A stretch of DNA of 64,000 nt from a virus (IMGVR_UViG_3300027754_000039:1-64000); one strand, 5' to 3'. Shown: positions 1 through 64,000, counted from the stretch's first letter. Notes: generated by a model not told the origin, from the sequence alone. Program-made: numbers and translations.

Positions 1-15
1 TTTTTCGTATTTCAT
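1..15 (-). CDS. 5' end of a further gene cut by the window edge
   Basis: An ATG at 15-13 overlaps the TGA of the gene ending at 12 in the same ATGA arrangement used by the next three genes. Only five codons (MKYEK) are visible before the window ends, so nothing can be said about function. It is listed because the overlap makes a real start likely. Confidence 0.4.
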
Positions 16-194
16 AACTTTTCTATTTCTTGTTTTACTTCATTCCAATAATCAAATCTATTAGTTTCCCATTGAACATTATCACTTCCATTCCAATTAT
101 AACATTCCTTGATAATTTCATCAACTGCTATTAAAGCAGCAATCTCACCACCACATCTATCAACTAATTCTTTTGCTTTTTCCTTTGGTGTCAT
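12..194 (-). CDS. Small hypothetical protein with MTPxEKA N-terminus
   Basis: This 60-residue protein begins MTPKEKAKELV and ends NEVKQEIEKL. The start and end match the 63-residue protein at 886-1077, and the start also matches the C-terminal module of the protein at 191-889. The ends of the paralogues are recognisable in the DNA too: bases 13-60 resemble 887-935. Its start overlaps the stop of the gene at 191-889 by four bases. Function is unknown; its pattern suggests an alpha-helical early accessory protein. Confidence 0.7.
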   Translation of the reverse strand: MTPKEKAKELVDRCGGEIAALIAVDEIIKECYNWNGSDNVQWETNRFDYWNEVKQEIEKL

Positions 195-889
195 AGTTTT
201 ATTTTTTCTATTTCTTGTTCTCCAATTTTTATAATCTCGTTTAATTGTCTAATCTTAGCAATTACGTCATCACCTAATTCAATTTTAGACATTGTTGTTA
301 AGTCCATTATTTGATAAAGTAATAGATTAATTAATTCACTTTTTGCTTTCTCTCTCGGTGTCATATCCTCAATGTGCTCATATGCTCCATCTGGACCAAT
401 TTGAAAGTCATCTGAAACGTATGGTTTTGCTTGCAATTCTTCTGGAGTTGCAAATGGTTCTGGTACAGTTTCATTAATAAGATCTTTAATTAATTTTTCA
501 TCCCATACTTCATTTTCTAAACCATCATTTAACGTTACATCCCAATCTTTTAAATCAGCTTCTTCAGGTAATGGTCCGCAGTCGCAATAGGATGTGTGAC
601 CACAGTAACATTTTGTTACCATTTTGTCTTCTTCAGGCGTAGTTATCTTTGCAAGTTTAGCGTATTGCGTATATGGTTGTTCACCTTTGCCTAACGGTTC
701 ACCTTCATTTGATACAATCTCAAACTCTACTTCTAGTCCTTCATTAGAGTCATACAACTTTAGTCCATCTATATGGCCATTGTCTACTAATGATAGTGCA
801 TTTTGATTTTTCTTTACAATGTTTTCTCCAACTACTTCATCATAAATTACAATCCAACCTTGTTCTGCTTTATGTAATGTTCCTTTCAT
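191..889 (-). CDS. Hypothetical protein with C-terminal MTPREKA module
   Basis: A 232-residue protein of unknown function. The N-terminus (MKGTLHKAEQGWIVIYD) resembles a small protein type I associate with Bacteroidetes phages. A cysteine-rich patch near residues 93-105 (CYCGHTSYCDCG) could bind metal. From about residue 176 it contains MTPREKAKSELI and ends QEIEKIKL, the same module that forms the separate small genes on both sides, so it looks like a fusion of an N-terminal domain to that module. Four-base overlaps on each side imply translational coupling. Confidence 0.75.
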   Translation of the reverse strand: MKGTLHKAEQGWIVIYDEVVGENIVKKNQNALSLVDNGHIDGLKLYDSNEGLEVEFEIVSNEGEPLGKGEQPYTQYAKLAKITTPEEDKMVTKCYCGHTSYCDCGPLPEEADLKDWDVTLNDGLENEVWDEKLIKDLINETVPEPFATPEELQAKPYVSDDFQIGPDGAYEHIEDMTPREKAKSELINLLLYQIMDLTTMSKIELGDDVIAKIRQLNEIIKIGEQEIEKIKL

Positions 890-1077
890 AACTTTTCTAT
901 TTCCTTTTTAACTTCAAACCAATAATCATATCTTACCATTGAGTCCTGGTCATATAATATTTTTTTAATTTGATCTACCATAACTAAGACACACTGTTTA
1001 GCTTCATTATAATCTAGTGACTTAACTTTAATTTGATAATCCACAATTAACTCAGATGCTTTTTCTCTTGGTGTCAT
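886..1077 (-). CDS. Small hypothetical protein, paralogue of 12-194
   Basis: A 63-residue protein starting MTPREKASELIVDY and ending WFEVKKEIEKL, clearly related to the protein at 12-194. Both termini are conserved and the middle has diverged. It overlaps the metallophosphoesterase start and the 191-889 gene by ATGA. It is probably a helical accessory protein; no function is recognised. Confidence 0.7.
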   Translation of the reverse strand: MTPREKASELIVDYQIKVKSLDYNEAKQCVLVMVDQIKKILYDQDSMVRYDYWFEVKKEIEKL

Positions 1078-1757
1078 ATTTCAAATATATTTCCGTTACT
1101 ACTTAGTTTACCAAACTTACGATCTGTTACTACACTTCCATTACTGTATATTGTATCCCTTATTGATAGTTTCATTGTTCCTGCATTAATGATGTCTTCA
1201 CAGTTATGGATATGACCAAACAGGCATAGTTTAGGTTTTAAATCTAACATACGCTTTTTAAGTGAAGCATCACCACAAAATTCTAATTTACCAGTTGCAT
1301 CATAAGATAAGTCTAGTATGCCTTTTGGTGGTCCATGTACAACTACAATATCAGTATCATCAGGAATATGCTTCCAAACTTCATGTGTCTTAGCTCTATT
1401 CTTATTGAATGCCCATCCATTACCAAAGTTTGGTGTGATTGGAGAACCCCATATTTTAAGTCCTTCTACTTCAATCCAATCATTCTCCAAGTAGATAATA
1501 CCTGCTCTTTCAAAATCATCTTTTTTAATAAAGTTTCTTTCAATACAAATATCGTGATTACCTGCTACAAATACTTTATGTTTGATTGGTAGTAAACTAT
1601 ACCAAGATATAAAGTTTTGCATTTCATCTTCACTTAGATATGGATCTTTTGGGTTAGTAGCATCGCCACTATGAATCACTATATCTATGTTTTCTGGGAT
1701 ATCTAATAACCCATGATATGTGTGTGTATCGCTTATATGCCATATTTTTAAACTCAT
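1074..1757 (-). CDS. Calcineurin-like metallophosphoesterase
   Basis: A 227-residue hydrolase of the calcineurin-like superfamily, cutting phosphomono- or phosphodiesters with two metal ions. The full motif series is visible: SDTH (D10, H12), SGD (D32), GNHD (66-69), VVVHGPPKG around residue 140 and GHIH around 180. Length is normal for a single-domain member. The substrate cannot be read from sequence; phage members include nucleotide or DNA phosphatases and 2',3' cyclic phosphodiesterases. It lies in a run of ATGA-coupled small genes. Confidence 0.9.
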   Translation of the reverse strand: MSLKIWHISDTHTYHGLLDIPENIDIVIHSGDATNPKDPYLSEDEMQNFISWYSLLPIKHKVFVAGNHDICIERNFIKKDDFERAGIIYLENDWIEVEGLKIWGSPITPNFGNGWAFNKNRAKTHEVWKHIPDDTDIVVVHGPPKGILDLSYDATGKLEFCGDASLKKRMLDLKPKLCLFGHIHNCEDIINAGTMKLSIRDTIYSNGSVVTDRKFGKLSSNGNIFEI

Positions 1758-2188
1758 TGTTTCATTTTTAAATTTTTATAAGATAAATTATTTTGCAAAT
1801 ATTTTATAGCATTCTGTAGTAATAAAATGTCATCTAAAAAATACCCAATTCCAAAATTACACCTAACACATAGTAAACCTCTAATTAAATTTGTTTTATG
1901 ACAATGATCAACCGAGAATTTTTTATTTGTAGTTCCAAACTCAGTTTCACATATAGCACATTTATTATTTTGAAGAGATAATAAATCAAAATACAATTTT
2001 TTATCAACTCCAGTTGAAAATTTTAACTGATGGAATTTAGTATTTTCTCTATTTTTTTTAGAATAATCTGTAGTTTGTTTTGTTATGCATTCTTTACACT
2101 GAGAACTTAAATTATCTTTTTTCTGTTTATCTTTAAAAAATAAAGATAAATCTTTTATTTGCTTACATTTAGTACATTTTTTGTTCAT
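1754..2188 (-). CDS. Endonuclease VII-like HNH-type nuclease
   Basis: A 144-residue protein of the recombination endonuclease VII family. The N-terminus has two CxxC pairs (CTKCKQ near 5-8 and CKEC near 31-34) typical of a small zinc ribbon. The C-terminal half has CAIC, then SVDHCHKT, then IRGLLCVRCN, the zinc and catalytic histidine arrangement of T4 gp49-like enzymes. Many phage copies are free-standing homing nucleases, so it may be a mobile gene rather than the resolvase of this phage. It overlaps the phosphoesterase by four bases and has an ATATTTAT element upstream. Confidence 0.85.
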   Translation of the reverse strand: MNKKCTKCKQIKDLSLFFKDKQKKDNLSSQCKECITKQTTDYSKKNRENTKFHQLKFSTGVDKKLYFDLLSLQNNKCAICETEFGTTNKKFSVDHCHKTNLIRGLLCVRCNFGIGYFLDDILLLQNAIKYLQNNLSYKNLKMKQ

Positions 2189-2203
2189 ATGAATATTTTT
2201 ATT

Positions 2204-2211
2204 ATAAATAT
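2204..2211 (-). promoter_or_regulatory. ATATTTAT element upstream of endonuclease VII-like gene
   Basis: The coding strand reads GATATATTTATAA about 15 bases before the ATG at 2188. It matches the lone -7-type element seen before eight other genes and has no TTTG box at the usual distance. Confidence 0.35.
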
Positions 2212-2215
2212 ATCC

Positions 2216-2248
2216 ATATTAGTCTTGTTTGTTTAGTGAGTTAATAAT
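2216..2248. repeat. 33-base direct repeat, copy 1
   Basis: This is the 3' end of the gene at 2219-2494, encoding a terminal IINSLNKQD. It recurs at 3102-3134 with one mismatch, where no intact gene uses it. Confidence 0.8.
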
Positions 2249-2494
2249 TTCATCTTCAGTGTTAGAGTACTTTAATCTATGTTCACCATCTTCAAGACAT
2301 GAAACGTGAGATAATTGTCTAGCCATATCAATAGCTTCCCTTATATCTTCCTCTGTATACTTCCTATTGATCATATCTTCTTGGCATTGAGTGTAGCCAT
2401 CTATAAAAGCAATATAACTTGCGTGTGCTTCATCTGAACTATACCCATCTGCATATTTTGAAGCTAACTTTTCTAATTCTTCTTGTGTTTTCAT
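2219..2494 (-). CDS. Small hypothetical protein
   Basis: A 91-residue soluble, mostly helical protein beginning MKTQEELEKLASKYADGYS and containing a YTEEDIREAIDMAR segment. The style fits small Bacteroidetes phage proteins, but I do not recognise a function. The last codons (IINSLNKQD) are duplicated downstream of another gene near 3102-3134. Confidence 0.7.
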   Translation of the reverse strand: MKTQEELEKLASKYADGYSSDEAHASYIAFIDGYTQCQEDMINRKYTEEDIREAIDMARQLSHVSCLEDGEHRLKYSNTEDEIINSLNKQD

Positions 2495-2495
2495 A

Positions 2496-2768
2496 CTACT
2501 TTTCTTTTAAAATAAAAACCGTCATAATACTAATATATGTACCAAAGGCAATAGCAACCCATTTTAAAGTCTTTTGCTTTATTACTTCAGTTCTTATTGA
2601 TTGAAGTTGACATTTGAGTTTTTCTGTTTGTATATCACATTCTTCTATTTTTTCGGATAGGAAGTTAATTGTAATTTTATCATTTATTACCTCTGTGTTT
2701 AATGAGTCACATTGTGAGTATAGTCCTACACTCATAAACATTGCCAATGTTATTATTGTTGTTTTCAT
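2496..2768 (-). CDS. Small protein with signal peptide and C-terminal membrane helix
   Basis: A 90-residue protein. Residues 1-18 look like a signal peptide (KTTIITLAMFMSVGLYSQ) followed directly by a cysteine. The middle is a coiled-coil-like helix (residues 30-65) and residues 69-86 (WVAIAFGTYISIMTVFIL) form a membrane segment ending in a charged tail. Export plus a C-terminal anchor with a periplasmic helix is the layout of a single-molecule spanin, though the lipobox is poor (YSQC). It could equally be an ordinary small membrane protein. A TATATTTA box lies at 2773-2780. Confidence 0.65.
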   Translation of the reverse strand: MKTTIITLAMFMSVGLYSQCDSLNTEVINDKITINFLSEKIEECDIQTEKLKCQLQSIRTEVIKQKTLKWVAIAFGTYISIMTVFILKEK

Positions 2769-2782
2769 ACTTTAAATATACA

Positions 2783-3103
2783 TTAATTTACTTTGGAAGC
2801 CTGAATCTCTGTTAACTCATAAGTTGAGTTTTGTGTCTGAAATTTAATGTATCCTTCTCTTTGCTCTACTATTTCAGTAATGATAGTTGTTAACCAACCA
2901 TTATCTAAGATAAGTGATCTTCCTACTTTGATCTCATCGTGTTTGCTTTTAAAATGTCCTTCATCAGTCCATTCAATGTATTGAACTGACCATCTTCCTA
3001 CTTGGCTGAAACCATCATTCAATCTCCCTAAAATGTACTTTGGTTTGTATTCTTTTGCTACTACCAAATCAGCATTGAATTTATCTCGTTTTATTTTACT
3101 CAT
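2783..3103 (-). CDS. Hypothetical protein
   Basis: A 106-residue soluble basic protein with several short beta-like stretches and no recognisable motif. It is the first intact gene after the TTTGGTGC-type promoter at 3152-3183, about 48 bases downstream, which suggests early expression. Function unknown. Confidence 0.65.
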   Translation of the reverse strand: MSKIKRDKFNADLVVAKEYKPKYILGRLNDGFSQVGRWSVQYIEWTDEGHFKSKHDEIKVGRSLILDNGWLTTIITEIVEQREGYIKFQTQNSTYELTEIQASKVN

Positions 3104-3134
3104 ATTAGTCTTGTTTATTTAGTGAGTTAATAAT
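3102..3134. repeat. 33-base direct repeat, copy 2 (gene-tail remnant)
   Basis: This copy matches 2216-2248 with one mismatch and encodes the same C-terminal IINSLNKQD before a TAA, but the reading frame upstream closes after about 18 codons without a credible start. It looks like the leftover tail of a deleted paralogue of the 2219-2494 gene. Confidence 0.7.
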
Positions 3135-3151
3135 ATTAATTCCTTCATACT

Positions 3152-3183
3152 TAAATTTAAGTTATTATCTTCAAAGCACCAAA
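3152..3183 (-). promoter_or_regulatory. Promoter, TTTGGTGC-N16-TAAATTTA
   Basis: On the coding strand TTTG (3183-3180) is followed after exactly 20 bases by TAAATTTA (3159-3152). Extended box and spacing match the promoter family of this phage. It reads toward the gene at 2783-3103 through the duplicated gene tail. Confidence 0.75.
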
Positions 3184-3205
3184 TATTCTTTTGGATTTCT
3201 TTTGG

Positions 3206-3835
3206 CTAATCCCACCAAGTGTTTAATCCAGATCCATCTCTTTGTGATTCAAAATGATGATATGATTCTTCATGATTCATACCTTCTGGAGTTTGTTCAA
3301 ATTTTGAATAGTCTTGTCCTTTCATTATATACCATAGCTCATTCCACATTTCCTTTTCAATTTCGCGAGATCGGTCAAATACCTTTCGGTTATGTTCTTT
3401 TTCTTCTGCTGTATCTTGATCTACCATTTGAACATACCCTTCAGTTTCTGCAGGTTCAAATTCCCAAGGATGATGTATGAGTTCGCCTAATTCATCTTCA
3501 GCCATTTCAATAAAATTTTCTTCTATAAAATGTTCCATTAACTTTGCAGCGCGTAACATTTTTTCAACTTTTTTTGAGCTAGAAGATTTTATTTCATTTC
3601 CACGATCATCCATTGTAATCGCCATATCAACTAGCGCAATTTTCATAAATGGTAACACTGAATGTTGGCCTGCCCACCATGAGTAATTCCAAAGTGCTTT
3701 ACGAAACAGCCATATATTTTTACAAAATTTAGGAAAGTCATATCGCGCGAAATCCCACACCTTCCAATACCAACGTTCTCTATTAGCTAAAGTCTTAAGA
3801 CTTTCAAAAAAGCTATCTGCCATTTTTACTTCCAT
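3206..3835 (-). CDS. Hypothetical protein, aromatic N-terminal half
   Basis: A 209-residue acidic protein. Residues 20-60 are rich in tryptophan and tyrosine (RWYWKVWDFARYDFPKF, LWNYSWWAGQ), and the rest is charged and helical with a glutamate-rich section. No membrane segment or known motif is seen. M1 overlaps the next upstream gene by ten bases; M5 (MADSFF, 3823) avoids the overlap and is the likelier start if coupling is not used. Function unknown. Confidence 0.7.
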   Translation of the reverse strand: MEVKMADSFFESLKTLANRERWYWKVWDFARYDFPKFCKNIWLFRKALWNYSWWAGQHSVLPFMKIALVDMAITMDDRGNEIKSSSSKKVEKMLRAAKLMEHFIEENFIEMAEDELGELIHHPWEFEPAETEGYVQMVDQDTAEEKEHNRKVFDRSREIEKEMWNELWYIMKGQDYSKFEQTPEGMNHEESYHHFESQRDGSGLNTWWD

Positions 3836-3975
3836 AAATGATCAATTACTATTAATACTATTAATACTACTATACCTGCTAATGCTATTACCACTGAAGT
3901 CATTGCACTTTCGACTTGATCTTTTCGTTTGCCTTGAAACGAATCTTTATCCCAATTGGAATCTTTTTTAGGCAT
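3826..3975 (-). CDS. Small tail-anchored membrane protein
   Basis: A short protein with a charged N-terminal half and one C-terminal membrane helix (TSVVIALAGIVVLIVLIVI) followed by DHLWK. I chose MPKKDSN at 3975 as the start because it cuts the overlap with the upstream gene to 8 bases; ATGs at 3990 and 4008 are also open and give 55 or 60 residues. The neighbouring upstream gene also encodes a membrane protein, so the pair may work at the envelope. Function unknown. Confidence 0.6.
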   Translation of the reverse strand: MPKKDSNWDKDSFQGKRKDQVESAMTSVVIALAGIVVLIVLIVIDHLWK

Positions 3976-4234
3976 TGCCGGGCGGCCCATAATACGATTT
4001 AATAACATACGGTTTTTGTTTTTCTAGATTAAGAGCTAATACTATTTCATTATGAGCAATAGTTAAATCATGAGCGTGAATGGCTATTGATCTAATATCA
4101 GCATTTTGAGTGGATTGCTCTTTTGATAAAGAGCTTAATTCCTTTTGTATTTTTTTTATATGTGCCAAACAAGCAATAAGATACACTCCTATTAGCAAGG
4201 TTATAACACTTAAAATTACAATTGATATTATCAT
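3968..4234 (-). CDS. Small membrane protein with N-terminal anchor
   Basis: An 88-residue protein with an N-terminal membrane helix (residues 1-24) followed by a helical, coiled-coil-like cytoplasmic or periplasmic region (KKIQKELSSLSKEQS). It begins 16 bases after a TTTGATAC-N16-TATATTTA promoter, so it heads its own transcript with the next small membrane gene. The single anchor plus coiled coil resembles inner-membrane spanins or superinfection proteins, but nothing in sequence decides this. Confidence 0.65.
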   Translation of the reverse strand: MIISIVILSVITLLIGVYLIACLAHIKKIQKELSSLSKEQSTQNADIRSIAIHAHDLTIAHNEIVLALNLEKQKPYVIKSYYGPPGNA

Positions 4235-4250
4235 AATAAATTACTTTACA

Positions 4251-4282
4251 TAAATATAAGTAATTTATTTTAAAGTATCAAA
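4251..4282 (-). promoter_or_regulatory. Promoter, TTTGATAC-N16-TATATTTA
   Basis: TTTG at 4282-4279 directly abuts the TAA stop of the gene ending at 4283, and TATATTTA lies 20 bases further at 4258-4251. The ATG at 4234 follows 16 bases later. Confidence 0.8.
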
Positions 4283-4822
4283 TTATCTTTCTAAATAAAC
4301 AATAAAATCTTTTGAAATAGAATTCCCGTGACTAGCGTCTTGAAGTTCAACACCTTTATATGATATTGAATCTATAATTGAATGATCGCCTAAATTATTA
4401 ATATGCAAACAAATATTTGCTGAATTAAATTTATCTTCATTAACATAACCAATGCAAAAATCTCCTTTGAACTTTTCAATGCAAGTTAAAACTCCAATCG
4501 GTTCCAATTCAAAATCTTCTGGATATAATTCTTCTGTAATAGTAGTATGATTTTTTATTTCGTCACATGGTTTTTTAAAAACTACATTTCCATGTTCATC
4601 TTCTACATACAATATAGAATCGTCAGTATCAGCTCCAATTTTATGAAAATTATCATCAACGTCAAACCAATTTAATTTATCATCAGATTGTACAGCATCA
4701 ATTAAATATTCTACTAAATCTGCTTCACGTTCAATTTCACTATAAATCTGCTCTACAGTTTCCATTGGCAGTGCGCCTTGAGTTATTTCAAACCCATTAC
4801 CTACAATATATAGTTTATACAT
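4283..4822 (-). CDS. Hypothetical acidic protein
   Basis: A 179-residue acidic protein starting MYKLYIVGNGFEITQG. Residues 60-95 are dense in aspartate and glutamate. It has no membrane segment and no family motif I recognise. Its start is three bases after the stop of the overlapping ORF at 4826-4996, fitting a tightly packed operon. Confidence 0.7.
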   Translation of the reverse strand: MYKLYIVGNGFEITQGALPMETVEQIYSEIEREADLVEYLIDAVQSDDKLNWFDVDDNFHKIGADTDDSILYVEDEHGNVVFKKPCDEIKNHTTITEELYPEDFELEPIGVLTCIEKFKGDFCIGYVNEDKFNSANICLHINNLGDHSIIDSISYKGVELQDASHGNSISKDFIVYLER

Positions 4823-4825
4823 TAG

Positions 4826-4996
4826 TTAGTGTGTATCGGGATACCAGTTATAGTCATCCCAGTCATTATCGTTAACGACCTTGACCTCTGTAACGTTTTT
4901 TGTAATTTTTACTTCGTTTATTTCCAGTTTGTTTTGTTTTTGCGTGTACCCCTGGTCGTCTACGTTTTGATCCGAAAGTAACTTTTCTTGAGTCAT
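4826..4996 (-). CDS. Candidate 56-residue acidic protein overlapping the 47-residue basic gene
   Basis: An open frame starting MTQEKLLSDQNVDDQG and ending DNDWDDYNWYPDTH. It runs in the +1 frame relative to the basic gene at 4872-5015 for most of its length, then continues alone for 46 bases, stopping three bases before the next ATG. The exclusive tail has coding-like residues (Trp, Tyr, Asp), and without it this would be unexplained space in a packed genome. It could still be chance, since its frame is constrained by the basic gene. Confidence 0.4.
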   Translation of the reverse strand: MTQEKLLSDQNVDDQGYTQKQNKLEINEVKITKNVTEVKVVNDNDWDDYNWYPDTH

Positions 4997-5015
4997 TTGA
5001 TGATGCTTTTGCCAT
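4872..5015 (-). CDS. Small highly basic conserved protein (47 aa)
   Basis: A 47-residue protein starting MAKASSNDSRKVTFG and ending YKKRYRGQGR. The start MAKAxSNDxRKVxFG and the terminal YRGQGR are a pattern I associate with small basic proteins of Bacteroidetes phages. It has ten arginines or lysines in the last 25 residues and probably binds nucleic acid. Function is unknown. Almost all of it is overlapped out of frame by the acidic ORF at 4826-4996. Confidence 0.75.
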   Translation of the reverse strand: MAKASSNDSRKVTFGSKRRRPGVHAKTKQTGNKRSKNYKKRYRGQGR

Positions 5016-5021
5016 TAGTGT

Positions 5022-5312
5022 TTATAAAGATAAGGTTCCAAATTGATTCATTTTTCCAAATGTACCGAGTTTATCTTGATTAGGCATTACTGCTATATAA
5101 TCATCACCGCGATCTTGTATTATCGCTCCTAATTGCATTGCCGTTATTTTCCATAACTCAAAGCTTTCAAAACGTTGTACATGCATTTCAGGTGCTCGTT
5201 GCATTTGCTCAAAACCACCGGGTGAACCAAAATATAAAGATTCACTTCCATATTCACTTAATTGTTTTTGAATTTCTTCTTTAACAATTTCTAAAAATCT
5301 ACTCTTCTTCAT
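5022..5312 (-). CDS. Small protein with capsid-targeting-like N-terminal leader
   Basis: A 96-residue protein. Residues 1-20 (MKKSRFLEIVKEEIQKQLSE) form an amphipathic helix with KEE at 11-13 and L18-S-E20 at its end. The proteins at 51068-51493 and 51518-51826 have the same layout in the same register, and 5573-5863 has most of it. L/I-x-E is the cleavage consensus of T4 prohead protease, and T4 internal proteins carry similar short N-terminal targeting sequences. I infer an internal head protein; the body after residue 21 has no recognised domain. Confidence 0.7.
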   Translation of the reverse strand: MKKSRFLEIVKEEIQKQLSEYGSESLYFGSPGGFEQMQRAPEMHVQRFESFELWKITAMQLGAIIQDRGDDYIAVMPNQDKLGTFGKMNQFGTLSL

Positions 5313-5530
5313 TGCTGCTTTTTATGTAAATAAAAGTATAAACCAAACAACGATGCTGAAGTAAGGTAGAATATTAAATCCGTAGTCCAATAAGATCCTG
5401 TCCAATCCATCACTGTTTTGAACAGTGCGTCGAATCCAAGAGGGTTGAAGAATGTTGCTGCCATTAAGATGATGGTATTTCGCCTTTTCTTGAATGTGCT
5501 GCGCCATGTAGTCGGTTTGCTTACTGTCAT
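5309..5530 (-). CDS. Small protein with two membrane helices
   Basis: A 73-residue protein with a basic N-terminus (TFKKRRNT), a first hydrophobic segment (IILMAATFFNPLGFDALF) and a second (LIFYLTSASLFGLYFYL) ending in a lysine-rich tail. It overlaps the leader-bearing gene downstream by four bases. The alternative frame over the same bases (5322-5537) is less convincing because it lacks this regular topology. Function unknown. Confidence 0.65.
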   Translation of the reverse strand: MTVSKPTTWRSTFKKRRNTIILMAATFFNPLGFDALFKTVMDWTGSYWTTDLIFYLTSASLFGLYFYLHKKQQ

Positions 5531-5560
5531 CTCCCATTGAATCGTTTATTCGTTAGACAA

Positions 5561-5578
5561 TATTCTAATTGATTAGAA
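5561..5578 (-). terminator. Weak hairpin at the end of the 5573-5863 gene
   Basis: TTCTAAT and ATTAGAA form a seven-base stem with a two-base loop, including the stop codon of the gene. An AT-rich tract follows but there is no clear T-run, so termination is uncertain. Confidence 0.3.
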
Positions 5579-5863
5579 CTGATATTTAGTACGTTGTTGC
5601 TTAATCATATTCATATACATAGTAATCTGGGTACGATTAAGTCCTAATGATAAAATAATATCATTTAAAATAGATGCTACTGCAGGCTTAGATAAGTTCG
5701 GAGCTTTCTGCAAAGCATTTACTAAACTATCAACTTCTTTACGAACAGAGGAACTATATTTAACTTGTTCTAAATCGTATATTTCATTTACTAATGTAGG
5801 ATCATTTGCCATTTCTCTAGCGATTTCCTCTTTAATGATTTTGATCAATTGTTCTTTTTTCAT
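5573..5863 (-). CDS. Small protein with diverged capsid-targeting-like leader
   Basis: A 96-residue helical protein starting MKKEQLIKIIKEEIAREMAN. It shares the KEE at residues 11-13 and the amphipathic helix of the leader family, but position 20 is Asn instead of Glu, so the predicted protease site is missing. The rest is helical (VDSLVNALQKAPNLSKPAVAS). It is probably a virion or head-assembly protein by association; function otherwise unknown. Confidence 0.65.
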   Translation of the reverse strand: MKKEQLIKIIKEEIAREMANDPTLVNEIYDLEQVKYSSSVRKEVDSLVNALQKAPNLSKPAVASILNDIILSLGLNRTQITMYMNMIKQQRTKYQF

Positions 5864-5899
5864 AATGTTTATCCTCTGTTCGTAAAGGTTGATATATTT

Positions 5900-6094
5900 T
5901 TATTTTCCAGCTTTAACGTGCTCCACGCTAGCTTTCTTGTATGCAGTTACGTGCTTTTTAAGTTCATTAATGGCTTTGCGAGCTCTACCAGCTGCTGCCT
6001 TGTTTCCTTTTTCTTCGTAAATTGCATGATTCTCAGAAAAGTCTTTCCAAAGGCTTTCCATTTCATTTTTGATTCCAAAAACTGTGTTTTCCAT
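5900..6094 (-). CDS. Histone H1/Hc1-like DNA-binding protein
   Basis: A 64-residue helical basic protein. The core EEKGNKAAAGRARKAINELKK (residues 27-47) closely matches the histone H1-like proteins of Bacteroidetes and chlamydial Hc1, which compact DNA. The usual lysine-rich C-terminal tail of Hc1 is reduced to a few residues (KKASVEHVKAGK). It could help condense phage DNA, act on the host nucleoid, or be packaged. It is expressed alone, with an ATATTTAT element upstream. Confidence 0.8.
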   Translation of the reverse strand: MENTVFGIKNEMESLWKDFSENHAIYEEKGNKAAAGRARKAINELKKHVTAYKKASVEHVKAGK

Positions 6095-6116
6095 AAATTG
6101 TTGTTTTTTTTGTTTT

Positions 6117-6124
6117 TAATAAAT
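6117..6124 (-). promoter_or_regulatory. ATATTTAT element upstream of histone-like gene
   Basis: The coding strand reads TAATATTTATTAAA about 22 bases before the ATG at 6094. It belongs to the element class without a TTTG box. Confidence 0.4.
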
Positions 6125-6125
6125 A

Positions 6126-6362
6126 TTACATTTGTATTGAAAATTGACTATAAAATAATCTTTCCAAGGTTTCATAATCAGTTATATTAGTTTGTCTTAA
6201 TATTTCTTGACCGTCAAAGAATACAATTCCGTTAAACATTTCATCTATATAAAAGTCTACTACTTGAACTTGATATTCATTGCCACGAATTAAATCGACA
6301 ACCAACATTGGCTGTTCACTGATAACATCATTTCCGCCTGGGTATATATTATAATCTGCCAT
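6126..6362 (-). CDS. Hypothetical protein
   Basis: A 78-residue acidic protein with alternating hydrophobic segments (MLVVDLI, YQVQVVDFYI, NGIVFFDGQEIL) that suggest a small beta-rich fold. No motif is recognised. It has its own ATATTTAT element upstream at 6381-6388. Confidence 0.6.
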   Translation of the reverse strand: MADYNIYPGGNDVISEQPMLVVDLIRGNEYQVQVVDFYIDEMFNGIVFFDGQEILRQTNITDYETLERLFYSQFSIQM

Positions 6363-6380
6363 ATTCTCAATTTTATATTA

Positions 6381-6388
6381 ATAAATAT
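6381..6388 (-). promoter_or_regulatory. ATATTTAT element upstream of 6126-6362
   Basis: The coding strand reads TGATATTTATTAATAT, 18 bases before the ATG at 6362, in a short intergenic gap. Confidence 0.4.
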
Positions 6389-6395
6389 CAGAAAC

Positions 6396-6965
6396 CTAAT
6401 TTTTCAATATATTAATTAGGTCTGATAATTTATTAATTCTATTTGTTGCTGGACAGTCTTGATTATAAGGCCTGTCAAACAAAATAAAAGTCGTTTCATC
6501 TCTTCCTGCCTTTACCCACTTATCATAATTCTTAGGGCTATCGTCTATTAGATAGTCTATATCAATTTTATATTTGTAATTGGATATATGCACTTCAAGA
6601 AAGTTAAAGTAGTGCTTACCAAGCCAATATAAGGTATGACAGGCATTGTAAGGCATTTGTGCTGTAACACAAATATATTGATATCCCGGCTTTTGAGTTC
6701 TACCCCATTCTTTAAGAAGTTTAAATTCTTCTTTAACTCCTGGCATTAAGTCAGCTTCACGGTAAATTTCTTCACAATGAGTTTCCTGCCAAAGCTTTGC
6801 TAACTCTTTGATATCCATATCGACGTTATCAAAGTCCCAGCTAGTAGTTATATCTGATAAAATCTTATCAGGATATAATTCTTTAATAAGGCTCATTACC
6901 TTAGTATCAAAGTCTCTTAAAACTCCGTCGACATCAATTCCTAGTCGAATTTTCTTTTTTGACAT
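6396..6965 (-). CDS. HAD-family nucleotidase-like phosphatase
   Basis: A 189-residue protein of the HAD superfamily, closest in layout to 5'(3')-deoxyribonucleotidases. Motif I is GIDVDGVLRDF (residues 9-19, D11 and D13), motif II is ICVTAQ (around 98-103), and the motif IV acidic residues are in YLIDDSPKNY (around 137-146). The family removes phosphate from nucleoside monophosphates, so it may help recycle host nucleotides. It overlaps the next upstream gene by 32 bases. Confidence 0.8.
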   Translation of the reverse strand: MSKKKIRLGIDVDGVLRDFDTKVMSLIKELYPDKILSDITTSWDFDNVDMDIKELAKLWQETHCEEIYREADLMPGVKEEFKLLKEWGRTQKPGYQYICVTAQMPYNACHTLYWLGKHYFNFLEVHISNYKYKIDIDYLIDDSPKNYDKWVKAGRDETTFILFDRPYNQDCPATNRINKLSDLINILKN

Positions 6966-7179
6966 AACTTTTTCTTTTTGGTTTTATATTGCAAATTTTT
7001 TCTATCTTCTTTTTTAAGATAGCACATTTTTCATATTCTTCATGCTCTCGAAAATATTCAATAGCTTGTTCTAAAAGCTCCACTTTTTGAGAATCTAATA
7101 ATTCTCCAGGCCACTTAATTCTACTAGCAACTAACAGATCATACCCATCAGTCATTAACTGTTTAAAGTAATTTTTCAT
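6934..7179 (-). CDS. Small helical protein with EYEKCAxLKKxI motif
   Basis: An 81-residue basic protein. The segment EHEEYEKCAILKKKIEKI resembles the UVR-like helical hairpin seen in many small phage proteins, and a similar EEYEKCAELLKFK occurs in the 46395-46766 protein. The tail is lysine-rich (KPKRKSYVKKENS). Possibly a protein-interaction or nucleic-acid-binding helix pair. Function unknown. Confidence 0.65.
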   Translation of the reverse strand: MKNYFKQLMTDGYDLLVASRIKWPGELLDSQKVELLEQAIEYFREHEEYEKCAILKKKIEKICNIKPKRKSYVKKENSTRN

Positions 7180-7193
7180 AAGTACAGAACGTT

Positions 7194-7478
7194 TTACTCG
7201 TTAGAAAACATACCATATCCTGGTCTAGGAGTATGGGTAAATATTTTTATTAAGCCTGTCATATATTTTGACAATTCTTCTCCAGGTGTCCAAGTAGCTC
7301 CTTGATTATTTACTACATAAGTAATATTACCATTGCCAGCTACTTTAGTAACTTCTCCGGTAGATTTATAATAGTCACAATTTTTATCAATATTTTTTAC
7401 CATGTCTCCAGGTAGAAATTCGTAAGGCTTCGAAACTTTTAATAAGTCAGACTCTAATTTTAATATTTTCGTTTTCAT
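7194..7478 (-). CDS. Hypothetical protein with small beta-domain
   Basis: A 94-residue protein. The section FLPGDMVKNIDKNCDYYKSTGEV and the following repeated beta strands suggest a KOW/SH3-like barrel, as in several phage structural proteins. The C-terminus (HTPRPGYGMFSNE) is unusual. Its start overlaps the stop of the 7475-8155 gene by four bases. Function unknown. Confidence 0.6.
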   Translation of the reverse strand: MKTKILKLESDLLKVSKPYEFLPGDMVKNIDKNCDYYKSTGEVTKVAGNGNITYVVNNQGATWTPGEELSKYMTGLIKIFTHTPRPGYGMFSNE

Positions 7479-8155
7479 AATGTTGATATTAGTTTATATG
7501 CCTTAGCACCAAATAAAATCATAGACCTGGTATCTGCTTGATAAAATGCATCAACCTTTTTTCTCTTTGCCAATTTATTATAACGTAATATTGAAGGTAT
7601 TGATTCAATCCATTCATTGCTATCTATAATTTGCTTTACTTCTAAAGCTGACTTTGTTAATTCAAACATATCATCAAAGTCCCATTCAATATGAACAACC
7701 GGCTCAATAATATTATCTTCTTCATTGATATAATCAATACATAAATCCAACCCACATTTAAAATTTACTGACAACAGTCTTAGCAACTCAGGTCTTTCTT
7801 TTGAAAATTCCAATACCTGCTCTTTAGCTTCTCCTGTAATTGGATATCTATAAACAAAATGACTATGGTCAATTATCAAACTACTTTTATTTAATTGCAC
7901 AAACCATGGATGTAATATTGCCGTGGTGCCAACATCTTGCCCACCATCTTTATACCAAGTATCGTCATGATATAAAGATAAACCATTAACTTCATAATAA
8001 GCTCTTTCAATTTCATTTAAATCAAATCCTTCATGATCGACGTGGCATTGACCTGTCTTAAGTAAGACAGTAGATATCATACTAGATAATGGTTTATGTA
8101 CTATATTCGGATTAACTGAATATGGAGTATGGCATTTATAGTCGATTTGCATCAT
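7475..8155 (-). CDS. Hypothetical protein
   Basis: A 226-residue acidic protein with no recognised domain. Segments such as SLLIIDHSHFVYRYPITG-like strands and PVVHIEWDFDDMF suggest a mixed alpha/beta fold. Two start ATGs are adjacent (MMQIDYK). An ATATTTAT element ends only five bases before the ATG, so its transcript would be almost leaderless. Function unknown. Confidence 0.65.
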   Translation of the reverse strand: MMQIDYKCHTPYSVNPNIVHKPLSSMISTVLLKTGQCHVDHEGFDLNEIERAYYEVNGLSLYHDDTWYKDGGQDVGTTAILHPWFVQLNKSSLIIDHSHFVYRYPITGEAKEQVLEFSKERPELLRLLSVNFKCGLDLCIDYINEEDNIIEPVVHIEWDFDDMFELTKSALEVKQIIDSNEWIESIPSILRYNKLAKRKKVDAFYQADTRSMILFGAKAYKLISTL

Positions 8156-8160
8156 ATACT

Positions 8161-8168
8161 ATAAATAT
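8161..8168 (-). promoter_or_regulatory. ATATTTAT element upstream of 7475-8155
   Basis: The coding strand reads GTGATATTTATAGTATATG. Only five bases separate the box from the first ATG. The element touches the stop codon of the metallopeptidase gene. Confidence 0.4.
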
Positions 8169-8602
8169 CACATTTCATTTTCTTCTACGTCAGATTCATT
8201 CCATTCTTCTTCAAAAGCTGTATAATCAATTCCATAAAGATCTTTCATTCTATCTTTAAGAAATGAAGCAGCTCTTGTATGTTTATCCATATCTAATAAA
8301 GCGATAGCAAATAAGTCAGCTTCTTTTTCAGACTGCTCGTCTACACCTGCGCCATGACCTAACATTGAATGAGCAATTTCATGAGCTTCAATAGCTAGAA
8401 GTTGATCTGTATCAATATTTTCATCGACTAATCTTTCTCCATCGACAAAGATATTTTTAGTGCCTACCCATAAAGCTCCAATAGAGTTATTCATAGACTG
8501 TAAAGCATTTTTTATACTTTGATATTTATCACTATCAGAATATACTACAAAAATTTGATACTCAGGATTAATAACTGAGTTGTAAGTAACGATTCCTTCC
8601 AT
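8168..8602 (-). CDS. HExxH zinc metallopeptidase-like protein
   Basis: A 144-residue protein with the zincin motif HEIAH (residues 74-78), a further histidine at 83 and an acidic EKEAD at 92-96 that can supply the third zinc ligand, as in ImmA/IrrE-type peptidases. No membrane helix or DNA-binding domain is attached, so it is a bare protease domain. The target is unknown; phage members may cleave host regulators or act in virion maturation. Its start overlaps the next gene by one base. Confidence 0.75.
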   Translation of the reverse strand: MEGIVTYNSVINPEYQIFVVYSDSDKYQSIKNALQSMNNSIGALWVGTKNIFVDGERLVDENIDTDQLLAIEAHEIAHSMLGHGAGVDEQSEKEADLFAIALLDMDKHTRAASFLKDRMKDLYGIDYTAFEEEWNESDVEENEM

Positions 8603-8841
8603 TACATTTTTACTTTTAAAGGTTGTATTCTTGTTAAAAATTCTTCAACAGATAAATTTTCATTTCGATCTGTTTTAATTCTAATATGCACTAACATTTC
8701 CGGTTGCTTGTCTACCATCTTCATTAAAGCCTTTAGACCTAATCCTGCATAGAAAGTATTAAAAGACACTTCGCCTAATAGGTTAGTATCCTTTATACAG
8801 TCTTTTTCAGTATCACCCGGAAGCATTATAAAATATTGCAT
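8602..8841 (-). CDS. Conserved phage protein, MQYFIMLPGD family
   Basis: A 79-residue protein starting MQYFIMLPGDTEKDC, a start I associate with a small protein family of large Bacteroidetes and T4-like phages. It ends with EEFLTRIQPLKVKM. No enzymatic motif is seen. It starts four bases after a TAAATTTA box of a full TTTGGTAC promoter, predicting a leaderless early transcript. Confidence 0.7.
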   Translation of the reverse strand: MQYFIMLPGDTEKDCIKDTNLLGEVSFNTFYAGLGLKALMKMVDKQPEMLVHIRIKTDRNENLSVEEFLTRIQPLKVKM

Positions 8842-8845
8842 TACT

Positions 8846-8877
8846 TAAATTTAAGTTATTTATTTTAAAGTACCAAA
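8846..8877 (-). promoter_or_regulatory. Promoter, TTTGGTAC-N16-TAAATTTA
   Basis: TTTG (8877-8874) abuts the TAA of the dehydrogenase gene ending at 8878. After 20 bases comes TAAATTTA (8853-8846), and the ATG at 8841 follows four bases later. It separates the glycan locus from the downstream accessory operon. Confidence 0.8.
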
Positions 8878-9732
8878 TTAATCTTCTGATACAGCTCTTC
8901 CTATTTGTTTAGTCCAATCTAAATCCGTTCGATATAGCTCTAATGATCTAATATTCGAAGCAAGAGTTGGTACTTCTAAATTAAATGCCTTTGCCATAAA
9001 TAAAAGCGCATTAACATCTTTGGGGAAACAGTGTCCTCCAAAAGATAAATCACCATCTGGCCCAGGTACACTCCAATGTGAATTGCCTAAACGCTCATCA
9101 TAACGAGCATACTCAATTACCTTATCATAGTCAATATTTAAGCCTTGACAAATTTGATACATATCATTTGCAAATGATACTTTTGTAGCTAGAAATGTAT
9201 TTGTAACATACTTAATCATCTCGGCAATAGTAGCAGATGTTTTGATAATTGGCACTTGAGGGAATGCTTTAGAGAACACTTGCTTTACTTTAGTAGTTCC
9301 TGGTCTATCTCCTCCAATTACAATTCTATTTTGATTTTTATAATCATCTACTGCATTAGCTTCAGTTAAAAACTCTGGATTGAATACAAGCTCTAAGTTA
9401 GCATATACAGAACTTAATTGATCTGTAGTACCTGGAGGTATAGTTGATTTAATAACTACTATGTAATTCTTTTTATTCAGCGCCGTAGCTGATTTAGATA
9501 TTTCATACAACGCTGCATTGAGTATATTCAAATCACATTCACCACTCTTTCTCATAGGAGTTGGTACACAAAGAAAAGTTAATTCTGTGCTTTCAACTAC
9601 ATTGAATATTGAAGTGACATTACTAAATTTATTTGGATCTTTGTCAAATGCAAATACCTTAAAGTAATTTTGCATTCCTTCTCGAACGGCTGATCCAACA
9701 AACCCACTTCCGATGATTCCTATTTCTTGCAT
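8878..9732 (-). CDS. ugd: UDP-glucose/GDP-mannose 6-dehydrogenase, short form
   Basis: A 284-residue NAD-dependent dehydrogenase that oxidises the C6 of a nucleotide sugar to a uronic acid. The Rossmann motif GIIGSGFVGSAV is at residues 5-16, VPTPM at 56-60, the catalytic lysine in NTFLATKVSFAN (K184) and the catalytic cysteine in GGHCFPKD (C235). Typical enzymes are 390-450 residues; here the C-terminal sugar-nucleotide domain is missing, and the protein ends shortly after the central helix domain. It may be inactive alone or use a separate partner. Last gene transcribed in the glycan locus. Confidence 0.88.
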   Translation of the reverse strand: MQEIGIIGSGFVGSAVREGMQNYFKVFAFDKDPNKFSNVTSIFNVVESTELTFLCVPTPMRKSGECDLNILNAALYEISKSATALNKKNYIVVIKSTIPPGTTDQLSSVYANLELVFNPEFLTEANAVDDYKNQNRIVIGGDRPGTTKVKQVFSKAFPQVPIIKTSATIAEMIKYVTNTFLATKVSFANDMYQICQGLNIDYDKVIEYARYDERLGNSHWSVPGPDGDLSFGGHCFPKDVNALLFMAKAFNLEVPTLASNIRSLELYRTDLDWTKQIGRAVSED

Positions 9733-10904
9733 ACTATTAATTGATTTTGATATTGTGTTAAATTTTGTATTTCTATTTTTAGATTTCCTAATTCAAATGT
9801 ACCTACTTCATTGTTAGCTTGAATTATTTCAGATAAATTTTGAATGTATTCAAAATCTACATTGGTAAATTTAGAACCTTCAATTCGAACTAAAACATCT
9901 ATAAGTTTTACATGCTCCGCATCTCTATTACATATTTTTTTACGTAAGTCAATTGAAGTATTAGGTTGCTCATTATAGATATAATGTTCAATAACGTTGT
10001 CTGTATTTTCTACATATACAGTCGTACACCAAGGCTCTAATGCGTGTAGCATGTCCAGGTTACAATGAGTTATGTAAAAACCTACTAGGTATCTAGGCGG
10101 TATAATAGGCTTCATAAGCGAATCATGTTTTACGAAGTGACCCCATTTGCGAATAAAGTTTCTAGCATTTTTAGTAGTAGTTCTAATCCACTCTTGAGAA
10201 TTAACACCCGCTCCGCCTCCTGCGTGTTTATTAAACCTAGAACCTCTAGAAGTAAAATGATATACCAAAGCATCCCATGATTGAATTACATTATAACCAT
10301 TTAATACAAAGCGATTAAATAAATCAGAGTCTTCTTTTGATTGAGGGGCAAATAACTCATCATGACCTCCAACTGCTAAATAATCTTCTTTATACATACA
10401 CCATGGAGCAAATATACCTTCAGTAGTCTTATCAGCGTGTATAGCTTCTAATTCTAAAAATCTTTGTACACTGTCATTGTAATTGTAATCCTCAATTTCA
10501 TCACCCCAAGCTAAGGTAATTTTCTCTGGGCCTGGAGGATGAAGAGGTGGTTCAATTCTAGTAGCACATACTACTGTGCCTGGCTCTAAATATTTAAGTA
10601 TGTTTACATCTAAATGGGGCGCAGCAACCATATCAGCGTGAAATGCAAATATAATTTCAGTGCGAGCCATTTCGATACCTTTATCAAACATACCAACAAT
10701 GCCAATACGAGTTGGACCTGGATTATGATATGTAATTAAATCTTTATCATTTAATTCTTTTATCCATTCTTGAGTTCCGTCTGAGCTAGCGTCATCTAAA
10801 ATTAAAATTTCATGAGTAGTCTTTAAATCTCTAATAGATCTATAAGCCAATTTAAGAAATTCTAAATTGTTTCTGCTAGGCAATACAAATGTAATTTTAT
10901 CCAT
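9720..10904 (-). CDS. Family 2 glycosyltransferase with C-terminal extension
   Basis: A GT-A fold sugar transferase. The N-terminus shows FVLPSRNNLEFLKLAYRS, then EILILDDASSDGTQEW and the metal-binding HAD within IIFAFHADM, as in family 2 enzymes. The last 130 residues are an added domain without a known motif. I prefer the start MDKITFV at 10904; the ATG at 10925 adds seven residues and overlaps the next gene more. It overlaps the dehydrogenase gene by 13 bases. Confidence 0.85.
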   Translation of the reverse strand: MDKITFVLPSRNNLEFLKLAYRSIRDLKTTHEILILDDASSDGTQEWIKELNDKDLITYHNPGPTRIGIVGMFDKGIEMARTEIIFAFHADMVAAPHLDVNILKYLEPGTVVCATRIEPPLHPPGPEKITLAWGDEIEDYNYNDSVQRFLELEAIHADKTTEGIFAPWCMYKEDYLAVGGHDELFAPQSKEDSDLFNRFVLNGYNVIQSWDALVYHFTSRGSRFNKHAGGGAGVNSQEWIRTTTKNARNFIRKWGHFVKHDSLMKPIIPPRYLVGFYITHCNLDMLHALEPWCTTVYVENTDNVIEHYIYNEQPNTSIDLRKKICNRDAEHVKLIDVLVRIEGSKFTNVDFEYIQNLSEIIQANNEVGTFELGNLKIEIQNLTQYQNQLIVCKK

Positions 10905-11757
10905 TGCGTTTAGTGTTCCATTCATTAATATAATCTATTAAATTGATTTTAGGTTCCCAACCTAAAACTTCTTTTGCTAATATATCTTCACATAGCGTAT
11001 TAATTGCTTCTCCTGGTTTGTCAGCTGCATATTCAATATTATCATATTTAAACATATCAGCTACTTCTTTAATTGAGAAATTAATACCACGACCTAATTC
11101 AAATATATAACCCCAGGCGTCTTGAGTTTGAATTAATAGTAAAGCATCGACGATATCATTGATGTGAGTGAAATCTCTTCGCTTGGTACCATCTCCATTA
11201 ATAATAATCGGAGAGCCAGTCCCAACTGCATTCTCCCACTTACCAATTAATGTGCAATAGCCTCCTACTTTTAAATGATGAGGCCCATATACATTATAAA
11301 ATCTAGTAATAGTAGCTTTCAATCCGTAAATTTGTTGACATAGAATTACAATCTCTTCTGAAACGTCTTTGGCAAATGTATATGGATTTTTAAACTTACC
11401 AGAGTGATGTGAACTCGATCCTGCAAACTGCATAGGGATATTATTTTTAGCACAATACATAGATAAATTAAATGTTGCCGTTGCATTAGCTTTGAAATAT
11501 TCCAAAGGCATTTCAAACGAAGGTTGAATCCTAGCTATTGCAGCTAAATGATATACAATATCAAATTGGCCGTATACCGCATAATCTGTAATCTCAGATA
11601 TATCTCCTCTATGATATGTGCATCCCAATTGATGATTTGATAAAAACCCTGTTGAGTAATTGTCAATTGACACTACTTCATACCCTTGCTGAAGTAATCT
11701 TTTAATTAAATTGGTGCCTACAAAACCCGCACCTCCGGTTACTAATACTGTTTTCAT
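10897..11757 (-). CDS. NAD-dependent sugar epimerase/dehydratase (SDR)
   Basis: An extended SDR enzyme acting on a nucleotide-activated sugar. It starts MKTVLVTGGAGFVGTNLIKR with the NAD-binding GxxGxxG and has the catalytic YxxxK in NPYTFAKD. Length (286) is a little short for UDP-glucose 4-epimerases. The ATG at 11757 is the correct start; the frame is open to a TTG at 11847, but the Rossmann strand begins directly at the ATG. One of three SDR enzymes in the locus. Confidence 0.88.
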   Translation of the reverse strand: MKTVLVTGGAGFVGTNLIKRLLQQGYEVVSIDNYSTGFLSNHQLGCTYHRGDISEITDYAVYGQFDIVYHLAAIARIQPSFEMPLEYFKANATATFNLSMYCAKNNIPMQFAGSSSHHSGKFKNPYTFAKDVSEEIVILCQQIYGLKATITRFYNVYGPHHLKVGGYCTLIGKWENAVGTGSPIIINGDGTKRRDFTHINDIVDALLLIQTQDAWGYIFELGRGINFSIKEVADMFKYDNIEYAADKPGEAINTLCEDILAKEVLGWEPKINLIDYINEWNTKRNG

Positions 11758-11761
11758 AAAA

Positions 11762-12463
11762 TTAATTTTTTTTGCCTCTAGCACATTCATATAAATAATC
11801 ACTGTCTTGATATGTATTTGATAAGTATTTAATTCTATTCGGACCAAACACTTTACAAATTTTATATCCTAACATTGTTTGTTGCAAATTTCCTATTCCT
11901 CCAATATGTACTTTACCTTCTGCATCTGGAATAGGCTCTTCCCATATAACTTCAAAGTCATATATTGCATTGAAATTCTTTTTAATAGTACACATAAAAC
12001 TTTCTCTAATAGTCAATACGTGATCTTTAGAGTTAAATAAATGTTTAGCATCATCCTTAACCCATTCAATAACTTTTTTACCTCGTATAACTTCTTCAGG
12101 ATCAAATAGTGCTGGATAATTAACTCCATTACCAATAAATGCTGCTCCTTGACTTAGCCAAGATAAACATATATTAATAAATCTCCAATCTTTAACAATA
12201 ATATCATCATGCATTAAAAATAATATAGTGTCATCTTTTAACTCTAAATAATCCAAGGCTTGTTGATATGCACCATCTTCTAAACCTAAGTTAGGAAATA
12301 CTTTGTATTTGAAGTTGTCTTTAATTCTTTGAGAAGGTTCTTTATGGCAGCTCCAAAATATATCAATGTGTTCTGAATTGGTATTTTGCAATTCAATTAA
12401 TCCATCAATAAATTCCGGAAATGCTTCAAAGTGCCATCCTACTATTATAAATTGTATTTTCAT
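11762..12463 (-). CDS. Putative glycosyltransferase, GT-A-like
   Basis: A 233-residue protein starting MKIQFIIVGWHFEAFPEF. It has an acidic cluster LFLMHDDIIVKDW that can act as the metal-binding DxD of a GT-A enzyme, and a conserved-looking aspartate pair near the C-terminus. No membrane segment. The acceptor and donor are unknown. It sits between an epimerase and a small hypothetical gene and is probably part of the same glycan assembly line. Confidence 0.65.
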   Translation of the reverse strand: MKIQFIIVGWHFEAFPEFIDGLIELQNTNSEHIDIFWSCHKEPSQRIKDNFKYKVFPNLGLEDGAYQQALDYLELKDDTILFLMHDDIIVKDWRFINICLSWLSQGAAFIGNGVNYPALFDPEEVIRGKKVIEWVKDDAKHLFNSKDHVLTIRESFMCTIKKNFNAIYDFEVIWEEPIPDAEGKVHIGGIGNLQQTMLGYKICKVFGPNRIKYLSNTYQDSDYLYECARGKKN

Positions 12464-12464
12464 A

Positions 12465-12683
12465 TTATTTTTCTGTGAAGACTTCTATACATAAAACATT
12501 TTTATCATTAATCATAATCCATGTACCGTCTTGTTGTTTAAATTTAGTAAATTGCCCTTGTCGAATAGATTTAGATTCAATATTATTGAATGTACGTTTT
12601 TCTCCACCTATAAAATGTATAATTTGAGTTACGTACTCTCCAGCTGCTTCAGTAACTGAAGATTTTAAATCTATATTTTCCAT
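12465..12683 (-). CDS. Small hypothetical protein in the glycan locus
   Basis: A 72-residue beta-rich protein. The segment IIHFIGGEKRTFNNIESKSIRQG is reminiscent of small phage proteins with a single barrel. It overlaps the aminotransferase stop region by one base. No function recognised; it is the only gene here, with 24934-25359, lacking an evident enzymatic fold. Confidence 0.6.
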   Translation of the reverse strand: MENIDLKSSVTEAAGEYVTQIIHFIGGEKRTFNNIESKSIRQGQFTKFKQQDGTWIMINDKNVLCIEVFTEK

Positions 12684-13864
12684 TACCAGCCTTGCTTTAT
12701 ACAGTTTACAATATATTGTCTATCTTCTTCAGTCACCCACCAACCTACGGGAATAGCAACTAACTTTCCAATAACAGAATCTAAATTAGGCAATGCTGTT
12801 TTGTAAGGAGTTGTGCAAGTATGTTTATCATTTCTTTCATGAACCTGAGAAACCATAATGCCACATTCTTTCATCTTAGCATAAAAGCCATCTCTGTCAT
12901 CTACTAACATGGAATAAATCCAAAAAGAAGATTCTCTATCTGAATGTCTTGCTAAAGTAGTTAAACCAGGAATATTTTGCAAATTCTCATCATAAAACTT
13001 AGCATTGGATTGATGTGCTTTAATAATTTCATCTGCATGCTTTAAATTAGCTAGACCTACAGTTGCATTAACGTCATTCATATGAAATTTAAAACCCCAT
13101 TCTACAATGTCAGATTCGCAACGAAAGTCTTTTCTATTTCCATCTCGATCAATACCATACCAACGAACCAATTTACCTCGAGCGTGTAACTCATCGTGAG
13201 GCATTAACAACAACCCACCGTCGACCGATGTAATATGTTTAATCGCCTGAAGTGAATACATTACCATATTACCATGATTACCTAAATACTTTCCTTTGTA
13301 TTTAGTACCAAAGGAATGTGCACCGTCTTCTATAACTGCTGGTTTGAAGCCATACATCTTATATGCTTTTTCTTGAATTTGTTTAAGACGATCCAAGTCG
13401 CTAGGATAACCTCCCCAATGCACAATTATAATAGCTTTGGTTTTAGGAGATAGCTTTCTTTCTAAATCATCTAAATCCATATTAAGAGTGGTAGGGTCTA
13501 CATCAACCCATTTAATCTTTAAGCCATTAGCCAAAATAGGAAAGTTAGTAGCTGTGCAAGTTAATGCAGTAGCTAGAACTTCGTCTCCATCTTGAATACC
13601 TGGCCAATAATCATGACTTGCTCCAATGCCATCATAAGTATGAAGTACTTCTTGAGCAGGTTTTAATAAATGCAATGCTAAATGAAGTCCGGATGTACCG
13701 GAGTTCAAAGTTAATACATTTTTAACTGAAAGGAACTTTCTAATTTCTTCTTCAAATTCTTCTACTTTAGGGCCTTGTCCGATAAAGCCACTATTTAGAA
13801 CTTCTGTCACTGCAGGTCCTGCTTCTAGCGACATAAACACTTTAAATAAAGGTATGGTTTTCAT
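12683..13864 (-). CDS. DegT/DnrJ/EryC1/StrS-family aminotransferase
   Basis: A 393-residue PLP-dependent enzyme of the family that aminates keto sugars on nucleotide carriers. The PLP lysine is in YSLQAIKHITSVDGG (K209), the PLP-binding aspartate in IEDGAHSFGT (D180), and the phosphate-binding NSGTSGL at 54-60. Length is normal and all key residues are present. It implies an amino sugar as product, made after one of the SDR enzymes generates a keto intermediate. Overlaps the next gene by four bases. Confidence 0.92.
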   Translation of the reverse strand: MKTIPLFKVFMSLEAGPAVTEVLNSGFIGQGPKVEEFEEEIRKFLSVKNVLTLNSGTSGLHLALHLLKPAQEVLHTYDGIGASHDYWPGIQDGDEVLATALTCTATNFPILANGLKIKWVDVDPTTLNMDLDDLERKLSPKTKAIIIVHWGGYPSDLDRLKQIQEKAYKMYGFKPAVIEDGAHSFGTKYKGKYLGNHGNMVMYSLQAIKHITSVDGGLLLMPHDELHARGKLVRWYGIDRDGNRKDFRCESDIVEWGFKFHMNDVNATVGLANLKHADEIIKAHQSNAKFYDENLQNIPGLTTLARHSDRESSFWIYSMLVDDRDGFYAKMKECGIMVSQVHERNDKHTCTTPYKTALPNLDSVIGKLVAIPVGWWVTEEDRQYIVNCIKQGW

Positions 13865-14799
13865 ATAATTAATTTATTTTTAAATGACTCTTCCGTATAA
13901 TGATCTTTATAAAGCCCCTTACACAATGTACTTGAATATAAGTAAAATTCTTCGTCGTTCCTAAGTTTTTTTGCAATTTCTCTTGCAGATTCTAAATCTC
14001 CTATTTCCACTGTTGTTTCTGGATGAAGTATTACCTGAGTATCCAATCCTTGATATCCTATACACGGAATACCTAAATAAGCACAATTAAGAGCAAACGT
14101 TCCTGCTGCATGAGTTCTCATTAAATGAATTCCAAACTTAAATTTATTTAATGTTTGCATCCATTGCAACCAATTCATATAGTCTAAATGATTTAAACTA
14201 GGCATATGCTCTTCTCCAGCTATACGACGTCCCATACTAGGTATACAAATATCCGTTTGAAATTCATTTGCTATAATATAAGAATCAAATCCGCCATACC
14301 AACTACAAAAATTTCCGCCAATCATTACATTGGATCGTTCAACCTTAGGTAAATTAACTAGCAAATCTTCAATCATTACGGTAGGCATTAATCTACACTC
14401 TTTATTTACTAAACCAGAAAAATATTTTTGATCAATACGATTATGCACATATAAAAAATCCATTTCTTGTAAAGTATTAAAAAACCAACATTGATCATTA
14501 ATTGAAAAATCTTGAAAATACCAATGCGGCCCTTCTTGCATATATGCAATTTGTTTACAACATTTTCTTAAATTTTCAATTAATGGATATTGTGATAGTC
14601 TATCAATATTCTTTTTTGGTATGGTAACTATACCTAAATCATATTTTTCGGTTATCTCATGCACATTCCAAATTGGATAATGAGTTGCTTCTAAAATACA
14701 CATCCAGGCAGAGTCATTACGCATATCAGGATGAGTTCTAGGTATTTTGCCTGTCCATCCTCCTTCAGTGAACCAAGCTACTTTTATTGATTGCTCCAT
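13861..14799 (-). CDS. Putative glycosyltransferase, GT-B-like
   Basis: A 312-residue soluble protein. The C-terminal half has features of a GT-B donor domain (MRTHAAGTFALNCAYLGIPCIGYQG and then EIGDLESAREIAKKL). The N-terminal half contains several short Rossmann-like strands. No membrane helix. I do not recognise a specific family. It lies between the aminotransferase and an SDR dehydratase and overlaps both. Confidence 0.65.
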   Translation of the reverse strand: MEQSIKVAWFTEGGWTGKIPRTHPDMRNDSAWMCILEATHYPIWNVHEITEKYDLGIVTIPKKNIDRLSQYPLIENLRKCCKQIAYMQEGPHWYFQDFSINDQCWFFNTLQEMDFLYVHNRIDQKYFSGLVNKECRLMPTVMIEDLLVNLPKVERSNVMIGGNFCSWYGGFDSYIIANEFQTDICIPSMGRRIAGEEHMPSLNHLDYMNWLQWMQTLNKFKFGIHLMRTHAAGTFALNCAYLGIPCIGYQGLDTQVILHPETTVEIGDLESAREIAKKLRNDEEFYLYSSTLCKGLYKDHYTEESFKNKLII

Positions 14800-15719
14800 A
14801 TTAAATTAGTTAATTCTGTTTTAGTCATTTTTTCTGCTGTTTCTGAAGAATATTCTTCCGGCAATTTATTCGTTCCAGTATTTTTTTCTTGATATATATA
14901 AACCATATTATCATACACATACGTGTAATCAATTTCAGATTCACTTATCAAATCTTCATTTAATTTCTCTCCTGCACGATTTCCTACAATTTCAATATTA
15001 TCAGAAATGGTTTGCGCCAATTCCAACATGTTAACCGTTTTCATTTTAAACGAGCAAATAAACCCACCAGTCTTCGCAGTGCATGTATCAATTGTTTTTT
15101 GTATAAGGCTTACAGCATCTTGTTGTGAAAAAATCAATCGATTCATATCCGGATTGGTTAATTTCAATGGTTGATTAGTTTTTGCCAAATTCAACCAAAA
15201 CGGTAACACGGAACCATTGCTATGAGCAACATTGGCAAATCTACACAACGCAAATTTATTACGAGGCGTATTTGCTTGTATAAAACATTTTTCCATTAAC
15301 GATTTAGTATCTCCATAAACACTTTGAGATGAACACGCTTTGTCTGTGCTGACTCCTATCGTTATCGGAACGTCTGCAGCAATAGCAGCGGCAATTACAT
15401 TTAAACTTCCAATCACATTTACATTACACGCTTGTATTGGATTTTCTTCGGCTATGTTAATATGCTTCATTGCAGCAGCGTGAATGACAATATCCGGTTG
15501 CACCTGTTTAAACACTCTAATCATAAAGTCTCGATCTTCAATGTTTCCAACATGACTGATGACGTTAGGGTGAGTTCGACTCAATTCGGTCAATGATTTT
15601 TCATTTCTACTAATATTGTAAAATTCATATTGATCGTGCATTTTAATAAATGCAGAACCAATAGTCCCGGTAGCCCCGGTGATGAGTACTTTTAATTTTT
15701 GTTCCATACGTCTTTCCAT
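14784..15719 (-). CDS. SDR nucleotide-sugar dehydratase, CapD/PseB-like
   Basis: A 311-residue SDR enzyme. The NAD motif is LITGATGTIGSAF, followed by HAAAMKHINIAEENP, STDKACSSQSVYGDTK (with YxxxK) and RFANVAHSNGSVLPFW, the series typical of CapD/PseB-type UDP-GlcNAc 4,6-dehydratases. These make 4-keto-6-deoxy sugars, the usual substrate of DegT aminotransferases like the one at 12683-13864. M5 at 15707 is an alternative start. The base composition here looks richer in G and C than its neighbours, perhaps a recent acquisition. Confidence 0.85.
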   Translation of the reverse strand: MERRMEQKLKVLITGATGTIGSAFIKMHDQYEFYNISRNEKSLTELSRTHPNVISHVGNIEDRDFMIRVFKQVQPDIVIHAAAMKHINIAEENPIQACNVNVIGSLNVIAAAIAADVPITIGVSTDKACSSQSVYGDTKSLMEKCFIQANTPRNKFALCRFANVAHSNGSVLPFWLNLAKTNQPLKLTNPDMNRLIFSQQDAVSLIQKTIDTCTAKTGGFICSFKMKTVNMLELAQTISDNIEIVGNRAGEKLNEDLISESEIDYTYVYDNMVYIYQEKNTGTNKLPEEYSSETAEKMTKTELTNLIWSNQ

Positions 15720-16651
15720 GATTTTGAAATGTAATTTACATTGAATATATTATAACAATTTTGCTCGCAGAATGTATTAGCGGCCTCATACCATGAATGT
15801 ACTTTGCGTAGCTCACCGGTACTAGTCTTATCTATTCCTTCTTCCCCTAATATATAACATCGCTTTCGAGGATGTTTACGATTGTGTACGACAAGTATAT
15901 TGCGAAAGTGATATTGCGGAATGTTACCTAAAATCTTTTGACTCATCAACATCATTGCCGTGTCTTCATGAACGAAAAATACACTTTTTGGAATATTGAC
16001 TCCTGCCTTTACCACTTCCGAAGAAATAACCAATCCACACCCATTGTACTTATGAGGAGTGATGACAGTGACGTCGATTTCCTCTATGTCGTTGTGTTGG
16101 TTTTGTTCGTCTTTGTTCATTAGGTAACGCAGAGACCACCAATTACTCGTGTCTTTTTCAATGAATGGCTTATCGGTAAAGGAAGGGTGCTCAAGGGGAG
16201 TCCACGACGCATCCCACATCTTGCAAATCGAAAACGTACCCATATATTTTGGCGTCTGGCGTACCACACTTTGATGCAATCCGTCCAAAGCTGTGAAAGC
16301 TTGTTTAGGAACTAACATATCTGATTCGCCCCAAATTAAAACATCTGCGTGATCACAAAAATAATCATTGAAGTTTCTTCTATAATCTGCAATGGTATAT
16401 AAATGTTCAACTATGGTCATATCAAAGCCATACTTGGCTACTGCATATCCTATAGCGCGAATACAATATTCCATTTTCTCTTCACTCTCACATTTTTCTA
16501 AATCTTGATTAGTAGAAAGTACAATGTCTACTTTAACTTCACCATCGTAATAATTAATAGCGTCTCGAAGAGTATCTAAATACTCAGATACCATTTCCAC
16601 TTCATACCATTGAACTAAACATCCAATAGCAAATTTAGTTTTATTTTCCAT
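15692..16651 (-). CDS. Putative glycosyltransferase, GT-A-like
   Basis: A 319-residue protein with a fold consistent with GT-A enzymes: an N-terminal strand (FAIGCLVQWYEVEM), a central VLIWGESDMLVP that can act as the metal site, and a downstream histidine-rich section (VVHNRKHPRK). Like the adjacent dehydratase, its DNA looks somewhat richer in G and C than the locus average. Overlaps neighbours at both ends. Specificity unknown. Confidence 0.65.
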   Translation of the reverse strand: MENKTKFAIGCLVQWYEVEMVSEYLDTLRDAINYYDGEVKVDIVLSTNQDLEKCESEEKMEYCIRAIGYAVAKYGFDMTIVEHLYTIADYRRNFNDYFCDHADVLIWGESDMLVPKQAFTALDGLHQSVVRQTPKYMGTFSICKMWDASWTPLEHPSFTDKPFIEKDTSNWWSLRYLMNKDEQNQHNDIEEIDVTVITPHKYNGCGLVISSEVVKAGVNIPKSVFFVHEDTAMMLMSQKILGNIPQYHFRNILVVHNRKHPRKRCYILGEEGIDKTSTGELRKVHSWYEAANTFCEQNCYNIFNVNYISKSWKDVWNKN

Positions 16652-17210
16652 AACTTAATATAACTCCTTCTTGATGAATTAATATTGACGATTCATTATA
16701 TTGATAACCTTCGGGTTGGCCTATATAACATTCTAATTTAAGTCCTTCTTCTATTGATTTAATAATAGCTTCATGAACTCCAAAGGCTTCTGGATGTCCA
16801 AAGTCATCGAATATAAAATACATTCCTTTATTAACGTCTATTCTAGACAATGCTGAATTAATATCATACATTACATGACCATAAGTATGTATACAATCAA
16901 TAAACGCTACATCTATTAAAGGCATTGAGCTAAATACTTTTGTTTTATAAGCATCGTCTGTATAATAAACAATATTACTTCTATCAACGTTATTTTGCTT
17001 AGCGTAATTAGTATTACTATCTTTAAAGTCTAAAGTATGAACTTCTTTAAACAAGCTACTTAATATCCTAGTAGTCCATCCGTGATTGGTTCCAATCTCT
17101 AAACATGTATCAAGATTTTTATCTTTGAAAAACTCAATTACATCTTGTTTGAATTTAAGTGAAGTTGTATTTTTGTCTTGAGTTTTGTCTGGTATAGAGT
17201 CTAATATCAT
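16641..17210 (-). CDS. SAM-dependent methyltransferase
   Basis: A 189-residue class I methyltransferase. The SAM-binding motif I is CLEIGTNHGWTTRIL, motif II acidic residue in EVHTLDF, and VAFIDCIHTYGHVMYD corresponds to the motif IV region of Methyltransf_24-type enzymes. Three such enzymes occur in the locus, so the final sugar is probably O- or N-methylated. It overlaps the glycosyltransferase downstream by 11 bases. Confidence 0.8.
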   Translation of the reverse strand: MILDSIPDKTQDKNTTSLKFKQDVIEFFKDKNLDTCLEIGTNHGWTTRILSSLFKEVHTLDFKDSNTNYAKQNNVDRSNIVYYTDDAYKTKVFSSMPLIDVAFIDCIHTYGHVMYDINSALSRIDVNKGMYFIFDDFGHPEAFGVHEAIIKSIEEGLKLECYIGQPEGYQYNESSILIHQEGVILSYGK

Positions 17211-17980
17211 ACGTAATTATTTTTAACAATGTCCCAAGTTTGTTTCATGAAGCCATTTCTTTGGTCTCTTGGTATTCCATTATAATGCCAAATATATCCA
17301 TGCTTAATGAATATAGGTTCTCCTGTAATAATTGAAGGAGCTATTGCTTGTGTCATTAAAAGCTGTGACATATTAAATTTCTTAGAAATATGGTTAATGT
17401 CTTTACCATAATATTTTCTAGCTAGAAAATTAATTGGAGTTTGGTCGGTACCTTTCTTTAAAGAGTGATGTTGCAAATCTCTTAGTTTATCAATATTGTC
17501 ATTATAAAATTTAATAACAATCTCACAGAACTCTTCACTTTCTGTTGGTAATACTAAAATACCATTATTAATGTAATTGGTCCAATTTAAATCTACTCCA
17601 GTAAATTCCGGAAATGCTTGTTGATACCCATCTATACTATTGTTAACCCATTCTAAACTAATATCATCAATAACTCCAGAATATTTATTTTCTGAAATTT
17701 TAAATAAATTAGGGCAGTCCCAACGAACCATAGTATCAATGTCAATCATTGCTACTTGATTATATTCAATTTCATTATGTTTTAATATTTGATGTACATA
17801 CCAACGTTGCCATGTAGGTCTCATCATTTCAGTGTCCATTAATGGATCTTCTAGTATAAAAATTTCCATGTTATGCTTCTTAGCATAATACTTCCATGTT
17901 ATTAAAGCCCATTCTTTGTATGCATCTAAATTAGGATCATTAGCCTTAAGTGATGTAAAAAATAAAATATTCTTTTTCAT
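17207..17980 (-). CDS. Glycosyltransferase with DxD site
   Basis: A 257-residue GT-A type enzyme. The metal-binding motif is in VAMIDIDTMVRWDCPNLF, preceded by a helix with WQRWYVHQILK, a layout seen in GT8- and galactosyltransferase-like families. Near the C-terminus HGYIWHYNGIPRDQR provides conserved-looking His and Asp residues. No membrane anchor. Overlaps the neighbours by four bases on each side. Confidence 0.7.
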   Translation of the reverse strand: MKKNILFFTSLKANDPNLDAYKEWALITWKYYAKKHNMEIFILEDPLMDTEMMRPTWQRWYVHQILKHNEIEYNQVAMIDIDTMVRWDCPNLFKISENKYSGVIDDISLEWVNNSIDGYQQAFPEFTGVDLNWTNYINNGILVLPTESEEFCEIVIKFYNDNIDKLRDLQHHSLKKGTDQTPINFLARKYYGKDINHISKKFNMSQLLMTQAIAPSIITGEPIFIKHGYIWHYNGIPRDQRNGFMKQTWDIVKNNYV

Positions 17981-18345
17981 ATGTCTATATCTTGTATACC
18001 TTTATTACGTTCAATGTTTATTGCTATTGCTGATATATATCCGTTAGGTTTAGAATCGTTAATCAAATATCTAGTGCCACCGCCGATACCCATTATTAAT
18101 ATGTCATAATAAATTCCTAATTCAGCTAAAGATCTTTCAGTCTTTTTACGCATAGATTCTTTGCGACCTGTAATTAAAATTATATTATATCCTTTGCGTT
18201 CCCATTCATCTAATTTATCTAACGTGCCTGGTATCAAAGATGCTTTGTAAATTTCTTTTGCATTTTCACTCGGTTTTGAATGCCAAATTAACGTACCATC
18301 TATATCACAAAAAATAGTTTTTGGTCTAGTATCCATGCAACTCAT
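17977..18345 (-). CDS. HAD-family phosphatase of sugar pathway
   Basis: A 122-residue small HAD enzyme. Motif I is FCDIDGTLIW, motif II is ILITGRKESMR and the acidic motif IV is weak near YLINDSKP. Cap-less HADs of this type in capsule and LPS clusters dephosphorylate sugar phosphates. It sits beside the aldolase-like TIM barrel and the nucleotidyltransferase-kinase fusion, suggesting a shared activated-sugar route. M4 is an alternative start. Confidence 0.8.
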   Translation of the reverse strand: MSCMDTRPKTIFCDIDGTLIWHSKPSENAKEIYKASLIPGTLDKLDEWERKGYNIILITGRKESMRKKTERSLAELGIYYDILIMGIGGGTRYLINDSKPNGYISAIAINIERNKGIQDIDI

Positions 18346-19303
18346 TTAATTTTTTAATAACTCTATTTTGAACTTCTTTATTAATATAAGTAAAATTTTT
18401 CATAATATCAAAAAAAGATTCATATGATATTACATAATGACCACAAATTTTAATTAATTCTTCTTTTTGTTCAATTGGATCAAACGCATCACTAACCCAC
18501 TTCACCCATTTTTTAGAATCATAACATATTTTCCAATATTGATTAAATAGCTCACTATCTTTTTCTATATGATCTAAATAAGTCTGAGTTTCTATTAATC
18601 CAAATTCAGGAGCGATATTAATTGCGTCTAAACCTAAATTAAATTTTTCTTTAATAATAGACGTAGGTATATAATCTCCATTATGTTCTTTAGTTAATAA
18701 ATTATATTTTTTAGCTAGCTCAACCATTTCAATTAAACGAGTTTTATCATATAACCCAGTTTGAGTATTACCTTTTAAAGCAGTACCGGATTGTATTACT
18801 AAATATTTTATTTTAGAAAATAAATTAGCACCTAATTCAATATTTAAATCAATAATTAATTTATTTAAATCTTCTACTTCAAATCGTCTAATAGATTCTT
18901 CAGTACCTATTTCATATTTTAATTTAGGATTGATAGCATTACATACTTTAATCATATCAGCAGTCCATGCTAGACCATCAGCGTAATTAGGATATTGTTT
19001 CCATGGATCTATATGAATTAAATCTAAATATTTACAATCATTAATCAGCGAAGTATATCCACTATCAATAGTTTGGCCTTGACCAGGTCCTGAATGATCT
19101 CGCTGTAAAATAATGTTATCTGTTTTCCTTTTAACATATTGAGTAAATGTGTCTGTTGACCAGTTATTAACATATCCTCCATTCCATTCTACTTGTCGAC
19201 GAGATGGAATTAATCCTATATTGTGACCTGTCTTATTACAAAATGTAATAATGGCGTCTACAACATTTTTAGTCATCGGTCCTATAAAAATTTTCGGGTT
19301 CAT
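18326..19303 (-). CDS. TIM-barrel protein, aldolase (GatZ/KbaZ)-like
   Basis: A 325-residue protein that appears to be a TIM barrel. IILQRDHSGPGQGQ near residue 65-78 resembles the DHxGP segment of class II tagatose-bisphosphate aldolase subunits, and KYEIGTEESIRRFEVED is a further conserved-looking strand and loop. It could be an aldolase or a related sugar-phosphate enzyme. It overlaps the HAD phosphatase gene by 20 bases and lies next to a methyltransferase. Family assignment is tentative. Confidence 0.55.
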   Translation of the reverse strand: MNPKIFIGPMTKNVVDAIITFCNKTGHNIGLIPSRRQVEWNGGYVNNWSTDTFTQYVKRKTDNIILQRDHSGPGQGQTIDSGYTSLINDCKYLDLIHIDPWKQYPNYADGLAWTADMIKVCNAINPKLKYEIGTEESIRRFEVEDLNKLIIDLNIELGANLFSKIKYLVIQSGTALKGNTQTGLYDKTRLIEMVELAKKYNLLTKEHNGDYIPTSIIKEKFNLGLDAINIAPEFGLIETQTYLDHIEKDSELFNQYWKICYDSKKWVKWVSDAFDPIEQKEELIKICGHYVISYESFFDIMKNFTYINKEVQNRVIKKLNELHGY

Positions 19304-19305
19304 TA

Positions 19306-19845
19306 TTATAATATTTTAATTATTTTTCTTTCATCTTCGATTGCTGGATATATTTCAAAATTAATATTAAATTTTTCTGCCCATTCCAAAAATGCTTTTT
19401 GCTCGTGTAATCGATTTTCAAGAATATCTTTATGATTATAATACCACTCGTCAAACACAATTACTGTATCTGTAACAATAAATTCTTTTAATCCGTATAA
19501 TATATCATTGGTAGAACTATACAAATCACAATCTATATGTAATAAAGCAATTGGCTCTGCAATTTGTTTATACATTGGAATTGTATCAATGAACCAGCCT
19601 TTATAAAAAGTAACTCCTGGTACATTAGGTATTACTCCTTTAGTACTCATATCTCCTTTTTTAGCCCATGTACCGGACCAATCTTCAGGCAATCCTTCAA
19701 AAGAATCAAATCCAAATAATTTATATTGCTCAGGCAATGAGTTTCTTAGTTGTTTTATTGTAGATCCAAAATTAACTCCGAATTCTAATACATGTGTAAA
19801 GTTAGTGTCTATTAATTTAATAGCAGAGTCTAATGTTTTGTTCAT
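19306..19845 (-). CDS. TylF/MycF-like sugar O-methyltransferase
   Basis: A 179-residue SAM-dependent methyltransferase. VLEFGVNFGSTIKQL is motif I, FGFDSFEGLPEDW is the hallmark of the TylF family, and LLHIDCDLYSSTNDIL carries the metal-binding acidic residues. Members methylate hydroxyl groups of sugars. It is shorter than the typical 230-250 residues, lacking part of the N-terminal cap. Overlaps the fusion gene by four bases. Confidence 0.88.
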   Translation of the reverse strand: MNKTLDSAIKLIDTNFTHVLEFGVNFGSTIKQLRNSLPEQYKLFGFDSFEGLPEDWSGTWAKKGDMSTKGVIPNVPGVTFYKGWFIDTIPMYKQIAEPIALLHIDCDLYSSTNDILYGLKEFIVTDTVIVFDEWYYNHKDILENRLHEQKAFLEWAEKFNINFEIYPAIEDERKIIKIL

Positions 19846-21374
19846 AGTGTATGTAAATTATATTTTCCAAAATTAAATAAAAAAGTGTTAAATGGATATT
19901 CATGTAATGGAGCCATATTAATCCAAATTATTGCAGTAAGAGTTTTTACTTTTTGCAAATCATATCCATTATCAATTATAAACTGATGAAGTATTTGTTG
20001 ACACTCATTCAATTTACTATTTGTTAATATATAACAATTATTTGAATCTGCATTGAATAAATTTCTATTAACTAAATCATGATTGACTGTTAAGTTATGA
20101 TTTAATTTTGCTAAATCATAATACATATCTCCAACATCTAATCTTCCAGCAAAGTTTTGTCTCCAATCTATTAAACAAAACCCATCTTCAGTTTCAATAA
20201 TATTATCTAATATAAAGTCTCCATGAAACTTACTAGGTATACCATTACATAACCAATTATCATCTAAATTAGATATCATAGTTAATATATCACATACTTT
20301 AGTATCATTAATTGATGCTGAATCAGGAAATTCTGATAAATATAATTTTATTCGTTCTAAAGTTTTATCAATATAAAATTTATAACAGTCTTGATTGAAA
20401 TTTACATCACGCTGTTCATTAGTCCATAAATTATTTTGCGACCAAGTTAAAAACTTTTTAAATTTTTGAGCATTAACTGATTTAGAAAATAATTTGCCTT
20501 TTATTTTTTTATACTTATAAAAATTCTCTGTCGAGTCAATAATATTAGGAACTAATCCATTAAGGTATGCAGTTCTTTGAACTCTGTCTTTACTAATATT
20601 ACTATTAGCAAAAAACTTAATTACAAACTCTTCAAAAAAGAAAATAGACTCATCTTTTTTATCTAAAACTTCAATACTGCTATCAAATGCATTTCTTGTT
20701 CTAGCTAACTCAGTAGTGTTACCAATATCATACCAATTACCATATCCCACTTCTTTATATTTAAAAGTAACTTTTGATAGCATACTATTAATAACATGCA
20801 CATCGGAAATATCATGATGTTTGATATTTACTAGCGTTTCTAACTCAATAAAAAATAATTTATAGTCAACAATACCACACAATCCTATATACGAAAAATC
20901 AAATCCTATAGATCCCTTTTCATTAATTTTAATTAATTCACCGTTAGATAAATTCAATGTACGATATTGTGAGTTATCTTCTTTGTAAGCTCCTACAACA
21001 TAATTAAATGTTGGTTTAATAAATTCAAAGTGTTTAACAATGGTATCAGCTGCATGAAATATAAATGGACAATTAAGTTCTTTTTTACATTGTAAAATAG
21101 AATATCCTAAACTAGATTCTTCGCCTTTATATTTATCTATCTCAACAAATGTAAATATTCTATCTGGATATGCTAACGTTAAAAATTGTTTAACGTGTGA
21201 ACCAAAATGACCTAAGGTAATTACAAAGTTAGTATGCTTAGGGTAAGATTCTATAATATATGATATTGCTGGTTTGTCCGCTACTCTAACTAAAGATTTA
21301 TTTGTATAATCAGTTAAGCTTCCTAATCTAGAACCTAAGCCGCTAGTTGTTATTAATACCTTATACTCTTCCAT
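19842..21374 (-). CDS. Fusion of nucleotidyltransferase and aminoglycoside/choline kinase-like domain
   Basis: A 510-residue bifunctional protein. Residues 1-230 are a nucleotidyltransferase (VLITTSGLGSRLGSLTDYTNKSLVRVADKP, then FIFHAADT as the metal site). Residues 265-510 are a kinase of the APH/choline kinase superfamily: KFHGDFILDNIIETEDGF carries the catalytic HGD...N and FCLIDWRQ the metal-binding Asp, though W occupies a less usual place. Together they could phosphorylate a small molecule or sugar and load it on a nucleotide. The glycine-rich N-lobe is weak. Confidence 0.85.
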   Translation of the reverse strand: MEEYKVLITTSGLGSRLGSLTDYTNKSLVRVADKPAISYIIESYPKHTNFVITLGHFGSHVKQFLTLAYPDRIFTFVEIDKYKGEESSLGYSILQCKKELNCPFIFHAADTIVKHFEFIKPTFNYVVGAYKEDNSQYRTLNLSNGELIKINEKGSIGFDFSYIGLCGIVDYKLFFIELETLVNIKHHDISDVHVINSMLSKVTFKYKEVGYGNWYDIGNTTELARTRNAFDSSIEVLDKKDESIFFFEEFVIKFFANSNISKDRVQRTAYLNGLVPNIIDSTENFYKYKKIKGKLFSKSVNAQKFKKFLTWSQNNLWTNEQRDVNFNQDCYKFYIDKTLERIKLYLSEFPDSASINDTKVCDILTMISNLDDNWLCNGIPSKFHGDFILDNIIETEDGFCLIDWRQNFAGRLDVGDMYYDLAKLNHNLTVNHDLVNRNLFNADSNNCYILTNSKLNECQQILHQFIIDNGYDLQKVKTLTAIIWINMAPLHEYPFNTFLFNFGKYNLHTL

Positions 21375-21705
21375 AGCTATCTTGCACTCTTACAATATCA
21401 TCTTCACCAAAATATTCTCCATGTTGAATTTCAATAAATACTAAATCTTCATCTCCAATATTAGTAACTCGATGTTTAACTAGAACAGGTACTAAAATAG
21501 TATCTCCTACAGTGTATTCTTTTTCAATATCGTCTAGGCAAATCAACGCTTTTCCTTTTACAATAACATAAACTTCACTGCGTTTATAATGATATTGATA
21601 GCTAGGTGCTTGCCCAGATTTAATAGTAATTTCTTTTACTTTACAATAGTCACTGTCTAGTAAATTTTCAAATTGACCCCAAGGTCTTGTTTCTTTATAA
21701 TTCAT
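21361..21705 (-). CDS. Cupin, type II mannose-6-phosphate isomerase-like
   Basis: A 114-residue single cupin domain. RPWGQFENLL at the start, YQYHYKRSEVYVIVKG in the middle with the metal-binding histidine and glutamate, and YFGEDDIVRVQDSYGR at the end match the C-terminal isomerase domain of bifunctional mannose-1-phosphate guanylyltransferase/isomerase. Here it stands alone, overlapping the nucleotidyltransferase-kinase gene by 14 bases. It may feed fructose- or mannose-phosphate into the pathway. Confidence 0.88.
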   Translation of the reverse strand: MNYKETRPWGQFENLLDSDYCKVKEITIKSGQAPSYQYHYKRSEVYVIVKGKALICLDDIEKEYTVGDTILVPVLVKHRVTNIGDEDLVFIEIQHGEYFGEDDIVRVQDSYGRV

Positions 21706-22462
21706 ATGACTCTAATTGATTTTTTGTTACGTTCCTATATCTAAATATATCATAATCTCCTTTTCCGCTGCCATCATCTAAAATATTAATAACAGACCCT
21801 TGAAGTTTATCAACTAATTTTGTAGCTTTTATATGTTGAGGTAGTAAAAAATGATTAGATATATGAGAATACCCACATCTATGAACTTTAGGATGAGCAT
21901 ATTCATTTAAACTATCAAATAATGTTGCAATGGTATGAAAATTTTCTGAGTTGGCTATGAATATATGATCACACATTATATTTCCATCTTTATTAAACGG
22001 TAAATAATGTAGATGAGTTTTATGATAAGCTACATGTATACGATCTTGCTCAAATTTATTAAAATGAATATTATTATTCCAACAAGTATCCATTCTACAA
22101 TTAATAATTAAATCGTAAGTTGTATTTGAATCTCGTATCATTTCACTTAAAACTTTAACTCCGAACCAACGAGAATAATGAGCTTGAGTTCGTATGTCAT
22201 TTGGTATATAAGATGGTACATTAAATGTATCTTGATTCATATATCTCGAAAGTTTAGGATTGTACACTGAATCAAAATGCTCTTTTAATTCCGGTTGCCA
22301 ACTAAAAATAAAAAAGTCAACATCATTATTAGCTTTAATAAATTTATTAACGGTATTACCAGTATATTTAATAATTAAAGGAGCGATTTCTTGATCTTTA
22401 AGTTGAAAATTCTTTCCTGAGAGGCCTCCTATCAATCCATTAATTGTATATGCAATTTTCAT
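21695..22462 (-). CDS. Putative glycosyltransferase-like protein
   Basis: A 255-residue soluble protein. It starts with MKIAYTINGLIGGLSGKNF and has LIINCRMDTCWNN, which may be the acidic metal site of a GT-A-like fold. Histidines are frequent in the C-terminal half. No specific family recognised. Its position in a block of sugar enzymes, with an 11-base overlap to the cupin gene, supports a role in glycan assembly. Confidence 0.5.
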   Translation of the reverse strand: MKIAYTINGLIGGLSGKNFQLKDQEIAPLIIKYTGNTVNKFIKANNDVDFFIFSWQPELKEHFDSVYNPKLSRYMNQDTFNVPSYIPNDIRTQAHYSRWFGVKVLSEMIRDSNTTYDLIINCRMDTCWNNNIHFNKFEQDRIHVAYHKTHLHYLPFNKDGNIMCDHIFIANSENFHTIATLFDSLNEYAHPKVHRCGYSHISNHFLLPQHIKATKLVDKLQGSVINILDDGSGKGDYDIFRYRNVTKNQLESYEL

Positions 22463-23358
22463 AATATAAAATTTTCGTGTTGAAAAATAGCTTTAGGCTG
22501 TTCAATATCAATATATGATGCATATTTTAAATAGTCTGAAAGAGCTTTATTAGGTCTAACAATTACATCTTCTTTAATTTTATTAATAGTATTAAATTTA
22601 ATTTGTTGCAAACCTTTTTCAAAGTTACCCCAATATAATTCATCTCTTACAATTTGATCATAACGAAGTTCTTTGTTTTTACCAAATCTAAACCAATTAT
22701 AATGATATGTCATTAGCTCTGAAGACCATAACATAGAATAGTTTTGTGTTTCAAATTGCCCAACAATACGTTTATAAAAATTTAAATCACCAAATCGTAT
22801 TGCAATTTTTCTTCCTTTAATCCTTTCAATAAAAGGATTATTTATCTTTTCAATATAATTCTGAGTTTCTAAAAAGTCTAACCAAATGCTAGTAAAGCCT
22901 TGATTAAGAGTTAATTGACTTAGTAAGTATGTTATATTATCTTTATCAGACTCTAAATGAAAAATATCCGGCTCGTATGGAAATATATAATCTCCTTCCG
23001 ATACTTCAATTCCTAATTCATCCCAATTTGAAACGGCATATGTATACGCTTCTGGAGCAGCCATATTTTCTTTAAATTTCATTTCATTATGAATCCATGT
23101 AGTGTTAGGATATTTAATCTGCGCCTCGTATATTAGCTTTTGCGTTTCCAATGTATCCCAAGCTAAATTAGTATCTTTATAACAATATTTTTTACGAAAC
23201 TCCGAATCTATTATAGTTTTAGACTCTGGACCTTTAGGAAACAATCCTTCATTGTAAATTACAGTATCTGGATTGATAGTATCGACTAAATTAGAAATTT
23301 GACATTTGATTAAATGTGATTCTCCAAAATTTGGTATTATTACAATTCGCTTTGACAT
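22459..23358 (-). CDS. Putative glycosyltransferase-like protein
   Basis: A 299-residue protein starting MSKRIVIIPNFGESHLIKCQISN, resembling the first strand and helix of family 2-like or GT17-like enzymes, with a downstream acidic YIFPYEPDIFHLESD. No membrane segment. I cannot name a family with confidence. Four-base overlap with the upstream gene and one-base overlap with the methyltransferase gene show it belongs to the locus operon. Confidence 0.5.
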   Translation of the reverse strand: MSKRIVIIPNFGESHLIKCQISNLVDTINPDTVIYNEGLFPKGPESKTIIDSEFRKKYCYKDTNLAWDTLETQKLIYEAQIKYPNTTWIHNEMKFKENMAAPEAYTYAVSNWDELGIEVSEGDYIFPYEPDIFHLESDKDNITYLLSQLTLNQGFTSIWLDFLETQNYIEKINNPFIERIKGRKIAIRFGDLNFYKRIVGQFETQNYSMLWSSELMTYHYNWFRFGKNKELRYDQIVRDELYWGNFEKGLQQIKFNTINKIKEDVIVRPNKALSDYLKYASYIDIEQPKAIFQHENFIL

Positions 23359-23945
23359 TAGTTCTTTTTAATTACGCCGATGCCTGCCCAATCAGCTTTG
23401 ATATTGAATTCAATTTTTTCTCCAATTAATTCATTCCATAATTTACCTACATATACGTTTCTATCTCTATGTCGCTGTGTATCATTAATGTCGTGAAATG
23501 CAATATATCCATTATCAGATACTAATTCTTTATACATTTCATAATCTTGTTTAACTCCTTCATAAGTATGATCTCCGTCAATAAATAAAAAATCAATCTT
23601 TTGTCCCTTTAATACATTAACTAATAAATCATATGTTAAATCTTGATGTGAGTCTCCTTCAATAAAATTACAACGACTTCCATATAAATTTATAAAATAT
23701 TTATTACGATCATTAACGTCATCACGAGTAACTCCGCCATGTATACCATCGACCAAATCTATACTAATAGTTTTAGCATTAGTTACTTCATTCCAAATTT
23801 TAAATGTGCCTCCGAATTTAGTTCCTATTTCAACAACTATTTTAGGTTGCAATTCATATACAAATTTTGCTAGTTGCGTAATTTCTTCTTTTTCTTGTGG
23901 CATATATAAACTATATGCTGACTCGATAATTTTTTCTATATCCAT
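23358..23945 (-). CDS. SAM-dependent methyltransferase, CmcI/Methyltransf_24-like
   Basis: A 195-residue enzyme. IVVEIGTKFGGTFKIW is the SAM motif, ISIDLVDG the second, and IDFLFIDGDHTYEGVKQDY with FHDIND near the end gives the metal-ligand pattern of CmcI/cephalosporin hydroxylase-like methyltransferases. I place the start at the ATG at 23945 (MDIEKIIES), which overlaps the epimerase stop by one base (TAATG); the frame is open to a TTG at 23954. Probably methylates a sugar hydroxyl. Confidence 0.85.
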   Translation of the reverse strand: MDIEKIIESAYSLYMPQEKEEITQLAKFVYELQPKIVVEIGTKFGGTFKIWNEVTNAKTISIDLVDGIHGGVTRDDVNDRNKYFINLYGSRCNFIEGDSHQDLTYDLLVNVLKGQKIDFLFIDGDHTYEGVKQDYEMYKELVSDNGYIAFHDINDTQRHRDRNVYVGKLWNELIGEKIEFNIKADWAGIGVIKKN

Positions 23946-24934
23946 TATTTCCAAAAACTATAAATTCCTTTTTCTAATTCATATGAAGGCCAAACAAATT
24001 GTTCTCTTTTAGGTTGCAGTTTAGACCATTCCCACATTTTAGTCAATCCATTTTTTAAATTTGTTTTATGTTCAAATTTTAAAATATCAATTGATTTTTG
24101 CCAAGTTGGTATGGAATGTTTAACTTCATGACGACTTTCTAAATGAAGTACTTCACCAGCACCTATAACTTCATGAAGAATTGCTGCGGCTTCATTAATT
24201 GAATGCTCTTCAATTCCTCCTACATTGATAATTTGTTTAGAAGCTTCTGGTAGTATAGCTGCATTCCATAATGGAATTAAACTATCATCAATATAACTAA
24301 ACGCTCTTGTTTGTTCGCCATCTCCAAAAATTGTCATTGGTTTATTATTCATATGCTGAAACATCCAAATTCCTAATACATTACGATACTTGTCCCAAAT
24401 ATTTTGTTTAATACCATATACGTTATGAGGACGAATAATACACCAATCCAAACCATGTTGCTCACCAGCAATTTGAATATCCATTTCACACCCATACTTT
24501 GCTACTCCATATGGATCAATTGGCTTTGGAGTTTGCGTTTCATTGAAATAGCCTCCTTCGCCATGGCCATATACAGCAAGAGTTGATGTAAACACTAATC
24601 GTTTAACATCATGTTTAATACATTCATTAACAATATATGCAGTCGCTTTTAAATTGTTATCATAATTAAATGTTCTAATAAATGGAGACAATCCTTCAGC
24701 AGCATATGCAGCTAAATGAAATACGTAAGTAGGTTTGTATTTTTTAAAAATTAAAGATATACTATCTCCTATAATATTAGAATTAAAAAATTCTACTTTA
24801 GGATTGACATTTTCTAAATATCCTCCACTTAAATCGTCGATGCCTATTACTTGATACTCTGGATGATTTTCTATTATATAATCAGCTAATCTAGATCCTA
24901 ATAAGCCTGCTACTCCTGTAATTAAAACTTTCAT
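23945..24934 (-). CDS. NAD-dependent epimerase, UDP-glucose 4-epimerase-like
   Basis: A 329-residue extended SDR enzyme. LITGVAGLLGSRL binds NAD, FTSTLAVYG carries the catalytic serine or threonine, and DPYGVAKYGCE has the YxxxK pair. Length is that of GalE-type 4-epimerases. It may supply UDP-galactose-type donors to the transferases nearby. Shares one base with the flanking gene at each end. Confidence 0.9.
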   Translation of the reverse strand: MKVLITGVAGLLGSRLADYIIENHPEYQVIGIDDLSGGYLENVNPKVEFFNSNIIGDSISLIFKKYKPTYVFHLAAYAAEGLSPFIRTFNYDNNLKATAYIVNECIKHDVKRLVFTSTLAVYGHGEGGYFNETQTPKPIDPYGVAKYGCEMDIQIAGEQHGLDWCIIRPHNVYGIKQNIWDKYRNVLGIWMFQHMNNKPMTIFGDGEQTRAFSYIDDSLIPLWNAAILPEASKQIINVGGIEEHSINEAAAILHEVIGAGEVLHLESRHEVKHSIPTWQKSIDILKFEHKTNLKNGLTKMWEWSKLQPKREQFVWPSYELEKGIYSFWK

Positions 24935-25359
24935 TATTTAATAATTTTTTTAAATATATTATCTATTGCATTTTTATTTCTAGCTCTACCTTCATTTGCT
25001 TTTCTTAATCTTTTTTCATTAACAATCATTTTATCTAGATTTGGTATTTCTTTTTTAGCTTCTTCTAAACGAGCTCTGTCTGCTTCTCCAATATTAATAT
25101 CATTTTGTATTAATTCTTCTAACTCTTCTACAATTGCAGATTCATTAAATGTACGATGCTCTTCTATATAATTATAAGAATTTCTTTTGATAGTGTCTAA
25201 AAAAAGTTCAGAAATTTTTATTTTTATTTCTTCAATTACTATTTTTTGATGTGCAACCTTATCAGCTAAATTGTCTTTATTAAAAAAGTACAATTTAATA
25301 TTTTCTGTAATAAGCCTATCTAAATAAGCACTTAATGTATCAATGTTAGTTACTCGCAT
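24934..25359 (-). CDS. Helical hypothetical protein in glycan locus
   Basis: A 141-residue, charged, strongly helical protein starting MRVTNIDTLSAYLDRLITENIK. Residues 30-120 could form a coiled coil. I recall similar small proteins beside phage glycosyltransferase genes, so it may be an accessory or scaffold for the transferases, but no function is known to me. It overlaps the next upstream gene by 14 bases. Confidence 0.6.
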   Translation of the reverse strand: MRVTNIDTLSAYLDRLITENIKLYFFNKDNLADKVAHQKIVIEEIKIKISELFLDTIKRNSYNYIEEHRTFNESAIVEELEELIQNDINIGEADRARLEEAKKEIPNLDKMIVNEKRLRKANEGRARNKNAIDNIFKKIIK

Positions 25360-26038
25360 CGTTGAATAATTGTTGTAAATGGATTGGTATTAAATTTCTT
25401 TCTAAAAAAGCTGAATAAGCTTTGGTTAATGGCATACAGCCAATTACTTTAACAGGCCGTACTGCTGAGTTCAGTCTGTCATCTATATATGTATACCCAA
25501 CACAATATTGAGTGTTAATAGTAGACATATAGTCGGTTACTGGAGTGCTAGCTCGTAAATAAGCTATCCAATGCTCATCACTAAAATAATCTAATTCATT
25601 CATTTTCATAGACTCCACAATATATTCTAAAATATGAATTGCGGTCTTTTTAACAAAAACAGATCCTGTATTCCATTCCGGAGTTCTTATGTATGTGCAA
25701 GCTGCTATCTCTCCTAAAAATTTAGGAAATTTTAATTTATCAATTTGCCAATTGTCTTGATCATGAAACCAAAAATCATCGTTTAATACTCCTGATTTTA
25801 CTAACTCGTACATACCATACCATTTATTATTGAATATGTTGTAAGTGCATATATCAGTTAATATATTTGATTTGATTCCTTTATATTCAAATTCAAAATT
25901 AGTACCTAATATAATATCTTCAGATTTCCATCCATAATGCAATGCATTATCAATTTGCATTTTAAATGTCTTAAATAATTCTTCATTATCATAACGAATC
26001 TTATCACTGACAATATTATAAATCATTACATTTTTCAT
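25346..26038 (-). CDS. Putative glycosyltransferase-like protein
   Basis: A 230-residue protein. The N-terminus MKNVMIYNIVSDKIRYDNEE and a central FWFHDQDNWQIDKL with acidic residues resemble GT-A-like folds with a DxD-type site. GSVFVKKTAIHILEY follows. No membrane segment. It shares its short overlaps with the family 2 transferase upstream and the helical protein downstream. Confidence 0.55.
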   Translation of the reverse strand: MKNVMIYNIVSDKIRYDNEELFKTFKMQIDNALHYGWKSEDIILGTNFEFEYKGIKSNILTDICTYNIFNNKWYGMYELVKSGVLNDDFWFHDQDNWQIDKLKFPKFLGEIAACTYIRTPEWNTGSVFVKKTAIHILEYIVESMKMNELDYFSDEHWIAYLRASTPVTDYMSTINTQYCVGYTYIDDRLNSAVRPVKVIGCMPLTKAYSAFLERNLIPIHLQQLFNDASN

Positions 26039-26658
26039 ATGGTCTCGTAAAAATTATTTTGCTTTTCCTGCCTGTCAATAGTTTTATGATGTAATAAACA
26101 ATACTCCATTGCTGCTGGTAAATTAGCGTATGTATTAAATCCTGACAAACGCTCATGCACTTTATTTATCCAAACAATTTTAGGATCGTTTTTATAAATT
26201 CTCCATTGATAATCAGGAAAGTTAACAAACCCATTCATATCTACATTCCAGCCCCATTTAGCTGCATGCTCCTGAGTCAATCCATCTACAGTATTAATTC
26301 TAGGAACTAGATAAACTTCATTGTTTGGATTATATTCTAAAATATCAGGTAAGTTCTGAATTAGTGTCTCACTAATCATTTCATCAGCATCTATTTGAAA
26401 AATATAATCTCCAGAACACTTTGAGTTAAGTAAGTTCTTCCAATCAGCAAAGTGTTTATTAAAAGATTCTTTATACCAATAATATTCATTATTGATTGAG
26501 TGTGTTCTTAAAAATGATTCTATTTCAGGATCTCCATTTGTCTCGTCATACAGTATTACTATATTGTCTTGAGGACGCTTTGTTTTTATTAGAAAATGTA
26601 ATAAGCGTTGTATCTCTACAAACTCATTGCATACTGTAATTGCATAACTAATTTTCAT
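26035..26658 (-). CDS. Family 2 glycosyltransferase
   Basis: A 207-residue GT-A enzyme. SYAITVCNEFVEIQRLL is the first strand and helix, NIVILYDETNG the second, and YIFQIDADEMISETLI carries the metal-binding DAD. Near residue 170 KVHERLSG provides conserved-looking residues. It is short for the family, so it is a minimal catalytic domain. It shares one base with the GT4 gene upstream. Confidence 0.85.
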   Translation of the reverse strand: MKISYAITVCNEFVEIQRLLHFLIKTKRPQDNIVILYDETNGDPEIESFLRTHSINNEYYWYKESFNKHFADWKNLLNSKCSGDYIFQIDADEMISETLIQNLPDILEYNPNNEVYLVPRINTVDGLTQEHAAKWGWNVDMNGFVNFPDYQWRIYKNDPKIVWINKVHERLSGFNTYANLPAAMEYCLLHHKTIDRQEKQNNFYETI

Positions 26659-27977
26659 TATGCGTCTATTTTTTTAAGTTTAGGAAGAGTAATTTGAGGC
26701 ATTGACTCTACTTTTTTCAATTTAGGTAAATTCAATCCTAACATTTTAGGAAACTCTGGCATTCTAGAATTTAGTACAGATCCTAACTTATCTTTCATTG
26801 CATCGAATGAGAAATTAGTTTTAATATGATGATATGTCTTTCTAGACTTTTCAGTGTATGATTTATAATTTTTAAATATATCTTTTAAGAAACCAGCTGC
26901 TACATTTAAGTCTACTGAAAACCATTCTGAATCTTCATTTAGAACACCTTTCCAAGCTGCGGACTTATGCACTTTGGTTAGAGTACCTGGAAGTAATACT
27001 GAAGTTTCTGTATTTAAAAAGTCTACATGGCCTGACCAATTAGATGTGATAATTGGTTTGCCTGTTATCGCAGCTTCAATTAAAGGTCGACCAAATCCTT
27101 CTCCTTTAGTAAATGACACATGCGCCTTAACCTTATTATGATTATATAAATCATTCATTTCTTCCTCAGTAAAATCTCCATACGCTAAATATACTTTTGG
27201 AAGAACTTTGCTGTCTACAGAAGCTTTAATTTGGTTAATTCGATTAATCATATCGTTACGATCTATTACCGATAACGCGCCACCTGAAGTCTTTAATATC
27301 AATGCGGGTGCATTTTGTTTATTTTTAAATGACTCGTAAAATGTTTTAATTAATCCAGATACATTTTTTCTATCTTCACCGAAAGCACCTGGAAGCCAAT
27401 GACCTACAAATAAGAAACAAAATTCTTCTTTAATGTCTTTAAATAAATTTTCAATATTAGGTTCGCTAGTATATTCCTTTTTAAATTTATCTAAACGAAT
27501 ACCTTCAAATAATACTTCTACTGGAGTTGTTAATTTAACATTTCCTATATTTTGTTTTGTATTTTGATCAATACGTTGATATTCAGTGCTTTCAAATACT
27601 TTTTTAGCATGCTCTGAAGAAGCTAGAATTAAATCCATTTTATTACAACCTTCAATCCAAGACGCATCGCATATAGTAGTTTCAATGCCAGCAGTAACGC
27701 CAATATTAAATTTACCTAATTTTTGAAATTCATTAGGGACTGTAACCTGCATAAATATTTCAGGTTGCTGTTGAAGTTGTTGAATTAATAATCTAGATAC
27801 AATATCTTCGTCTTTATCTGATAATGCGTTCATTGGAGTGCTACCCCAACGTGTATTTATAATTTTTATATCATATTTGTCCAATGCAATTAATGCACGA
27901 ACTAAATCTCTTGACCTTTCACCATATCCTGAACGTGTACCGACAGGAGCTTGGAATACTAATACTGGTTTGCTCAT
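26658..27977 (-). CDS. GT-B glycosyltransferase, family 4-like
   Basis: A 439-residue GT-B enzyme. The donor domain contains FLFVGHWLPGAFGEDRKN and, near residue 300, TKGEGFGRPLIEAAITGKP, with the two glutamates of the EX7E motif of GT4-type retaining transferases. The N-terminal acceptor domain starts PVLVFQAPVGTRSGYGERSR. The C-terminal 30 residues contain a short repeat (LPKLKK twice), unusual for the family. Confidence 0.85.
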   Translation of the reverse strand: MSKPVLVFQAPVGTRSGYGERSRDLVRALIALDKYDIKIINTRWGSTPMNALSDKDEDIVSRLLIQQLQQQPEIFMQVTVPNEFQKLGKFNIGVTAGIETTICDASWIEGCNKMDLILASSEHAKKVFESTEYQRIDQNTKQNIGNVKLTTPVEVLFEGIRLDKFKKEYTSEPNIENLFKDIKEEFCFLFVGHWLPGAFGEDRKNVSGLIKTFYESFKNKQNAPALILKTSGGALSVIDRNDMINRINQIKASVDSKVLPKVYLAYGDFTEEEMNDLYNHNKVKAHVSFTKGEGFGRPLIEAAITGKPIITSNWSGHVDFLNTETSVLLPGTLTKVHKSAAWKGVLNEDSEWFSVDLNVAAGFLKDIFKNYKSYTEKSRKTYHHIKTNFSFDAMKDKLGSVLNSRMPEFPKMLGLNLPKLKKVESMPQITLPKLKKIDA

Positions 27978-27982
27978 AACTT

Positions 27983-29365
27983 TTAGATTTTAAATAATTC
28001 AATTCGTTTTCTTGGTTTCCATTTTACTAACAATGTATTAATGTCTTTAATAAAATTATTACCCATTGATTCTGCTGACAACCCAATTTCAGGTTTCATA
28101 AAATGATTACGACCTTTTTGTCCTGCAGCTGCTCTATCTTCATTAGACATCATCCACCAATAGTGAATTGCATCAGCACATTCTTTATAATCAACAATGT
28201 CATCAAATATATAAGGAGTTGGAACAGATCCTTGAAGTGTTCTTACTGCTGGGAATACTGGCTTAGCCCAAACTCCATGCTGATGATATTTCCCTTCAGC
28301 GTTGGTTTGAAACTCGTCATTATAATCATCTGCCATTACATACTCCTTGATGCTTTTCTTAAAGCCACATTGATCTTGAAGACCTCCGGTAACATTAACT
28401 ACAATTGGAGTACCTGCCATAACAGACTCTGCAGTACCTAATCCAAATCCTTCATTAGAAGCGATGTTAGCACTAATGTCTGATAAATTACAAAGATAAT
28501 TTAATTCTTGTACTGACAATAATCGTTTATTAGTAAATGATATTGGATACATTGGACATAACTCATTAATAACTGCGGGTAAGTCAGTTCCATTTTCATC
28601 AATAGGATCCGTGTGCATTAACAATAAACATGTTGCAGCTTCTTCTTTAGATAACTTATCACAAAATGTTTTATAAGCTAAAATTAAATCTGAAGTGTGT
28701 TTTCTACGAATGTTCCTAGCATTGTAAAATGTTACAAATTTAGTTTCTTTAGGAATTAATGAGTCTTTAAATTTAATAAATGCTTCATATTGAGCATGAT
28801 CCTTATCAATTGGAAAGAAATTACTATGATTAATACCATGAGGTACATAAGTAATTTGCCAATCTTCATAATTACGATCTTTTAAAACTTGCTTAACAAT
28901 ATTGTAAGTTTGTTTTGAAATACACATTAACAAGTCACAAGACTCATAATATGGCTTGTTATATCTAGGATATGGAGTGTCATCCCAAATAGTATAATAC
29001 ATTAATGGAATCGTTTGACGTAATTCATGCTCCATTGAATACAACCAACCCCAAAATCTAGGATCTGTAAAATGCAGGATAGCATCAGGTTGCTCAATTT
29101 GAATAAGCTCTCTTAAGATGTCAGGACTTCCATATCCTGTATTAGCATATAATTTAACATTTGCGTCTGCCACTCCTGTTTGAGCAGCGACGTCTTGAGA
29201 TAGATCAAATACTTTACCTTGATCAGGATGTTGAAGTGCGGCTCCTAATTGAACCCAGTCAAATTCCTTAACAGTATTTAAAACAATTTCTCGAGATACG
29301 GTTGCAATGCCTGAATGCATTCGCAAGTCGTCAGATAATAGAAGAATTTTTTTCTTTTTTGTCAT
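27983..29365 (-). CDS. GT-B glycosyltransferase, family 4-like
   Basis: A 460-residue GT-B enzyme starting with a lysine-rich MTKKKKILLLSDDLRMHSG. The donor domain has NEGFGLGTAESVMAGTPIVV with the EX7E glutamates, followed by the usual C-terminal helices. It is the first gene transcribed in the glycan locus, so the ATATTTAT element at 29383-29390 could start the whole operon. Confidence 0.85.
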   Translation of the reverse strand: MTKKKKILLLSDDLRMHSGIATVSREIVLNTVKEFDWVQLGAALQHPDQGKVFDLSQDVAAQTGVADANVKLYANTGYGSPDILRELIQIEQPDAILHFTDPRFWGWLYSMEHELRQTIPLMYYTIWDDTPYPRYNKPYYESCDLLMCISKQTYNIVKQVLKDRNYEDWQITYVPHGINHSNFFPIDKDHAQYEAFIKFKDSLIPKETKFVTFYNARNIRRKHTSDLILAYKTFCDKLSKEEAATCLLLMHTDPIDENGTDLPAVINELCPMYPISFTNKRLLSVQELNYLCNLSDISANIASNEGFGLGTAESVMAGTPIVVNVTGGLQDQCGFKKSIKEYVMADDYNDEFQTNAEGKYHQHGVWAKPVFPAVRTLQGSVPTPYIFDDIVDYKECADAIHYWWMMSNEDRAAAGQKGRNHFMKPEIGLSAESMGNNFIKDINTLLVKWKPRKRIELFKI

Positions 29366-29382
29366 AACCTTTTTATTTATAT

Positions 29383-29390
29383 ATAAATAT
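29383..29390 (-). promoter_or_regulatory. ATATTTAT element at head of the glycan locus
   Basis: The coding strand reads ACATATTTATATATAAATA, 17 bases before the ATG at 29365. There is no TTTGGTAC box, in contrast to the replication genes. It is the only promoter candidate I see upstream of the 25-gene run. Confidence 0.4.
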
Positions 29391-29417
29391 GTAAACCTTA
29401 CTTATTCATTGAAATTT

Positions 29418-29633
29418 TCAAGATTTTTTCTTAAAAATCCATTTATCAATGTTCCAAAATATAAGTGCACCAACAAATTGGAACCCAATAATAGTCCAGA
29501 AATTATTCCAACCCCAAATGTCATGCATCAGATACATACAAGGCCATGATATCACTACTCCTATTTGCCATTTTGCATGATAAATTCCATAGCGCTTCCA
29601 ATTAAATCTTTTGAGTGATAGTTTCTTTTTCAT
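29418..29633 (-). CDS. Small membrane protein
   Basis: A 71-residue protein with a very basic N-terminus (MKKKLSLKRFNWKRYG) and two hydrophobic segments (IGVVISWPCMYLMH and FWTIIGFQFVGALIFW) ending in a lysine-rich tail. The two-helix layout resembles the protein at 5309-5530. Its first codons overlap the next upstream gene by 32 bases. Function unknown. Confidence 0.65.
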   Translation of the reverse strand: MKKKLSLKRFNWKRYGIYHAKWQIGVVISWPCMYLMHDIWGWNNFWTIIGFQFVGALIFWNIDKWIFKKKS

Positions 29634-29922
29634 TGATTAGTCTATTAAGTTTAAATTGCTCTCTTTCTATTTTTTTAGCAAACTCATTGATAACAAGATC
29701 TTTAAATTCTTCACTTTGAATTATTTTACCATTGGCATACTTCAAGCCATTATACCATGATCCTACCGTGTCACTTTTAGCTCCATAATCTATCATGATC
29801 TGTACATGGCCATTGTCCTCACACTTTAAATTATATTTGTTTAGATCATGAGAGGGCATCCATAACTTTATAACAATTGACCCTCCGTCACGAAGTGAAT
29901 CAATATCTCTAATTATTATCAT
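29602..29922 (-). CDS. Hypothetical protein
   Basis: A 106-residue protein with an N-terminal beta-rich half (IVIKLWMPSH, GHVQIMIDYG) and a helical C-terminal half rich in lysine and glutamate. No known motif. It overlaps the SLOG-like gene upstream by four bases and is probably co-translated with it. Confidence 0.6.
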   Translation of the reverse strand: MIIIRDIDSLRDGGSIVIKLWMPSHDLNKYNLKCEDNGHVQIMIDYGAKSDTVGSWYNGLKYANGKIIQSEEFKDLVINEFAKKIEREQFKLNRLINEKETITQKI

Positions 29923-30365
29923 ACTTTTTCGTTTATAATTACTGCTGGTTTATTATGTTTAATTGATTCGTTTATTGCGTGATCGGTACCTGGAGATTTG
30001 CCTTCACTGCGAAAGCATATTAACTTATCACAATATTTTACAATTAATGAGTTGCGATGAAATAATTGAGATACGTGATATGGCTTACCATAATAAGACT
30101 CTGGCAATGCTGAATATAAATTTTTATTAGTGTGTGCTGGATTGAACTCTATATAACTCACTCCTAGCTCTAAACAATATTTCTTTACATACTTATCAGC
30201 TCCACTTTGAGTACCTCCTGATGCGATTAGCAATTTATCTCCGAAAGTGTTTTTCAATTTGAAAATCATATCCCGAATCTTTCTCTTGTTCTCGTAAGTC
30301 CTAGACCCAATTAATGCAATCTTTATCTTATCCGAGCTTGTTTCCAATTTGTATCTATTTAACAT
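29919..30365 (-). CDS. SLOG/YspA-like nucleotide-binding protein
   Basis: A 148-residue Rossmann-like protein of the SLOG superfamily (YspA/DUF2493-like). IALIGSRTY near the N-terminus, IASGGTQSGADKYVKKY in the middle and SPGTDHAINESIKHN near the end are the typical GSR and GGxxxGAD nucleotide-binding elements. SLOG domains sense or process nucleotide-derived signals and often sit in conflict systems. Here it may work as a nucleotide hydrolase or sensor. It shares one base with the RecB-like gene. Confidence 0.8.
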   Translation of the reverse strand: MLNRYKLETSSDKIKIALIGSRTYENKRKIRDMIFKLKNTFGDKLLIASGGTQSGADKYVKKYCLELGVSYIEFNPAHTNKNLYSALPESYYGKPYHVSQLFHRNSLIVKYCDKLICFRSEGKSPGTDHAINESIKHNKPAVIINEKV

Positions 30366-31315
30366 TATTTTATTCTATTTGCTTTTGGGCATAAATCTTC
30401 TTTATTTGCAAACTCACACCATCTGCAGTTCTTAAGTCCCGTTAATCCTATTGCAGGAAATATTCCATCAGTCTTATAAGATCCGTCTTGATTAAATCCA
30501 ACATTAATAAAAGACTCAATATCTCTTAAAAGTTTATTACGAGTCGGCTTACCTGAAGCAGGAACAAACTCTTGAATACGCTTTTGTGGATACATAAACC
30601 CTTCAATTAATTTTCTTTTAACAATTACATACTTAATGTCAATCTTCTCCTCATCATATCCATATTGCTTAGCAAAATATGATTTATACAAAACCAATTG
30701 TGATGCTTTGGTCTTATCTGCCTTTGCATACGCATTCCAACCTTTAGTAGAAGTCTTAAAGTCAATAATAATTATTTTATCAGACTCAATATGACGAATT
30801 ACTATATCTAAAAATCCATTCATAATCACTTTTGGATTATTGTCTGAAGCTTGAATATATAAAGGCATTTCAATACCTACTAATTCAAAACCTTGATTAG
30901 TAAAGTAAGAACTACGATTCTTTTTAAACCATTCTAAAATAGCAACTCCATCTTCATAGAATTCATTTAATTGAGTCGATGTTGAGAAGTGCGCTCCGCC
31001 TAAGTCTTGCACTGCCATCATATAATGCTGAGTCATTTGCTCTTGCAAACACTCTGGCAAATTTAACCGGTCAGCAGCTTTAACTGAGTCACTAAACATA
31101 GTATGTAAATACCATTGGATAGTATCATGAAAAGCAGACCCAAATACTGTATGTATTGAAGGTCCGCCTAATCTAATTTTATCGATATATGTTAATTTCC
31201 ATTTTTGTGGACAGCTGGACCACATAGCATACTGACTATATGAAATAGTCTTATCGCCTTCCTTCTTAACAGGAGCGACTGCTCTAAATAACTGATTGAG
31301 TGAACTTACTGCCAT
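30365..31315 (-). CDS. RecB/Cas4-like PD-(D/E)XK exonuclease with Fe-S cysteines
   Basis: A 316-residue nuclease. SYSQYAMWSSCPQKWKLTY opens the domain, IIIIDFKTS carries the catalytic D-x-K, and QLVLYKSYF is the downstream QxxxY motif. Four cysteines (C35, C297, C300, C309) are placed like the iron-sulfur ligands of Cas4/AddB proteins. It probably acts on DNA ends in phage recombination or host DNA degradation. It follows a full TTTGGTAC promoter by 20 bases. Confidence 0.85.
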   Translation of the reverse strand: MAVSSLNQLFRAVAPVKKEGDKTISYSQYAMWSSCPQKWKLTYIDKIRLGGPSIHTVFGSAFHDTIQWYLHTMFSDSVKAADRLNLPECLQEQMTQHYMMAVQDLGGAHFSTSTQLNEFYEDGVAILEWFKKNRSSYFTNQGFELVGIEMPLYIQASDNNPKVIMNGFLDIVIRHIESDKIIIIDFKTSTKGWNAYAKADKTKASQLVLYKSYFAKQYGYDEEKIDIKYVIVKRKLIEGFMYPQKRIQEFVPASGKPTRNKLLRDIESFINVGFNQDGSYKTDGIFPAIGLTGLKNCRWCEFANKEDLCPKANRIK

Positions 31316-31335
31316 ATCTTAATTTTTATATAATA

Positions 31336-31367
31336 TAAATTTAAGAAATTCTATTGTAAGTACCAAA
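31336..31367 (-). promoter_or_regulatory. Promoter, TTTGGTAC-N16-TAAATTTA
   Basis: TTTG (31367-31364) abuts the TAA of the dNMP kinase gene ending at 31368. TAAATTTA (31343-31336) lies 20 bases on, and the nuclease ATG at 31315 follows 20 bases later. Confidence 0.8.
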
Positions 31368-31973
31368 TTAAAGTCCGGCGTATTTCAAAAGACTTTCCTT
31401 TTCTAAAATAGAGAATACTTGAGTTTTAAGTTCTTCAAAAGATCCATTGTTGTCGACAACATAATCCCATTTGGTATAATCATCTAATGCCGTCTCTGAA
31501 GCGTGAGTAGTTCCAATGGTATTACCAGAGTCTCTAATTACTTTAATAGTAATGCCATTATGAGCTTTCGCGGCTTCTAATTCATTTGGAAATCTAGTAT
31601 CTGTGATGAGCCAATTAGGAAGTTGAGCATGAAATTCTGCAGGTACATCTGGAAAGAATGGTCTTGGTTTATAATCAGCGAACAAGGCATTCACCCATAC
31701 ATTCTTATGCAACCCATTTCTCATAGCTTCGGTGCCTAACTTTTGAAGCAAGTCTCTGTAAGTCATTCCCCACTCAGCACCCATATCTTGCTTTTTGAAT
31801 TCTTGATCTTCAAAATTAATTTTTGGTACTCCTGATAAAATCTCTGCAATGACTTTTAATTTACCGGCATACTTTTTTATTTCCCAATTATAGTATGGAG
31901 TTATTGATTGTATTATATCAGCTACTGTATCTTTGCCAGTGCCAATTTTTCCGCTTATAGAAATTATTGCCAT
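31368..31973 (-). CDS. Deoxynucleoside monophosphate kinase
   Basis: A 201-residue P-loop kinase starting AIISISGKIGTGKDTVAD, with Walker A GKIGTGKD, and WLITDTRFPNELEAA as the substrate-facing segment typical of T4 gene 1-like dNMP kinases. It phosphorylates dNMPs to dNDPs, working with the ribonucleotide reductase and dUTPase of this phage. A kinase tolerant of modified bases is sometimes needed in phages with altered DNA, but that cannot be read here. Confidence 0.88.
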   Translation of the reverse strand: MAIISISGKIGTGKDTVADIIQSITPYYNWEIKKYAGKLKVIAEILSGVPKINFEDQEFKKQDMGAEWGMTYRDLLQKLGTEAMRNGLHKNVWVNALFADYKPRPFFPDVPAEFHAQLPNWLITDTRFPNELEAAKAHNGITIKVIRDSGNTIGTTHASETALDDYTKWDYVVDNNGSFEELKTQVFSILEKESLLKYAGL

Positions 31974-31978
31974 ATATT

Positions 31979-32212
31979 TTATTCTTCAAAGTGTTCTAAA
32001 GATTTAATCAATGTATCATTTGCGAAACATTGATAAGCGGCCCATGACCCGAATACTGTAAAAGATAAATAGCCGTCTGGATCATCAAATTTATTTAAGA
32101 CTACTGCTTCAAATTTTGAATCAGTGTCAGCTTCATTTAAGTTATGAATAATGTTCCATAAATGATTTTCGTCTTCTGGCAATATGCCTACGTAAAAATT
32201 AATTTTTTTCAT
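31979..32212 (-). CDS. Hypothetical protein
   Basis: A 77-residue acidic alpha/beta protein beginning MKKINFYVGILPEDENHLW. No motif recognised. It overlaps the clamp loader small subunit gene by 14 bases and lies in the replication operon. Confidence 0.65.
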   Translation of the reverse strand: MKKINFYVGILPEDENHLWNIIHNLNEADTDSKFEAVVLNKFDDPDGYLSFTVFGSWAAYQCFANDTLIKSLEHFEE

Positions 32213-32657
32213 TCTTTAATAATTTTGTAACCTCCTTATCAGTCTTACCATACTTTTTTATTATTTCCTTTACCGGATCTAAGCTGGTATCGCTATATAT
32301 ATCTAAATACTCTATAGCTTCTTTTTCACTGACTAAGAAGTGCTTTGACAGTAATTCAACCAGGTCTGAGTTATATTTATCTGTCGTCTTTCCTTTGATA
32401 TACTTATTATATTGCTTTTGTTTAGGGAGAATATCAGAGTATAGTTTATATACTTCTCTGGCATCTAACCCACCTATAGTATACTTTTGAAATTCATTAA
32501 TTAACTCAACAAAGTCCATATTCATAGATAGAAATCTATTTATCATGTATGGACTAAATGACTTACGATCTAATTCACTAAGTGAATCCCACTTAACCTT
32601 TTTATCTGTAATACCGGATAAATGATCAAATAGTGTTTTTGCCTTAAGCTCCGACAT
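32199..32657 (-). CDS. 62: Clamp loader small subunit (gp62-like)
   Basis: A 152-residue protein matching T4 gp62 in position and sequence style. FSPYMINRFLSMNMDFVELINEFQ is the conserved core of phage clamp loader subunit A. It completes the clamp loader with the gp44-like ATPase at 33177-34106. The overlap with the zinc protein gene upstream is 14 bases. Confidence 0.85.
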   Translation of the reverse strand: MSELKAKTLFDHLSGITDKKVKWDSLSELDRKSFSPYMINRFLSMNMDFVELINEFQKYTIGGLDAREVYKLYSDILPKQKQYNKYIKGKTTDKYNSDLVELLSKHFLVSEKEAIEYLDIYSDTSLDPVKEIIKKYGKTDKEVTKLLKNEKN

Positions 32658-32886
32658 TTAAATCAAACTCTTTGTTTACATTACCACAAGCCGTACACAT
32701 AAATACTTGCACAGGAACTATTTGATCGTCTGCAGTACCTGCTAATAACTTAGGAACTTTCCTAAACTTCATAGCTTGCATAAACATATCATTTTCACAT
32801 TCTGCATTGTCACAGATAATTGGAACTGTTTTTGTGATGTCAATCTTCGGACCTTGCTGTCCTTGTTTACCTAAACTCTTTTGCAT
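32644..32886 (-). CDS. Small zinc-ribbon protein
   Basis: An 80-residue protein. CDNAECENDMF and FMCTACGNVNKEF supply a split cysteine arrangement that can form a zinc ribbon. The pattern of a short N-terminal tail followed by DITKTVPIICD is common in T4-like phages. It may bind DNA or a replication partner. It sits between the two clamp loader genes. Confidence 0.7.
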   Translation of the reverse strand: MQKSLGKQGQQGPKIDITKTVPIICDNAECENDMFMQAMKFRKVPKLLAGTADDQIVPVQVFMCTACGNVNKEFDLNVGA

Positions 32887-32889
32887 AAT

Positions 32890-33177
32890 TTAATTTATTT
32901 GTTTAGCAATATCTTGCTTTGCTATTTTAATTATTTGATTTTTAGTTTCAATTGAAACTCTACTCCAATTTATCATATCCCATTTATCTTGCATTTCCTG
33001 CTTAGGAGTAGGTTCAGCTTCATCAATCCAAACTTTAGTTTTAAGGTCTTCTAATCGTTTCTCTAAATGAGGTACTTTTGATTTATAAAAAGCTAAATGA
33101 TTTAAATGTTCCATGTTTAACCCTGATTCTTTTTTACGGCTAAACAAATTTTTAATAAAATTTACAATTTGTTTCAT
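32890..33177 (-). CDS. Hypothetical helical protein
   Basis: A 95-residue basic, helical protein. The N-terminus (MKQIVNFIKNLFSRKKES) is an amphipathic helix that could touch membrane or nucleic acid. There is no recognised domain. It shares one base with the clamp loader ATPase gene, so it is made from the replication transcript. Confidence 0.65.
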   Translation of the reverse strand: MKQIVNFIKNLFSRKKESGLNMEHLNHLAFYKSKVPHLEKRLEDLKTKVWIDEAEPTPKQEMQDKWDMINWSRVSIETKNQIIKIAKQDIAKQIN

Positions 33178-34106
33178 TAGTATAATTCGTTTATAATTTT
33201 AATAAACATTGCCATTACATTGATCTCTTTATCAACGGCAAATGAATCTTGATATTGAGCTTCTGCTATGATAAGAATTACTCCAGCTATATGACCAACA
33301 GCAAATGTATCTACATTGTCATACAGATGCCTGTATAATGCAGTGTAGTCTTTTACTTGAGAATCAGCTAGCAACTGGCGAATTGAAGTAAACAACTGTT
33401 TCTTGTCTGGTTTAGAGACTAGCAATTCGATAATCTTGTCTGCATAATTAGCTTCAATTAAAGATTGTTTATCTATTTGTAATTCACCTTTTACTACTTG
33501 CCTCTGACAGGAATTAAGTATCCGTCTTATGTCTGGATATCCTGCATTAATTATTGAAACCAGGTCTTCAGGTTTCGCCGTAACCCCTTCTGTTTGAAGT
33601 ATTGAATTTACTCGAATAGCCACATCTTTCTTTGACGGTGGAGTGATACCAAATACTTGACATCGTGACTGAATAGGATCAATTATCTTTTCAACATAGT
33701 TGCAAGTTAAAATAAACCTAGTAGTCTTTGAAAACGTTTCCATCAAATTTCGAAGAGCTGCTTGAGCGTTTGGGGTCAAGTAGTCGGCTTCATCTAGGAT
33801 GATTAATTTCCATTGACGAAATCCGATTGTGCTAGCAAAGCTTTTAATTTTCTCTCTAACTGTATCTACATTGTTTTCGTCTGATGCATTAATATACATC
33901 AAATCACAATCTATATTTTTTGCTATTAGTTTAGCTAGAGTAGTCTTACCAGTTCCTGCAGTACCATAAAATAACAAATGCGGAACATCACCACTCTCTA
34001 TATAGATTTTTACTTTTTCTATGATAGAAGTATTTCCTACATATCCATCTAATTGCTCCGGTCGATATTTTTCAGTCCAAAGAGTATGTTCGTTATTTCC
34101 GTACAT
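33177..34106 (-). CDS. 44: Clamp loader ATPase subunit (gp44/RFC-like)
   Basis: A 309-residue AAA+ ATPase. Walker A is YGTAGTGKTTLAK, Walker B LIILDEADYLTP, the sensor segment TRFILTCNY and the arginine finger SRC in IDPIQSRCQVF, as in T4 gp44 and archaeal RFC small subunits. It loads the clamp at 34282-34995 onto DNA. All key residues are present. Confidence 0.93.
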   Translation of the reverse strand: MYGNNEHTLWTEKYRPEQLDGYVGNTSIIEKVKIYIESGDVPHLLFYGTAGTGKTTLAKLIAKNIDCDLMYINASDENNVDTVREKIKSFASTIGFRQWKLIILDEADYLTPNAQAALRNLMETFSKTTRFILTCNYVEKIIDPIQSRCQVFGITPPSKKDVAIRVNSILQTEGVTAKPEDLVSIINAGYPDIRRILNSCQRQVVKGELQIDKQSLIEANYADKIIELLVSKPDKKQLFTSIRQLLADSQVKDYTALYRHLYDNVDTFAVGHIAGVILIIAEAQYQDSFAVDKEINVMAMFIKIINELY

Positions 34107-34108
34107 TG

Positions 34109-34279
34109 CTATTTAATATTTTGTTTATTTAATGATCTAATTAATTCTTCTACTGTAATAATATTAGAGTATATACTTGACTCCGATTTCACAGCATACA
34201 ATTCATGTAACATAGAATGAAGACTGCGTGCTATTAACACACAATCTTCAACCGTTATTTCTTTTTTCTTTTTTGCCAT
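34109..34279 (-). CDS. Small hypothetical protein (56 aa) between clamp and clamp loader
   Basis: A 56-residue protein starting MAKKKKEITVEDCVLIARSLH and ending EELIRSLNKQNIK. It fills the gap between clamp and clamp loader exactly, two bases from each. It has a basic N-terminus and two predicted helices. The C-terminal SLNKQ resembles the IINSLNKQD tail of the 2219-2494 protein. Function unknown. Confidence 0.7.
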   Translation of the reverse strand: MAKKKKEITVEDCVLIARSLHSMLHELYAVKSESSIYSNIITVEELIRSLNKQNIK

Positions 34280-34281
34280 AA

Positions 34282-34995
34282 TTAAGCAATAGTCAATTTA
34301 ACTAAATAATATGATGAAGAGTATTCAGCATTTTCAAAAGTTACTTTTGCTAATCCTTTAGAAGACACTTCTAACATTCCTGTCGCGTCTGCATTTGCAT
34401 TTAAAATTTCTTTAAACAATTTAGCAGAGAAACATACAGTATCCATTTGCTTAGACTCTTTAGGAGTTGCCTTAAATACAATACGATTGGTATTCACACT
34501 TGAGTGATTGATAATAATTTTAGTTTCTTCCCCATCACATTGAACACCAAAGTTATCAGACTCAGGTAACGCATTAGCTGCTTTCTTAAAGTTATTTGCA
34601 AAGTCTTTATTCAATTCAATCTTAACATCAAAGTCAGGAAGTGATTTTAAATTAGGAACTTGACGAATAACAGATAAGTCTGCTAACATGTAAGTTACAT
34701 TAGTACTTGAATCTTTGAAATTGATAGAATACATTTTCTTTTCTACCTCTCCAAAAGTTACATCTATTTTCTCATCAACTGCTGATAACATCTTAACCAA
34801 TTGAGAAGTTGCATAAACTCCTAACTCAGCATCTGGTGCATCAAAGTTATTAAGAACTACTTCACCAATTACATTCTGATCAGTGCTAATGAATTTAGTA
34901 GTCAGCTTTTTGTCTTCTACTACCAACTTTGCCGAGTCTGTATTACCTGCTAAGAAGTAACGATTCACAAAGCCTATAAATTTTGATTTTTCCAT
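34282..34995 (-). CDS. 45: Sliding clamp (gp45-like)
   Basis: A 237-residue DNA polymerase processivity clamp. The protein starts MEKSKFIGFVNRYFLAGNTDSAKLVV and has two similar beta-alpha-beta halves, as expected of a trimeric T4-type clamp. Context is decisive: it lies next to both clamp loader subunits. It has its own TTTGGCAT promoter 16 bases upstream. Confidence 0.9.
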   Translation of the reverse strand: MEKSKFIGFVNRYFLAGNTDSAKLVVEDKKLTTKFISTDQNVIGEVVLNNFDAPDAELGVYATSQLVKMLSAVDEKIDVTFGEVEKKMYSINFKDSSTNVTYMLADLSVIRQVPNLKSLPDFDVKIELNKDFANNFKKAANALPESDNFGVQCDGEETKIIINHSSVNTNRIVFKATPKESKQMDTVCFSAKLFKEILNANADATGMLEVSSKGLAKVTFENAEYSSSYYLVKLTIA

Positions 34996-35011
34996 TTTAT
35001 TTTATTTTTAT

Positions 35012-35043
35012 TTAATATAAGATATTCTTTTCAAGATGCCAAA
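35012..35043 (-). promoter_or_regulatory. Promoter, TTTGGCAT-N16-TATATTAA
   Basis: TTTG (35043-35040) abuts the TAA of groEL ending at 35044. TATATTAA (35019-35012) lies 20 bases further. It drives the clamp gene and probably the clamp loader. Confidence 0.8.
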
Positions 35044-36672
<1,629 letters not shown>

Positions 36673-38022
36673 TTATATATTTTCTAATTCACCCCACCCA
36701 CCTAACGCATCTTCAATACGCTGTTGCGGAACTTCTTCTGTTTCTTTTGTTTCATCCACTACTTCTTTCTTTTCTCTTTTCTTAACTACTTTTGGTTCCA
36801 CAAATGAATTAAAGTCGGCAAAGTTAAAAAATTCTTCATGAACTTCTTTTGCAATATTCATTACATTCTCTCCGCCAAATTTAACATAGAATTGTCTATA
36901 TCTTTCATACACTGCAATTGGATCAGAGGATACAAACATTTCTTCCATTGACTTTAAAATTTGTATTAAGTCATTTGGAATTAATTCTGCTAGAACTTCT
37001 AATGGACAAGTATTAACTAACTTCTCTACCTGATCTGCAGTGTATACATACATATACAAATTATGATAAGTTAATCGAGTAACTGCTTCTGTCGAATAAT
37101 TTTTTACTGTATCCCATTTCAAATACTCAACACCTGGATGATTAATTAATGACGGAACGTGTCCTGTAGTTGGATATACAATATTACTTGAATCTTTAGG
37201 AAAGTATAACATATTAAATACTTGATCTTTCCAATTAGGACTCCATACCATTTGCCCAAAGATAGGATACTGACCTGGAGATGAACTATCTGTTGATACA
37301 GTAATTCTATTATTAGTATGTATATTTAATAATTTCTGTAATTGAGATAAAATGAAAAAGTCAGATACTTTTGAAATGCCTAATAAGTGAACCCAAGTAT
37401 TATATTCTTTATCAAACTCTTTTTCTTTAATCATTAAAGCTAGAATATACATAAAGTCTACAAGACGTCTAGATGAACCTATACACCATCCACCAAACTC
37501 CATATCTCTAACAGTCTTATACCAATGAGAAAACTCTACAGGATTAGAACCTTGAACTACATTTAAAAATTTAGTCTTACCAGTTTGTTTCTTTTCAAAA
37601 TATTTAAAATTATCTAAACTGATATCTAAAGACTCTTGGAACCTTCCTTCATAAGTCACGCGTGGCGGAATATCTATATTACAAGCAATGTCTGAATTGT
37701 TTTCTAACCATTCAAAAATTCTATCACGTAATGCCATATCCCATTTCAATGCACCAGTTGCAATTTGGAATCCACCAGAGTCGCCAAATACTAAAGTATC
37801 TTGCAATCCCCAAGTTTGTCTAATGTTATCTTTCTTATAAAGATGACCTGCTGTCATCAAGAAGTATTTATATCTCCACTCCTCAGGAGTACGGTCATCC
37901 CAAAATCTATAAGGGACACCGGGTGCTACTTCCATATCTTTAGTTAGTGGAGAAGCATAAGCTCCACTCGACAAACTAGGGAAATAGCAGAGTTTTTTTG
38001 GACTATTTGATTTTAATATCAT
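36673..38022 (-). CDS. dpdA: DpdA-like DNA 7-deazaguanine transglycosylase
   Basis: A 449-residue member of the tRNA-guanine transglycosylase superfamily. FGDSGGFQIATG (D81) matches the general-acid aspartate motif, FLNVVQGSN (residues 152-160) the VQG segment, FGGWCIGSSRR (177-186) the substrate loop, and VSTDSSSPG holds the predicted nucleophile D245. It lacks the zinc-binding cysteine cluster of tRNA enzymes, as expected for DpdA proteins, which exchange guanine in DNA for a 7-deazaguanine. FolE, QueE and QueD in this window would supply the base. The acidic C-terminal 50 residues are extra. Confidence 0.85.
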   Translation of the reverse strand: MILKSNSPKKLCYFPSLSSGAYASPLTKDMEVAPGVPYRFWDDRTPEEWRYKYFLMTAGHLYKKDNIRQTWGLQDTLVFGDSGGFQIATGALKWDMALRDRIFEWLENNSDIACNIDIPPRVTYEGRFQESLDISLDNFKYFEKKQTGKTKFLNVVQGSNPVEFSHWYKTVRDMEFGGWCIGSSRRLVDFMYILALMIKEKEFDKEYNTWVHLLGISKVSDFFILSQLQKLLNIHTNNRITVSTDSSSPGQYPIFGQMVWSPNWKDQVFNMLYFPKDSSNIVYPTTGHVPSLINHPGVEYLKWDTVKNYSTEAVTRLTYHNLYMYVYTADQVEKLVNTCPLEVLAELIPNDLIQILKSMEEMFVSSDPIAVYERYRQFYVKFGGENVMNIAKEVHEEFFNFADFNSFVEPKVVKKREKKEVVDETKETEEVPQQRIEDALGGWGELENI

Positions 38023-38041
38023 AACTTTATTTATTTATACT

Positions 38042-38073
38042 TAAATATAGGAAATTCTTATGTGTCTACCAAA
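38042..38073 (-). promoter_or_regulatory. Promoter, TTTGGTAG-N16-TATATTTA
   Basis: TTTG (38073-38070) abuts the stop of the HNH gene ending at 38074. TATATTTA (38049-38042) is 20 bases further, 19 bases before the dpdA start. Confidence 0.8.
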
Positions 38074-38805
38074 TTAATTTGAAAACTTTTTACCTTTATT
38101 CCAAGGAATTCTAGGCACATAAGTTCCATTTTTAATTTTTTCTTCTTTATTTCGTTTTCTAGAAGCCATACATTTTTTAACAATTTCAAGGTCTTTCATA
38201 GAATTTATCTTTTTAGATAAAGAATTTTTAATTTTATTTACAGTTTCCAAACTTGGCGAAATGCCTTTATTCCATGCAGTTCTTCCGGTGGGTCGACCCT
38301 TCATATTTTCATAATGTACTAATCGAGCGGGTGTCATAACTTTTTTCTTTCCTTTAGTAGCTTTAGATAGTTTAGCTTTATATTCATCACTTCTCGGATG
38401 CTTTAATCCTAAATTAATATCTCGTAATTTTTGTTTTGTATCTTCCGACATAATTCGGCCAGTCATTTGTTTAGTTAAATAAGGAATCCATTTATCTTTT
38501 GCTTCTTGATACATTCTACTCGACGGAGTGTAATTACTTAGTTTATATCTTAACGCATTTTTTAAATTACACATACGAAAAAATGCATGAGCTAATTTAT
38601 TAGAATCAATATATACTCGTATTAATAGCCAATGGCATATAAAATGCTCACGAGCTGTTAATAAAACTAAATTTTCTTTTTTATTACTGCCTCCTAAACA
38701 TTTAGGTACAATATGGTGCTTTTCATAATACACACTAGTTCCTTTAATTCGATTTTCAGTTCGAGCTTTTTCTATTATTTGATTGTATATTTTTTCGTAA
38801 TTCAT
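38074..38805 (-). CDS. HNH homing endonuclease with NUMOD3-like repeats
   Basis: A 243-residue mobile nuclease. HHIVPKCLGGSNKKENLVLL followed by REHFICHWLL is the HNH core (residues 29-62). The C-terminal half contains repeated NUMOD3-like DNA-binding motifs (LGLKHPRSDEYKAKLS, GRPTGRTAWNKG and a final IPWNKGKKF). It inserts between dpdA and a glycosyltransferase gene, so it can mobilise this modification region. Confidence 0.9.
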   Translation of the reverse strand: MNYEKIYNQIIEKARTENRIKGTSVYYEKHHIVPKCLGGSNKKENLVLLTAREHFICHWLLIRVYIDSNKLAHAFFRMCNLKNALRYKLSNYTPSSRMYQEAKDKWIPYLTKQMTGRIMSEDTKQKLRDINLGLKHPRSDEYKAKLSKATKGKKKVMTPARLVHYENMKGRPTGRTAWNKGISPSLETVNKIKNSLSKKINSMKDLEIVKKCMASRKRNKEEKIKNGTYVPRIPWNKGKKFSN

Positions 38806-38914
38806 AATACCTAGTCATTATTGAATCTTTATTTTTTTGATAGTATTCATCATTCCATCGTTTTCTAGCAGTCTTTTGCTCCTCAACGGTTTGATATTTT
38901 TTCTTTCTACCCAT
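38756..38914 (-). CDS. Small basic ORF overlapping the HNH gene
   Basis: A 52-residue frame starting MGRKKKYQTVEEQKTARKRW and overlapping the HNH gene start by 50 bases in another frame. KKYxTxEEQKxARKRWNxEYY is a style seen in small proteins preceding homing endonucleases. It may be real, or a decayed N-terminal part of the mobile element. Support is moderate. Confidence 0.4.
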   Translation of the reverse strand: MGRKKKYQTVEEQKTARKRWNDEYYQKNKDSIMTRYYELRKNIQSNNRKSSN

Positions 38915-38945
38915 TCAATAATAATTATATACTTATGAAAAAAAC

Positions 38946-39950
38946 TTATGAAATAGTACCAAATATTTCTTTAATAATTGGCTCTGAATCGTAAAAGGTT
39001 TCAAATAAATGTGTCTGCTGTTCTTTAATTAAAGGAATATAAAAATCATAATTTTCAATTAGATGTTTTATCTTACCTGTTAAGTCTGGAGCGAATTTAC
39101 TGTAATTGAAAATATTTGCCGTCCATTCAGCTGGATATCTAAAATCTAAAGGAACTAAATCTTTTAACCCTTCAATATCAGGTACCAAAGGTATAGTGCC
39201 TAGCAAAAAACATTCATAAATTTCTTTTCCAATATTTGGAGAGTCGTAAGGAAGAAATGCAACTTTAGCTTTAGCAATTTGATTTAATAATTGATCTCGA
39301 GTTAATGGAAGACGTTCTTGAGCAAATATAACTTTTATATCTTTGTACACTCGTATAAAGTCGTATACAATCTGTTCCTGTAGCGTTGAATACTTATTCC
39401 ATGGAAAGATAACCATGCTTTGTTTAAAGTAACTATCCTTATATAAAGACATATCCAATATTAAATACTCTAATGGAAAAGGCATTACATTTAATCTTTC
39501 AGGAAATACAAATTTAGAAACGTATATACGAAACTGCTCTTTATGAAATTCAGATATAAAAAATGATTTATCTAAACAACGAAAAGATGCCCTTTCATGT
39601 ACCTTTCTCCAATTACGATCATTTAATGGACGATACTCTGAATCTAAATTTAAGTAACACCCACGTGACCAAAAGCCAATCATCTTAACCGGCACTTGAT
39701 AATTTTCTGACCAGTGTCTAACATACACAGTCATTGACGACCAAGCATTAGGAAACACAAATAAATCGTCAGGAGTAATTACTCCATTCTGAAAATGTTG
39801 CTTAATTAATGAAGGGTCCATAATTTCTACAACTTCAAACTCATTAGGCTTTGTAGACTCTACATACCCATGAAGAATAGAAGCTAAATGACTTTCCCAA
39901 GAATTCTCGTCAGTAATAAGTGGGTCTATTACTACATAAACTCTTTTCAT
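38946..39950 (-). CDS. Putative GT-B glycosyltransferase in the modification region
   Basis: A 334-residue protein with a GT-B-like layout. The C-terminal domain has FLPYDSPNIGKEIYECFLLGTIPLVP, which parallels the donor-binding loop of GT4-type enzymes. The N-terminal domain starts KRVYVVIDPLITDENSWESHLAS. It is separated from the main glycan locus and lies between the dpdA region and the ClpP and polymerase genes, so it may modify DNA or a replication-time target. Confidence 0.6.
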   Translation of the reverse strand: MKRVYVVIDPLITDENSWESHLASILHGYVESTKPNEFEVVEIMDPSLIKQHFQNGVITPDDLFVFPNAWSSMTVYVRHWSENYQVPVKMIGFWSRGCYLNLDSEYRPLNDRNWRKVHERASFRCLDKSFFISEFHKEQFRIYVSKFVFPERLNVMPFPLEYLILDMSLYKDSYFKQSMVIFPWNKYSTLQEQIVYDFIRVYKDIKVIFAQERLPLTRDQLLNQIAKAKVAFLPYDSPNIGKEIYECFLLGTIPLVPDIEGLKDLVPLDFRYPAEWTANIFNYSKFAPDLTGKIKHLIENYDFYIPLIKEQQTHLFETFYDSEPIIKEIFGTIS

Positions 39951-40303
39951 AGCTTTTCTACTCTAGCTCCATTTTCCATATCTTCCCAACATTCAACCCA
40001 ATCACATTCAAATCTTTCTAGCAATTCTCTAGATAACATTTCACAAGACTTAGGCCCAAACTCTAAAGTTCTAGATTGATTATCTGAATATTGATTATGT
40101 AAATAATTTAATACATCCCGTTTAAACATAATAAACTCTACATCTCGATCATCGTGATTAACCATTTTAGCTAAAGTAAAATGAAACATATGTCTATGTC
40201 TATCTGCTAAAAATGCAACTTCTGGAAACAACTCTGCTGCTTTTGGGAAGTTGTGCATTCCGTCTACTGCTAGCTTAACTAATACTACCGTCTTTGTTAT
40301 CAT
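39947..40303 (-). CDS. Conserved phage protein, HRHxFH/NHDDRDVEF family, possibly T-fold
   Basis: A 118-residue protein with striking conserved-looking motifs: HRHMFHF (residues 36-42), NHDDRDVEF (49-57), FGPKSCEML (82-90) and VECWEDMENGARV (103-115). The order, a His-rich strand, then a helix with SCE, then a final VxxxExxxxGAxV strand, parallels QueD/6-pyruvoyl-tetrahydropterin synthase T-folds. That relation is my inference. It overlaps the gene upstream by 29 bases. Function unknown. Confidence 0.7.
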   Translation of the reverse strand: MITKTVVLVKLAVDGMHNFPKAAELFPEVAFLADRHRHMFHFTLAKMVNHDDRDVEFIMFKRDVLNYLHNQYSDNQSRTLEFGPKSCEMLSRELLERFECDWVECWEDMENGARVEKL

Positions 40304-40436
40304 GTTTTTCTTTTATTATTTTTAAATTTTCTTCTGCTATCTTAGCAATAATTTCTTTAATTTCAGACATTGAATGCTCATAATCTTTTTCCAACTCAAA
40401 ATTAATTTCGTCTGTTTTAACTTTTAATTTTATCAT
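40275..40436 (-). CDS. Small hypothetical protein (53 aa)
   Basis: A 53-residue helical, charged protein starting MIKLKVKTDEINFELEKDYEH. It starts with an ATGA overlap on the clpP stop and ends inside the start of the 39947-40303 gene, so both junctions are consistent with translation. Function unknown. Confidence 0.65.
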   Translation of the reverse strand: MIKLKVKTDEINFELEKDYEHSMSEIKEIIAKIAEENLKIIKEKHDNKDGSIS

Positions 40437-41017
40437 ACTATTTCATCTATTAGTTTATACTGCAAAGCTTCTTCTGGAGACATATACCAATCAAATTTAA
40501 CTTTTTTACTATCGTCTAATTGCTTTCGCTTCAATGAAGTTTTGCTAATTAAATAATCGTCATACACTTTCATTATTCGTTTAGTCTCTTGAAGATTTTC
40601 ATTCAAGGTAGAAAGCTTTTCATATGGCAATTGATCTAGGCATTCGTGATACATAAAAGTCGATAACTTATGACCAAATCGTTGATGACCTGAAACTAAA
40701 ATTAATAAAGCCATTGACATTGCCGATCCATAACAATATGTATGCACAGGAGTTTTAGATTTTTCTATAACACCAATTAAAGCAAATCCATCATATACCG
40801 AACCTCCCATGCTATTAACAATTAATTTGATAGGAGTTCTTGTATACTCAACTACATTATCTTCATTCTCGTCGTCAATTTCATTAATGTCACAAATGTC
40901 TTGCATTATTTCACTAACCGTTAACTCATCAACCTCTCCACTTAATATAAGTGTTCGTGATAAATTTTCTTTATCTAATCTAGATGTCTTACTTTTTTTC
41001 TGTGCTATTTTATTCAT
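40433..41017 (-). CDS. clpP: ClpP-family serine protease
   Basis: A 194-residue ClpP fold peptidase. The catalytic triad is S98 in CYGSAMSMALLI, H124 in FMYHECLD and D176 in FDWYMSPEEA. SMGGSVYDGFALIGVI is the oligomer and substrate-channel segment. The N-terminal 20 residues are a basic extension (KIAQKKSKTSRLDKEN). It may work with host ClpX-type ATPases, or process a phage protein such as a head component; it is not the T4 gp21-type protease. It lies just after the DNA polymerase gene. Confidence 0.9.
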   Translation of the reverse strand: MNKIAQKKSKTSRLDKENLSRTLILSGEVDELTVSEIMQDICDINEIDDENEDNVVEYTRTPIKLIVNSMGGSVYDGFALIGVIEKSKTPVHTYCYGSAMSMALLILVSGHQRFGHKLSTFMYHECLDQLPYEKLSTLNENLQETKRIMKVYDDYLISKTSLKRKQLDDSKKVKFDWYMSPEEALQYKLIDEIV

Positions 41018-41027
41018 AACTTAAATT

Positions 41028-43595
41028 TTAACTAAATGAAAAGAAATCTGCCATATTATCATTCTTAGGTATGCCTCCCCAATTCAAAGCTTGATAAAAA
41101 TCACCTAACTTATTTTCCAAAGAAGCAATAAATATCCTTTCATAATCAATATATTGAGTTATAAATTTAATAATTTCTTTTGGATCTTCAAAGCCCTTTA
41201 CAGCTAAAGTATCTAATCCTAATGGATTTTGTTTAAGATAAGTCCATTTAATTTTTTCTCCATCCAATATAGGTTGTGAAGCCGTAATATTATAATATAT
41301 CATTAAGTCATTATAATTCAATGCCGACTTAGCGTGTATTGGAGTTCCTTTAACTCTGTTACCAAATACTTGACCTTTAATCTTTTTAGTTTTGTATTTG
41401 GATAATTCTTTAATACCTGTCGGAAACATAATGTCAAACATAGGTTTAGTTTTCATATCTTCTCGAAATGCTAACACCTTATCATCAATTTTTTTCTTTT
41501 CAGAAATATTTAAAATGTCAATTAAGATACCTGACATAAACTCTCTAAATGCTTTTGGAAAATTACTTCTTACAACATCCATACCTTTAACATCTAACTT
41601 CCACTCTTTAGCTCCGTTAGTCATTTGTGATATTAATACTCCTTTCTCAGAAATAATTTTTTGTGCATAACGTTTTTTTGCAATCCACAAACCAGATTCA
41701 GATACATACTCTTGTTTAATATTTAAAAAGTGTTTATCTGAATTTAAAAAGTGCTTACAAAATTCATCCCAAGATGCATTAATATAATTTTCAACTACTT
41801 GAGAAGTTTTATAAGTAACGTCAATCTTCTCTTGCTTGGTCATCTCTTTACCCATCTTAGTTTCCATTAAGTCAATAATTGGCTTAGCTGAAAAGTAATT
41901 GGAATCTGTATCTACATAAATTACATACTCTTTATCAACTCCTGTCTGTTTAGTAAACCATTCATTGCCTTTCATCATGGCGTGACGAATAACTTGCTGA
42001 CCTGTTAATGTAATTGACTCTGCATTATCTAAATCATGAAATCTAAATCCAGGAGCTCCTAAAGCTCCATATAAAGAGTTATTTACAATCTTCATAGTGT
42101 GCTGTCTGGAGTCAAAGAATTTAGACATATCAGCATTACCCTCCTTACCATACTTCTTTGCTAAGCCACGATATTCTTCACGCTCGCCCATCCAAGTTTC
42201 TAATATAGAAGGAATCAATCCACTTTTGGAATAATCATATACAACACCAATAGAAGATACTGTAAATTTATTATCTACTAACCATTGTCTAAATTCTACA
42301 ATTGGAATCATTACGTGCTTAGCACCTGATTTAATTTTAGCATTGGCATTGGAAAAAGAGTCAGTCCAAAAATCATTTTTAACTGCATCCCAATTTTCTA
42401 CTCTACCTACTTTGGTCTCTGGAGATATATTTAACGTTCTAATAATAGAAGGATATAGTGAAGCCATATCCTCATCAAACACCCATTCATATAAACCTGG
42501 TATTGGATCTTTTACATAAGCTCCAGCAAAATCATTAGAATGTGGATCTGTCGATTCTGCAGAGTGATCTCTTAACTTTCTATTAGGAGCAATAATGCCT
42601 AAACGTTTCATATACGTTACACAGGCTCCATCTAAATATCTAGTTGTAAAATAAACATCTTCATAAGGCACATGACCTTTATGACAGATACCTCGAGCCA
42701 AAGATAGGAATTTAAGTTTTTCATCTAACTCTAAAACTAATATAACGTCATTGATATTATATGCAATAAACTTTTCAGGATCTGTTTTATATAAATGATC
42801 CAAAGTTCCTTCATATTCAATTTTACCTTTACCTAATTCTTTTTTAGAAATAGAATCTAACGAATAAGACACCTCTTCAGAGTATGTAAATAATTTATAC
42901 AATGCCATGTAATCTAAACAACTAACACCCATAATTCTATAACGATTACGATGTTGAAGATAAATTACTTCATTGATTGGAGATAGCGAATCGGCATATT
43001 CCTTACCTACTACCTTTGTCATACGATTATATAAATAAGGAATATCAAAGAAATCAATATTCCATCCTGTTATAATGGTCGGTCTTATTTCTTGATAGTG
43101 AGCTAGAAATCTAGAAATCAATTCGTGTTCAGTTTGAACTACTTCTAAAATTAAATTAGCATCTGTATATGGCTTTAAAGTTCTTTTAGCATCGACAATA
43201 ATAGCTACTGACTGATTGCCTACTCTATCATGAAAGGCAATTGAAGTCATTGGTTGCCAAGCATCTTCTGCTGACGAAAAGCCTCCTTCGGTATTTACTT
43301 CAATATCTATAAATAATTCTCTATGTCCTATTGAAGGCTCATCTGTTTGAAAATATAAATCAATTAAAGTTCTAGTCTCTGGATTAATATCTGATTCATA
43401 TATATGACCTTTTTGAACATCCATTTCATCCCAATCAGTTACTCTATCAACTTTCGATCCATCTAAAGCTGCATGACGACCATGAGAATTTTTCTTATAA
43501 GCATATTTTTTATATGGGAATTTAAGATGACCATTTTTGTCATCCCAGACGTGCATAATATTTTTATGCTTTTGATATGCTATATTTTGGTACAT
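41028..43595 (-). CDS. 43: DNA polymerase, family B (gp43-like)
   Basis: An 855-residue replicative polymerase with 3'-5' exonuclease. Exonuclease motifs are FIDIEVNTEGG, GWNIDFFDIPYLYNRM and YNINDVILVLEL. Polymerase motif A is FDEDMASLYPSIIR, motif B KIVNNSLYGALGAPG and motif C YVDTDSNYF, all intact. It matches T4-type polymerases in order and size. It should act with the clamp, loader, helicase and SSB encoded in this window. Confidence 0.97.
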   Translation of the reverse strand: MYQNIAYQKHKNIMHVWDDKNGHLKFPYKKYAYKKNSHGRHAALDGSKVDRVTDWDEMDVQKGHIYESDINPETRTLIDLYFQTDEPSIGHRELFIDIEVNTEGGFSSAEDAWQPMTSIAFHDRVGNQSVAIIVDAKRTLKPYTDANLILEVVQTEHELISRFLAHYQEIRPTIITGWNIDFFDIPYLYNRMTKVVGKEYADSLSPINEVIYLQHRNRYRIMGVSCLDYMALYKLFTYSEEVSYSLDSISKKELGKGKIEYEGTLDHLYKTDPEKFIAYNINDVILVLELDEKLKFLSLARGICHKGHVPYEDVYFTTRYLDGACVTYMKRLGIIAPNRKLRDHSAESTDPHSNDFAGAYVKDPIPGLYEWVFDEDMASLYPSIIRTLNISPETKVGRVENWDAVKNDFWTDSFSNANAKIKSGAKHVMIPIVEFRQWLVDNKFTVSSIGVVYDYSKSGLIPSILETWMGEREEYRGLAKKYGKEGNADMSKFFDSRQHTMKIVNNSLYGALGAPGFRFHDLDNAESITLTGQQVIRHAMMKGNEWFTKQTGVDKEYVIYVDTDSNYFSAKPIIDLMETKMGKEMTKQEKIDVTYKTSQVVENYINASWDEFCKHFLNSDKHFLNIKQEYVSESGLWIAKKRYAQKIISEKGVLISQMTNGAKEWKLDVKGMDVVRSNFPKAFREFMSGILIDILNISEKKKIDDKVLAFREDMKTKPMFDIMFPTGIKELSKYKTKKIKGQVFGNRVKGTPIHAKSALNYNDLMIYYNITASQPILDGEKIKWTYLKQNPLGLDTLAVKGFEDPKEIIKFITQYIDYERIFIASLENKLGDFYQALNWGGIPKNDNMADFFSFS

Positions 43596-43596
43596 C

Positions 43597-44619
43597 TTAT
43601 TTTTCTGATTTAATTATATCAATCATTGTTTGTGCATTGTTATTCCACTTTGCTGTCCACTCAAAAGGAACAGTTAAGTCACAACTGTCAAATAGAAAAT
43701 CAATATCTTTAACTCTGTCATATACATTGACAGACGGTACCATTTCAGGGCAACATGCTCTATTTGGAACTAATATATTACAATTAAAGAAAATAGCTTC
43801 TTGTATTGTATATCCAAAAGTTTCTTGATAACAGGTTGATAAATACCAACGAGCCTTTGCCATTAAAGTAAAATATTCTTTTTTAGTTAAGTTAAATTTA
43901 AACTCGATATTTCTAGGCAGATTAGTTCCACAATCTTTTACAGGACCTGAAGACGTAACTATTATTTTTTTATTTGTGCTATTGGCATATTGAATTAACT
44001 CGCCTAAGCCTTTTTCATTACACCACCTATGAGGCCAAATAACAAAATCTTCTTTTACAACATATCCAATCTCTTCATGAAACTCTTGCATATAATTCAA
44101 GTCCCAAATTAAACCTGTCGTATGCACTGTAGCTGTATTCAATCCAAAATATTCACATACATTATATTTGTGATCGTCGCTACCTACAAAAATGCCATCA
44201 CAAATTTGATGATATCCTAATTCAGAAGCGTCTGCCCAATGACCTAATTTTTGTACAAAGTCTGTGCTATCAGCTCTACCAGCATAATTAATTCCATATA
44301 CCTTAACATCAATATCTTGAAGCTCTGCCATGTATTTAATCATTTCAATACCTGGGAAGAATATATCTCCTATTAGAAATGCATCTCCATTATTAACTTT
44401 GCCTTCATTGAAAAGGTCTGCAATCATTTGCAACTGTGCTGCTTTGAATTTGCAAGTATTAACAATATCTAAAAATTGACCACGCTTGATTTCTTTGTCA
44501 ATTTCTACCTTCGGATACAATGAAATGTCTACTTTAGGGTAAATAGCTGCATTCATCATTTGGGTATAGCGAGCTGGTAACTCTTCTATAGGAATGTAAA
44601 TTATTTTATTTTTTGTCAT
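43597..44619 (-). CDS. GT-B glycosyltransferase near DNA polymerase
   Basis: A 340-residue GT-B-like protein. Near residues 265-285 TCYQETFGYTIQEAIFFNCNILVP has the EX7E pair of GT4-type donor domains. The N-terminal part resembles an acceptor-binding Rossmann domain with FLIGDIFFPGIEMIKY. It follows the polymerase by two bases. It is outside the main glycan locus, like the transferases at 38946 and 44651. Confidence 0.75.
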   Translation of the reverse strand: MTKNKIIYIPIEELPARYTQMMNAAIYPKVDISLYPKVEIDKEIKRGQFLDIVNTCKFKAAQLQMIADLFNEGKVNNGDAFLIGDIFFPGIEMIKYMAELQDIDVKVYGINYAGRADSTDFVQKLGHWADASELGYHQICDGIFVGSDDHKYNVCEYFGLNTATVHTTGLIWDLNYMQEFHEEIGYVVKEDFVIWPHRWCNEKGLGELIQYANSTNKKIIVTSSGPVKDCGTNLPRNIEFKFNLTKKEYFTLMAKARWYLSTCYQETFGYTIQEAIFFNCNILVPNRACCPEMVPSVNVYDRVKDIDFLFDSCDLTVPFEWTAKWNNNAQTMIDIIKSEK

Positions 44620-44650
44620 AACTTTTTATTTTAATAAAATATATGATTTT

Positions 44651-46051
44651 CTATTCAAAAAAGCTAGAGATAGTTTTGTTTTCTTTTGGTAATTCTTTTT
44701 TAATTAAATTACCATTATCATCTGGAACTCCTAAGTAAGTAAATTGCTTTTCATGAAGTATTTGATACCAAGATTGATTGGTGTATATAGCTTCTATATC
44801 TGAAGTAAGATATATTGTTCCTTTTGTATTTTCCGTTCTAAAATAATCTTCTAAAGACATCCAAAACCCTTTATGCTCTTTTAAATAAGTATAAAGACGA
44901 TTGCGTGGTTCTTGTTTTGCTTGCACTCCACCAAAAGCATCTTCAACTAAATTTAACAAAGCTGTTTCATAATCTACTTTATATTGAGTAAATTCCAACT
45001 CTACTTTAGTCTCATCTACTTTCCAGGTATTATAAGCTGACCATATTATATCCGATACTTCTTTGGAATCTGCAACTATTAAATTGCTCATGCCTTGAAA
45101 ATTATAATGCCAATCATAATTGCGTAAAACAACTGTCGGCATAAATCGAAGAGCCTCTAAAACTGCAATACCAAAGGATTCATTTTTATAAGGCATAAAT
45201 GCTACTTTGGCAGATTGAATTATTTTTGCTTTCTCTTCTCCTACAACATCACATTTGATTTCATAATTGGTATGACCTATAGCAGCAAAGTCAGCTTCAA
45301 ACTTTTTAACGTGTGCAGAACGAGTTAGCACTTTTGCTTTTAACTCAACTCCATGCTTTGCTTTTATATCGGCCAGTACCTTAATATACATACCCGGATT
45401 CTTTCTATCCTCGTGTCTTCCTATATAGAGTACCCCTTCCTTCTCAAGATTGTATACGACGTTAGAATCGGTTAATGGATAAGGCTGAATATATAAATTA
45501 GGATTGGAGTAAGGCAATTTAGATAGTAGCTTTGCTTTATTTTGTTTAGTTTGTATCAATGTTGTAATTGGAAAATACATCATTTGCTCAATTAAATTAT
45601 AATAACAATCTTTAAATACTCCAGCTCCTAATTCTGGATTTATAGATTGACATTCATGAGCGTATGAACTAACTCTCATATGTTTATAAAGCTCTAATTG
45701 ATAACATACAAAAGCAGACTCTGTGTCATTGCAAATAACTAAATCATACTTATGATTAGCTAACGCTTTTACTATTGCAGTTCGAAAATTAATTGACTTT
45801 TCAAAATTAAAGCTGTCTGCAAATTGAAATAAATTGGAATGCTTACCATAAGACAATCGCTCTTGCTTGTCTGGATAGTAAACACTAATTCCAGATTCTT
45901 TTAGAAAATTTTCTTCAGGTTCTCCGTCACATATAACATCTATAAAATGCCCATGCTCTAATAAAGTTTCTACTACCCCCTTCATGAAAATTCCGTGTCC
46001 TGAACTAGGCCTAAAATTCATTCTGTTAATGATGAATGCTACTCTTTTCAT
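44651..46051 (-). CDS. GT-B glycosyltransferase, family 4-like
   Basis: A 466-residue GT-B enzyme. The donor site has YKNESFGIAVLEALRFMPTVVL with the EX7E glutamates, preceded by EGVLYIGRHEDRKNPGMYIKVL. The N-terminus RVAFIINRMNFRPSSGHGIFMKGVV is the acceptor-side start. A C-terminal section of about 90 residues (after 375) is extra to the fold. Confidence 0.8.
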   Translation of the reverse strand: MKRVAFIINRMNFRPSSGHGIFMKGVVETLLEHGHFIDVICDGEPEENFLKESGISVYYPDKQERLSYGKHSNLFQFADSFNFEKSINFRTAIVKALANHKYDLVICNDTESAFVCYQLELYKHMRVSSYAHECQSINPELGAGVFKDCYYNLIEQMMYFPITTLIQTKQNKAKLLSKLPYSNPNLYIQPYPLTDSNVVYNLEKEGVLYIGRHEDRKNPGMYIKVLADIKAKHGVELKAKVLTRSAHVKKFEADFAAIGHTNYEIKCDVVGEEKAKIIQSAKVAFMPYKNESFGIAVLEALRFMPTVVLRNYDWHYNFQGMSNLIVADSKEVSDIIWSAYNTWKVDETKVELEFTQYKVDYETALLNLVEDAFGGVQAKQEPRNRLYTYLKEHKGFWMSLEDYFRTENTKGTIYLTSDIEAIYTNQSWYQILHEKQFTYLGVPDDNGNLIKKELPKENKTISSFFE

Positions 46052-46074
46052 AATATATTTTTTAAAAATAATAT

Positions 46075-46084
46075 CCGTGCCGGC
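46075..46084. repeat. Inverted repeat CCGTGCCGGC, left arm
   Basis: This G+C-rich ten-base arm lies between the gene at 46091 and the GT gene. Its exact reverse complement is at 46401-46410, so the two arms flank a small membrane gene in an otherwise AT-rich genome. Confidence 0.7.
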
Positions 46085-46090
46085 GGGTTA

Positions 46091-46378
46091 TTATCCTTTA
46101 ATTAATTGTTTAGTTGCTGTTAATTTATCGATACGAGAATCGATATACGAGTGATTCTCATCTACTCGTCTATGTACATTTTCTAATTCCTTTTCTATCC
46201 TTTGATAAATTTCAGAATTGCCATTATTTATGAATTGGTGAATTTGATTTACTTCATCTTGTAAACCTCTTAATTGTTTTTGCTGTTTTAATACCTTCAC
46301 AATACTCAAAACAATAACTGACGCAAAAACGACAGCTATTACAGAAAGCACTCCAAAAGTAAATGATACTATTTCCAT
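46091..46378 (-). CDS. Small membrane-anchored coiled-coil protein
   Basis: A protein with an N-terminal membrane helix (IVSFTFGVLSVIAVVFASVIVLSIV) followed by a charged coiled coil of about 60 residues (QKQLRGLQDEVNQIHQF and onward). I prefer MEIVSF at 46378, which begins after the upstream stop; an in-frame ATG at 46417 would add 13 residues and overlap. It could be a spanin-like or membrane-tethered protein. It is flanked by a ten-base inverted repeat. Confidence 0.65.
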   Translation of the reverse strand: MEIVSFTFGVLSVIAVVFASVIVLSIVKVLKQQKQLRGLQDEVNQIHQFINNGNSEIYQRIEKELENVHRRVDENHSYIDSRIDKLTATKQLIKG

Positions 46379-46394
46379 ATTGCTTATTTTGTTT

Positions 46395-46766
46395 TTATTT
46401 GCCGGCACGGCTATCATTTACGCTACCAGAGGTTGCAAGTACTTTTAAAGCTACAATGTCAGGGACTTGAAATCCTAACAATCGCAAATCAGCTAAATCC
46501 ATACGAGTTAATCCTTTGGCCGTAATTTTTTTTCTTCTATTTGATTCGTGTTTAAATTTTAATAACTCAGCACACTTTTCATATTCTTCTAAATTGCTAT
46601 AATATATTATCAAGCAATCATAGATAAATTGTCTATCTGTATGTTTAGGTACATCATACTTACATACTAACCTAAATACATTATCAATCGTTTGCTTCGC
46701 TGACGGAAGTTCTTCTGCCATCACTAAAAACAAATTTAATCGATCTTGACGTTCGTCCGGAGTCAT
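46395..46766 (-). CDS. Hypothetical protein with EEYEKCAELL motif
   Basis: A 123-residue basic protein starting [19 protein letters not shown]. Its middle has SNLEEYEKCAELLKFK, similar to the helical motif in the 6934-7179 protein. The C-terminal half is a helix-rich section (ADLRLLGFQVPDIVALKVL). It shares one base with folE and its 3' end contains the right arm of the inverted repeat. Function unknown. Confidence 0.65.
   Translation of the reverse strand: MTPDERQDRLNLFLVMAEELPSAKQTIDNVFRLVCKYDVPKHTDRQFIYDCLIIYYSNLEEYEKCAELLKFKHESNRRKKITAKGLTRMDLADLRLLGFQVPDIVALKVLATSGSVNDSRAGK
46401..46410. repeat. Inverted repeat CCGTGCCGGC, right arm
   Basis: The exact reverse complement of 46075-46084. 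On the coding strand it encodes the terminal RAG of the 46395-46766 protein. Confidence 0.7.
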
Positions 46767-47398
46767 TAATCTAACTTATCTACGAAACGATAAAACTCAT
46801 TTCTAGCTGCTGGGTCAATTAAAAATGCTCCTGACATCTTTGAAGTCATCATTGTCGAGTCGTGACGTACACCTCTCACACAAGCACACATATGATTCGC
46901 TGCTACCATTACTGCTACACCTTTATTACCTTCACACACTGTATTGATATACTCGTGAATTTGCATAGTTAAATTTTCTTGAACCTGAGGTCTGCGAGCA
47001 AAATACTCTACAATACGATTTAGTTTAGACAATCCAATAACCTTACCATCTTCAGACGGAATATAAGCTACGTGTGCATATCCAATAAAAGGTAAATGAT
47101 GATGAGAGCAAAAAGACTTTACATCAATATTGCCTTGAAATACAATTCCATCATACTTATCTAAATTGTCAAATGCTGTAATTTTCGGAGCATCTTCATA
47201 ACAACCTTGAGCTAAATCATTAACAAAGGCTTTTGCAACTCGCATTGGAGTGTCTGAAGAGTTAGGATCGTTTTCCCAATCAATACCTAACGCAGTCATG
47301 TAAGCTCCATAATGTGAAGCTGCAGCTATAATCATAGCCTGCTTCTCTTCTTTAGTTCTAGGAATAGAAGAGTTAGCATATTTTAATAATTCTTTCAT
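46766..47398 (-). CDS. folE: GTP cyclohydrolase I
   Basis: A 210-residue enzyme converting GTP to dihydroneopterin triphosphate, the first step to 7-deazaguanines. The zinc ligands are C97 and H100 in FCSHHHLPF and C171 in NHMCACVRG, and [10 protein letters not shown] plus [22 protein letters not shown] are hallmark segments. Length matches FolE. Its promoter places TATATTTA four bases before the ATG, predicting a leaderless transcript. Confidence 0.95.
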
Positions 47399-47402
47399 AT
47401 TG

Positions 47403-47434
47403 TAAATATAAGGAGTTCTAATGAATAAACCAAA
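47403..47434 (-). promoter_or_regulatory. Promoter of folE, TTTGGTTT-N16-TATATTTA
   Basis: TTTG (47434-47431) abuts the TAA of groES ending at 47435. TATATTTA (47410-47403) lies 20 bases on, only four bases before the folE ATG. Confidence 0.8.
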
Positions 47435-47767
47435 TTATAATGGTAATTCAATTTGAGTATTTTCTTTAAATACTGCTAGCAAATCAGACTCTCTGAAAAG
47501 AATATATTTTTCTTTGTTAAGTTTAATTTCTTGACCACCATATGCTGGTATCATTACTTCATCACCTTCTTTAACTGACATTGGAATTGAAACTCCATTC
47601 TGAGTATACAATCCAGCTCCTACTGAAATTACTTTTCCCATTTTAACGTCATCTGCAGTTGCAGTTTCTGGAATAATAATTCCTGATGCTGTTTTCTTTT
47701 CTTCTTTAGTTTTATGTTCTTTAACTAAAACTCTGTCGCCTAAAGGCTTAATTACTTTATTTTCCAT
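47435..47767 (-). CDS. groES: GroES-type co-chaperonin
   Basis: A 110-residue co-chaperonin. IKPLGDRVLVKE at the start, the mobile-loop region SGIIIPETATADDV and YILFRESDLLAVF near the end match GroES. Bacterial GroES is about 97 residues; this has a 13-residue C-terminal tail (KENTQIELPL). It would cap the phage GroEL, which lies 11 kb away rather than in a groESL operon. Confidence 0.93.
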   Translation of the reverse strand: MENKVIKPLGDRVLVKEHKTKEEKKTASGIIIPETATADDVKMGKVISVGAGLYTQNGVSIPMSVKEGDEVMIPAYGGQEIKLNKEKYILFRESDLLAVFKENTQIELPL

Positions 47768-47768
47768 A

Positions 47769-47957
47769 TTAATCGATTGTATATTTGTCAGCTCCGTCTT
47801 CTGATTTAGCTACTATGCTTCCGTTAGCTAACACTGTTAATGTTAAATTGTATTCTTGTTTTAAAAAATCTTTAATTGCAACTATATCCATATGGTTTGT
47901 TTTCCATAATAAATGTAAAACGTTCATTGCGTCAAATGCTGTTGGTGTCTGTATCAT
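47769..47957 (-). CDS. Small hypothetical protein
   Basis: A 62-residue protein with an N-terminal helix (FDAMNVLHLLWKTNHMDIVAIKDFL) and two C-terminal strands. It lies one base from both the groES and queE genes, so it is translated with them. Function unknown. Confidence 0.6.
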   Translation of the reverse strand: MIQTPTAFDAMNVLHLLWKTNHMDIVAIKDFLKQEYNLTLTVLANGSIVAKSEDGADKYTID

Positions 47958-47958
47958 A

Positions 47959-48723
47959 TTATACTCCTCGTTTATCGTTATAAGCTACTATGTGAGCTCT
48001 TCCTGTGAAATTATAGCCTCTTTTAATACACTCTTCCATTACATAAGGATAGTTAGGTTGTAATTTATCTAGCGTATCTCCTGCTGGCATAACCCATACT
48101 TTATTTTTAGGTATGTCATGAGTTGCAATAAACTCTTCTATTTCATTCCACACTTCAGGATCGTTTCTATCTACAACTGGTTTGAAATGATAATCTAAAT
48201 GATACTCCATCATCTTTTTCATAACATCATGATTCATTCTAAATTTGTTATGTTGTGTGATAAGCTTTTCATTTACATCTACTCCTAATGGAGTTTCAGT
48301 TCCTAATTTTGGAATTGAGTTTTTAAACTTAGGTGATAGTGATATTAAATCTATTTTATAATTAGTTTCAATAAAATGGCTTCCTTCAGTTTCAATAGTA
48401 ACATACATTCCTCTCATACGTTTAGCTATATTAACTAATTCATCAACTAACTCAGGATGCATAGTTGGAGAACCACCTGATATCATTAAATGATTGATCT
48501 GAGGATTGGTTTCAAATAGTTCTTGAATAGCATTAAGAGTCCAAGTACCTTTCTCTGGATGAATACTTGTATACCAAGAATCACACCATCCTCCTTCTCC
48601 AAAGTAACATCTGTGAGTACAGCCTGTTGTTCTTACTAGAAAATGAGGACGACCTGCTCGTGAACCTTCAGTTTGAACGCAAGTATATGCTTCAATGATA
48701 GGTTGTATTTTATTATAGTCCAT
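47959..48723 (-). CDS. queE: 7-carboxy-7-deazaguanine synthase, radical SAM
   Basis: A 254-residue radical SAM enzyme converting carboxytetrahydropterin to 7-carboxy-7-deazaguanine. LVRTTGCTHRCYF with C35 and C39, then GGWCDSW with C47, give a CX3CX7C cluster motif in place of the common CX3CX2C. MISGGSPTMHPELV is the SAM-binding GGxP segment and VTIETEGSHF follows. The VQTEGSRAGRP start is typical of QueE. Confidence 0.9.
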   Translation of the reverse strand: MDYNKIQPIIEAYTCVQTEGSRAGRPHFLVRTTGCTHRCYFGEGGWCDSWYTSIHPEKGTWTLNAIQELFETNPQINHLMISGGSPTMHPELVDELVNIAKRMRGMYVTIETEGSHFIETNYKIDLISLSPKFKNSIPKLGTETPLGVDVNEKLITQHNKFRMNHDVMKKMMEYHLDYHFKPVVDRNDPEVWNEIEEFIATHDIPKNKVWVMPAGDTLDKLQPNYPYVMEECIKRGYNFTGRAHIVAYNDKRGV

Positions 48724-48725
48724 AT

Positions 48726-49064
48726 TTATAACTTATTTTTAATAATATTAATTTTAACATCTCCATTAATAATTTGATCTTGCACCTTAGATGCTTCTTT
48801 AAAGTTTTTACAGTCCGTTACATCCACATTGATTGTTATTCCTAACTCTTTTAATTGCTCAGGCGTTAATGGTTTAATTGGTTCAGGTTTTACAAACTTT
48901 GGATAAGTTCTTTTAAGTGGTTCTTTTTTAAAGAAGTAACCAGCTATGTCGACATAAGGTAATAATTCTTTATCACCTTCAATAGTTGTAGTTCCATTTT
49001 CGGCTTTTAACATTACTATTTTATATCCCATTTTATGAGACAACCATTTAATTATTTTTATCAT
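48726..49064 (-). CDS. Hypothetical protein
   Basis: A 112-residue protein with a basic N-terminus (MIKIIKWLSHKMGYK), a proline-rich middle (PKFVKPEPIKPLTPEQL) and a strand-rich end. The linker-like middle suggests two small parts. It lies between queE and queD but shows no pterin or SAM motif. Function unknown. Confidence 0.6.
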   Translation of the reverse strand: MIKIIKWLSHKMGYKIVMLKAENGTTTIEGDKELLPYVDIAGYFFKKEPLKRTYPKFVKPEPIKPLTPEQLKELGITINVDVTDCKNFKEASKVQDQIINGDVKINIIKNKL

Positions 49065-49095
49065 ATATGTAATTTATTTTAATGTCTCCGAATGT

Positions 49096-49108
49096 GGTTG
49101 TTACAACC
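49096..49108 (-). other. Small hairpin downstream of queD
   Basis: GGTTG and CAACC form a five-base stem with a three-base loop in the gap after the queD stop. No T-run follows directly, so I do not call it a terminator. Confidence 0.3.
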
Positions 49109-49114
49109 CAATAA

Positions 49115-49591
49115 TTATTCTTCATAGATGCTAGAGTTTTTATCATTTTCAAAACATTCTACTTTAATCACTTTACATCTACCAGCGTCTGTCTTAGATA
49201 ACACTTCATTAAAGTGATCATAAACTAATTTAGCATTGCTTTCAGCTCCCATTTTATCTAGTAAATGAACTTTAGCTAAACCCATTTGCCCTAATTGTTC
49301 AAATACATCAGCATAAGGATCGTCTTTTTGAATTAGTAAAGTATGATCCCACATATGATCCATCCATGACTTAAGACCATTGCCTACTGGTTTGTCTTTA
49401 AACCCTGAATAGTCTACAATCCAATTCATATCGTCTAACTGTTTATTAACGTCAGGTTCATTGGAGGCGAACCATACTTTAAATTTTAACGCATATCCAT
49501 GTAATAATTGACAGTGTGAATGTTGAGCTTTCCACTGTCTAATTGCCACGCTATAGTTATCAAAAGTTTTAGTACTTAAATACTGTGCCAT
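49115..49591 (-). CDS. queD: 6-carboxytetrahydropterin synthase
   Basis: A 158-residue T-fold enzyme making 6-carboxy-tetrahydropterin for the 7-deazaguanine pathway. HCQLLHGYALKFKV holds the catalytic cysteine (C27) and zinc histidine (H31); the usual second histidine of HGH is Y33. WIVDYSGFK, MDHMWDHTLLI and the C-terminal VIKVECFEND complete the QueD pattern. It is slightly longer than bacterial QueD. Confidence 0.88.
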   Translation of the reverse strand: MAQYLSTKTFDNYSVAIRQWKAQHSHCQLLHGYALKFKVWFASNEPDVNKQLDDMNWIVDYSGFKDKPVGNGLKSWMDHMWDHTLLIQKDDPYADVFEQLGQMGLAKVHLLDKMGAESNAKLVYDHFNEVLSKTDAGRCKVIKVECFENDKNSSIYEE

Positions 49592-49608
49592 TTTATTATT
49601 TTTAGTTA

Positions 49609-50349
49609 TTAATTATTTTTTAATATAGACAATTCTTTGTAAAATACCAAATCTTTTTTAATTAAATTTTCAATTGAAATAAAATCAAATCCAGCATCTT
49701 TAAAAGTCTTTCCTATATATTGTCGAATATGTTGATAATATAAAGTATCATTTATCATTGCCTGAAAATGTGCTTTTCTTATTACCTTATGATTATGTTT
49801 ACATTTAGTTACTAAACTAGTATAGTCTATACCTATATAGTCGCCCATTATGTCAGAAGCAGAAAAATTACCAAATGGGGTTAAATATATTCCTTTACAT
49901 GCTATTCCAACATGATAGTTACTCCTAGCAAAATCAATTTGACTTAAAATTTCGCATTGGTTAGTATATAAATTTTTACATGCTATCATATTTTTATATG
50001 AAGACTTATCAGATTTTTTTCTTTTCTTTAATTTATCAATTAATTGAAGCCTATCAGATCCTACTATCCCTGCAAAGGTATTGCCCCCTTCCCCGCCTTC
50101 GGCTATATTATAAAACTCAGCCGAGTTTACTGCGTCGTATAATTTAATATATCGTTTTTCTGCTGAGCGAACTTCATCTTTACTATTAAAGTATTCAAGT
50201 ACTACTCTTGTGAAATTTTCACATCCATGTTTTTTAATAGCTCGCCGTAAAAGTTTACCTGAACCTAAATACTTATCCGTGTCTTTACCTTCATACTTAC
50301 CAATATACTTTTTATTATTAATAAGACAGGTTGTTATATATACAAACAT
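49609..50349 (-). CDS. GIY-YIG homing endonuclease
   Basis: A 246-residue mobile nuclease. FVYITTCLINNKKYIGK is the GIY-YIG start and YLGSGKLLRRAIKKHG the next conserved block, with EKRYIKLYDAV after it. NIAEGGEGG is typical of phage members. The C-terminal half is a DNA-binding section including LYTNQCEILSQIDFARSNYH. It lies just upstream of queD and has its own ATATTTAT element. Confidence 0.9.
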   Translation of the reverse strand: MFVYITTCLINNKKYIGKYEGKDTDKYLGSGKLLRRAIKKHGCENFTRVVLEYFNSKDEVRSAEKRYIKLYDAVNSAEFYNIAEGGEGGNTFAGIVGSDRLQLIDKLKKRKKSDKSSYKNMIACKNLYTNQCEILSQIDFARSNYHVGIACKGIYLTPFGNFSASDIMGDYIGIDYTSLVTKCKHNHKVIRKAHFQAMINDTLYYQHIRQYIGKTFKDAGFDFISIENLIKKDLVFYKELSILKNN

Positions 50350-50357
50350 CTTTTAAA

Positions 50358-50365
50358 ATAAATAT
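50358..50365 (-). promoter_or_regulatory. ATATTTAT element upstream of GIY-YIG gene
   Basis: The coding strand reads TATATATTTATTTTAAAAG eight bases before the ATG at 50349. No TTTG box is seen at the usual distance. Confidence 0.4.
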
Positions 50366-50408
50366 ATAAAACCTCCATAATCTATTAAATATAATAAATT
50401 CTTTTCAA

Positions 50409-50669
50409 TTAAACAAGAATATTTAACTTACGAAGAGAATTAATTGCAATCTTTTCTCCTAGAGAAAGAAAGTCTTCTTGCTTGGTTGTTGAAAGAGCAA
50501 TCTCAATCATATTATTAACCAGTGTCTTTTTATCGTCTGAAGCTGTTAATAAGAATGTGCTTAGCACATCTATGTTAAGATAATTCTCTGTAACTACAAC
50601 GGGTTCCGGAGTTACTTGATCGACGAATGAGCCTAAATTGCCATTTCTCGATTTATTTTCTTTTGCCAT
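50409..50669 (-). CDS. Small hypothetical protein
   Basis: An 86-residue protein with a polar N-terminus (MAKENKSRNGNLGSFVDQ) and a helical body ending SLRKLNILV. No motif recognised. Promoter TTTGGTTT-N16-TATATTAT is 12 bases upstream, so it is probably an early gene. Confidence 0.65.
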   Translation of the reverse strand: MAKENKSRNGNLGSFVDQVTPEPVVVTENYLNIDVLSTFLLTASDDKKTLVNNMIEIALSTTKQEDFLSLGEKIAINSLRKLNILV

Positions 50670-50681
50670 AACTAATTTTTA

Positions 50682-50713
50682 ATAATATATAAAATTTATT
50701 TTACGAAACCAAA
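50682..50713 (-). promoter_or_regulatory. Promoter, TTTGGTTT-N16-TATATTAT
   Basis: TTTG (50713-50710) lies inside the last codons of the gene at 50701-50961, and TATATTAT (50689-50682) is 20 bases on, before the ATG at 50669. Confidence 0.7.
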
Positions 50714-50961
50714 TCAATTTTGCTTCTGTGAAACTCAATAATACATTGTTTATGATTTGCTCCATCCATTGTATATATTGGGCTTTTACTTATACGCTTT
50801 CCATTTCTAGATGCTGTCCAAATAAATGTCTGATCAGGCATACGATATCCTGTGCATTCAGCTATATGGTAATATTCTTTATTGATTTCGAATACCCAAG
50901 CTTTCAGTCTGGTCGTAGTTGGTACTGGTTTGATAGTTGTTAATACTTCTGTTATATCCAT
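50701..50961 (-). CDS. Small hypothetical protein
   Basis: An 86-residue beta-rich protein (LKAWVFEINKEYYHIAECTGY, FIWTASRNGKRI). It may be a small barrel. It has its own TTTGTTTC-type promoter upstream and the next gene's promoter overlaps its 3' end. Function unknown. Confidence 0.65.
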   Translation of the reverse strand: MDITEVLTTIKPVPTTTRLKAWVFEINKEYYHIAECTGYRMPDQTFIWTASRNGKRISKSPIYTMDGANHKQCIIEFHRSKIDLVS

Positions 50962-50977
50962 TGGTTTTAATTTATAT

Positions 50978-51009
50978 TTAATATAAGGTATTCTTTTAAT
51001 CGAAACAAA
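50978..51009 (-). promoter_or_regulatory. Promoter, TTTGTTTC-N16-TATATTAA
   Basis: TTTG (51009-51006) is followed after 20 bases by TATATTAA (50985-50978), 16 bases before the ATG at 50961. It lies just after the terminator at 51028-51055, marking a transcription boundary. Confidence 0.7.
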
Positions 51010-51027
51010 TAAACTTTGTTTAAACAG

Positions 51028-51055
51028 TAGAAAACCAACAATGATGTTGGCTTCT
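51028..51055 (-). terminator. Rho-independent terminator after leader-bearing gene
   Basis: On the coding strand CCAACA-TCAT-TGTTGG forms a six-base stem with a four-base loop, extended by AGAA/TTCT pairs, and is followed by TTTTCT. It lies about 17 bases after the stop of the gene at 51068-51493. Confidence 0.7.
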
Positions 51056-51067
51056 TTTCATTTATTT

Positions 51068-51493
51068 TTAAAAATCCATATCCATATTATCTGCTTCAAT
51101 CTTCTTTACTTTCTTTTTAGCTTCTTCCATGCTATTTGGAGAAATTGCAAAAGATCCTTCTTCAGTCATGTCACCAAAAACTTTTCCTGCAGCAAGAGCT
51201 TTAGTTATTTGTTTCCAAAATTCATCAAAGAATTCGGCTTCAAAATAGAATTTTTTGTTTTTACTAGCCGTAGCAAGCATTTTGTCAAAAGCAGCATCTT
51301 CGCCGGCATCGTAAAGCTTTTTCAAGCTCATTAGTGTTTTTCCTGTTATAGCTACTTCTGCTTTAAGTGTTCCACTCTGGTGTGGGTAATATTCAAACCA
51401 ATAGTATTTTTTAGCTGGATCTAATGTATTTGCTTCTTTTAAAACTTTACGAATTTCTTCGCGAATTAATTGTTTAAATTCTTGTTTGTTCAT
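51068..51493 (-). CDS. Probable internal virion protein with targeting leader
   Basis: A 141-residue protein. Residues 1-20 (MNKQEFKQLIREEIRKVLKE) form the shared leader, with REE at 11-13 and L18-K-E20 before A21, a full match to the L/I-x-E site of T4 prohead protease. The mature part contains YYWFEYYPHQSGTLKAEVAI and a lysine-rich end. I infer targeting into the prohead; the mature function is unknown. A strong terminator follows it. Confidence 0.72.
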   Translation of the reverse strand: MNKQEFKQLIREEIRKVLKEANTLDPAKKYYWFEYYPHQSGTLKAEVAITGKTLMSLKKLYDAGEDAAFDKMLATASKNKKFYFEAEFFDEFWKQITKALAAGKVFGDMTEEGSFAISPNSMEEAKKKVKKIEADNMDMDF

Positions 51494-51517
51494 TTTTGTT
51501 TCCTTAATTATTTTAAA

Positions 51518-51826
51518 TTATTTAATAATCCAAGTAATTATACCGTCTTCATCTTGCGCAACGATTCCAGATACTTGCCAATTTAATTTATTACTCTTTA
51601 AAAACTTGTTAGCCATTGTTATAAATCTCTTTCTAGAAGATGAGTTAACGTCTCCCTCATCAGAAAATAATTCAAACCACATTTGCTGAATATCATCATC
51701 TCCTAAATATCCTTTATCCGATAACTCGTCATCGCTTAATTTTTGACCTGATTTAGGAGTTGCTCCTTCGCTAATTACTTTTCTAACCTCTTCGCGTATT
51801 AGTTTTCTGAATTCTGATATTTTCAT
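51518..51826 (-). CDS. Probable internal virion protein with targeting leader
   Basis: A 102-residue protein. The leader MKISEFRKLIREEVRKVISE ends in I18-S-E20 before G21, again matching the prohead protease site and in the same register as the two other clear leader proteins. The body is acidic (DDELSDKGYLGDDDIQQMW) and ends with strands. An ATATTTAT element precedes it. Mature function unknown. Confidence 0.72.
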   Translation of the reverse strand: MKISEFRKLIREEVRKVISEGATPKSGQKLSDDELSDKGYLGDDDIQQMWFELFSDEGDVNSSSRKRFITMANKFLKSNKLNWQVSGIVAQDEDGIITWIIK

Positions 51827-51854
51827 TTTATTGTGTTGGTTTAAAATTATATTA

Positions 51855-51862
51855 ATAAATAT
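51855..51862 (-). promoter_or_regulatory. ATATTTAT element upstream of leader-bearing genes
   Basis: The coding strand reads CTAATATTTATTAATATAA 28 bases before the ATG at 51826. It lies in the gap after the large 51862-53298 gene and would serve the two leader-bearing genes. Confidence 0.45.
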
Positions 51863-53298
51863 TAGCTAGCTGCTAATTGAGCGTTAATAAAAGTAGATTT
51901 AGTTCCAGCGTATCGTTTATGTTCAATCTTTCCTTGAGATTGAGATATACCATAAATGATAAATTCTTTAGCTAATCCAATTGCTGGCTGAGGTTCTCCT
52001 TCAAGATAATATACAAATCCTTTAATATGTGAAAAATAATCTCTTTTTCGATCGATAAAATCTTGAACAATTTCTTCAGGATTTTTTACAAACGTATGTT
52101 TTACAATTAAAAGCATTGCGTGTAAAAAAGTTTTAAAGTCTTTTTCTACAGGAGCAGTTACTTTAATTCTAGCTTCCTTACCTTTTGAACCAGCATCTTG
52201 AATTTCCGCTGCATCCTTTGCACTAATATAATATTGTACATCCGAATCTGCTCCTGCTGTTTGAAGTACTAATTTAGCATTATTAACTAACTCTTTTTGA
52301 CTTATAATAGTTCCACGTAAATCTTTTAATTTTTTAAATCCGTCATAATGTAAATCAATAACTCCGGTTGGATATTCTGCGGCTGCTATCATTCTATCAA
52401 AAAAGTTTTCTTTAGTAATTGTAGAAGTATTATCTTCAGCAGCTGCTTTTTTATCTTTTGCAGATACTCCATATCCATCTCCACGAAAATTTGTAGTTAA
52501 TATAGAATACATTGAATTTGCAGTATCTGCATTTCCAAATACTTTAGTTAAATTAGCTTTTAATTCTGAATCTTTAGAAGAATCGTTTAATTCAATAGCA
52601 TTTAACAATTCATAAAATTTACGAAGCTCATTAATATATTTAAATCGTCCGGCAAATCCTGACTGTGCCATTCTAATACCCGTTGGATCTTCTTTAACTT
52701 CCCAAACTCCGTCTGGTAGTTTTAAATCTTTTTCTGCCGTACCTCCTGACTTAGCTCCTTTAATAGCCATTACTGCCATCATTTCCCCTCGGCCCATTCC
52801 TTTAGGAGCTATGTCAAAAAACTCTTTCCAAAGATCCCAATCTGATTTGATAAAAGATTTTAAAGTGCTTTTTTGAAATGAGTCTATCCAAGATTTTTGT
52901 TTTTTCGGAAATTTTGAAAATATATCAAAAATAAACTTTTTAGCTTGATCAGGAACATCTGGCTCAATACCTTTAACTTCTCCATTAACCAATGCTTTAA
53001 ATTTATCTAAATTTGTAGCTTCTGTTAATAATCGTTTAAAAGGAGCTTTAACGCCCATTTCATCTAGAATTTCTTGCAGTCTAATCATATCTGATTTATT
53101 GCTCATATCCGGATATCCTTTATCACAACGATAGCTCCATTCAGTTACAATAGCATCAAAATCTAGTTTTGGCTCTTTTGAAGTTGAAGTTGTTTTAGTT
53201 TCGATAATAATTTCTTTAGGTGTGTCATTAACTGACTCGTTATTTGACTTTGCAAATAAAGCGTCTAAGTCAATTGATCTAGAAGTATCTTTCTTCAT
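51862..53298 (-). CDS. Large protein of unknown function, probable virion association
   Basis: A 478-residue protein. The first 50 residues are polar and probably disordered. KRLLTEATNLDKF at 89-100 contains an L-T-E/A site like that cleaved by prohead protease. The section GRGEMMAVMAIKGAKSGG followed by LPDGVWEVKED (roughly residues 169-205) recalls a PD-(D/E)XK nuclease core, with D and ExK, but this is tentative. Neighbours are leader-bearing small proteins and a ferritin. Confidence 0.7.
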   Translation of the reverse strand: MKKDTSRSIDLDALFAKSNNESVNDTPKEIIIETKTTSTSKEPKLDFDAIVTEWSYRCDKGYPDMSNKSDMIRLQEILDEMGVKAPFKRLLTEATNLDKFKALVNGEVKGIEPDVPDQAKKFIFDIFSKFPKKQKSWIDSFQKSTLKSFIKSDWDLWKEFFDIAPKGMGRGEMMAVMAIKGAKSGGTAEKDLKLPDGVWEVKEDPTGIRMAQSGFAGRFKYINELRKFYELLNAIELNDSSKDSELKANLTKVFGNADTANSMYSILTTNFRGDGYGVSAKDKKAAAEDNTSTITKENFFDRMIAAAEYPTGVIDLHYDGFKKLKDLRGTIISQKELVNNAKLVLQTAGADSDVQYYISAKDAAEIQDAGSKGKEARIKVTAPVEKDFKTFLHAMLLIVKHTFVKNPEEIVQDFIDRKRDYFSHIKGFVYYLEGEPQPAIGLAKEFIIYGISQSQGKIEHKRYAGTKSTFINAQLAAS

Positions 53299-53821
53299 AA
53301 TGTAATAAATCTAATTTAGATGATACGTCAATTAATTGTGCAGCGTTTAGCAAATCAGAATATTCAGCTATTGCTTGATTTTGAATTTTTCTAAACTTTT
53401 TCAAAAAGTCAAAGGTAGGTAAATGTTCTGAAAATATATCTGCTGATATTTTATTATAGTCTTCTCCTAACTTAAACTCAATGGCATATGATTTATTTAC
53501 AATATCAATTAAACTGTCAAATTCTCCATTGAATTTAACTGAAGGAAGAATTGGCATTGCATTCCAATCTATCATATATTTTTGAAGCATTACAGAGTGT
53601 TCCAATTCAGATACAGACTCAGCTTCGAAGAAAGCTGCTGCTTTTTTATAATTTACATTGATACACCAATTAGCTGCACTTCTGTAAAAATAGTGCGCTG
53701 CATATTCATCAGCCAACCTATCATTAAATGCAGATATAATAGTCTCAGGAAGTGTTTTAGGTTTTAAAACTGATGACTGAGAAGCTACTACATTTTGCAC
53801 TGTTGTGTTTGGATATTCCAT
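53279..53821 (-). CDS. Ferritin-like iron storage protein
   Basis: A 180-residue four-helix-bundle protein. LADEYAAHYFYRSAANWC gives the first helix with its glutamate, AAAFFEAESVSELEHSVML the ExxH di-iron ligand helix, and AIEFKLGEDYNKISADIF and EHLPTFDFLKKF the remaining helices, as in bacterial non-haem ferritins. About 30 N-terminal residues are extra. It may hold iron for the host under infection or be part of the particle. The start overlaps no upstream gene; an ATATTTAT element precedes it. Confidence 0.82.
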   Translation of the reverse strand: MEYPNTTVQNVVASQSSVLKPKTLPETIISAFNDRLADEYAAHYFYRSAANWCINVNYKKAAAFFEAESVSELEHSVMLQKYMIDWNAMPILPSVKFNGEFDSLIDIVNKSYAIEFKLGEDYNKISADIFSEHLPTFDFLKKFRKIQNQAIAEYSDLLNAAQLIDVSSKLDLLHYEERYF

Positions 53822-53838
53822 ATTATTATTACTTTAAA

Positions 53839-53846
53839 ATAAATAT
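53839..53846 (-). promoter_or_regulatory. ATATTTAT element upstream of ferritin gene
   Basis: The coding strand reads TCGATATTTATTTTAAAG 17 bases before the ATG at 53821. Confidence 0.45.
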
Positions 53847-53855
53847 CGAAAAGTA

Positions 53856-54278
53856 TTAATTTCCGGTTGATCCATAGCCACCTTCTCCTCTTTCTGTTGA
53901 AGAAAGCTCTTCAACTTCTTCTAATTCAATTTGTGGGTATGGTATAATTAACAACTGTCCTATACGATCTCCTGGTTGATAGCAATTGCCATTGATTTTT
54001 GTTGGTCTGAATTTGAACATCAACTCTCCACGATATCCAGAGTCAATTACTCCTACATGATTTGTTAAATATAAATCTGTTTTAGCATTGCTAGATCTAG
54101 GAAATATCAATCCTACATACCCTTCAGGTATTTCTATTGCCAATCCAACGCCATACACGACATTTCCGTGTTCATCAAATGTTCTTGACGTAGCTGTTAA
54201 ATCCATTCCAGCATCTCCGAGTTTTGCGTAAGATGGTATTACTGCATCTGCATGCAGCTTTTTAATTTTAACTTTCAT
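53856..54278 (-). CDS. dut: dUTPase
   Basis: A trimeric-type dUTP pyrophosphatase. All five motifs are present: DAGMDLTA, PRSSNAKTD, GVIDSGYRGELMF, GDRIGQLLI and the C-terminal GEGGYGSTG. It keeps uracil out of DNA and makes dUMP. I prefer the ATG at 54278 (MKVKIKKLHADAVIP), where the family begins; a second ATG at 54356 would add 26 residues whose DNA contains a perfect hairpin. It lies after the ribonucleotide reductase gene. Confidence 0.93.
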   Translation of the reverse strand: MKVKIKKLHADAVIPSYAKLGDAGMDLTATSRTFDEHGNVVYGVGLAIEIPEGYVGLIFPRSSNAKTDLYLTNHVGVIDSGYRGELMFKFRPTKINGNCYQPGDRIGQLLIIPYPQIELEEVEELSSTERGEGGYGSTGN

Positions 54279-54305
54279 AGGTGTGTTTTTATTTTTGGAT
54301 TGAGC

Positions 54306-54326
54306 CTGTATGTGTTGTACATACAG
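54306..54326 (-). promoter_or_regulatory. Perfect hairpin in the dUTPase leader
   Basis: CTGTATGT and ACATACAG form an eight-base perfect stem with a five-base loop, between the reductase stop and the likely dUTPase start. No T-run follows, so a translational or RNA-processing role is likelier than termination. Confidence 0.45.
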
Positions 54327-54357
54327 ACTATAAATCCAATCTTCTTTTCTATTCATT

Positions 54358-56214
54358 TTATTTTATCTCACATCCGTTTGATCCACAGGCTATCTCGCCT
54401 TTTAAATTTGTATCATCTGTTATTTCAATTACTCCTGATAAATCAATATTAGATAATGACTTCATCATCTCTTCATATTTTTCTTTAGTGCAATCTTCAA
54501 ATGGAGCTTGCATATATGTATGATCTGAATAAGGTAGAACTGATAAGCCATTATAAAATGCTTTATTCTCCCACATCCATTCTCCTACCATATCCCATTC
54601 GTCAGCTTTAATTGAAACCGTTGCTGAAATGTTATGAGTATTTTGTCCTGTCCTGTGACCTGTCTTAATCCAATTAGTATAAAACCATTTTACACGCTCT
54701 AACAATTCAATAGCCGATTCTGTTCTATAAATTGCTCCATCAGGTGCATTTTGTGGAACTGAAATAACTGCCGTATCGTGAGGACGGAAATATTCATCTT
54801 CAACTAACTCAGGATGATTGATTAGCAAGTAAGTGTAAATTGCTTCATTCTTACCAACTCGAATTCTACGCATATAATAATCATTATGCCAAGCGTGAAT
54901 GCCTGATGATGTACCTAACACCAAAGATGAAGTCCCTGAAGGTTTAATAGTGGTTGATCTTGCTGAAGCGTTAATACCAATTTGCTTGGCTATAATAGCA
55001 TTTGTTTCTTTTACTAAATTAGCTGCTTCTTTTAAATTAAATTTCTGAGCTGCGCCTGAACCTACACCTGTCATACCTACACCAATTAAAGCGTCTTTCT
55101 CTGTTGTGCGTTGCCATATTGGACGTAAATAGTGAAAGTTAGTATATCCTGCTTGAAGTGTTCCAATAAATGAAGCTGCCTTAACTCGCGCATTTAAATC
55201 TTCTTGAGAAGTAACGTCTGATACATTTACTTCACATAGGTTACAGAATTGAAATGGACGAAGTGCAATTTCACAACATGGATTAGTTCCCCAGTCTTTA
55301 TCATTTGATAAATAAATTCCTGGCTCTCCTGCTCCTGAAGCTTCTATCTTTTTCCATAAAGAAAAGAAAAACTCTTTGGTTACTTTATTTCTTAATAACA
55401 CAGCTGAGTTATTTGCTCTGCCTCTTTGCGGATTGAGTTCCCACCATGGACCTGACTTGCAAGAAATCATTTCTTCATCGTCTGCACTGAATAAAGATAT
55501 CAAAGCTGCTCTACGAATACCACCTGCTAATACTGCATCTGCAATATGACAAACGATATCATGCACTTCAATGCAAGTTAATTTATCATTGTCTTTTTTA
55601 GTGTCTAGTATACCTTGAATTTTAATTAAACATTCTTTTAAAGGTTGAGGCCCTGGAGCTTTACCTCCTGACGTAACTAACATAGCTCCTTTTTGACGAA
55701 TGTCTGAAAAGTCAAAATTCAATGTCGAACCTCCTTCAAAGTAAGACTTCATTAACATTTTAACTGCATCTGCCCATCCTTCAATAGAATCGCCAATTAA
55801 ATATCTTCTATTTCTTTTAGCATCTGGTTTTCTAATTTCAGGTAAAGATTCTACATGATGCTTTTGTACTGAGTACCCTACGCCAGTACCTCCTAGTAAT
55901 AAAAACATTACTTCACCAAAAGCTCTCCAATCGTCGATAGGTAAATAAGCACAATTATAAATTCTGTTAGGAGATATTTCAATTGGCTTACCACCAAATT
56001 GTAAACTACGCATTGACGGTAAAATCTTTTTATCGTAAACGAATTTATACGTCTCTTCAATCTCTGCTTCTAACTGTGGATACTTTTTAATGTGCATTTC
56101 TTTATTTCGAGTTACTAGCTCTTCCCATGTTTCCCTTCGTTGTTTATTTGCTAAATAACGTGCATACTTCATGTAGACTGTTACGTTTGATAAAATTTCG
56201 TTTGATAATTCCAT
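54358..56214 (-). CDS. nrdJ: Class II (B12-dependent) ribonucleotide reductase
   Basis: A 618-residue monomeric-type reductase using adenosylcobalamin to make deoxyribonucleotides. C88 in IYNCAYLPI and C324 in FQFCNLCEVN are the active-site pair, C313 and E315 in NPCCEIALR the thiyl and acid residues, and the final CGSNGC is the shuttle pair. The position usually glycine in NPCGEI is C314. It needs cobalamin from the host or surroundings and no radical-generating partner subunit is needed. Confidence 0.93.
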   Translation of the reverse strand: MELSNEILSNVTVYMKYARYLANKQRRETWEELVTRNKEMHIKKYPQLEAEIEETYKFVYDKKILPSMRSLQFGGKPIEISPNRIYNCAYLPIDDWRAFGEVMFLLLGGTGVGYSVQKHHVESLPEIRKPDAKRNRRYLIGDSIEGWADAVKMLMKSYFEGGSTLNFDFSDIRQKGAMLVTSGGKAPGPQPLKECLIKIQGILDTKKDNDKLTCIEVHDIVCHIADAVLAGGIRRAALISLFSADDEEMISCKSGPWWELNPQRGRANNSAVLLRNKVTKEFFFSLWKKIEASGAGEPGIYLSNDKDWGTNPCCEIALRPFQFCNLCEVNVSDVTSQEDLNARVKAASFIGTLQAGYTNFHYLRPIWQRTTEKDALIGVGMTGVGSGAAQKFNLKEAANLVKETNAIIAKQIGINASARSTTIKPSGTSSLVLGTSSGIHAWHNDYYMRRIRVGKNEAIYTYLLINHPELVEDEYFRPHDTAVISVPQNAPDGAIYRTESAIELLERVKWFYTNWIKTGHRTGQNTHNISATVSIKADEWDMVGEWMWENKAFYNGLSVLPYSDHTYMQAPFEDCTKEKYEEMMKSLSNIDLSGVIEITDDTNLKGEIACGSNGCEIK

Positions 56215-56247
56215 ATTGATTTTTAATTAAGTTTGAGTTCCCTGGCT

Positions 56248-56271
56248 GGGCTTATAACTATTAGTTAGCCC
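56248..56271 (-). other. Hairpin spanning the helicase stop codon
   Basis: GGGC-TAACT-AAT-AGTTA-TAA-GCCC forms an interrupted stem with four plus five base pairs that includes the helicase stop. No T-run follows, so it is more likely a processing or stability element between helicase and reductase than a terminator. Confidence 0.4.
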
Positions 56272-57626
56272 AAAGAATCTCCGGAGATTTCTTTATATTT
56301 TTGTGATAAACTTTTACGCAATAACGACTCGCCGTTCTCCATGTCTTTCTTAGTGTCTTTGCCTTGTGCAGAAGTCTCTTCGTATATATGAATCTGCCCA
56401 TTAGACATATTCATTTTTGAAGGAAGTGTAATACCATCAGGACCGAAACGATTCTTAATGATATGCCATCTGCCTGTACCTGCTATTTTATCAGTTACCT
56501 TTCTTGATAAAGATAATACAAAATCAGCAATCATTACTTTTGCATAGGACTCTGAAATTTTACCTGCTTCGATAATGTCATCTTCTAATGCGGACCTATT
56601 TGCTTGCGAAGCTGTGTATAAAGGAACTTCATACTCGCCTGCTATACCACGCAAGTCTTCATATATGGATTCTAATTCATGACGCATTTCTTTTCTAGCT
56701 ACAGCACCTCTTAATAAATCAGCATAATCGACAATTATTAAATCTGGCTTCTTACCTACTAAAATCATTTTTTCAATATGAGCTCTAAGAGTTGAACATG
56801 AAGCTGTCTTAGTTGGATAGTATTTAATAACTAAATGACCTTTAAGTTTATCTACAGTGGATTGAACTTCGTCAATATTATATTTTAAACTTTGATTTGC
56901 AATGCCAGTTAACACAGCATCATATCGCTGACCTACATAACCTGCATTTAATTCCAAAGTATAATGAACAACATTTAATCCTTGTTTAATTGCATGGGCA
57001 CCTACATTGATCAAGCCCCATGACTTACCAATACCTGCGGGAGCTACAAACACAACTAATTCTCCTTTACCAAATCCTCCGTCTGACACGTCATTGATAA
57101 TTGGCCATGGAGTAGGTATAGTCGATCTAATATTATCTTGATATCGCTCTACAACTGATTCATTATACTCATGTCCTATCTCTTTATCAGCTCCTGCTTT
57201 CATCGCTAAGTCAATTGACGCTTTAATTGCGTCATACTCTCCTCTGCGAAGCAATTCAACTGAATCTAATATAGCTCTTTTAATACATTGATTTTTGCAA
57301 AATCCTAAAACTTCTTCCTGCACAAACTCTAAGTCATTTGACTCTAAATATTTATAAGAATCTTTTAAAGACTCTACTATCGATGATTTAACGACCTCTC
57401 TATCAACTTCTTGAACTTTTATTTTAAATACATCTAGTGTCGGCGCTGATTTATATTCGTGAAAATATTTAACAATAGTCTCTACTATCCACTGATTTGC
57501 TTCGGACTCAAAGAACTCAGGTAATAATATATCTGACACTTGTTGCAAAAATGCTTTATTGCTTAATAGCGAAGATATAGTTTTAACCTGAAACCCGTGA
57601 CCGTAATTGCTTAATTTATCTGACAT
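56265..57626 (-). CDS. 41: Replicative DNA helicase (DnaB/gp41-like)
   Basis: A 453-residue ring helicase. FVAPAGIGKSWGLIN is the Walker A motif (near residue 195), LIIVDYADLL the Walker B, and ASQANRSALEDD the downstream DnaB-family H3 segment. The N-terminal 170 residues form the helical collar. Its promoter lies so close that the mRNA should be leaderless. It belongs to a run with RNase H, UvsX and SSB. Confidence 0.93.
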   Translation of the reverse strand: MSDKLSNYGHGFQVKTISSLLSNKAFLQQVSDILLPEFFESEANQWIVETIVKYFHEYKSAPTLDVFKIKVQEVDREVVKSSIVESLKDSYKYLESNDLEFVQEEVLGFCKNQCIKRAILDSVELLRRGEYDAIKASIDLAMKAGADKEIGHEYNESVVERYQDNIRSTIPTPWPIINDVSDGGFGKGELVVFVAPAGIGKSWGLINVGAHAIKQGLNVVHYTLELNAGYVGQRYDAVLTGIANQSLKYNIDEVQSTVDKLKGHLVIKYYPTKTASCSTLRAHIEKMILVGKKPDLIIVDYADLLRGAVARKEMRHELESIYEDLRGIAGEYEVPLYTASQANRSALEDDIIEAGKISESYAKVMIADFVLSLSRKVTDKIAGTGRWHIIKNRFGPDGITLPSKMNMSNGQIHIYEETSAQGKDTKKDMENGESLLRKSLSQKYKEISGDSLG

Positions 57627-57630
57627 ATGT

Positions 57631-57661
57631 TAAATATAGGTTATTCTTTTCGTATTTCAAA
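57631..57661 (-). promoter_or_regulatory. Promoter of helicase gene, TTTG-N19-TATATTTA
   Basis: TTTG (57661-57658) is followed after 19 bases by TATATTTA (57638-57631), which ends four bases before the helicase ATG. It is the only member with a 19-base spacer and lacks the GTAC extension. Confidence 0.65.
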
Positions 57662-57662
57662 A

Positions 57663-58718
57663 TTATCTTTGACTGAATGCTGCTAGTGTATTAAAACTAC
57701 TTCCTAACCAACTATCTACATTTGGAATAGCAGTGTATGCTTTATCTAACATAAACATCTTTTTAAAATTGAAAGTATCCAATTTAGGTATTGGCTGATT
57801 AGCCATATCCACTATCATCAATTTGAAATTTCCTGAAATGTCTAAATCTTCCAATGACATTAATTGCCAATTAAGACGCATAACAGCTTCATTGTCTACT
57901 ACTGTTTTATATACTTTATGTTCATCTTTCCTAGCTTTACAATAGTCTAATACTTCTTCGAGACTGACTGTTGCGTCTCCTAACAAAAGCGGAAACTTGC
58001 TCTGTAATGTCTTTATACCAATACCGTTTATACCTTTGATATTGTCAGATCCATCTCCCATAAATACTTTATAATGTATAAAGTTATGTGACGGAATGCC
58101 AAATTTTTCTGAAACTTCTTTAGGCGTGAAGTATTTTTTCTGTACAGGTCTCCATACTGATACTTTCTCATCTATTAATTGAATAAAATCTTTATCGTCT
58201 GACATTATAATTACTTCACTATTTTTAGGACGAAAGACGTCTGTAGTTAAATAAGCTATGGTGTCATCAGCTTCAATATTATCAATGGATATGAGCGTCA
58301 TTGGAAGGCACTGTAAATATTCAGACAGTCTACCCATTTGTCTGCGCATTGAAGCAATTTCAGCTTCTACTGTCTGCTCTCCAACATCCTCTCGTCTATT
58401 AAATCTAGTAGACATTGATCTACCTTCTTTATAACCAGAGTGCATTTTCTTTCTTCTAGCAGAACCTCCTTTGCCGTCAAACACAATTATACATCGTGTA
58501 GGTTTGAATTGTCTTACTACTGCAGCTATGGATCGCATAAACCCAACATAACCGCCTATATGCTCTCCATCGTCATTAACGAGTGGGACCGCACTGAAGA
58601 CGCGAATAAACGAATTCAGGCCATCGACAATTAAGACTTTATCGTCTTTGCCTAGGCCTGAACTTTGTTTATCGTGCTCTTCGCGGATTTGTTTAAGTAA
58701 ATCTGCGTAACCTTTCAT
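57663..58718 (-). CDS. rnh: RNase H / 5'-3' exonuclease (FEN-like)
   Basis: A 351-residue flap-type nuclease of the T4 RNase H/5' exonuclease family. VLIVDGLNSFIR, RCIIVFDGKGGSARRK, IEADDTIAYL, IIMSDDKDFIQLI and MGDGSDNIKGINGIGIKT supply the metal-binding acidic residues and the helix-hairpin-helix. It removes RNA primers from lagging strands. It follows uvsX by three bases. Confidence 0.92.
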   Translation of the reverse strand: MKGYADLLKQIREEHDKQSSGLGKDDKVLIVDGLNSFIRVFSAVPLVNDDGEHIGGYVGFMRSIAAVVRQFKPTRCIIVFDGKGGSARRKKMHSGYKEGRSMSTRFNRREDVGEQTVEAEIASMRRQMGRLSEYLQCLPMTLISIDNIEADDTIAYLTTDVFRPKNSEVIIMSDDKDFIQLIDEKVSVWRPVQKKYFTPKEVSEKFGIPSHNFIHYKVFMGDGSDNIKGINGIGIKTLQSKFPLLLGDATVSLEEVLDYCKARKDEHKVYKTVVDNEAVMRLNWQLMSLEDLDISGNFKLMIVDMANQPIPKLDTFNFKKMFMLDKAYTAIPNVDSWLGSSFNTLAAFSQR

Positions 58719-58721
58719 TTT

Positions 58722-59882
58722 TTATGATTCTTCTCCGTCAAACTCTGACTCAACTGTTATGTCGTCAATACCAAAGTCTTCACCGGCTTTATAATTAAGA
58801 ATATACTTTTCACAAATTGTTTTATAAACTTGCGCTTTCATTTCTGGATCGTCCATTAACTTTGATTTGAAATCCTTAGATTGAAATTTAATTATTTCGC
58901 CAGTATCGATATTGGTATATGTATACCAAGCTCCTGCCTGAGTTACTAAATTAAAGTTCTTCATCATTGTTAACCAACTACCAAAGTCATCAATACCAGA
59001 GTCATAATAAATGTCATAGTCTACAGTTCGTAAAGGCGGGCCCATACGATTCTTAACTACTTGAGCTCGAGTTGTCGCTCCAATTACTGCTTCTGGCAGA
59101 TCTGCCGACTTAGCTATTTTAATTTGACCTACCGATTTAAGACGTAAACGAACTGAAGCGTGAAAAGCAATTGCCTTACCACCTGATGTCGTCCATTGGT
59201 CTCCAAACGTAACTCCTAATCGAGTACGTAACTGATTTGTAAATATTAAGCATATACGCTCTCTACCAATAAAATTAGTAATTTTACGCATAGCTTTAGA
59301 TAAAATAATGGCTTTTGAAGTTGCCCAACCATCTTTATCATAGTCAGCTGCCATTTCCTGTTTAGTGGAAGCACCTGCTACTGAATCTACTACTATAGTT
59401 ACAATACGTGACTTTGAATTTTTTCTAACAGACTCTACAATACTGTCCATAGCATCAAAGATGTCTTCTATTGTCTCTAAAGGAACGTATAACATATCCT
59501 TTAAATTCACGCCAATAGCTTCTAGAAATTCTCTTGACACTGCATTTTCAGTATCGATATAAACTGCTAACCCACCTTTCTTCTGCGTATCCGCCAAGGC
59601 GTGGGCTGCTAATAATGATTTGCCTGAAGCCTCTAATCCTGTAATCTCAATAATTCTTCCAACAGGAAGTCCACCATTAGGTCGATTTGAAATTGCCAAA
59701 TCTAACATAGTGGAACCCGTTGAAATCCATTCATTAACATCACTCGGAGCATCTGTGTCTCCTTCTAAGAAATAAGCTACTTTATAATTAGAGCTTTTAA
59801 ATTTCTTATTTAGATTATCGGCTAATACAGAAGCTAAATCATCTTGCATTTGACTTTCGTCTACTACTGTTTTCTTTGCCAT
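58722..59882 (-). CDS. uvsX: UvsX/RecA-like recombinase
   Basis: A 386-residue strand-exchange ATPase. ITGLEASGKSLLAAHAL is the Walker A segment, VVDSVAGAST the Walker B region and RICLIFTNQLRTRLGVTFGDQWTTSGG the loop and sensor section typical of RecA-type proteins. The acidic C-terminus (VESEFDGEES) is common in recombinases. It supports recombination-dependent replication with the SSB gene directly upstream. An AGGA precedes the ATG. Confidence 0.94.
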   Translation of the reverse strand: MAKKTVVDESQMQDDLASVLADNLNKKFKSSNYKVAYFLEGDTDAPSDVNEWISTGSTMLDLAISNRPNGGLPVGRIIEITGLEASGKSLLAAHALADTQKKGGLAVYIDTENAVSREFLEAIGVNLKDMLYVPLETIEDIFDAMDSIVESVRKNSKSRIVTIVVDSVAGASTKQEMAADYDKDGWATSKAIILSKAMRKITNFIGRERICLIFTNQLRTRLGVTFGDQWTTSGGKAIAFHASVRLRLKSVGQIKIAKSADLPEAVIGATTRAQVVKNRMGPPLRTVDYDIYYDSGIDDFGSWLTMMKNFNLVTQAGAWYTYTNIDTGEIIKFQSKDFKSKLMDDPEMKAQVYKTICEKYILNYKAGEDFGIDDITVESEFDGEES

Positions 59883-59894
59883 GATTATCCTGTC

Positions 59895-59910
59895 GTAACC
59901 TCTCGGTTAC
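59895..59910 (-). other. GNRA-tetraloop hairpin between ssb and uvsX
   Basis: On the coding strand GTAACC-GAGA-GGTTAC forms a perfect six-base stem with a GAGA (GNRA) loop. It lies between the ssb stop and an AGGA before uvsX, so it may affect uvsX translation or mRNA processing. Confidence 0.5.
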
Positions 59911-59916
59911 TTGTTT

Positions 59917-60705
59917 TTACTTACTATTAAATAAATTATCGAATGCCGATGCTACGTCATCAACTTTAGCTACTGGTGCTTCCTCTTCAATAGAAGATTT
60001 ATTAGCATTTGAAGCTTTAGCTGGAGCAGCTGCCTTTTCTTCAGACTCTGCATTTTCAGGATTCAACCAGTTATGCAACATCTTGGTCATTTCCTCATAT
60101 GAGTACTCTTTAAAGATGTCAGTTACTTTAGGTTGATTACCAAGCTTTTCTAAAATAGCTTTGTTGTCAGTTACTGGAGTTTGATTTGGTTTAACACGAA
60201 TTGACGTCTCTGGATAAGATTTACCGGTTTGATCAGCTGCTTTGAATTCAACTGCGATGTCACGTCCTGCTACTGGATCTGAAATATCACCATAATCAGG
60301 GTCTGCAATAAATCCTAATAGTTCTTGATATACTGATTTACCAAAGCCCCAAAATTTAACGCCTTCTGCTTCCTTACCACGAACGATAACGGGTACATAA
60401 CAACGCATTGTTGGTTCTAATTTTTTACCTGCTTTCCAATCATCAGAGTTACCTGTTGATTTTAATTTTTCTGCAAATTCCACGATAGGGTCGGGACGAC
60501 CAAATGACATTGGAGATAAAACAGATTTACCACCGAAGTTATAATGGAAATAAAGTTCTAAGAATGGATTTTCTCTGTTGTGTTGATAAGGTACTATCCT
60601 TACTACTTGAGTGCCTGGTTCAGGCTTCCATAAATTGTTTTGTTTTTGTGTTACATTTTGTAACGAGTTAAGCTTCTGCTTAATTGCATCGAGATTGATT
60701 GCCAT
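59917..60705 (-). CDS. 32: Single-stranded DNA-binding protein (gp32-like)
   Basis: A 262-residue protein resembling T4 gp32. The core has VVRIVPYQHNRENPFLELYFHY, then RCYVPVIVRGKEAEGVKFWGFGKSVYQELL, the OB-fold pattern of phage gp32 proteins, and a low-complexity linker and acidic tail (KVDDVASAFDNLF). The zinc-binding residues of T4 gp32 are not seen. Context with uvsX, helicase and polymerase supports the call. It has a 108-base leader after its promoter. Confidence 0.88.
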   Translation of the reverse strand: MAINLDAIKQKLNSLQNVTQKQNNLWKPEPGTQVVRIVPYQHNRENPFLELYFHYNFGGKSVLSPMSFGRPDPIVEFAEKLKSTGNSDDWKAGKKLEPTMRCYVPVIVRGKEAEGVKFWGFGKSVYQELLGFIADPDYGDISDPVAGRDIAVEFKAADQTGKSYPETSIRVKPNQTPVTDNKAILEKLGNQPKVTDIFKEYSYEEMTKMLHNWLNPENAESEEKAAAPAKASNANKSSIEEEAPVAKVDDVASAFDNLFNSK

Positions 60706-60862
60706 GATTTTTTTGTTTTTTATTTGTTATTAATTAATTTGTATTTAGTAATTGTCTACGCAAATTCAATTTGTCTAGAATAGTCAAATTTACATTTTCA
60801 ACACTAACATAACTAAATATAAGTTACTTTATTCAAAGTACCAAATATTTCATTTAAAAATA
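60706..60862 (-). other. 157-base intergenic leader of ssb
   Basis: This is one of the longest non-coding gaps in the window. It contains the TTTGGTAC-N16-TATATTTA promoter (60814-60845) and a 108-base AT-rich 5' leader to the ssb ATG. Within the leader AAATT and AATTT form a small inverted repeat near 60765. Phage SSB genes are often self-regulated in such leaders, but no operator can be proved here. Confidence 0.5.
60814..60845 (-). promoter_or_regulatory. Promoter of ssb, TTTGGTAC-N16-TATATTTA
   Basis: TTTG (60845-60842) is followed after exactly 20 bases by TATATTTA (60821-60814). It matches the consensus best of all sites (GGTACTTTGAA extension). Confidence 0.85.
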
Positions 60863-61189
60863 TTACAGATTAATAATCTGATATACTTTTGTCTTTAAAA
60901 CTTTCAATTCGCTATTAGACGTTACTAACAATGCGTTGGAAAATTTACTCCAATTAACGGAAAACTTAGGGTCCAATACCCCATTGTTCTCTGATCGGAT
61001 TAATGCGTTTAGTGAGTTTATAGTATATAACGTATTGGTGTCCTTCTTACGATGTACTAACATAGCTCCTGGTAATTGCTTTCTTTGATTTTCTTTATCT
61101 ACATTAAAGCTGCAAACTAACTCTTCCGAGTCTTGTATTGATAAAACAAATATTCGTTTATATACAACTTCATAAGTTTTTACAATCAT
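60863..61189 (-). CDS. Conserved hypothetical phage protein near SSB
   Basis: A 108-residue protein starting MIVKTYEVVYKRIFVLSIQD. The section LPGAMLVHRKKDTNTLYTINSLNALI resembles a protein family I associate with large Bacteroidetes phages, always unnamed. I chose the ATG at 61189; the frame is open to a TTG at 61246. Its place between the family A polymerase and SSB genes suggests a replication role. No catalytic motif is seen. Confidence 0.68.
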   Translation of the reverse strand: MIVKTYEVVYKRIFVLSIQDSEELVCSFNVDKENQRKQLPGAMLVHRKKDTNTLYTINSLNALIRSENNGVLDPKFSVNWSKFSNALLVTSNSELKVLKTKVYQIINL

Positions 61190-61271
61190 ATTTGAAGTAT
61201 GATCCAATGACTCTTCGGTCGTAAATAAACAAATTAGAGATACCAATATATATAGTTCCTTTTACCATTTA

Positions 61272-61279
61272 TAAATATC
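61272..61279 (-). promoter_or_regulatory. ATATTTAT element upstream of 60863-61189
   Basis: The coding strand reads AGGATATTTATAAATGG. It lies 82 bases before the preferred ATG at 61189 and just after the family A polymerase gene, so its assignment is less secure than the others. Confidence 0.3.
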
Positions 61280-62632
61280 CTAAAACTTTTTTTCTGTTGT
61301 AATCATGTTATGATAATCTGGTCCTATTTCTATTTTTGTTGGATACTTCCCTTGTTGCTCTAATTCCTCTCTTACTATACGAAGCAATTCCACACCGTCT
61401 CGCTTGTCAAAGTCCCAAAGAAAACTGTCATAGGTATAAAGTATCAGCTTCGAAGAGAAAGACTTTGTACGTAGAAGTATATTATGTATAACCGCCATAT
61501 TTCTTTCCGTCTCAAAACTCTGAAGCATGTAATTTAAAAGCTTAGCTGCATTCATTTCAGTGAAGAATGATTTAAATAATTTTCTTCCAAACATAGGAGT
61601 TTCAATATATCCTTGCTCTCTGTATTGAGACCATACTAACTGAGTATATTCATGTATCTTTGCAAAAAATGGAATTACCAAATACTCAGTACCTATACCT
61701 CCATATAATTGTTTAAAGGATATTGATTTAGCTTCTGAATACTCTGCTGGAGTTAAAACATCTTTATCAAAATAAAACTGACCTAGATATTGATGTACTG
61801 ATATATTATCCGGAAACTTATAATCTACTAACTCAGCTAAAAGTCTTAAGTGATAAGCATCGTAGTCAAAGGATAGCATAAAACCATTTTCTCCAAATCT
61901 AGATACAAATGGAGCTCGTTGTCCAGTTTCTTTATTTAAAGCAGCGAAGTTAATACCGCCATAGCGATTACTAGGCCTTCCGGTGGTAGTGTATATATTA
62001 TATTCAGAAAATACAAAGTTATCATATATACTTTGCTCTGTGAATTTCTTTTTGAATTGTTCATAATTTGCATAAAGTCCATTTTGTTCTATTTGTTGAA
62101 GTGAGTCTAACACCAATCCATTGTACTTTTCAAAAGCAGCATCGTTTTGATAAAAGTCAAATACATCTAAAAATCTTTGAGAGATAGCTTGCGCCTTTTC
62201 AATGTGCTTGGAAATAGGAATGATAGTATTTAGATTATTGAAGTTTCCAAAATTTCTAGTAAAGAACTCGTGTGCTGGAGTTTCAAAGTCGTCTTCAATT
62301 GGTTGATTGTTATAAAAATATTCAACCATACTCATATCAATTAAGTTATCAGTATTTAAAAACTTCTTGAATCGCTTTTTGTTGTAAACGAATAAATTTT
62401 TATCTTTAGGAAATTGCTTTAGAAACTCTATTGGAAGTGATAACCCTTCAGTGTGATTGAATACTACAAGTACTTCTTTATCCAAGTTAAGTACATACAC
62501 GTATATAATAGATATCGAGTCTGTGTATACTGGTCTGCTTCCGTTGCAATAGGTTGGAACTATTAACCAATCATAATCCTTACTTTGCTCTAGGAATGAA
62601 TCAAACTCTTTTATGGTTTCTATTATCTTCAT
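61280..62632 (-). CDS. Family A-type DNA polymerase, divergent
   Basis: A 450-residue protein whose second half has the family A polymerase palm and fingers. TTTGRPSNR (216-223), motif A SFDYDAYHLRLLAEL (catalytic D256), motif B AKSISFKQLYGG (K302, Y310), Q371 and motif C LYTYDSFLWDF (D402) align to Taq without gaps. The steric-gate Glu of motif A is H261, the motif B Arg is Y298, and motif C HDE is YDS. It has no recognised 5' nuclease. It starts seven bases after a TATATTTA box. Possibly a specialised or repair polymerase. Confidence 0.85.
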   Translation of the reverse strand: MKIIETIKEFDSFLEQSKDYDWLIVPTYCNGSRPVYTDSISIIYVYVLNLDKEVLVVFNHTEGLSLPIEFLKQFPKDKNLFVYNKKRFKKFLNTDNLIDMSMVEYFYNNQPIEDDFETPAHEFFTRNFGNFNNLNTIIPISKHIEKAQAISQRFLDVFDFYQNDAAFEKYNGLVLDSLQQIEQNGLYANYEQFKKKFTEQSIYDNFVFSEYNIYTTTGRPSNRYGGINFAALNKETGQRAPFVSRFGENGFMLSFDYDAYHLRLLAELVDYKFPDNISVHQYLGQFYFDKDVLTPAEYSEAKSISFKQLYGGIGTEYLVIPFFAKIHEYTQLVWSQYREQGYIETPMFGRKLFKSFFTEMNAAKLLNYMLQSFETERNMAVIHNILLRTKSFSSKLILYTYDSFLWDFDKRDGVELLRIVREELEQQGKYPTKIEIGPDYHNMITTEKKF

Positions 62633-62639
62633 AACCTAG

Positions 62640-62671
62640 TAAATATAAGTTATTTATTTAACATAACCAAA
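62640..62671 (-). promoter_or_regulatory. Promoter of family A polymerase gene
   Basis: TTTG (62671-62668) lies inside the last codons of the gene at 62654-63301. TATATTTA (62647-62640) follows after 20 bases and ends seven bases before the ATG at 62632. The -33 extension is GTTATG. Confidence 0.8.
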
Positions 62672-63301
62672 TATATTTTTTATATCGTCTTTAACTACAG
62701 GAGAATATATAGAAAATTCAATATAGTCTGTTAAATAATCTTTTAATCCTGGCATATCAAAATCTTTTAAAAGAACCAATCTTTCATTGGTATCATAAAC
62801 TCCATACTCAATATTAGTTCCTGAATTGTTATCATTTACTGGGCCTGTTAATTTCCATTCTAATATTAATGCTTGATATAAGGTCTCATCAATGCCGGCT
62901 TGGTTCTTTCTCCAAAGTTTATATTGGGGTTGGTTAATCTCAATAATATCTTGATATGTAGTATAATTTCTTCTTCTTAAAAAATATCTAATAAAAGATC
63001 CATTTCGATAATCGTCTATTACTGGAATTGGCAAAGAATGTTTAGGAGATATAAATTGTTTTTTAGTCTTTAAAGAATTGTAAATTATATTTTCCGGCTG
63101 AAGTATCTGATTAATATATGGTATTAGCGTTTTAGACTCTGTACGATTAAACACAGCTCCTGAAAGAACTTTACCGTCTATATACTTATGATAATATCCG
63201 ATATACTCTTTACCGTCTATAAACATCCACTCCTTTCCAAAAGTATGTAAGTTATTAACAATGTGAGTTTTAGGATAATATATTTTATTTCTTAATGCCA
63301 T
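62654..63301 (-). CDS. Hypothetical protein, probable structural
   Basis: A 215-residue protein starting MALRNKIYYPKTHIVNNLHTFG with YIGYYHKYIDGKVLSGAVF after it. I associate this type of start with unnamed, probably tail-linked proteins in large Bacteroidetes phages. The mature fold is beta-rich, with no membrane helix. It shares one base with the baseplate-like gene upstream. Function inferred from context only. Confidence 0.65.
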   Translation of the reverse strand: MALRNKIYYPKTHIVNNLHTFGKEWMFIDGKEYIGYYHKYIDGKVLSGAVFNRTESKTLIPYINQILQPENIIYNSLKTKKQFISPKHSLPIPVIDDYRNGSFIRYFLRRRNYTTYQDIIEINQPQYKLWRKNQAGIDETLYQALILEWKLTGPVNDNNSGTNIEYGVYDTNERLVLLKDFDMPGLKDYLTDYIEFSIYSPVVKDDIKNIFGYVK

Positions 63302-64000
63302 TATACAAATCTACAAACTGTGTTTAATGTTGTTGTCCAATCTCCGCTAGCAATAGTATGTTCTACTGTAGTAACTGTAAATGCAATATCGTCTCTTTTA
63401 TATTGAGCTGGTAAATAATTAGTTGTAATTGCATTTCCAAAAGTAAATCCTTCTATTCCGTCCAGAGTACAAGAAAAATCTAATGGAAATAATGGCTTAG
63501 CAGTTAGGCCTAATTTACCAATTAATTCTGCTTTGATAGCAGCTTCTAAATCTGTAACGTTTTCAGGAGTAAGCCCGTCACTCGCTACTTTCTTTTTAAC
63601 AGCTACTAAAGCTTCGGGTATAGGTTCCTGTGCTTTATCTTCTTTACCCGTCAATAACCCTTGGCCCGGGCTTAATGTACTTTGAGCTTTAATAAATGCT
63701 TGCGCTGCCATTTCTTGAGGTATCTTTGCTGTCAATGACATAGTGCGAACTATACCATCTTGATCAACTGCTGATATAACATACGGTTTAATTTTTTCGT
63801 CTGAATATTCAGAATCGACTATTACCAATTCAGTTTCTTTTTCGGGATTGATAACTAACGTTAGTTTAAATAACTGAGCGCTATTTTTATAAATCATCGT
63901 AAATATATCATTTAAAAACTTAGCTATTGACATATCTGGAGACCGTTCTCCCTTCTCATTAACAGTTCCTAAATTTCTAAATACATCATTAATATATCGA
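63301..64000 (-). CDS. Partial baseplate or tail protein, cut by the right edge
   Basis: The frame is open to the window edge with coding-like sequence (INDVFRNLGTVNEKGERSP) before the internal MSIAKFL at 63933, so the gene almost surely begins outside the window. The C-terminal DDIAFTVTTVEHTIASGDW resembles the end of phage baseplate hub proteins (FxVTxVEHxIxxxDWxT). The middle has a linker rich in Ala, Lys and Glu (residues about 85-140 from that Met). Direct neighbours point to tail assembly. Confidence 0.68.
   Translation of the reverse strand, partial: RYINDVFRNLGTVNEKGERSPDMSIAKFLNDIFTMIYKNSAQLFKLTLVINPEKETELVIVDSEYSDEKIKPYVISAVDQDGIVRTMSLTAKIPQEMAAQAFIKAQSTLSPGQGLLTGKEDKAQEPIPEALVAVKKKVASDGLTPENVTDLEAAIKAELIGKLGLTAKPLFPLDFSCTLDGIEGFTFGNAITTNYLPAQYKRDDIAFTVTTVEHTIASGDWTTTLNTVCRFV

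Follow-up and report, generated by a model that had tools for sequence, protein, structure and literature searches.

Phages with DpdA, such as 9g, CAjan, and nt-1, make a modified base with FolE, QueD, and QueE and carry a TGT-like DpdA (Hutinet et al. 2019, PMC6884629). The locus described here resembles these systems in having all four components and differs from them in that no QueC, Gat-QueC, or QueF was found, while a protein of the family phrog_17812 and a glycosyltransferase (GT) are added. Cellulophaga phage phiST is similar in that it has a QueD-QueE-FolE set and a phrog_17812 homolog (CGPG_00067), its record contains no QueC, and its QueE is 56% identical to ours. In contrast, its DpdA (CGPG_00065) is short, with no relationship to ours detectable by hhalign, and phiST has no member of the GT family. 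PA5oct, Phosso, ACP17, X1, and BUCT-ZZ01 are unrelated phages that combine phrog_17812 and the GT family with FolE/QueD/QueE, a long DpdA, and no clear QueC; in ACP17, X1, and ZZ01 this DpdA is of the nt-1-like DpdA2 type. The locus also recalls the T4-type glucosyl-hydroxymethylcytosine system in having phage glycosyltransferases near replication and DNA modification genes, but here no dCMP hydroxymethylase was found and the base pathway is that of 7-deazaguanine.

Genomic setting and pathway enzymes

The window, the 64,000-nucleotide stretch of DNA that we analyzed, covers the first 64 kb of a T4-like virus contig (IMGVR_UViG_3300027754_000039) that is 181,588 bp long, carries T4-like replication genes, and has a GC content of 31.5%. 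The contig's DNA polymerase is closest to those of Microcystis phage Mel-JY01 and cyanophages, and its QueE and FolE are closest to those of Flavobacterium and Cellulophaga phages, with 55 to 58% identity. Shine-Dalgarno-like motifs are found upstream of just 16 of the 184 genes of the contig, comparable to the 0 to 10% use in the flavobacterial phages sampled, and the host is probably a Bacteroidota bacterium. An attempt to assign the host through a DegT aminotransferase (12683-13864) failed, as its closest match in genome contigs, at 60% identity, was a Lokiarchaeota MAG contig, which may itself be viral or misbinned.

The genes for the three pathway enzymes lie on the minus strand: FolE, GTP cyclohydrolase I, at 46766-47398 (PF01227, E=6e-50; NCBIfam FolE, E=1e-50); QueE at 47959-48723 (phrog_2076, E=3.5e-51; 56% identity to the phiST and immuto proteins); and QueD, 6-carboxytetrahydropterin synthase, at 49115-49591 (PF01242, E=1.4e-10; phrog_2389, E=1.4e-32), in which Cys27 and the Asp-His dyad are conserved. 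A sequence-only reading of the window had named these enzymes, and the Pfam, PHROG, and, for FolE, NCBIfam profile matches make the predicted identities unambiguous. The module was stable in a synteny comparison with 56 related loci, and QueE was present in 16 of 30 related IMG/VR contigs. Some relatives have QueE and QueD swapped for distant versions, with QueE identities of either 51 to 61% or 23 to 26%; these phages keep the pathway, and QueC was not found in them. Two distant QueE lineages replace each other in related phages (window 47959-48723 versus loci L032, L035, L061, and L063), and one of them is distinguished by a long insertion separating the second cysteine from the third. Other genes are interspersed here: phage-encoded GroEL and GroES (35044-36654 and 47435-47767), which also occur together in Flavobacterium phage immuto, are interleaved with the modification genes, and HNH-type and GIY-YIG-type homing endonuclease-like genes (38074-38805 and 49609-50349) lie within or beside them.

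The gene at 36673-38022 (minus strand) encodes a 449-amino-acid DpdA-like DNA guanine transglycosylase of the long type. On its own, this protein falls below threshold against the Pfam TGT profile (E=0.07), but the profile matches 8 of 14 members of its family, with a best E of 4.8e-8. In hhalign comparisons, the family aligned with the transglycosylases of phages PA5oct, Phosso, and Vibrio 2.275 (99.9%, E=4e-35) and with the nt-1 type, DpdA2 (89.7%, E=1.8e-6), and gave no significant match to the short phage DpdAs of phiST, immuto, and D479. Sequence searches against the PDB returned nothing meaningful. The motifs GDSGGFQ and TDSSSPGQ contain invariant aspartates, as expected of a transglycosylase. 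The family matches, the hhalign results, and these motifs uphold the earlier naming of this gene as DpdA, although it is a divergent one. In gene content, the locus therefore has the FolE, QueD, QueE, and DpdA of phage 7-deazaguanine DNA modification.

A PF06508 search for QueC found nothing in the whole contig, which is classed as linear and may be missing an end, or in 30 related IMG/VR contigs; the same search detected QueC in 12 of 14 control genomes, including a Bacteroides control. Searching the contig with local HMMs for QueC and for QueF likewise gave no hit, with QueE, QueD, and FolE controls scoring 1e-39 or better. The best QueF match was FolE itself at E=0.018, so no preQ1 branch was found, and with no QueC or Gat-QueC in the full contig, neither was a preQ0 or archaeosine branch. 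The sequence-only reading had reported that the window has no QueC and had concluded that, if none exists elsewhere, the DNA should carry 7-carboxy-7-deazaguanine (CDG; dCDG in DNA), though host QueC could convert the base to preQ0. The first part, a QueC-less 7-deazaguanine pathway leading to insertion into DNA, is well supported and extends beyond the window to the contig and its relatives. The step to dCDG is weak, since it overlooks a protein linked to QueC-less pathways and a glycosyltransferase tied to the module.

The phrog_17812 protein

Between DpdA and FolE, at 39947-40303 on the minus strand, is a gene for a 118-amino-acid protein (phrog_17812, E=1e-26) whose PHROG annotation is function unknown; this gene and the linked glycosyltransferases were missing from an otherwise correct list of enzymes in the sequence-only reading. 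By tblastn, we found phrog_17812 in 27 phage records, and its neighbors in the phage regions inspected include FolE, QueD, QueE, or a DpdA-like gene. When whole records were searched, all 12 named phages chosen for phrog_17812 were without a clear QueC. Of two weak QueC matches among them, that in X1 reads as an NAD-synthetase-like PP-loop protein and that in D479 is partial, covering 69 positions. Conversely, phrog_17812 is absent from the seven searched phages that are named and have QueC-family matches (four chosen for QueC and three others). Among 79 further IMG/VR loci with phrog_17812, DpdA was found within about 6 kb in 66, the GT in 58, and QueC in none, and among 80 loci picked by QueC, neither phrog_17812 nor the GT was found, although these loci are not independent and their counts are not probabilities. 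In a clustering of neighboring genes across 12 phage groups, FolE, phrog_17812, and QueE occurred in all 12, the GT in 11, DpdA in 10, and QueD in 9; PolB, in 10 of the groups, was the sole other gene equally widespread. From this distribution, the phrog_17812 protein looks like a QueC substitute, and we propose it as such.

Two other explanations rival this one. dCDG is a phage base reported in the literature, and the contig has no QueC, QueF, or Gat-QueC, so DpdA might insert CDG directly, with phrog_17812 acting as a QueD helper or being a structural paralog. We consider this improbable, because phrog_17812 is found repeatedly with QueC-less pathways whose DpdAs are of several types, even alongside QueD, a pattern that points to an additional step. 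Many bacteria carry QueC, and a host enzyme might instead turn phage-boosted CDG into preQ0, which DpdA would insert as dPreQ0. The Bacteroides control carries QueC, the low Shine-Dalgarno use of the phage is as in Bacteroidota, and the DpdA of 9g, expressed alone in E. coli, produced dPreQ0 from host preQ0 (Hutinet et al. 2019, PMC6884629). However, this scenario leaves unexplained why phrog_17812 is found in QueC-less relatives yet never in QueC loci, and we give it little credence.

Sequence searches of phrog_17812 against the PDB returned nothing meaningful, and Pfam gave scattered chance matches among its members; only a fold search resolved the protein. The best Foldseek matches of the AlphaFold2 model (pLDDT 92) in the PDB, with E about 5e-5 and TM about 0.7, are P. 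aeruginosa PTPS and E. coli QueD, and the C-terminal part of the family aligns with phage QueD over 46 columns (hhalign 83%, E=9e-6). The predicted model thus has a T-fold. Residues H17, L32, H36, H38, F40, V48, R53, E56, S86, C87, E88, and E107 are invariant in 17 lineages; they include an SCE stretch at positions 86 to 88. The roles of the catalytic Cys, the zinc triad, and the Asp-His dyad in QueD are established. The three histidines of phrog_17812 fit the zinc triad, so that the predicted T-fold and the His pattern are common to this protein and QueD/6-pyruvoyltetrahydropterin synthase. In contrast, the catalytic Cys and the Asp-His dyad, both kept in the aligned phage QueDs, are not conserved in phrog_17812, which has a Leu at the Cys site, four residues before the HGH motif. 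With a QueD-like fold that lacks these residues, phrog_17812 is probably a paralog of QueD that carries out a different reaction.

In Faecalibacterium phage Roos, phrog_17812 occurs together with a DpdA-like gene and a YhhQ-like transporter (locus L095, 6019-7887), and no QueE or QueD was found in the record of this phage. This combination suggests an imported precursor, and the substrate of phrog_17812 may not be CDG. In phages Bakedbeans and MA9V-3, phrog_17812 forms the C-terminal part of longer open reading frames (L090, 5221-6372, and L091, 6461-7342), which are possible fusions.

Glycosyltransferases linked to the long DpdA

Three glycosyltransferase genes lie among the modification genes, all on the minus strand. 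The first, GTa (38946-39950), lies between phrog_17812 and DpdA and is a module-linked member of a GT4-like family (blastp E=7e-29 to Phosso gp224 and E=2e-25 to the GT of locus L039); a GT occupies the same slot in relatives. The second, GTb (43597-44619), has a predicted GT-B fold (AlphaFold2 pLDDT 86), a profile match to WbaZ (E=3.5e-6), and Foldseek matches to BshA/MshA (E about 1e-11). The third, GTc (44651-46051), is a GT4 glycosyltransferase (PF00534, E=5e-9) with 33% identity over 349 amino acids to ZZ01_35, and its homolog adjoins DpdA2 in BUCT-ZZ01. GTa and GTb belong to a single GT-B, GT4-like family that we found in only 20 of 50,697 phage records, the same 20 being recovered with two different queries.

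Sixteen of these 20 records are phages with phrog_17812. The other four are PhiXhv-12, Ep032, PhiXhv-15, and PhiXhv-16, of which the first two were examined; both have QueE, QueD, and a QueC-family match in a 521-amino-acid frame, which in PhiXhv-12 is annotated as a glutamine amidotransferase and lies two genes before the GT. As judged from gene content in the phrog_17812 phages, PhiXhv-12, and Ep032, the family is confined to phage lineages with a 7-deazaguanine pathway. The PhiXhv-12 region (L107, 2904-9704) encodes this QueC-family "amidotransferase," a BshB-like deacetylase, the GT, acyltransferase-like proteins, and a Gfo/Idh-like protein, and is possibly a further DNA hypermodification cassette.

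Among the phrog_17812 loci, presence of the GT follows the type of DpdA. It was found in 50 of 51 loci with a long DpdA (the remaining contig is truncated immediately beyond phrog_17812) and in none of 15 loci with a short DpdA; these loci, too, are not independent, and the counts are not probabilities. By lineage, the GT and the long DpdA are linked in the clade of the window, in a second clade of marine origin, in the PA5oct-like phages, Phosso, ACP17, X1, and ZZ01, and in a set of DpdA2 contigs, so the linkage is tight across unrelated phages. In the two cases seen in which a long DpdA occurs with QueC (L253 and Vibrio 2.275), there was no GT of the GTa/GTb family. The linkage does not always mean adjacency, since in 20 of 58 IMG/VR loci phrog_17812 and the GT lie more than 200 bp apart or on opposite strands.

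These observations bear on a further explanation, in which phrog_17812 is a CDG decarboxylase (DpdL), the DNA carries unsugared 7-deazaguanine (dDG), and the GTs serve another purpose. Phages reportedly contain dDG as well as dCDG, and DpdL is said to have been predicted as the decarboxylase; moreover, the phiST module of FolE, QueD, QueE, short DpdA, and phrog_17812 has neither a QueC nor a GTa/GTb-family member in the record. But the GT tracks the DpdA type within the module and its family is restricted to 7-deazaguanine phage lineages, and on these grounds we regard unsugared dDG as rather unlikely in this phage.

The fold of the GT is a generic GT-B (TM about 0.6). No T4 DNA glucosyltransferase is among its best 50 fold matches, and pterin glucosyltransferases are present. 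The window also contains a large sugar cluster (8878-29365) encoding a UDP-sugar dehydrogenase, epimerases, the DegT aminotransferase, a cupin isomerase, and several GTs; it may supply a sugar donor or decorate the virion, and through it the GTs could serve other purposes. It is thus conceivable that the substrate of the GT is a pterin, some other small molecule, or a surface glycan, and that pterins derived from FolE are its sole connection to the module. The tetrahydrobiopterin glucosyltransferases 5ze7 and 9v0l among the fold matches, the resemblance of phrog_17812 to pterin synthases, and the sugar cluster all fit this idea, which is nevertheless unlikely, as the GT follows the type of DpdA and not FolE, and short-DpdA modules with FolE are without it. 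Glucosylated hydroxymethylcytosine was rejected as an explanation for the GTs: no dCMP hydroxymethylase or hydroxymethylcytosine route was found, and the single thymidylate synthase-family protein is of the ThyA type, with the ThyA motif PFN.

A candidate route to a glycosylated 7-deazaguanine

The reading we prefer, and hold to be slightly more probable than otherwise, is that the module leaves the known pathway before preQ0, with phrog_17812 processing CDG, the long DpdA inserting the product, and the GT4-like GTs adding a sugar. FolE, QueD, and QueE would convert GTP to CDG. The phrog_17812 protein, as a small zinc T-fold enzyme, would then take the place of QueC and convert CDG or a close product to the base to be used, our leading guess being decarboxylation to 7-deazaguanine, the DpdL reaction. 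The long-type DpdA would exchange guanines in phage DNA for this base, and the GTs tied to it would attach a sugar, whether after insertion, on the base in DNA, or beforehand, on the free base. From the gene content and predicted folds we infer the substrates, the order of the reactions, the sugar, and protection of the DNA from host nucleases.

The presence of phrog_17812 and of a linked glycosyltransferase suggests that CDG is processed further, and a base derived from CDG through phrog_17812, perhaps 7-deazaguanine and probably glycosylated, would fit the locus better than plain dCDG. Decarboxylation and glycosylation sit uneasily together, however, because 7-deazaguanine offers an O-glycosyltransferase no obvious group to act on. 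If decarboxylation leaves no obvious attachment point, then either phrog_17812 has another activity or the GT targets a different site of the base. A limited literature search returned no mention of a glycosylated deazaguanine.

The analysis offers a candidate gene for the step after CDG in QueC-less phages, a point that the sequence-only reading left open, and a glycosyltransferase family linked to guanine modification in DNA. In its broader form, the proposal is that phages of at least six lineages glycosylate a 7-deazaguanine base in their DNA, with phrog_17812 yielding a base that accepts sugar, the long DpdA inserting it, and a dedicated GT4-like family adding the sugar; we think this quite possible, if short of probable. 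The parts are present in cultured phages, including PA5oct and its relatives, ACP17, and phiST, so the proposal is directly testable. If it is true, the sugar-bearing bases of phage DNA would include guanine in addition to cytosine and thymine, which would matter for restriction, for CRISPR evasion, and for the sequencing of such phages.
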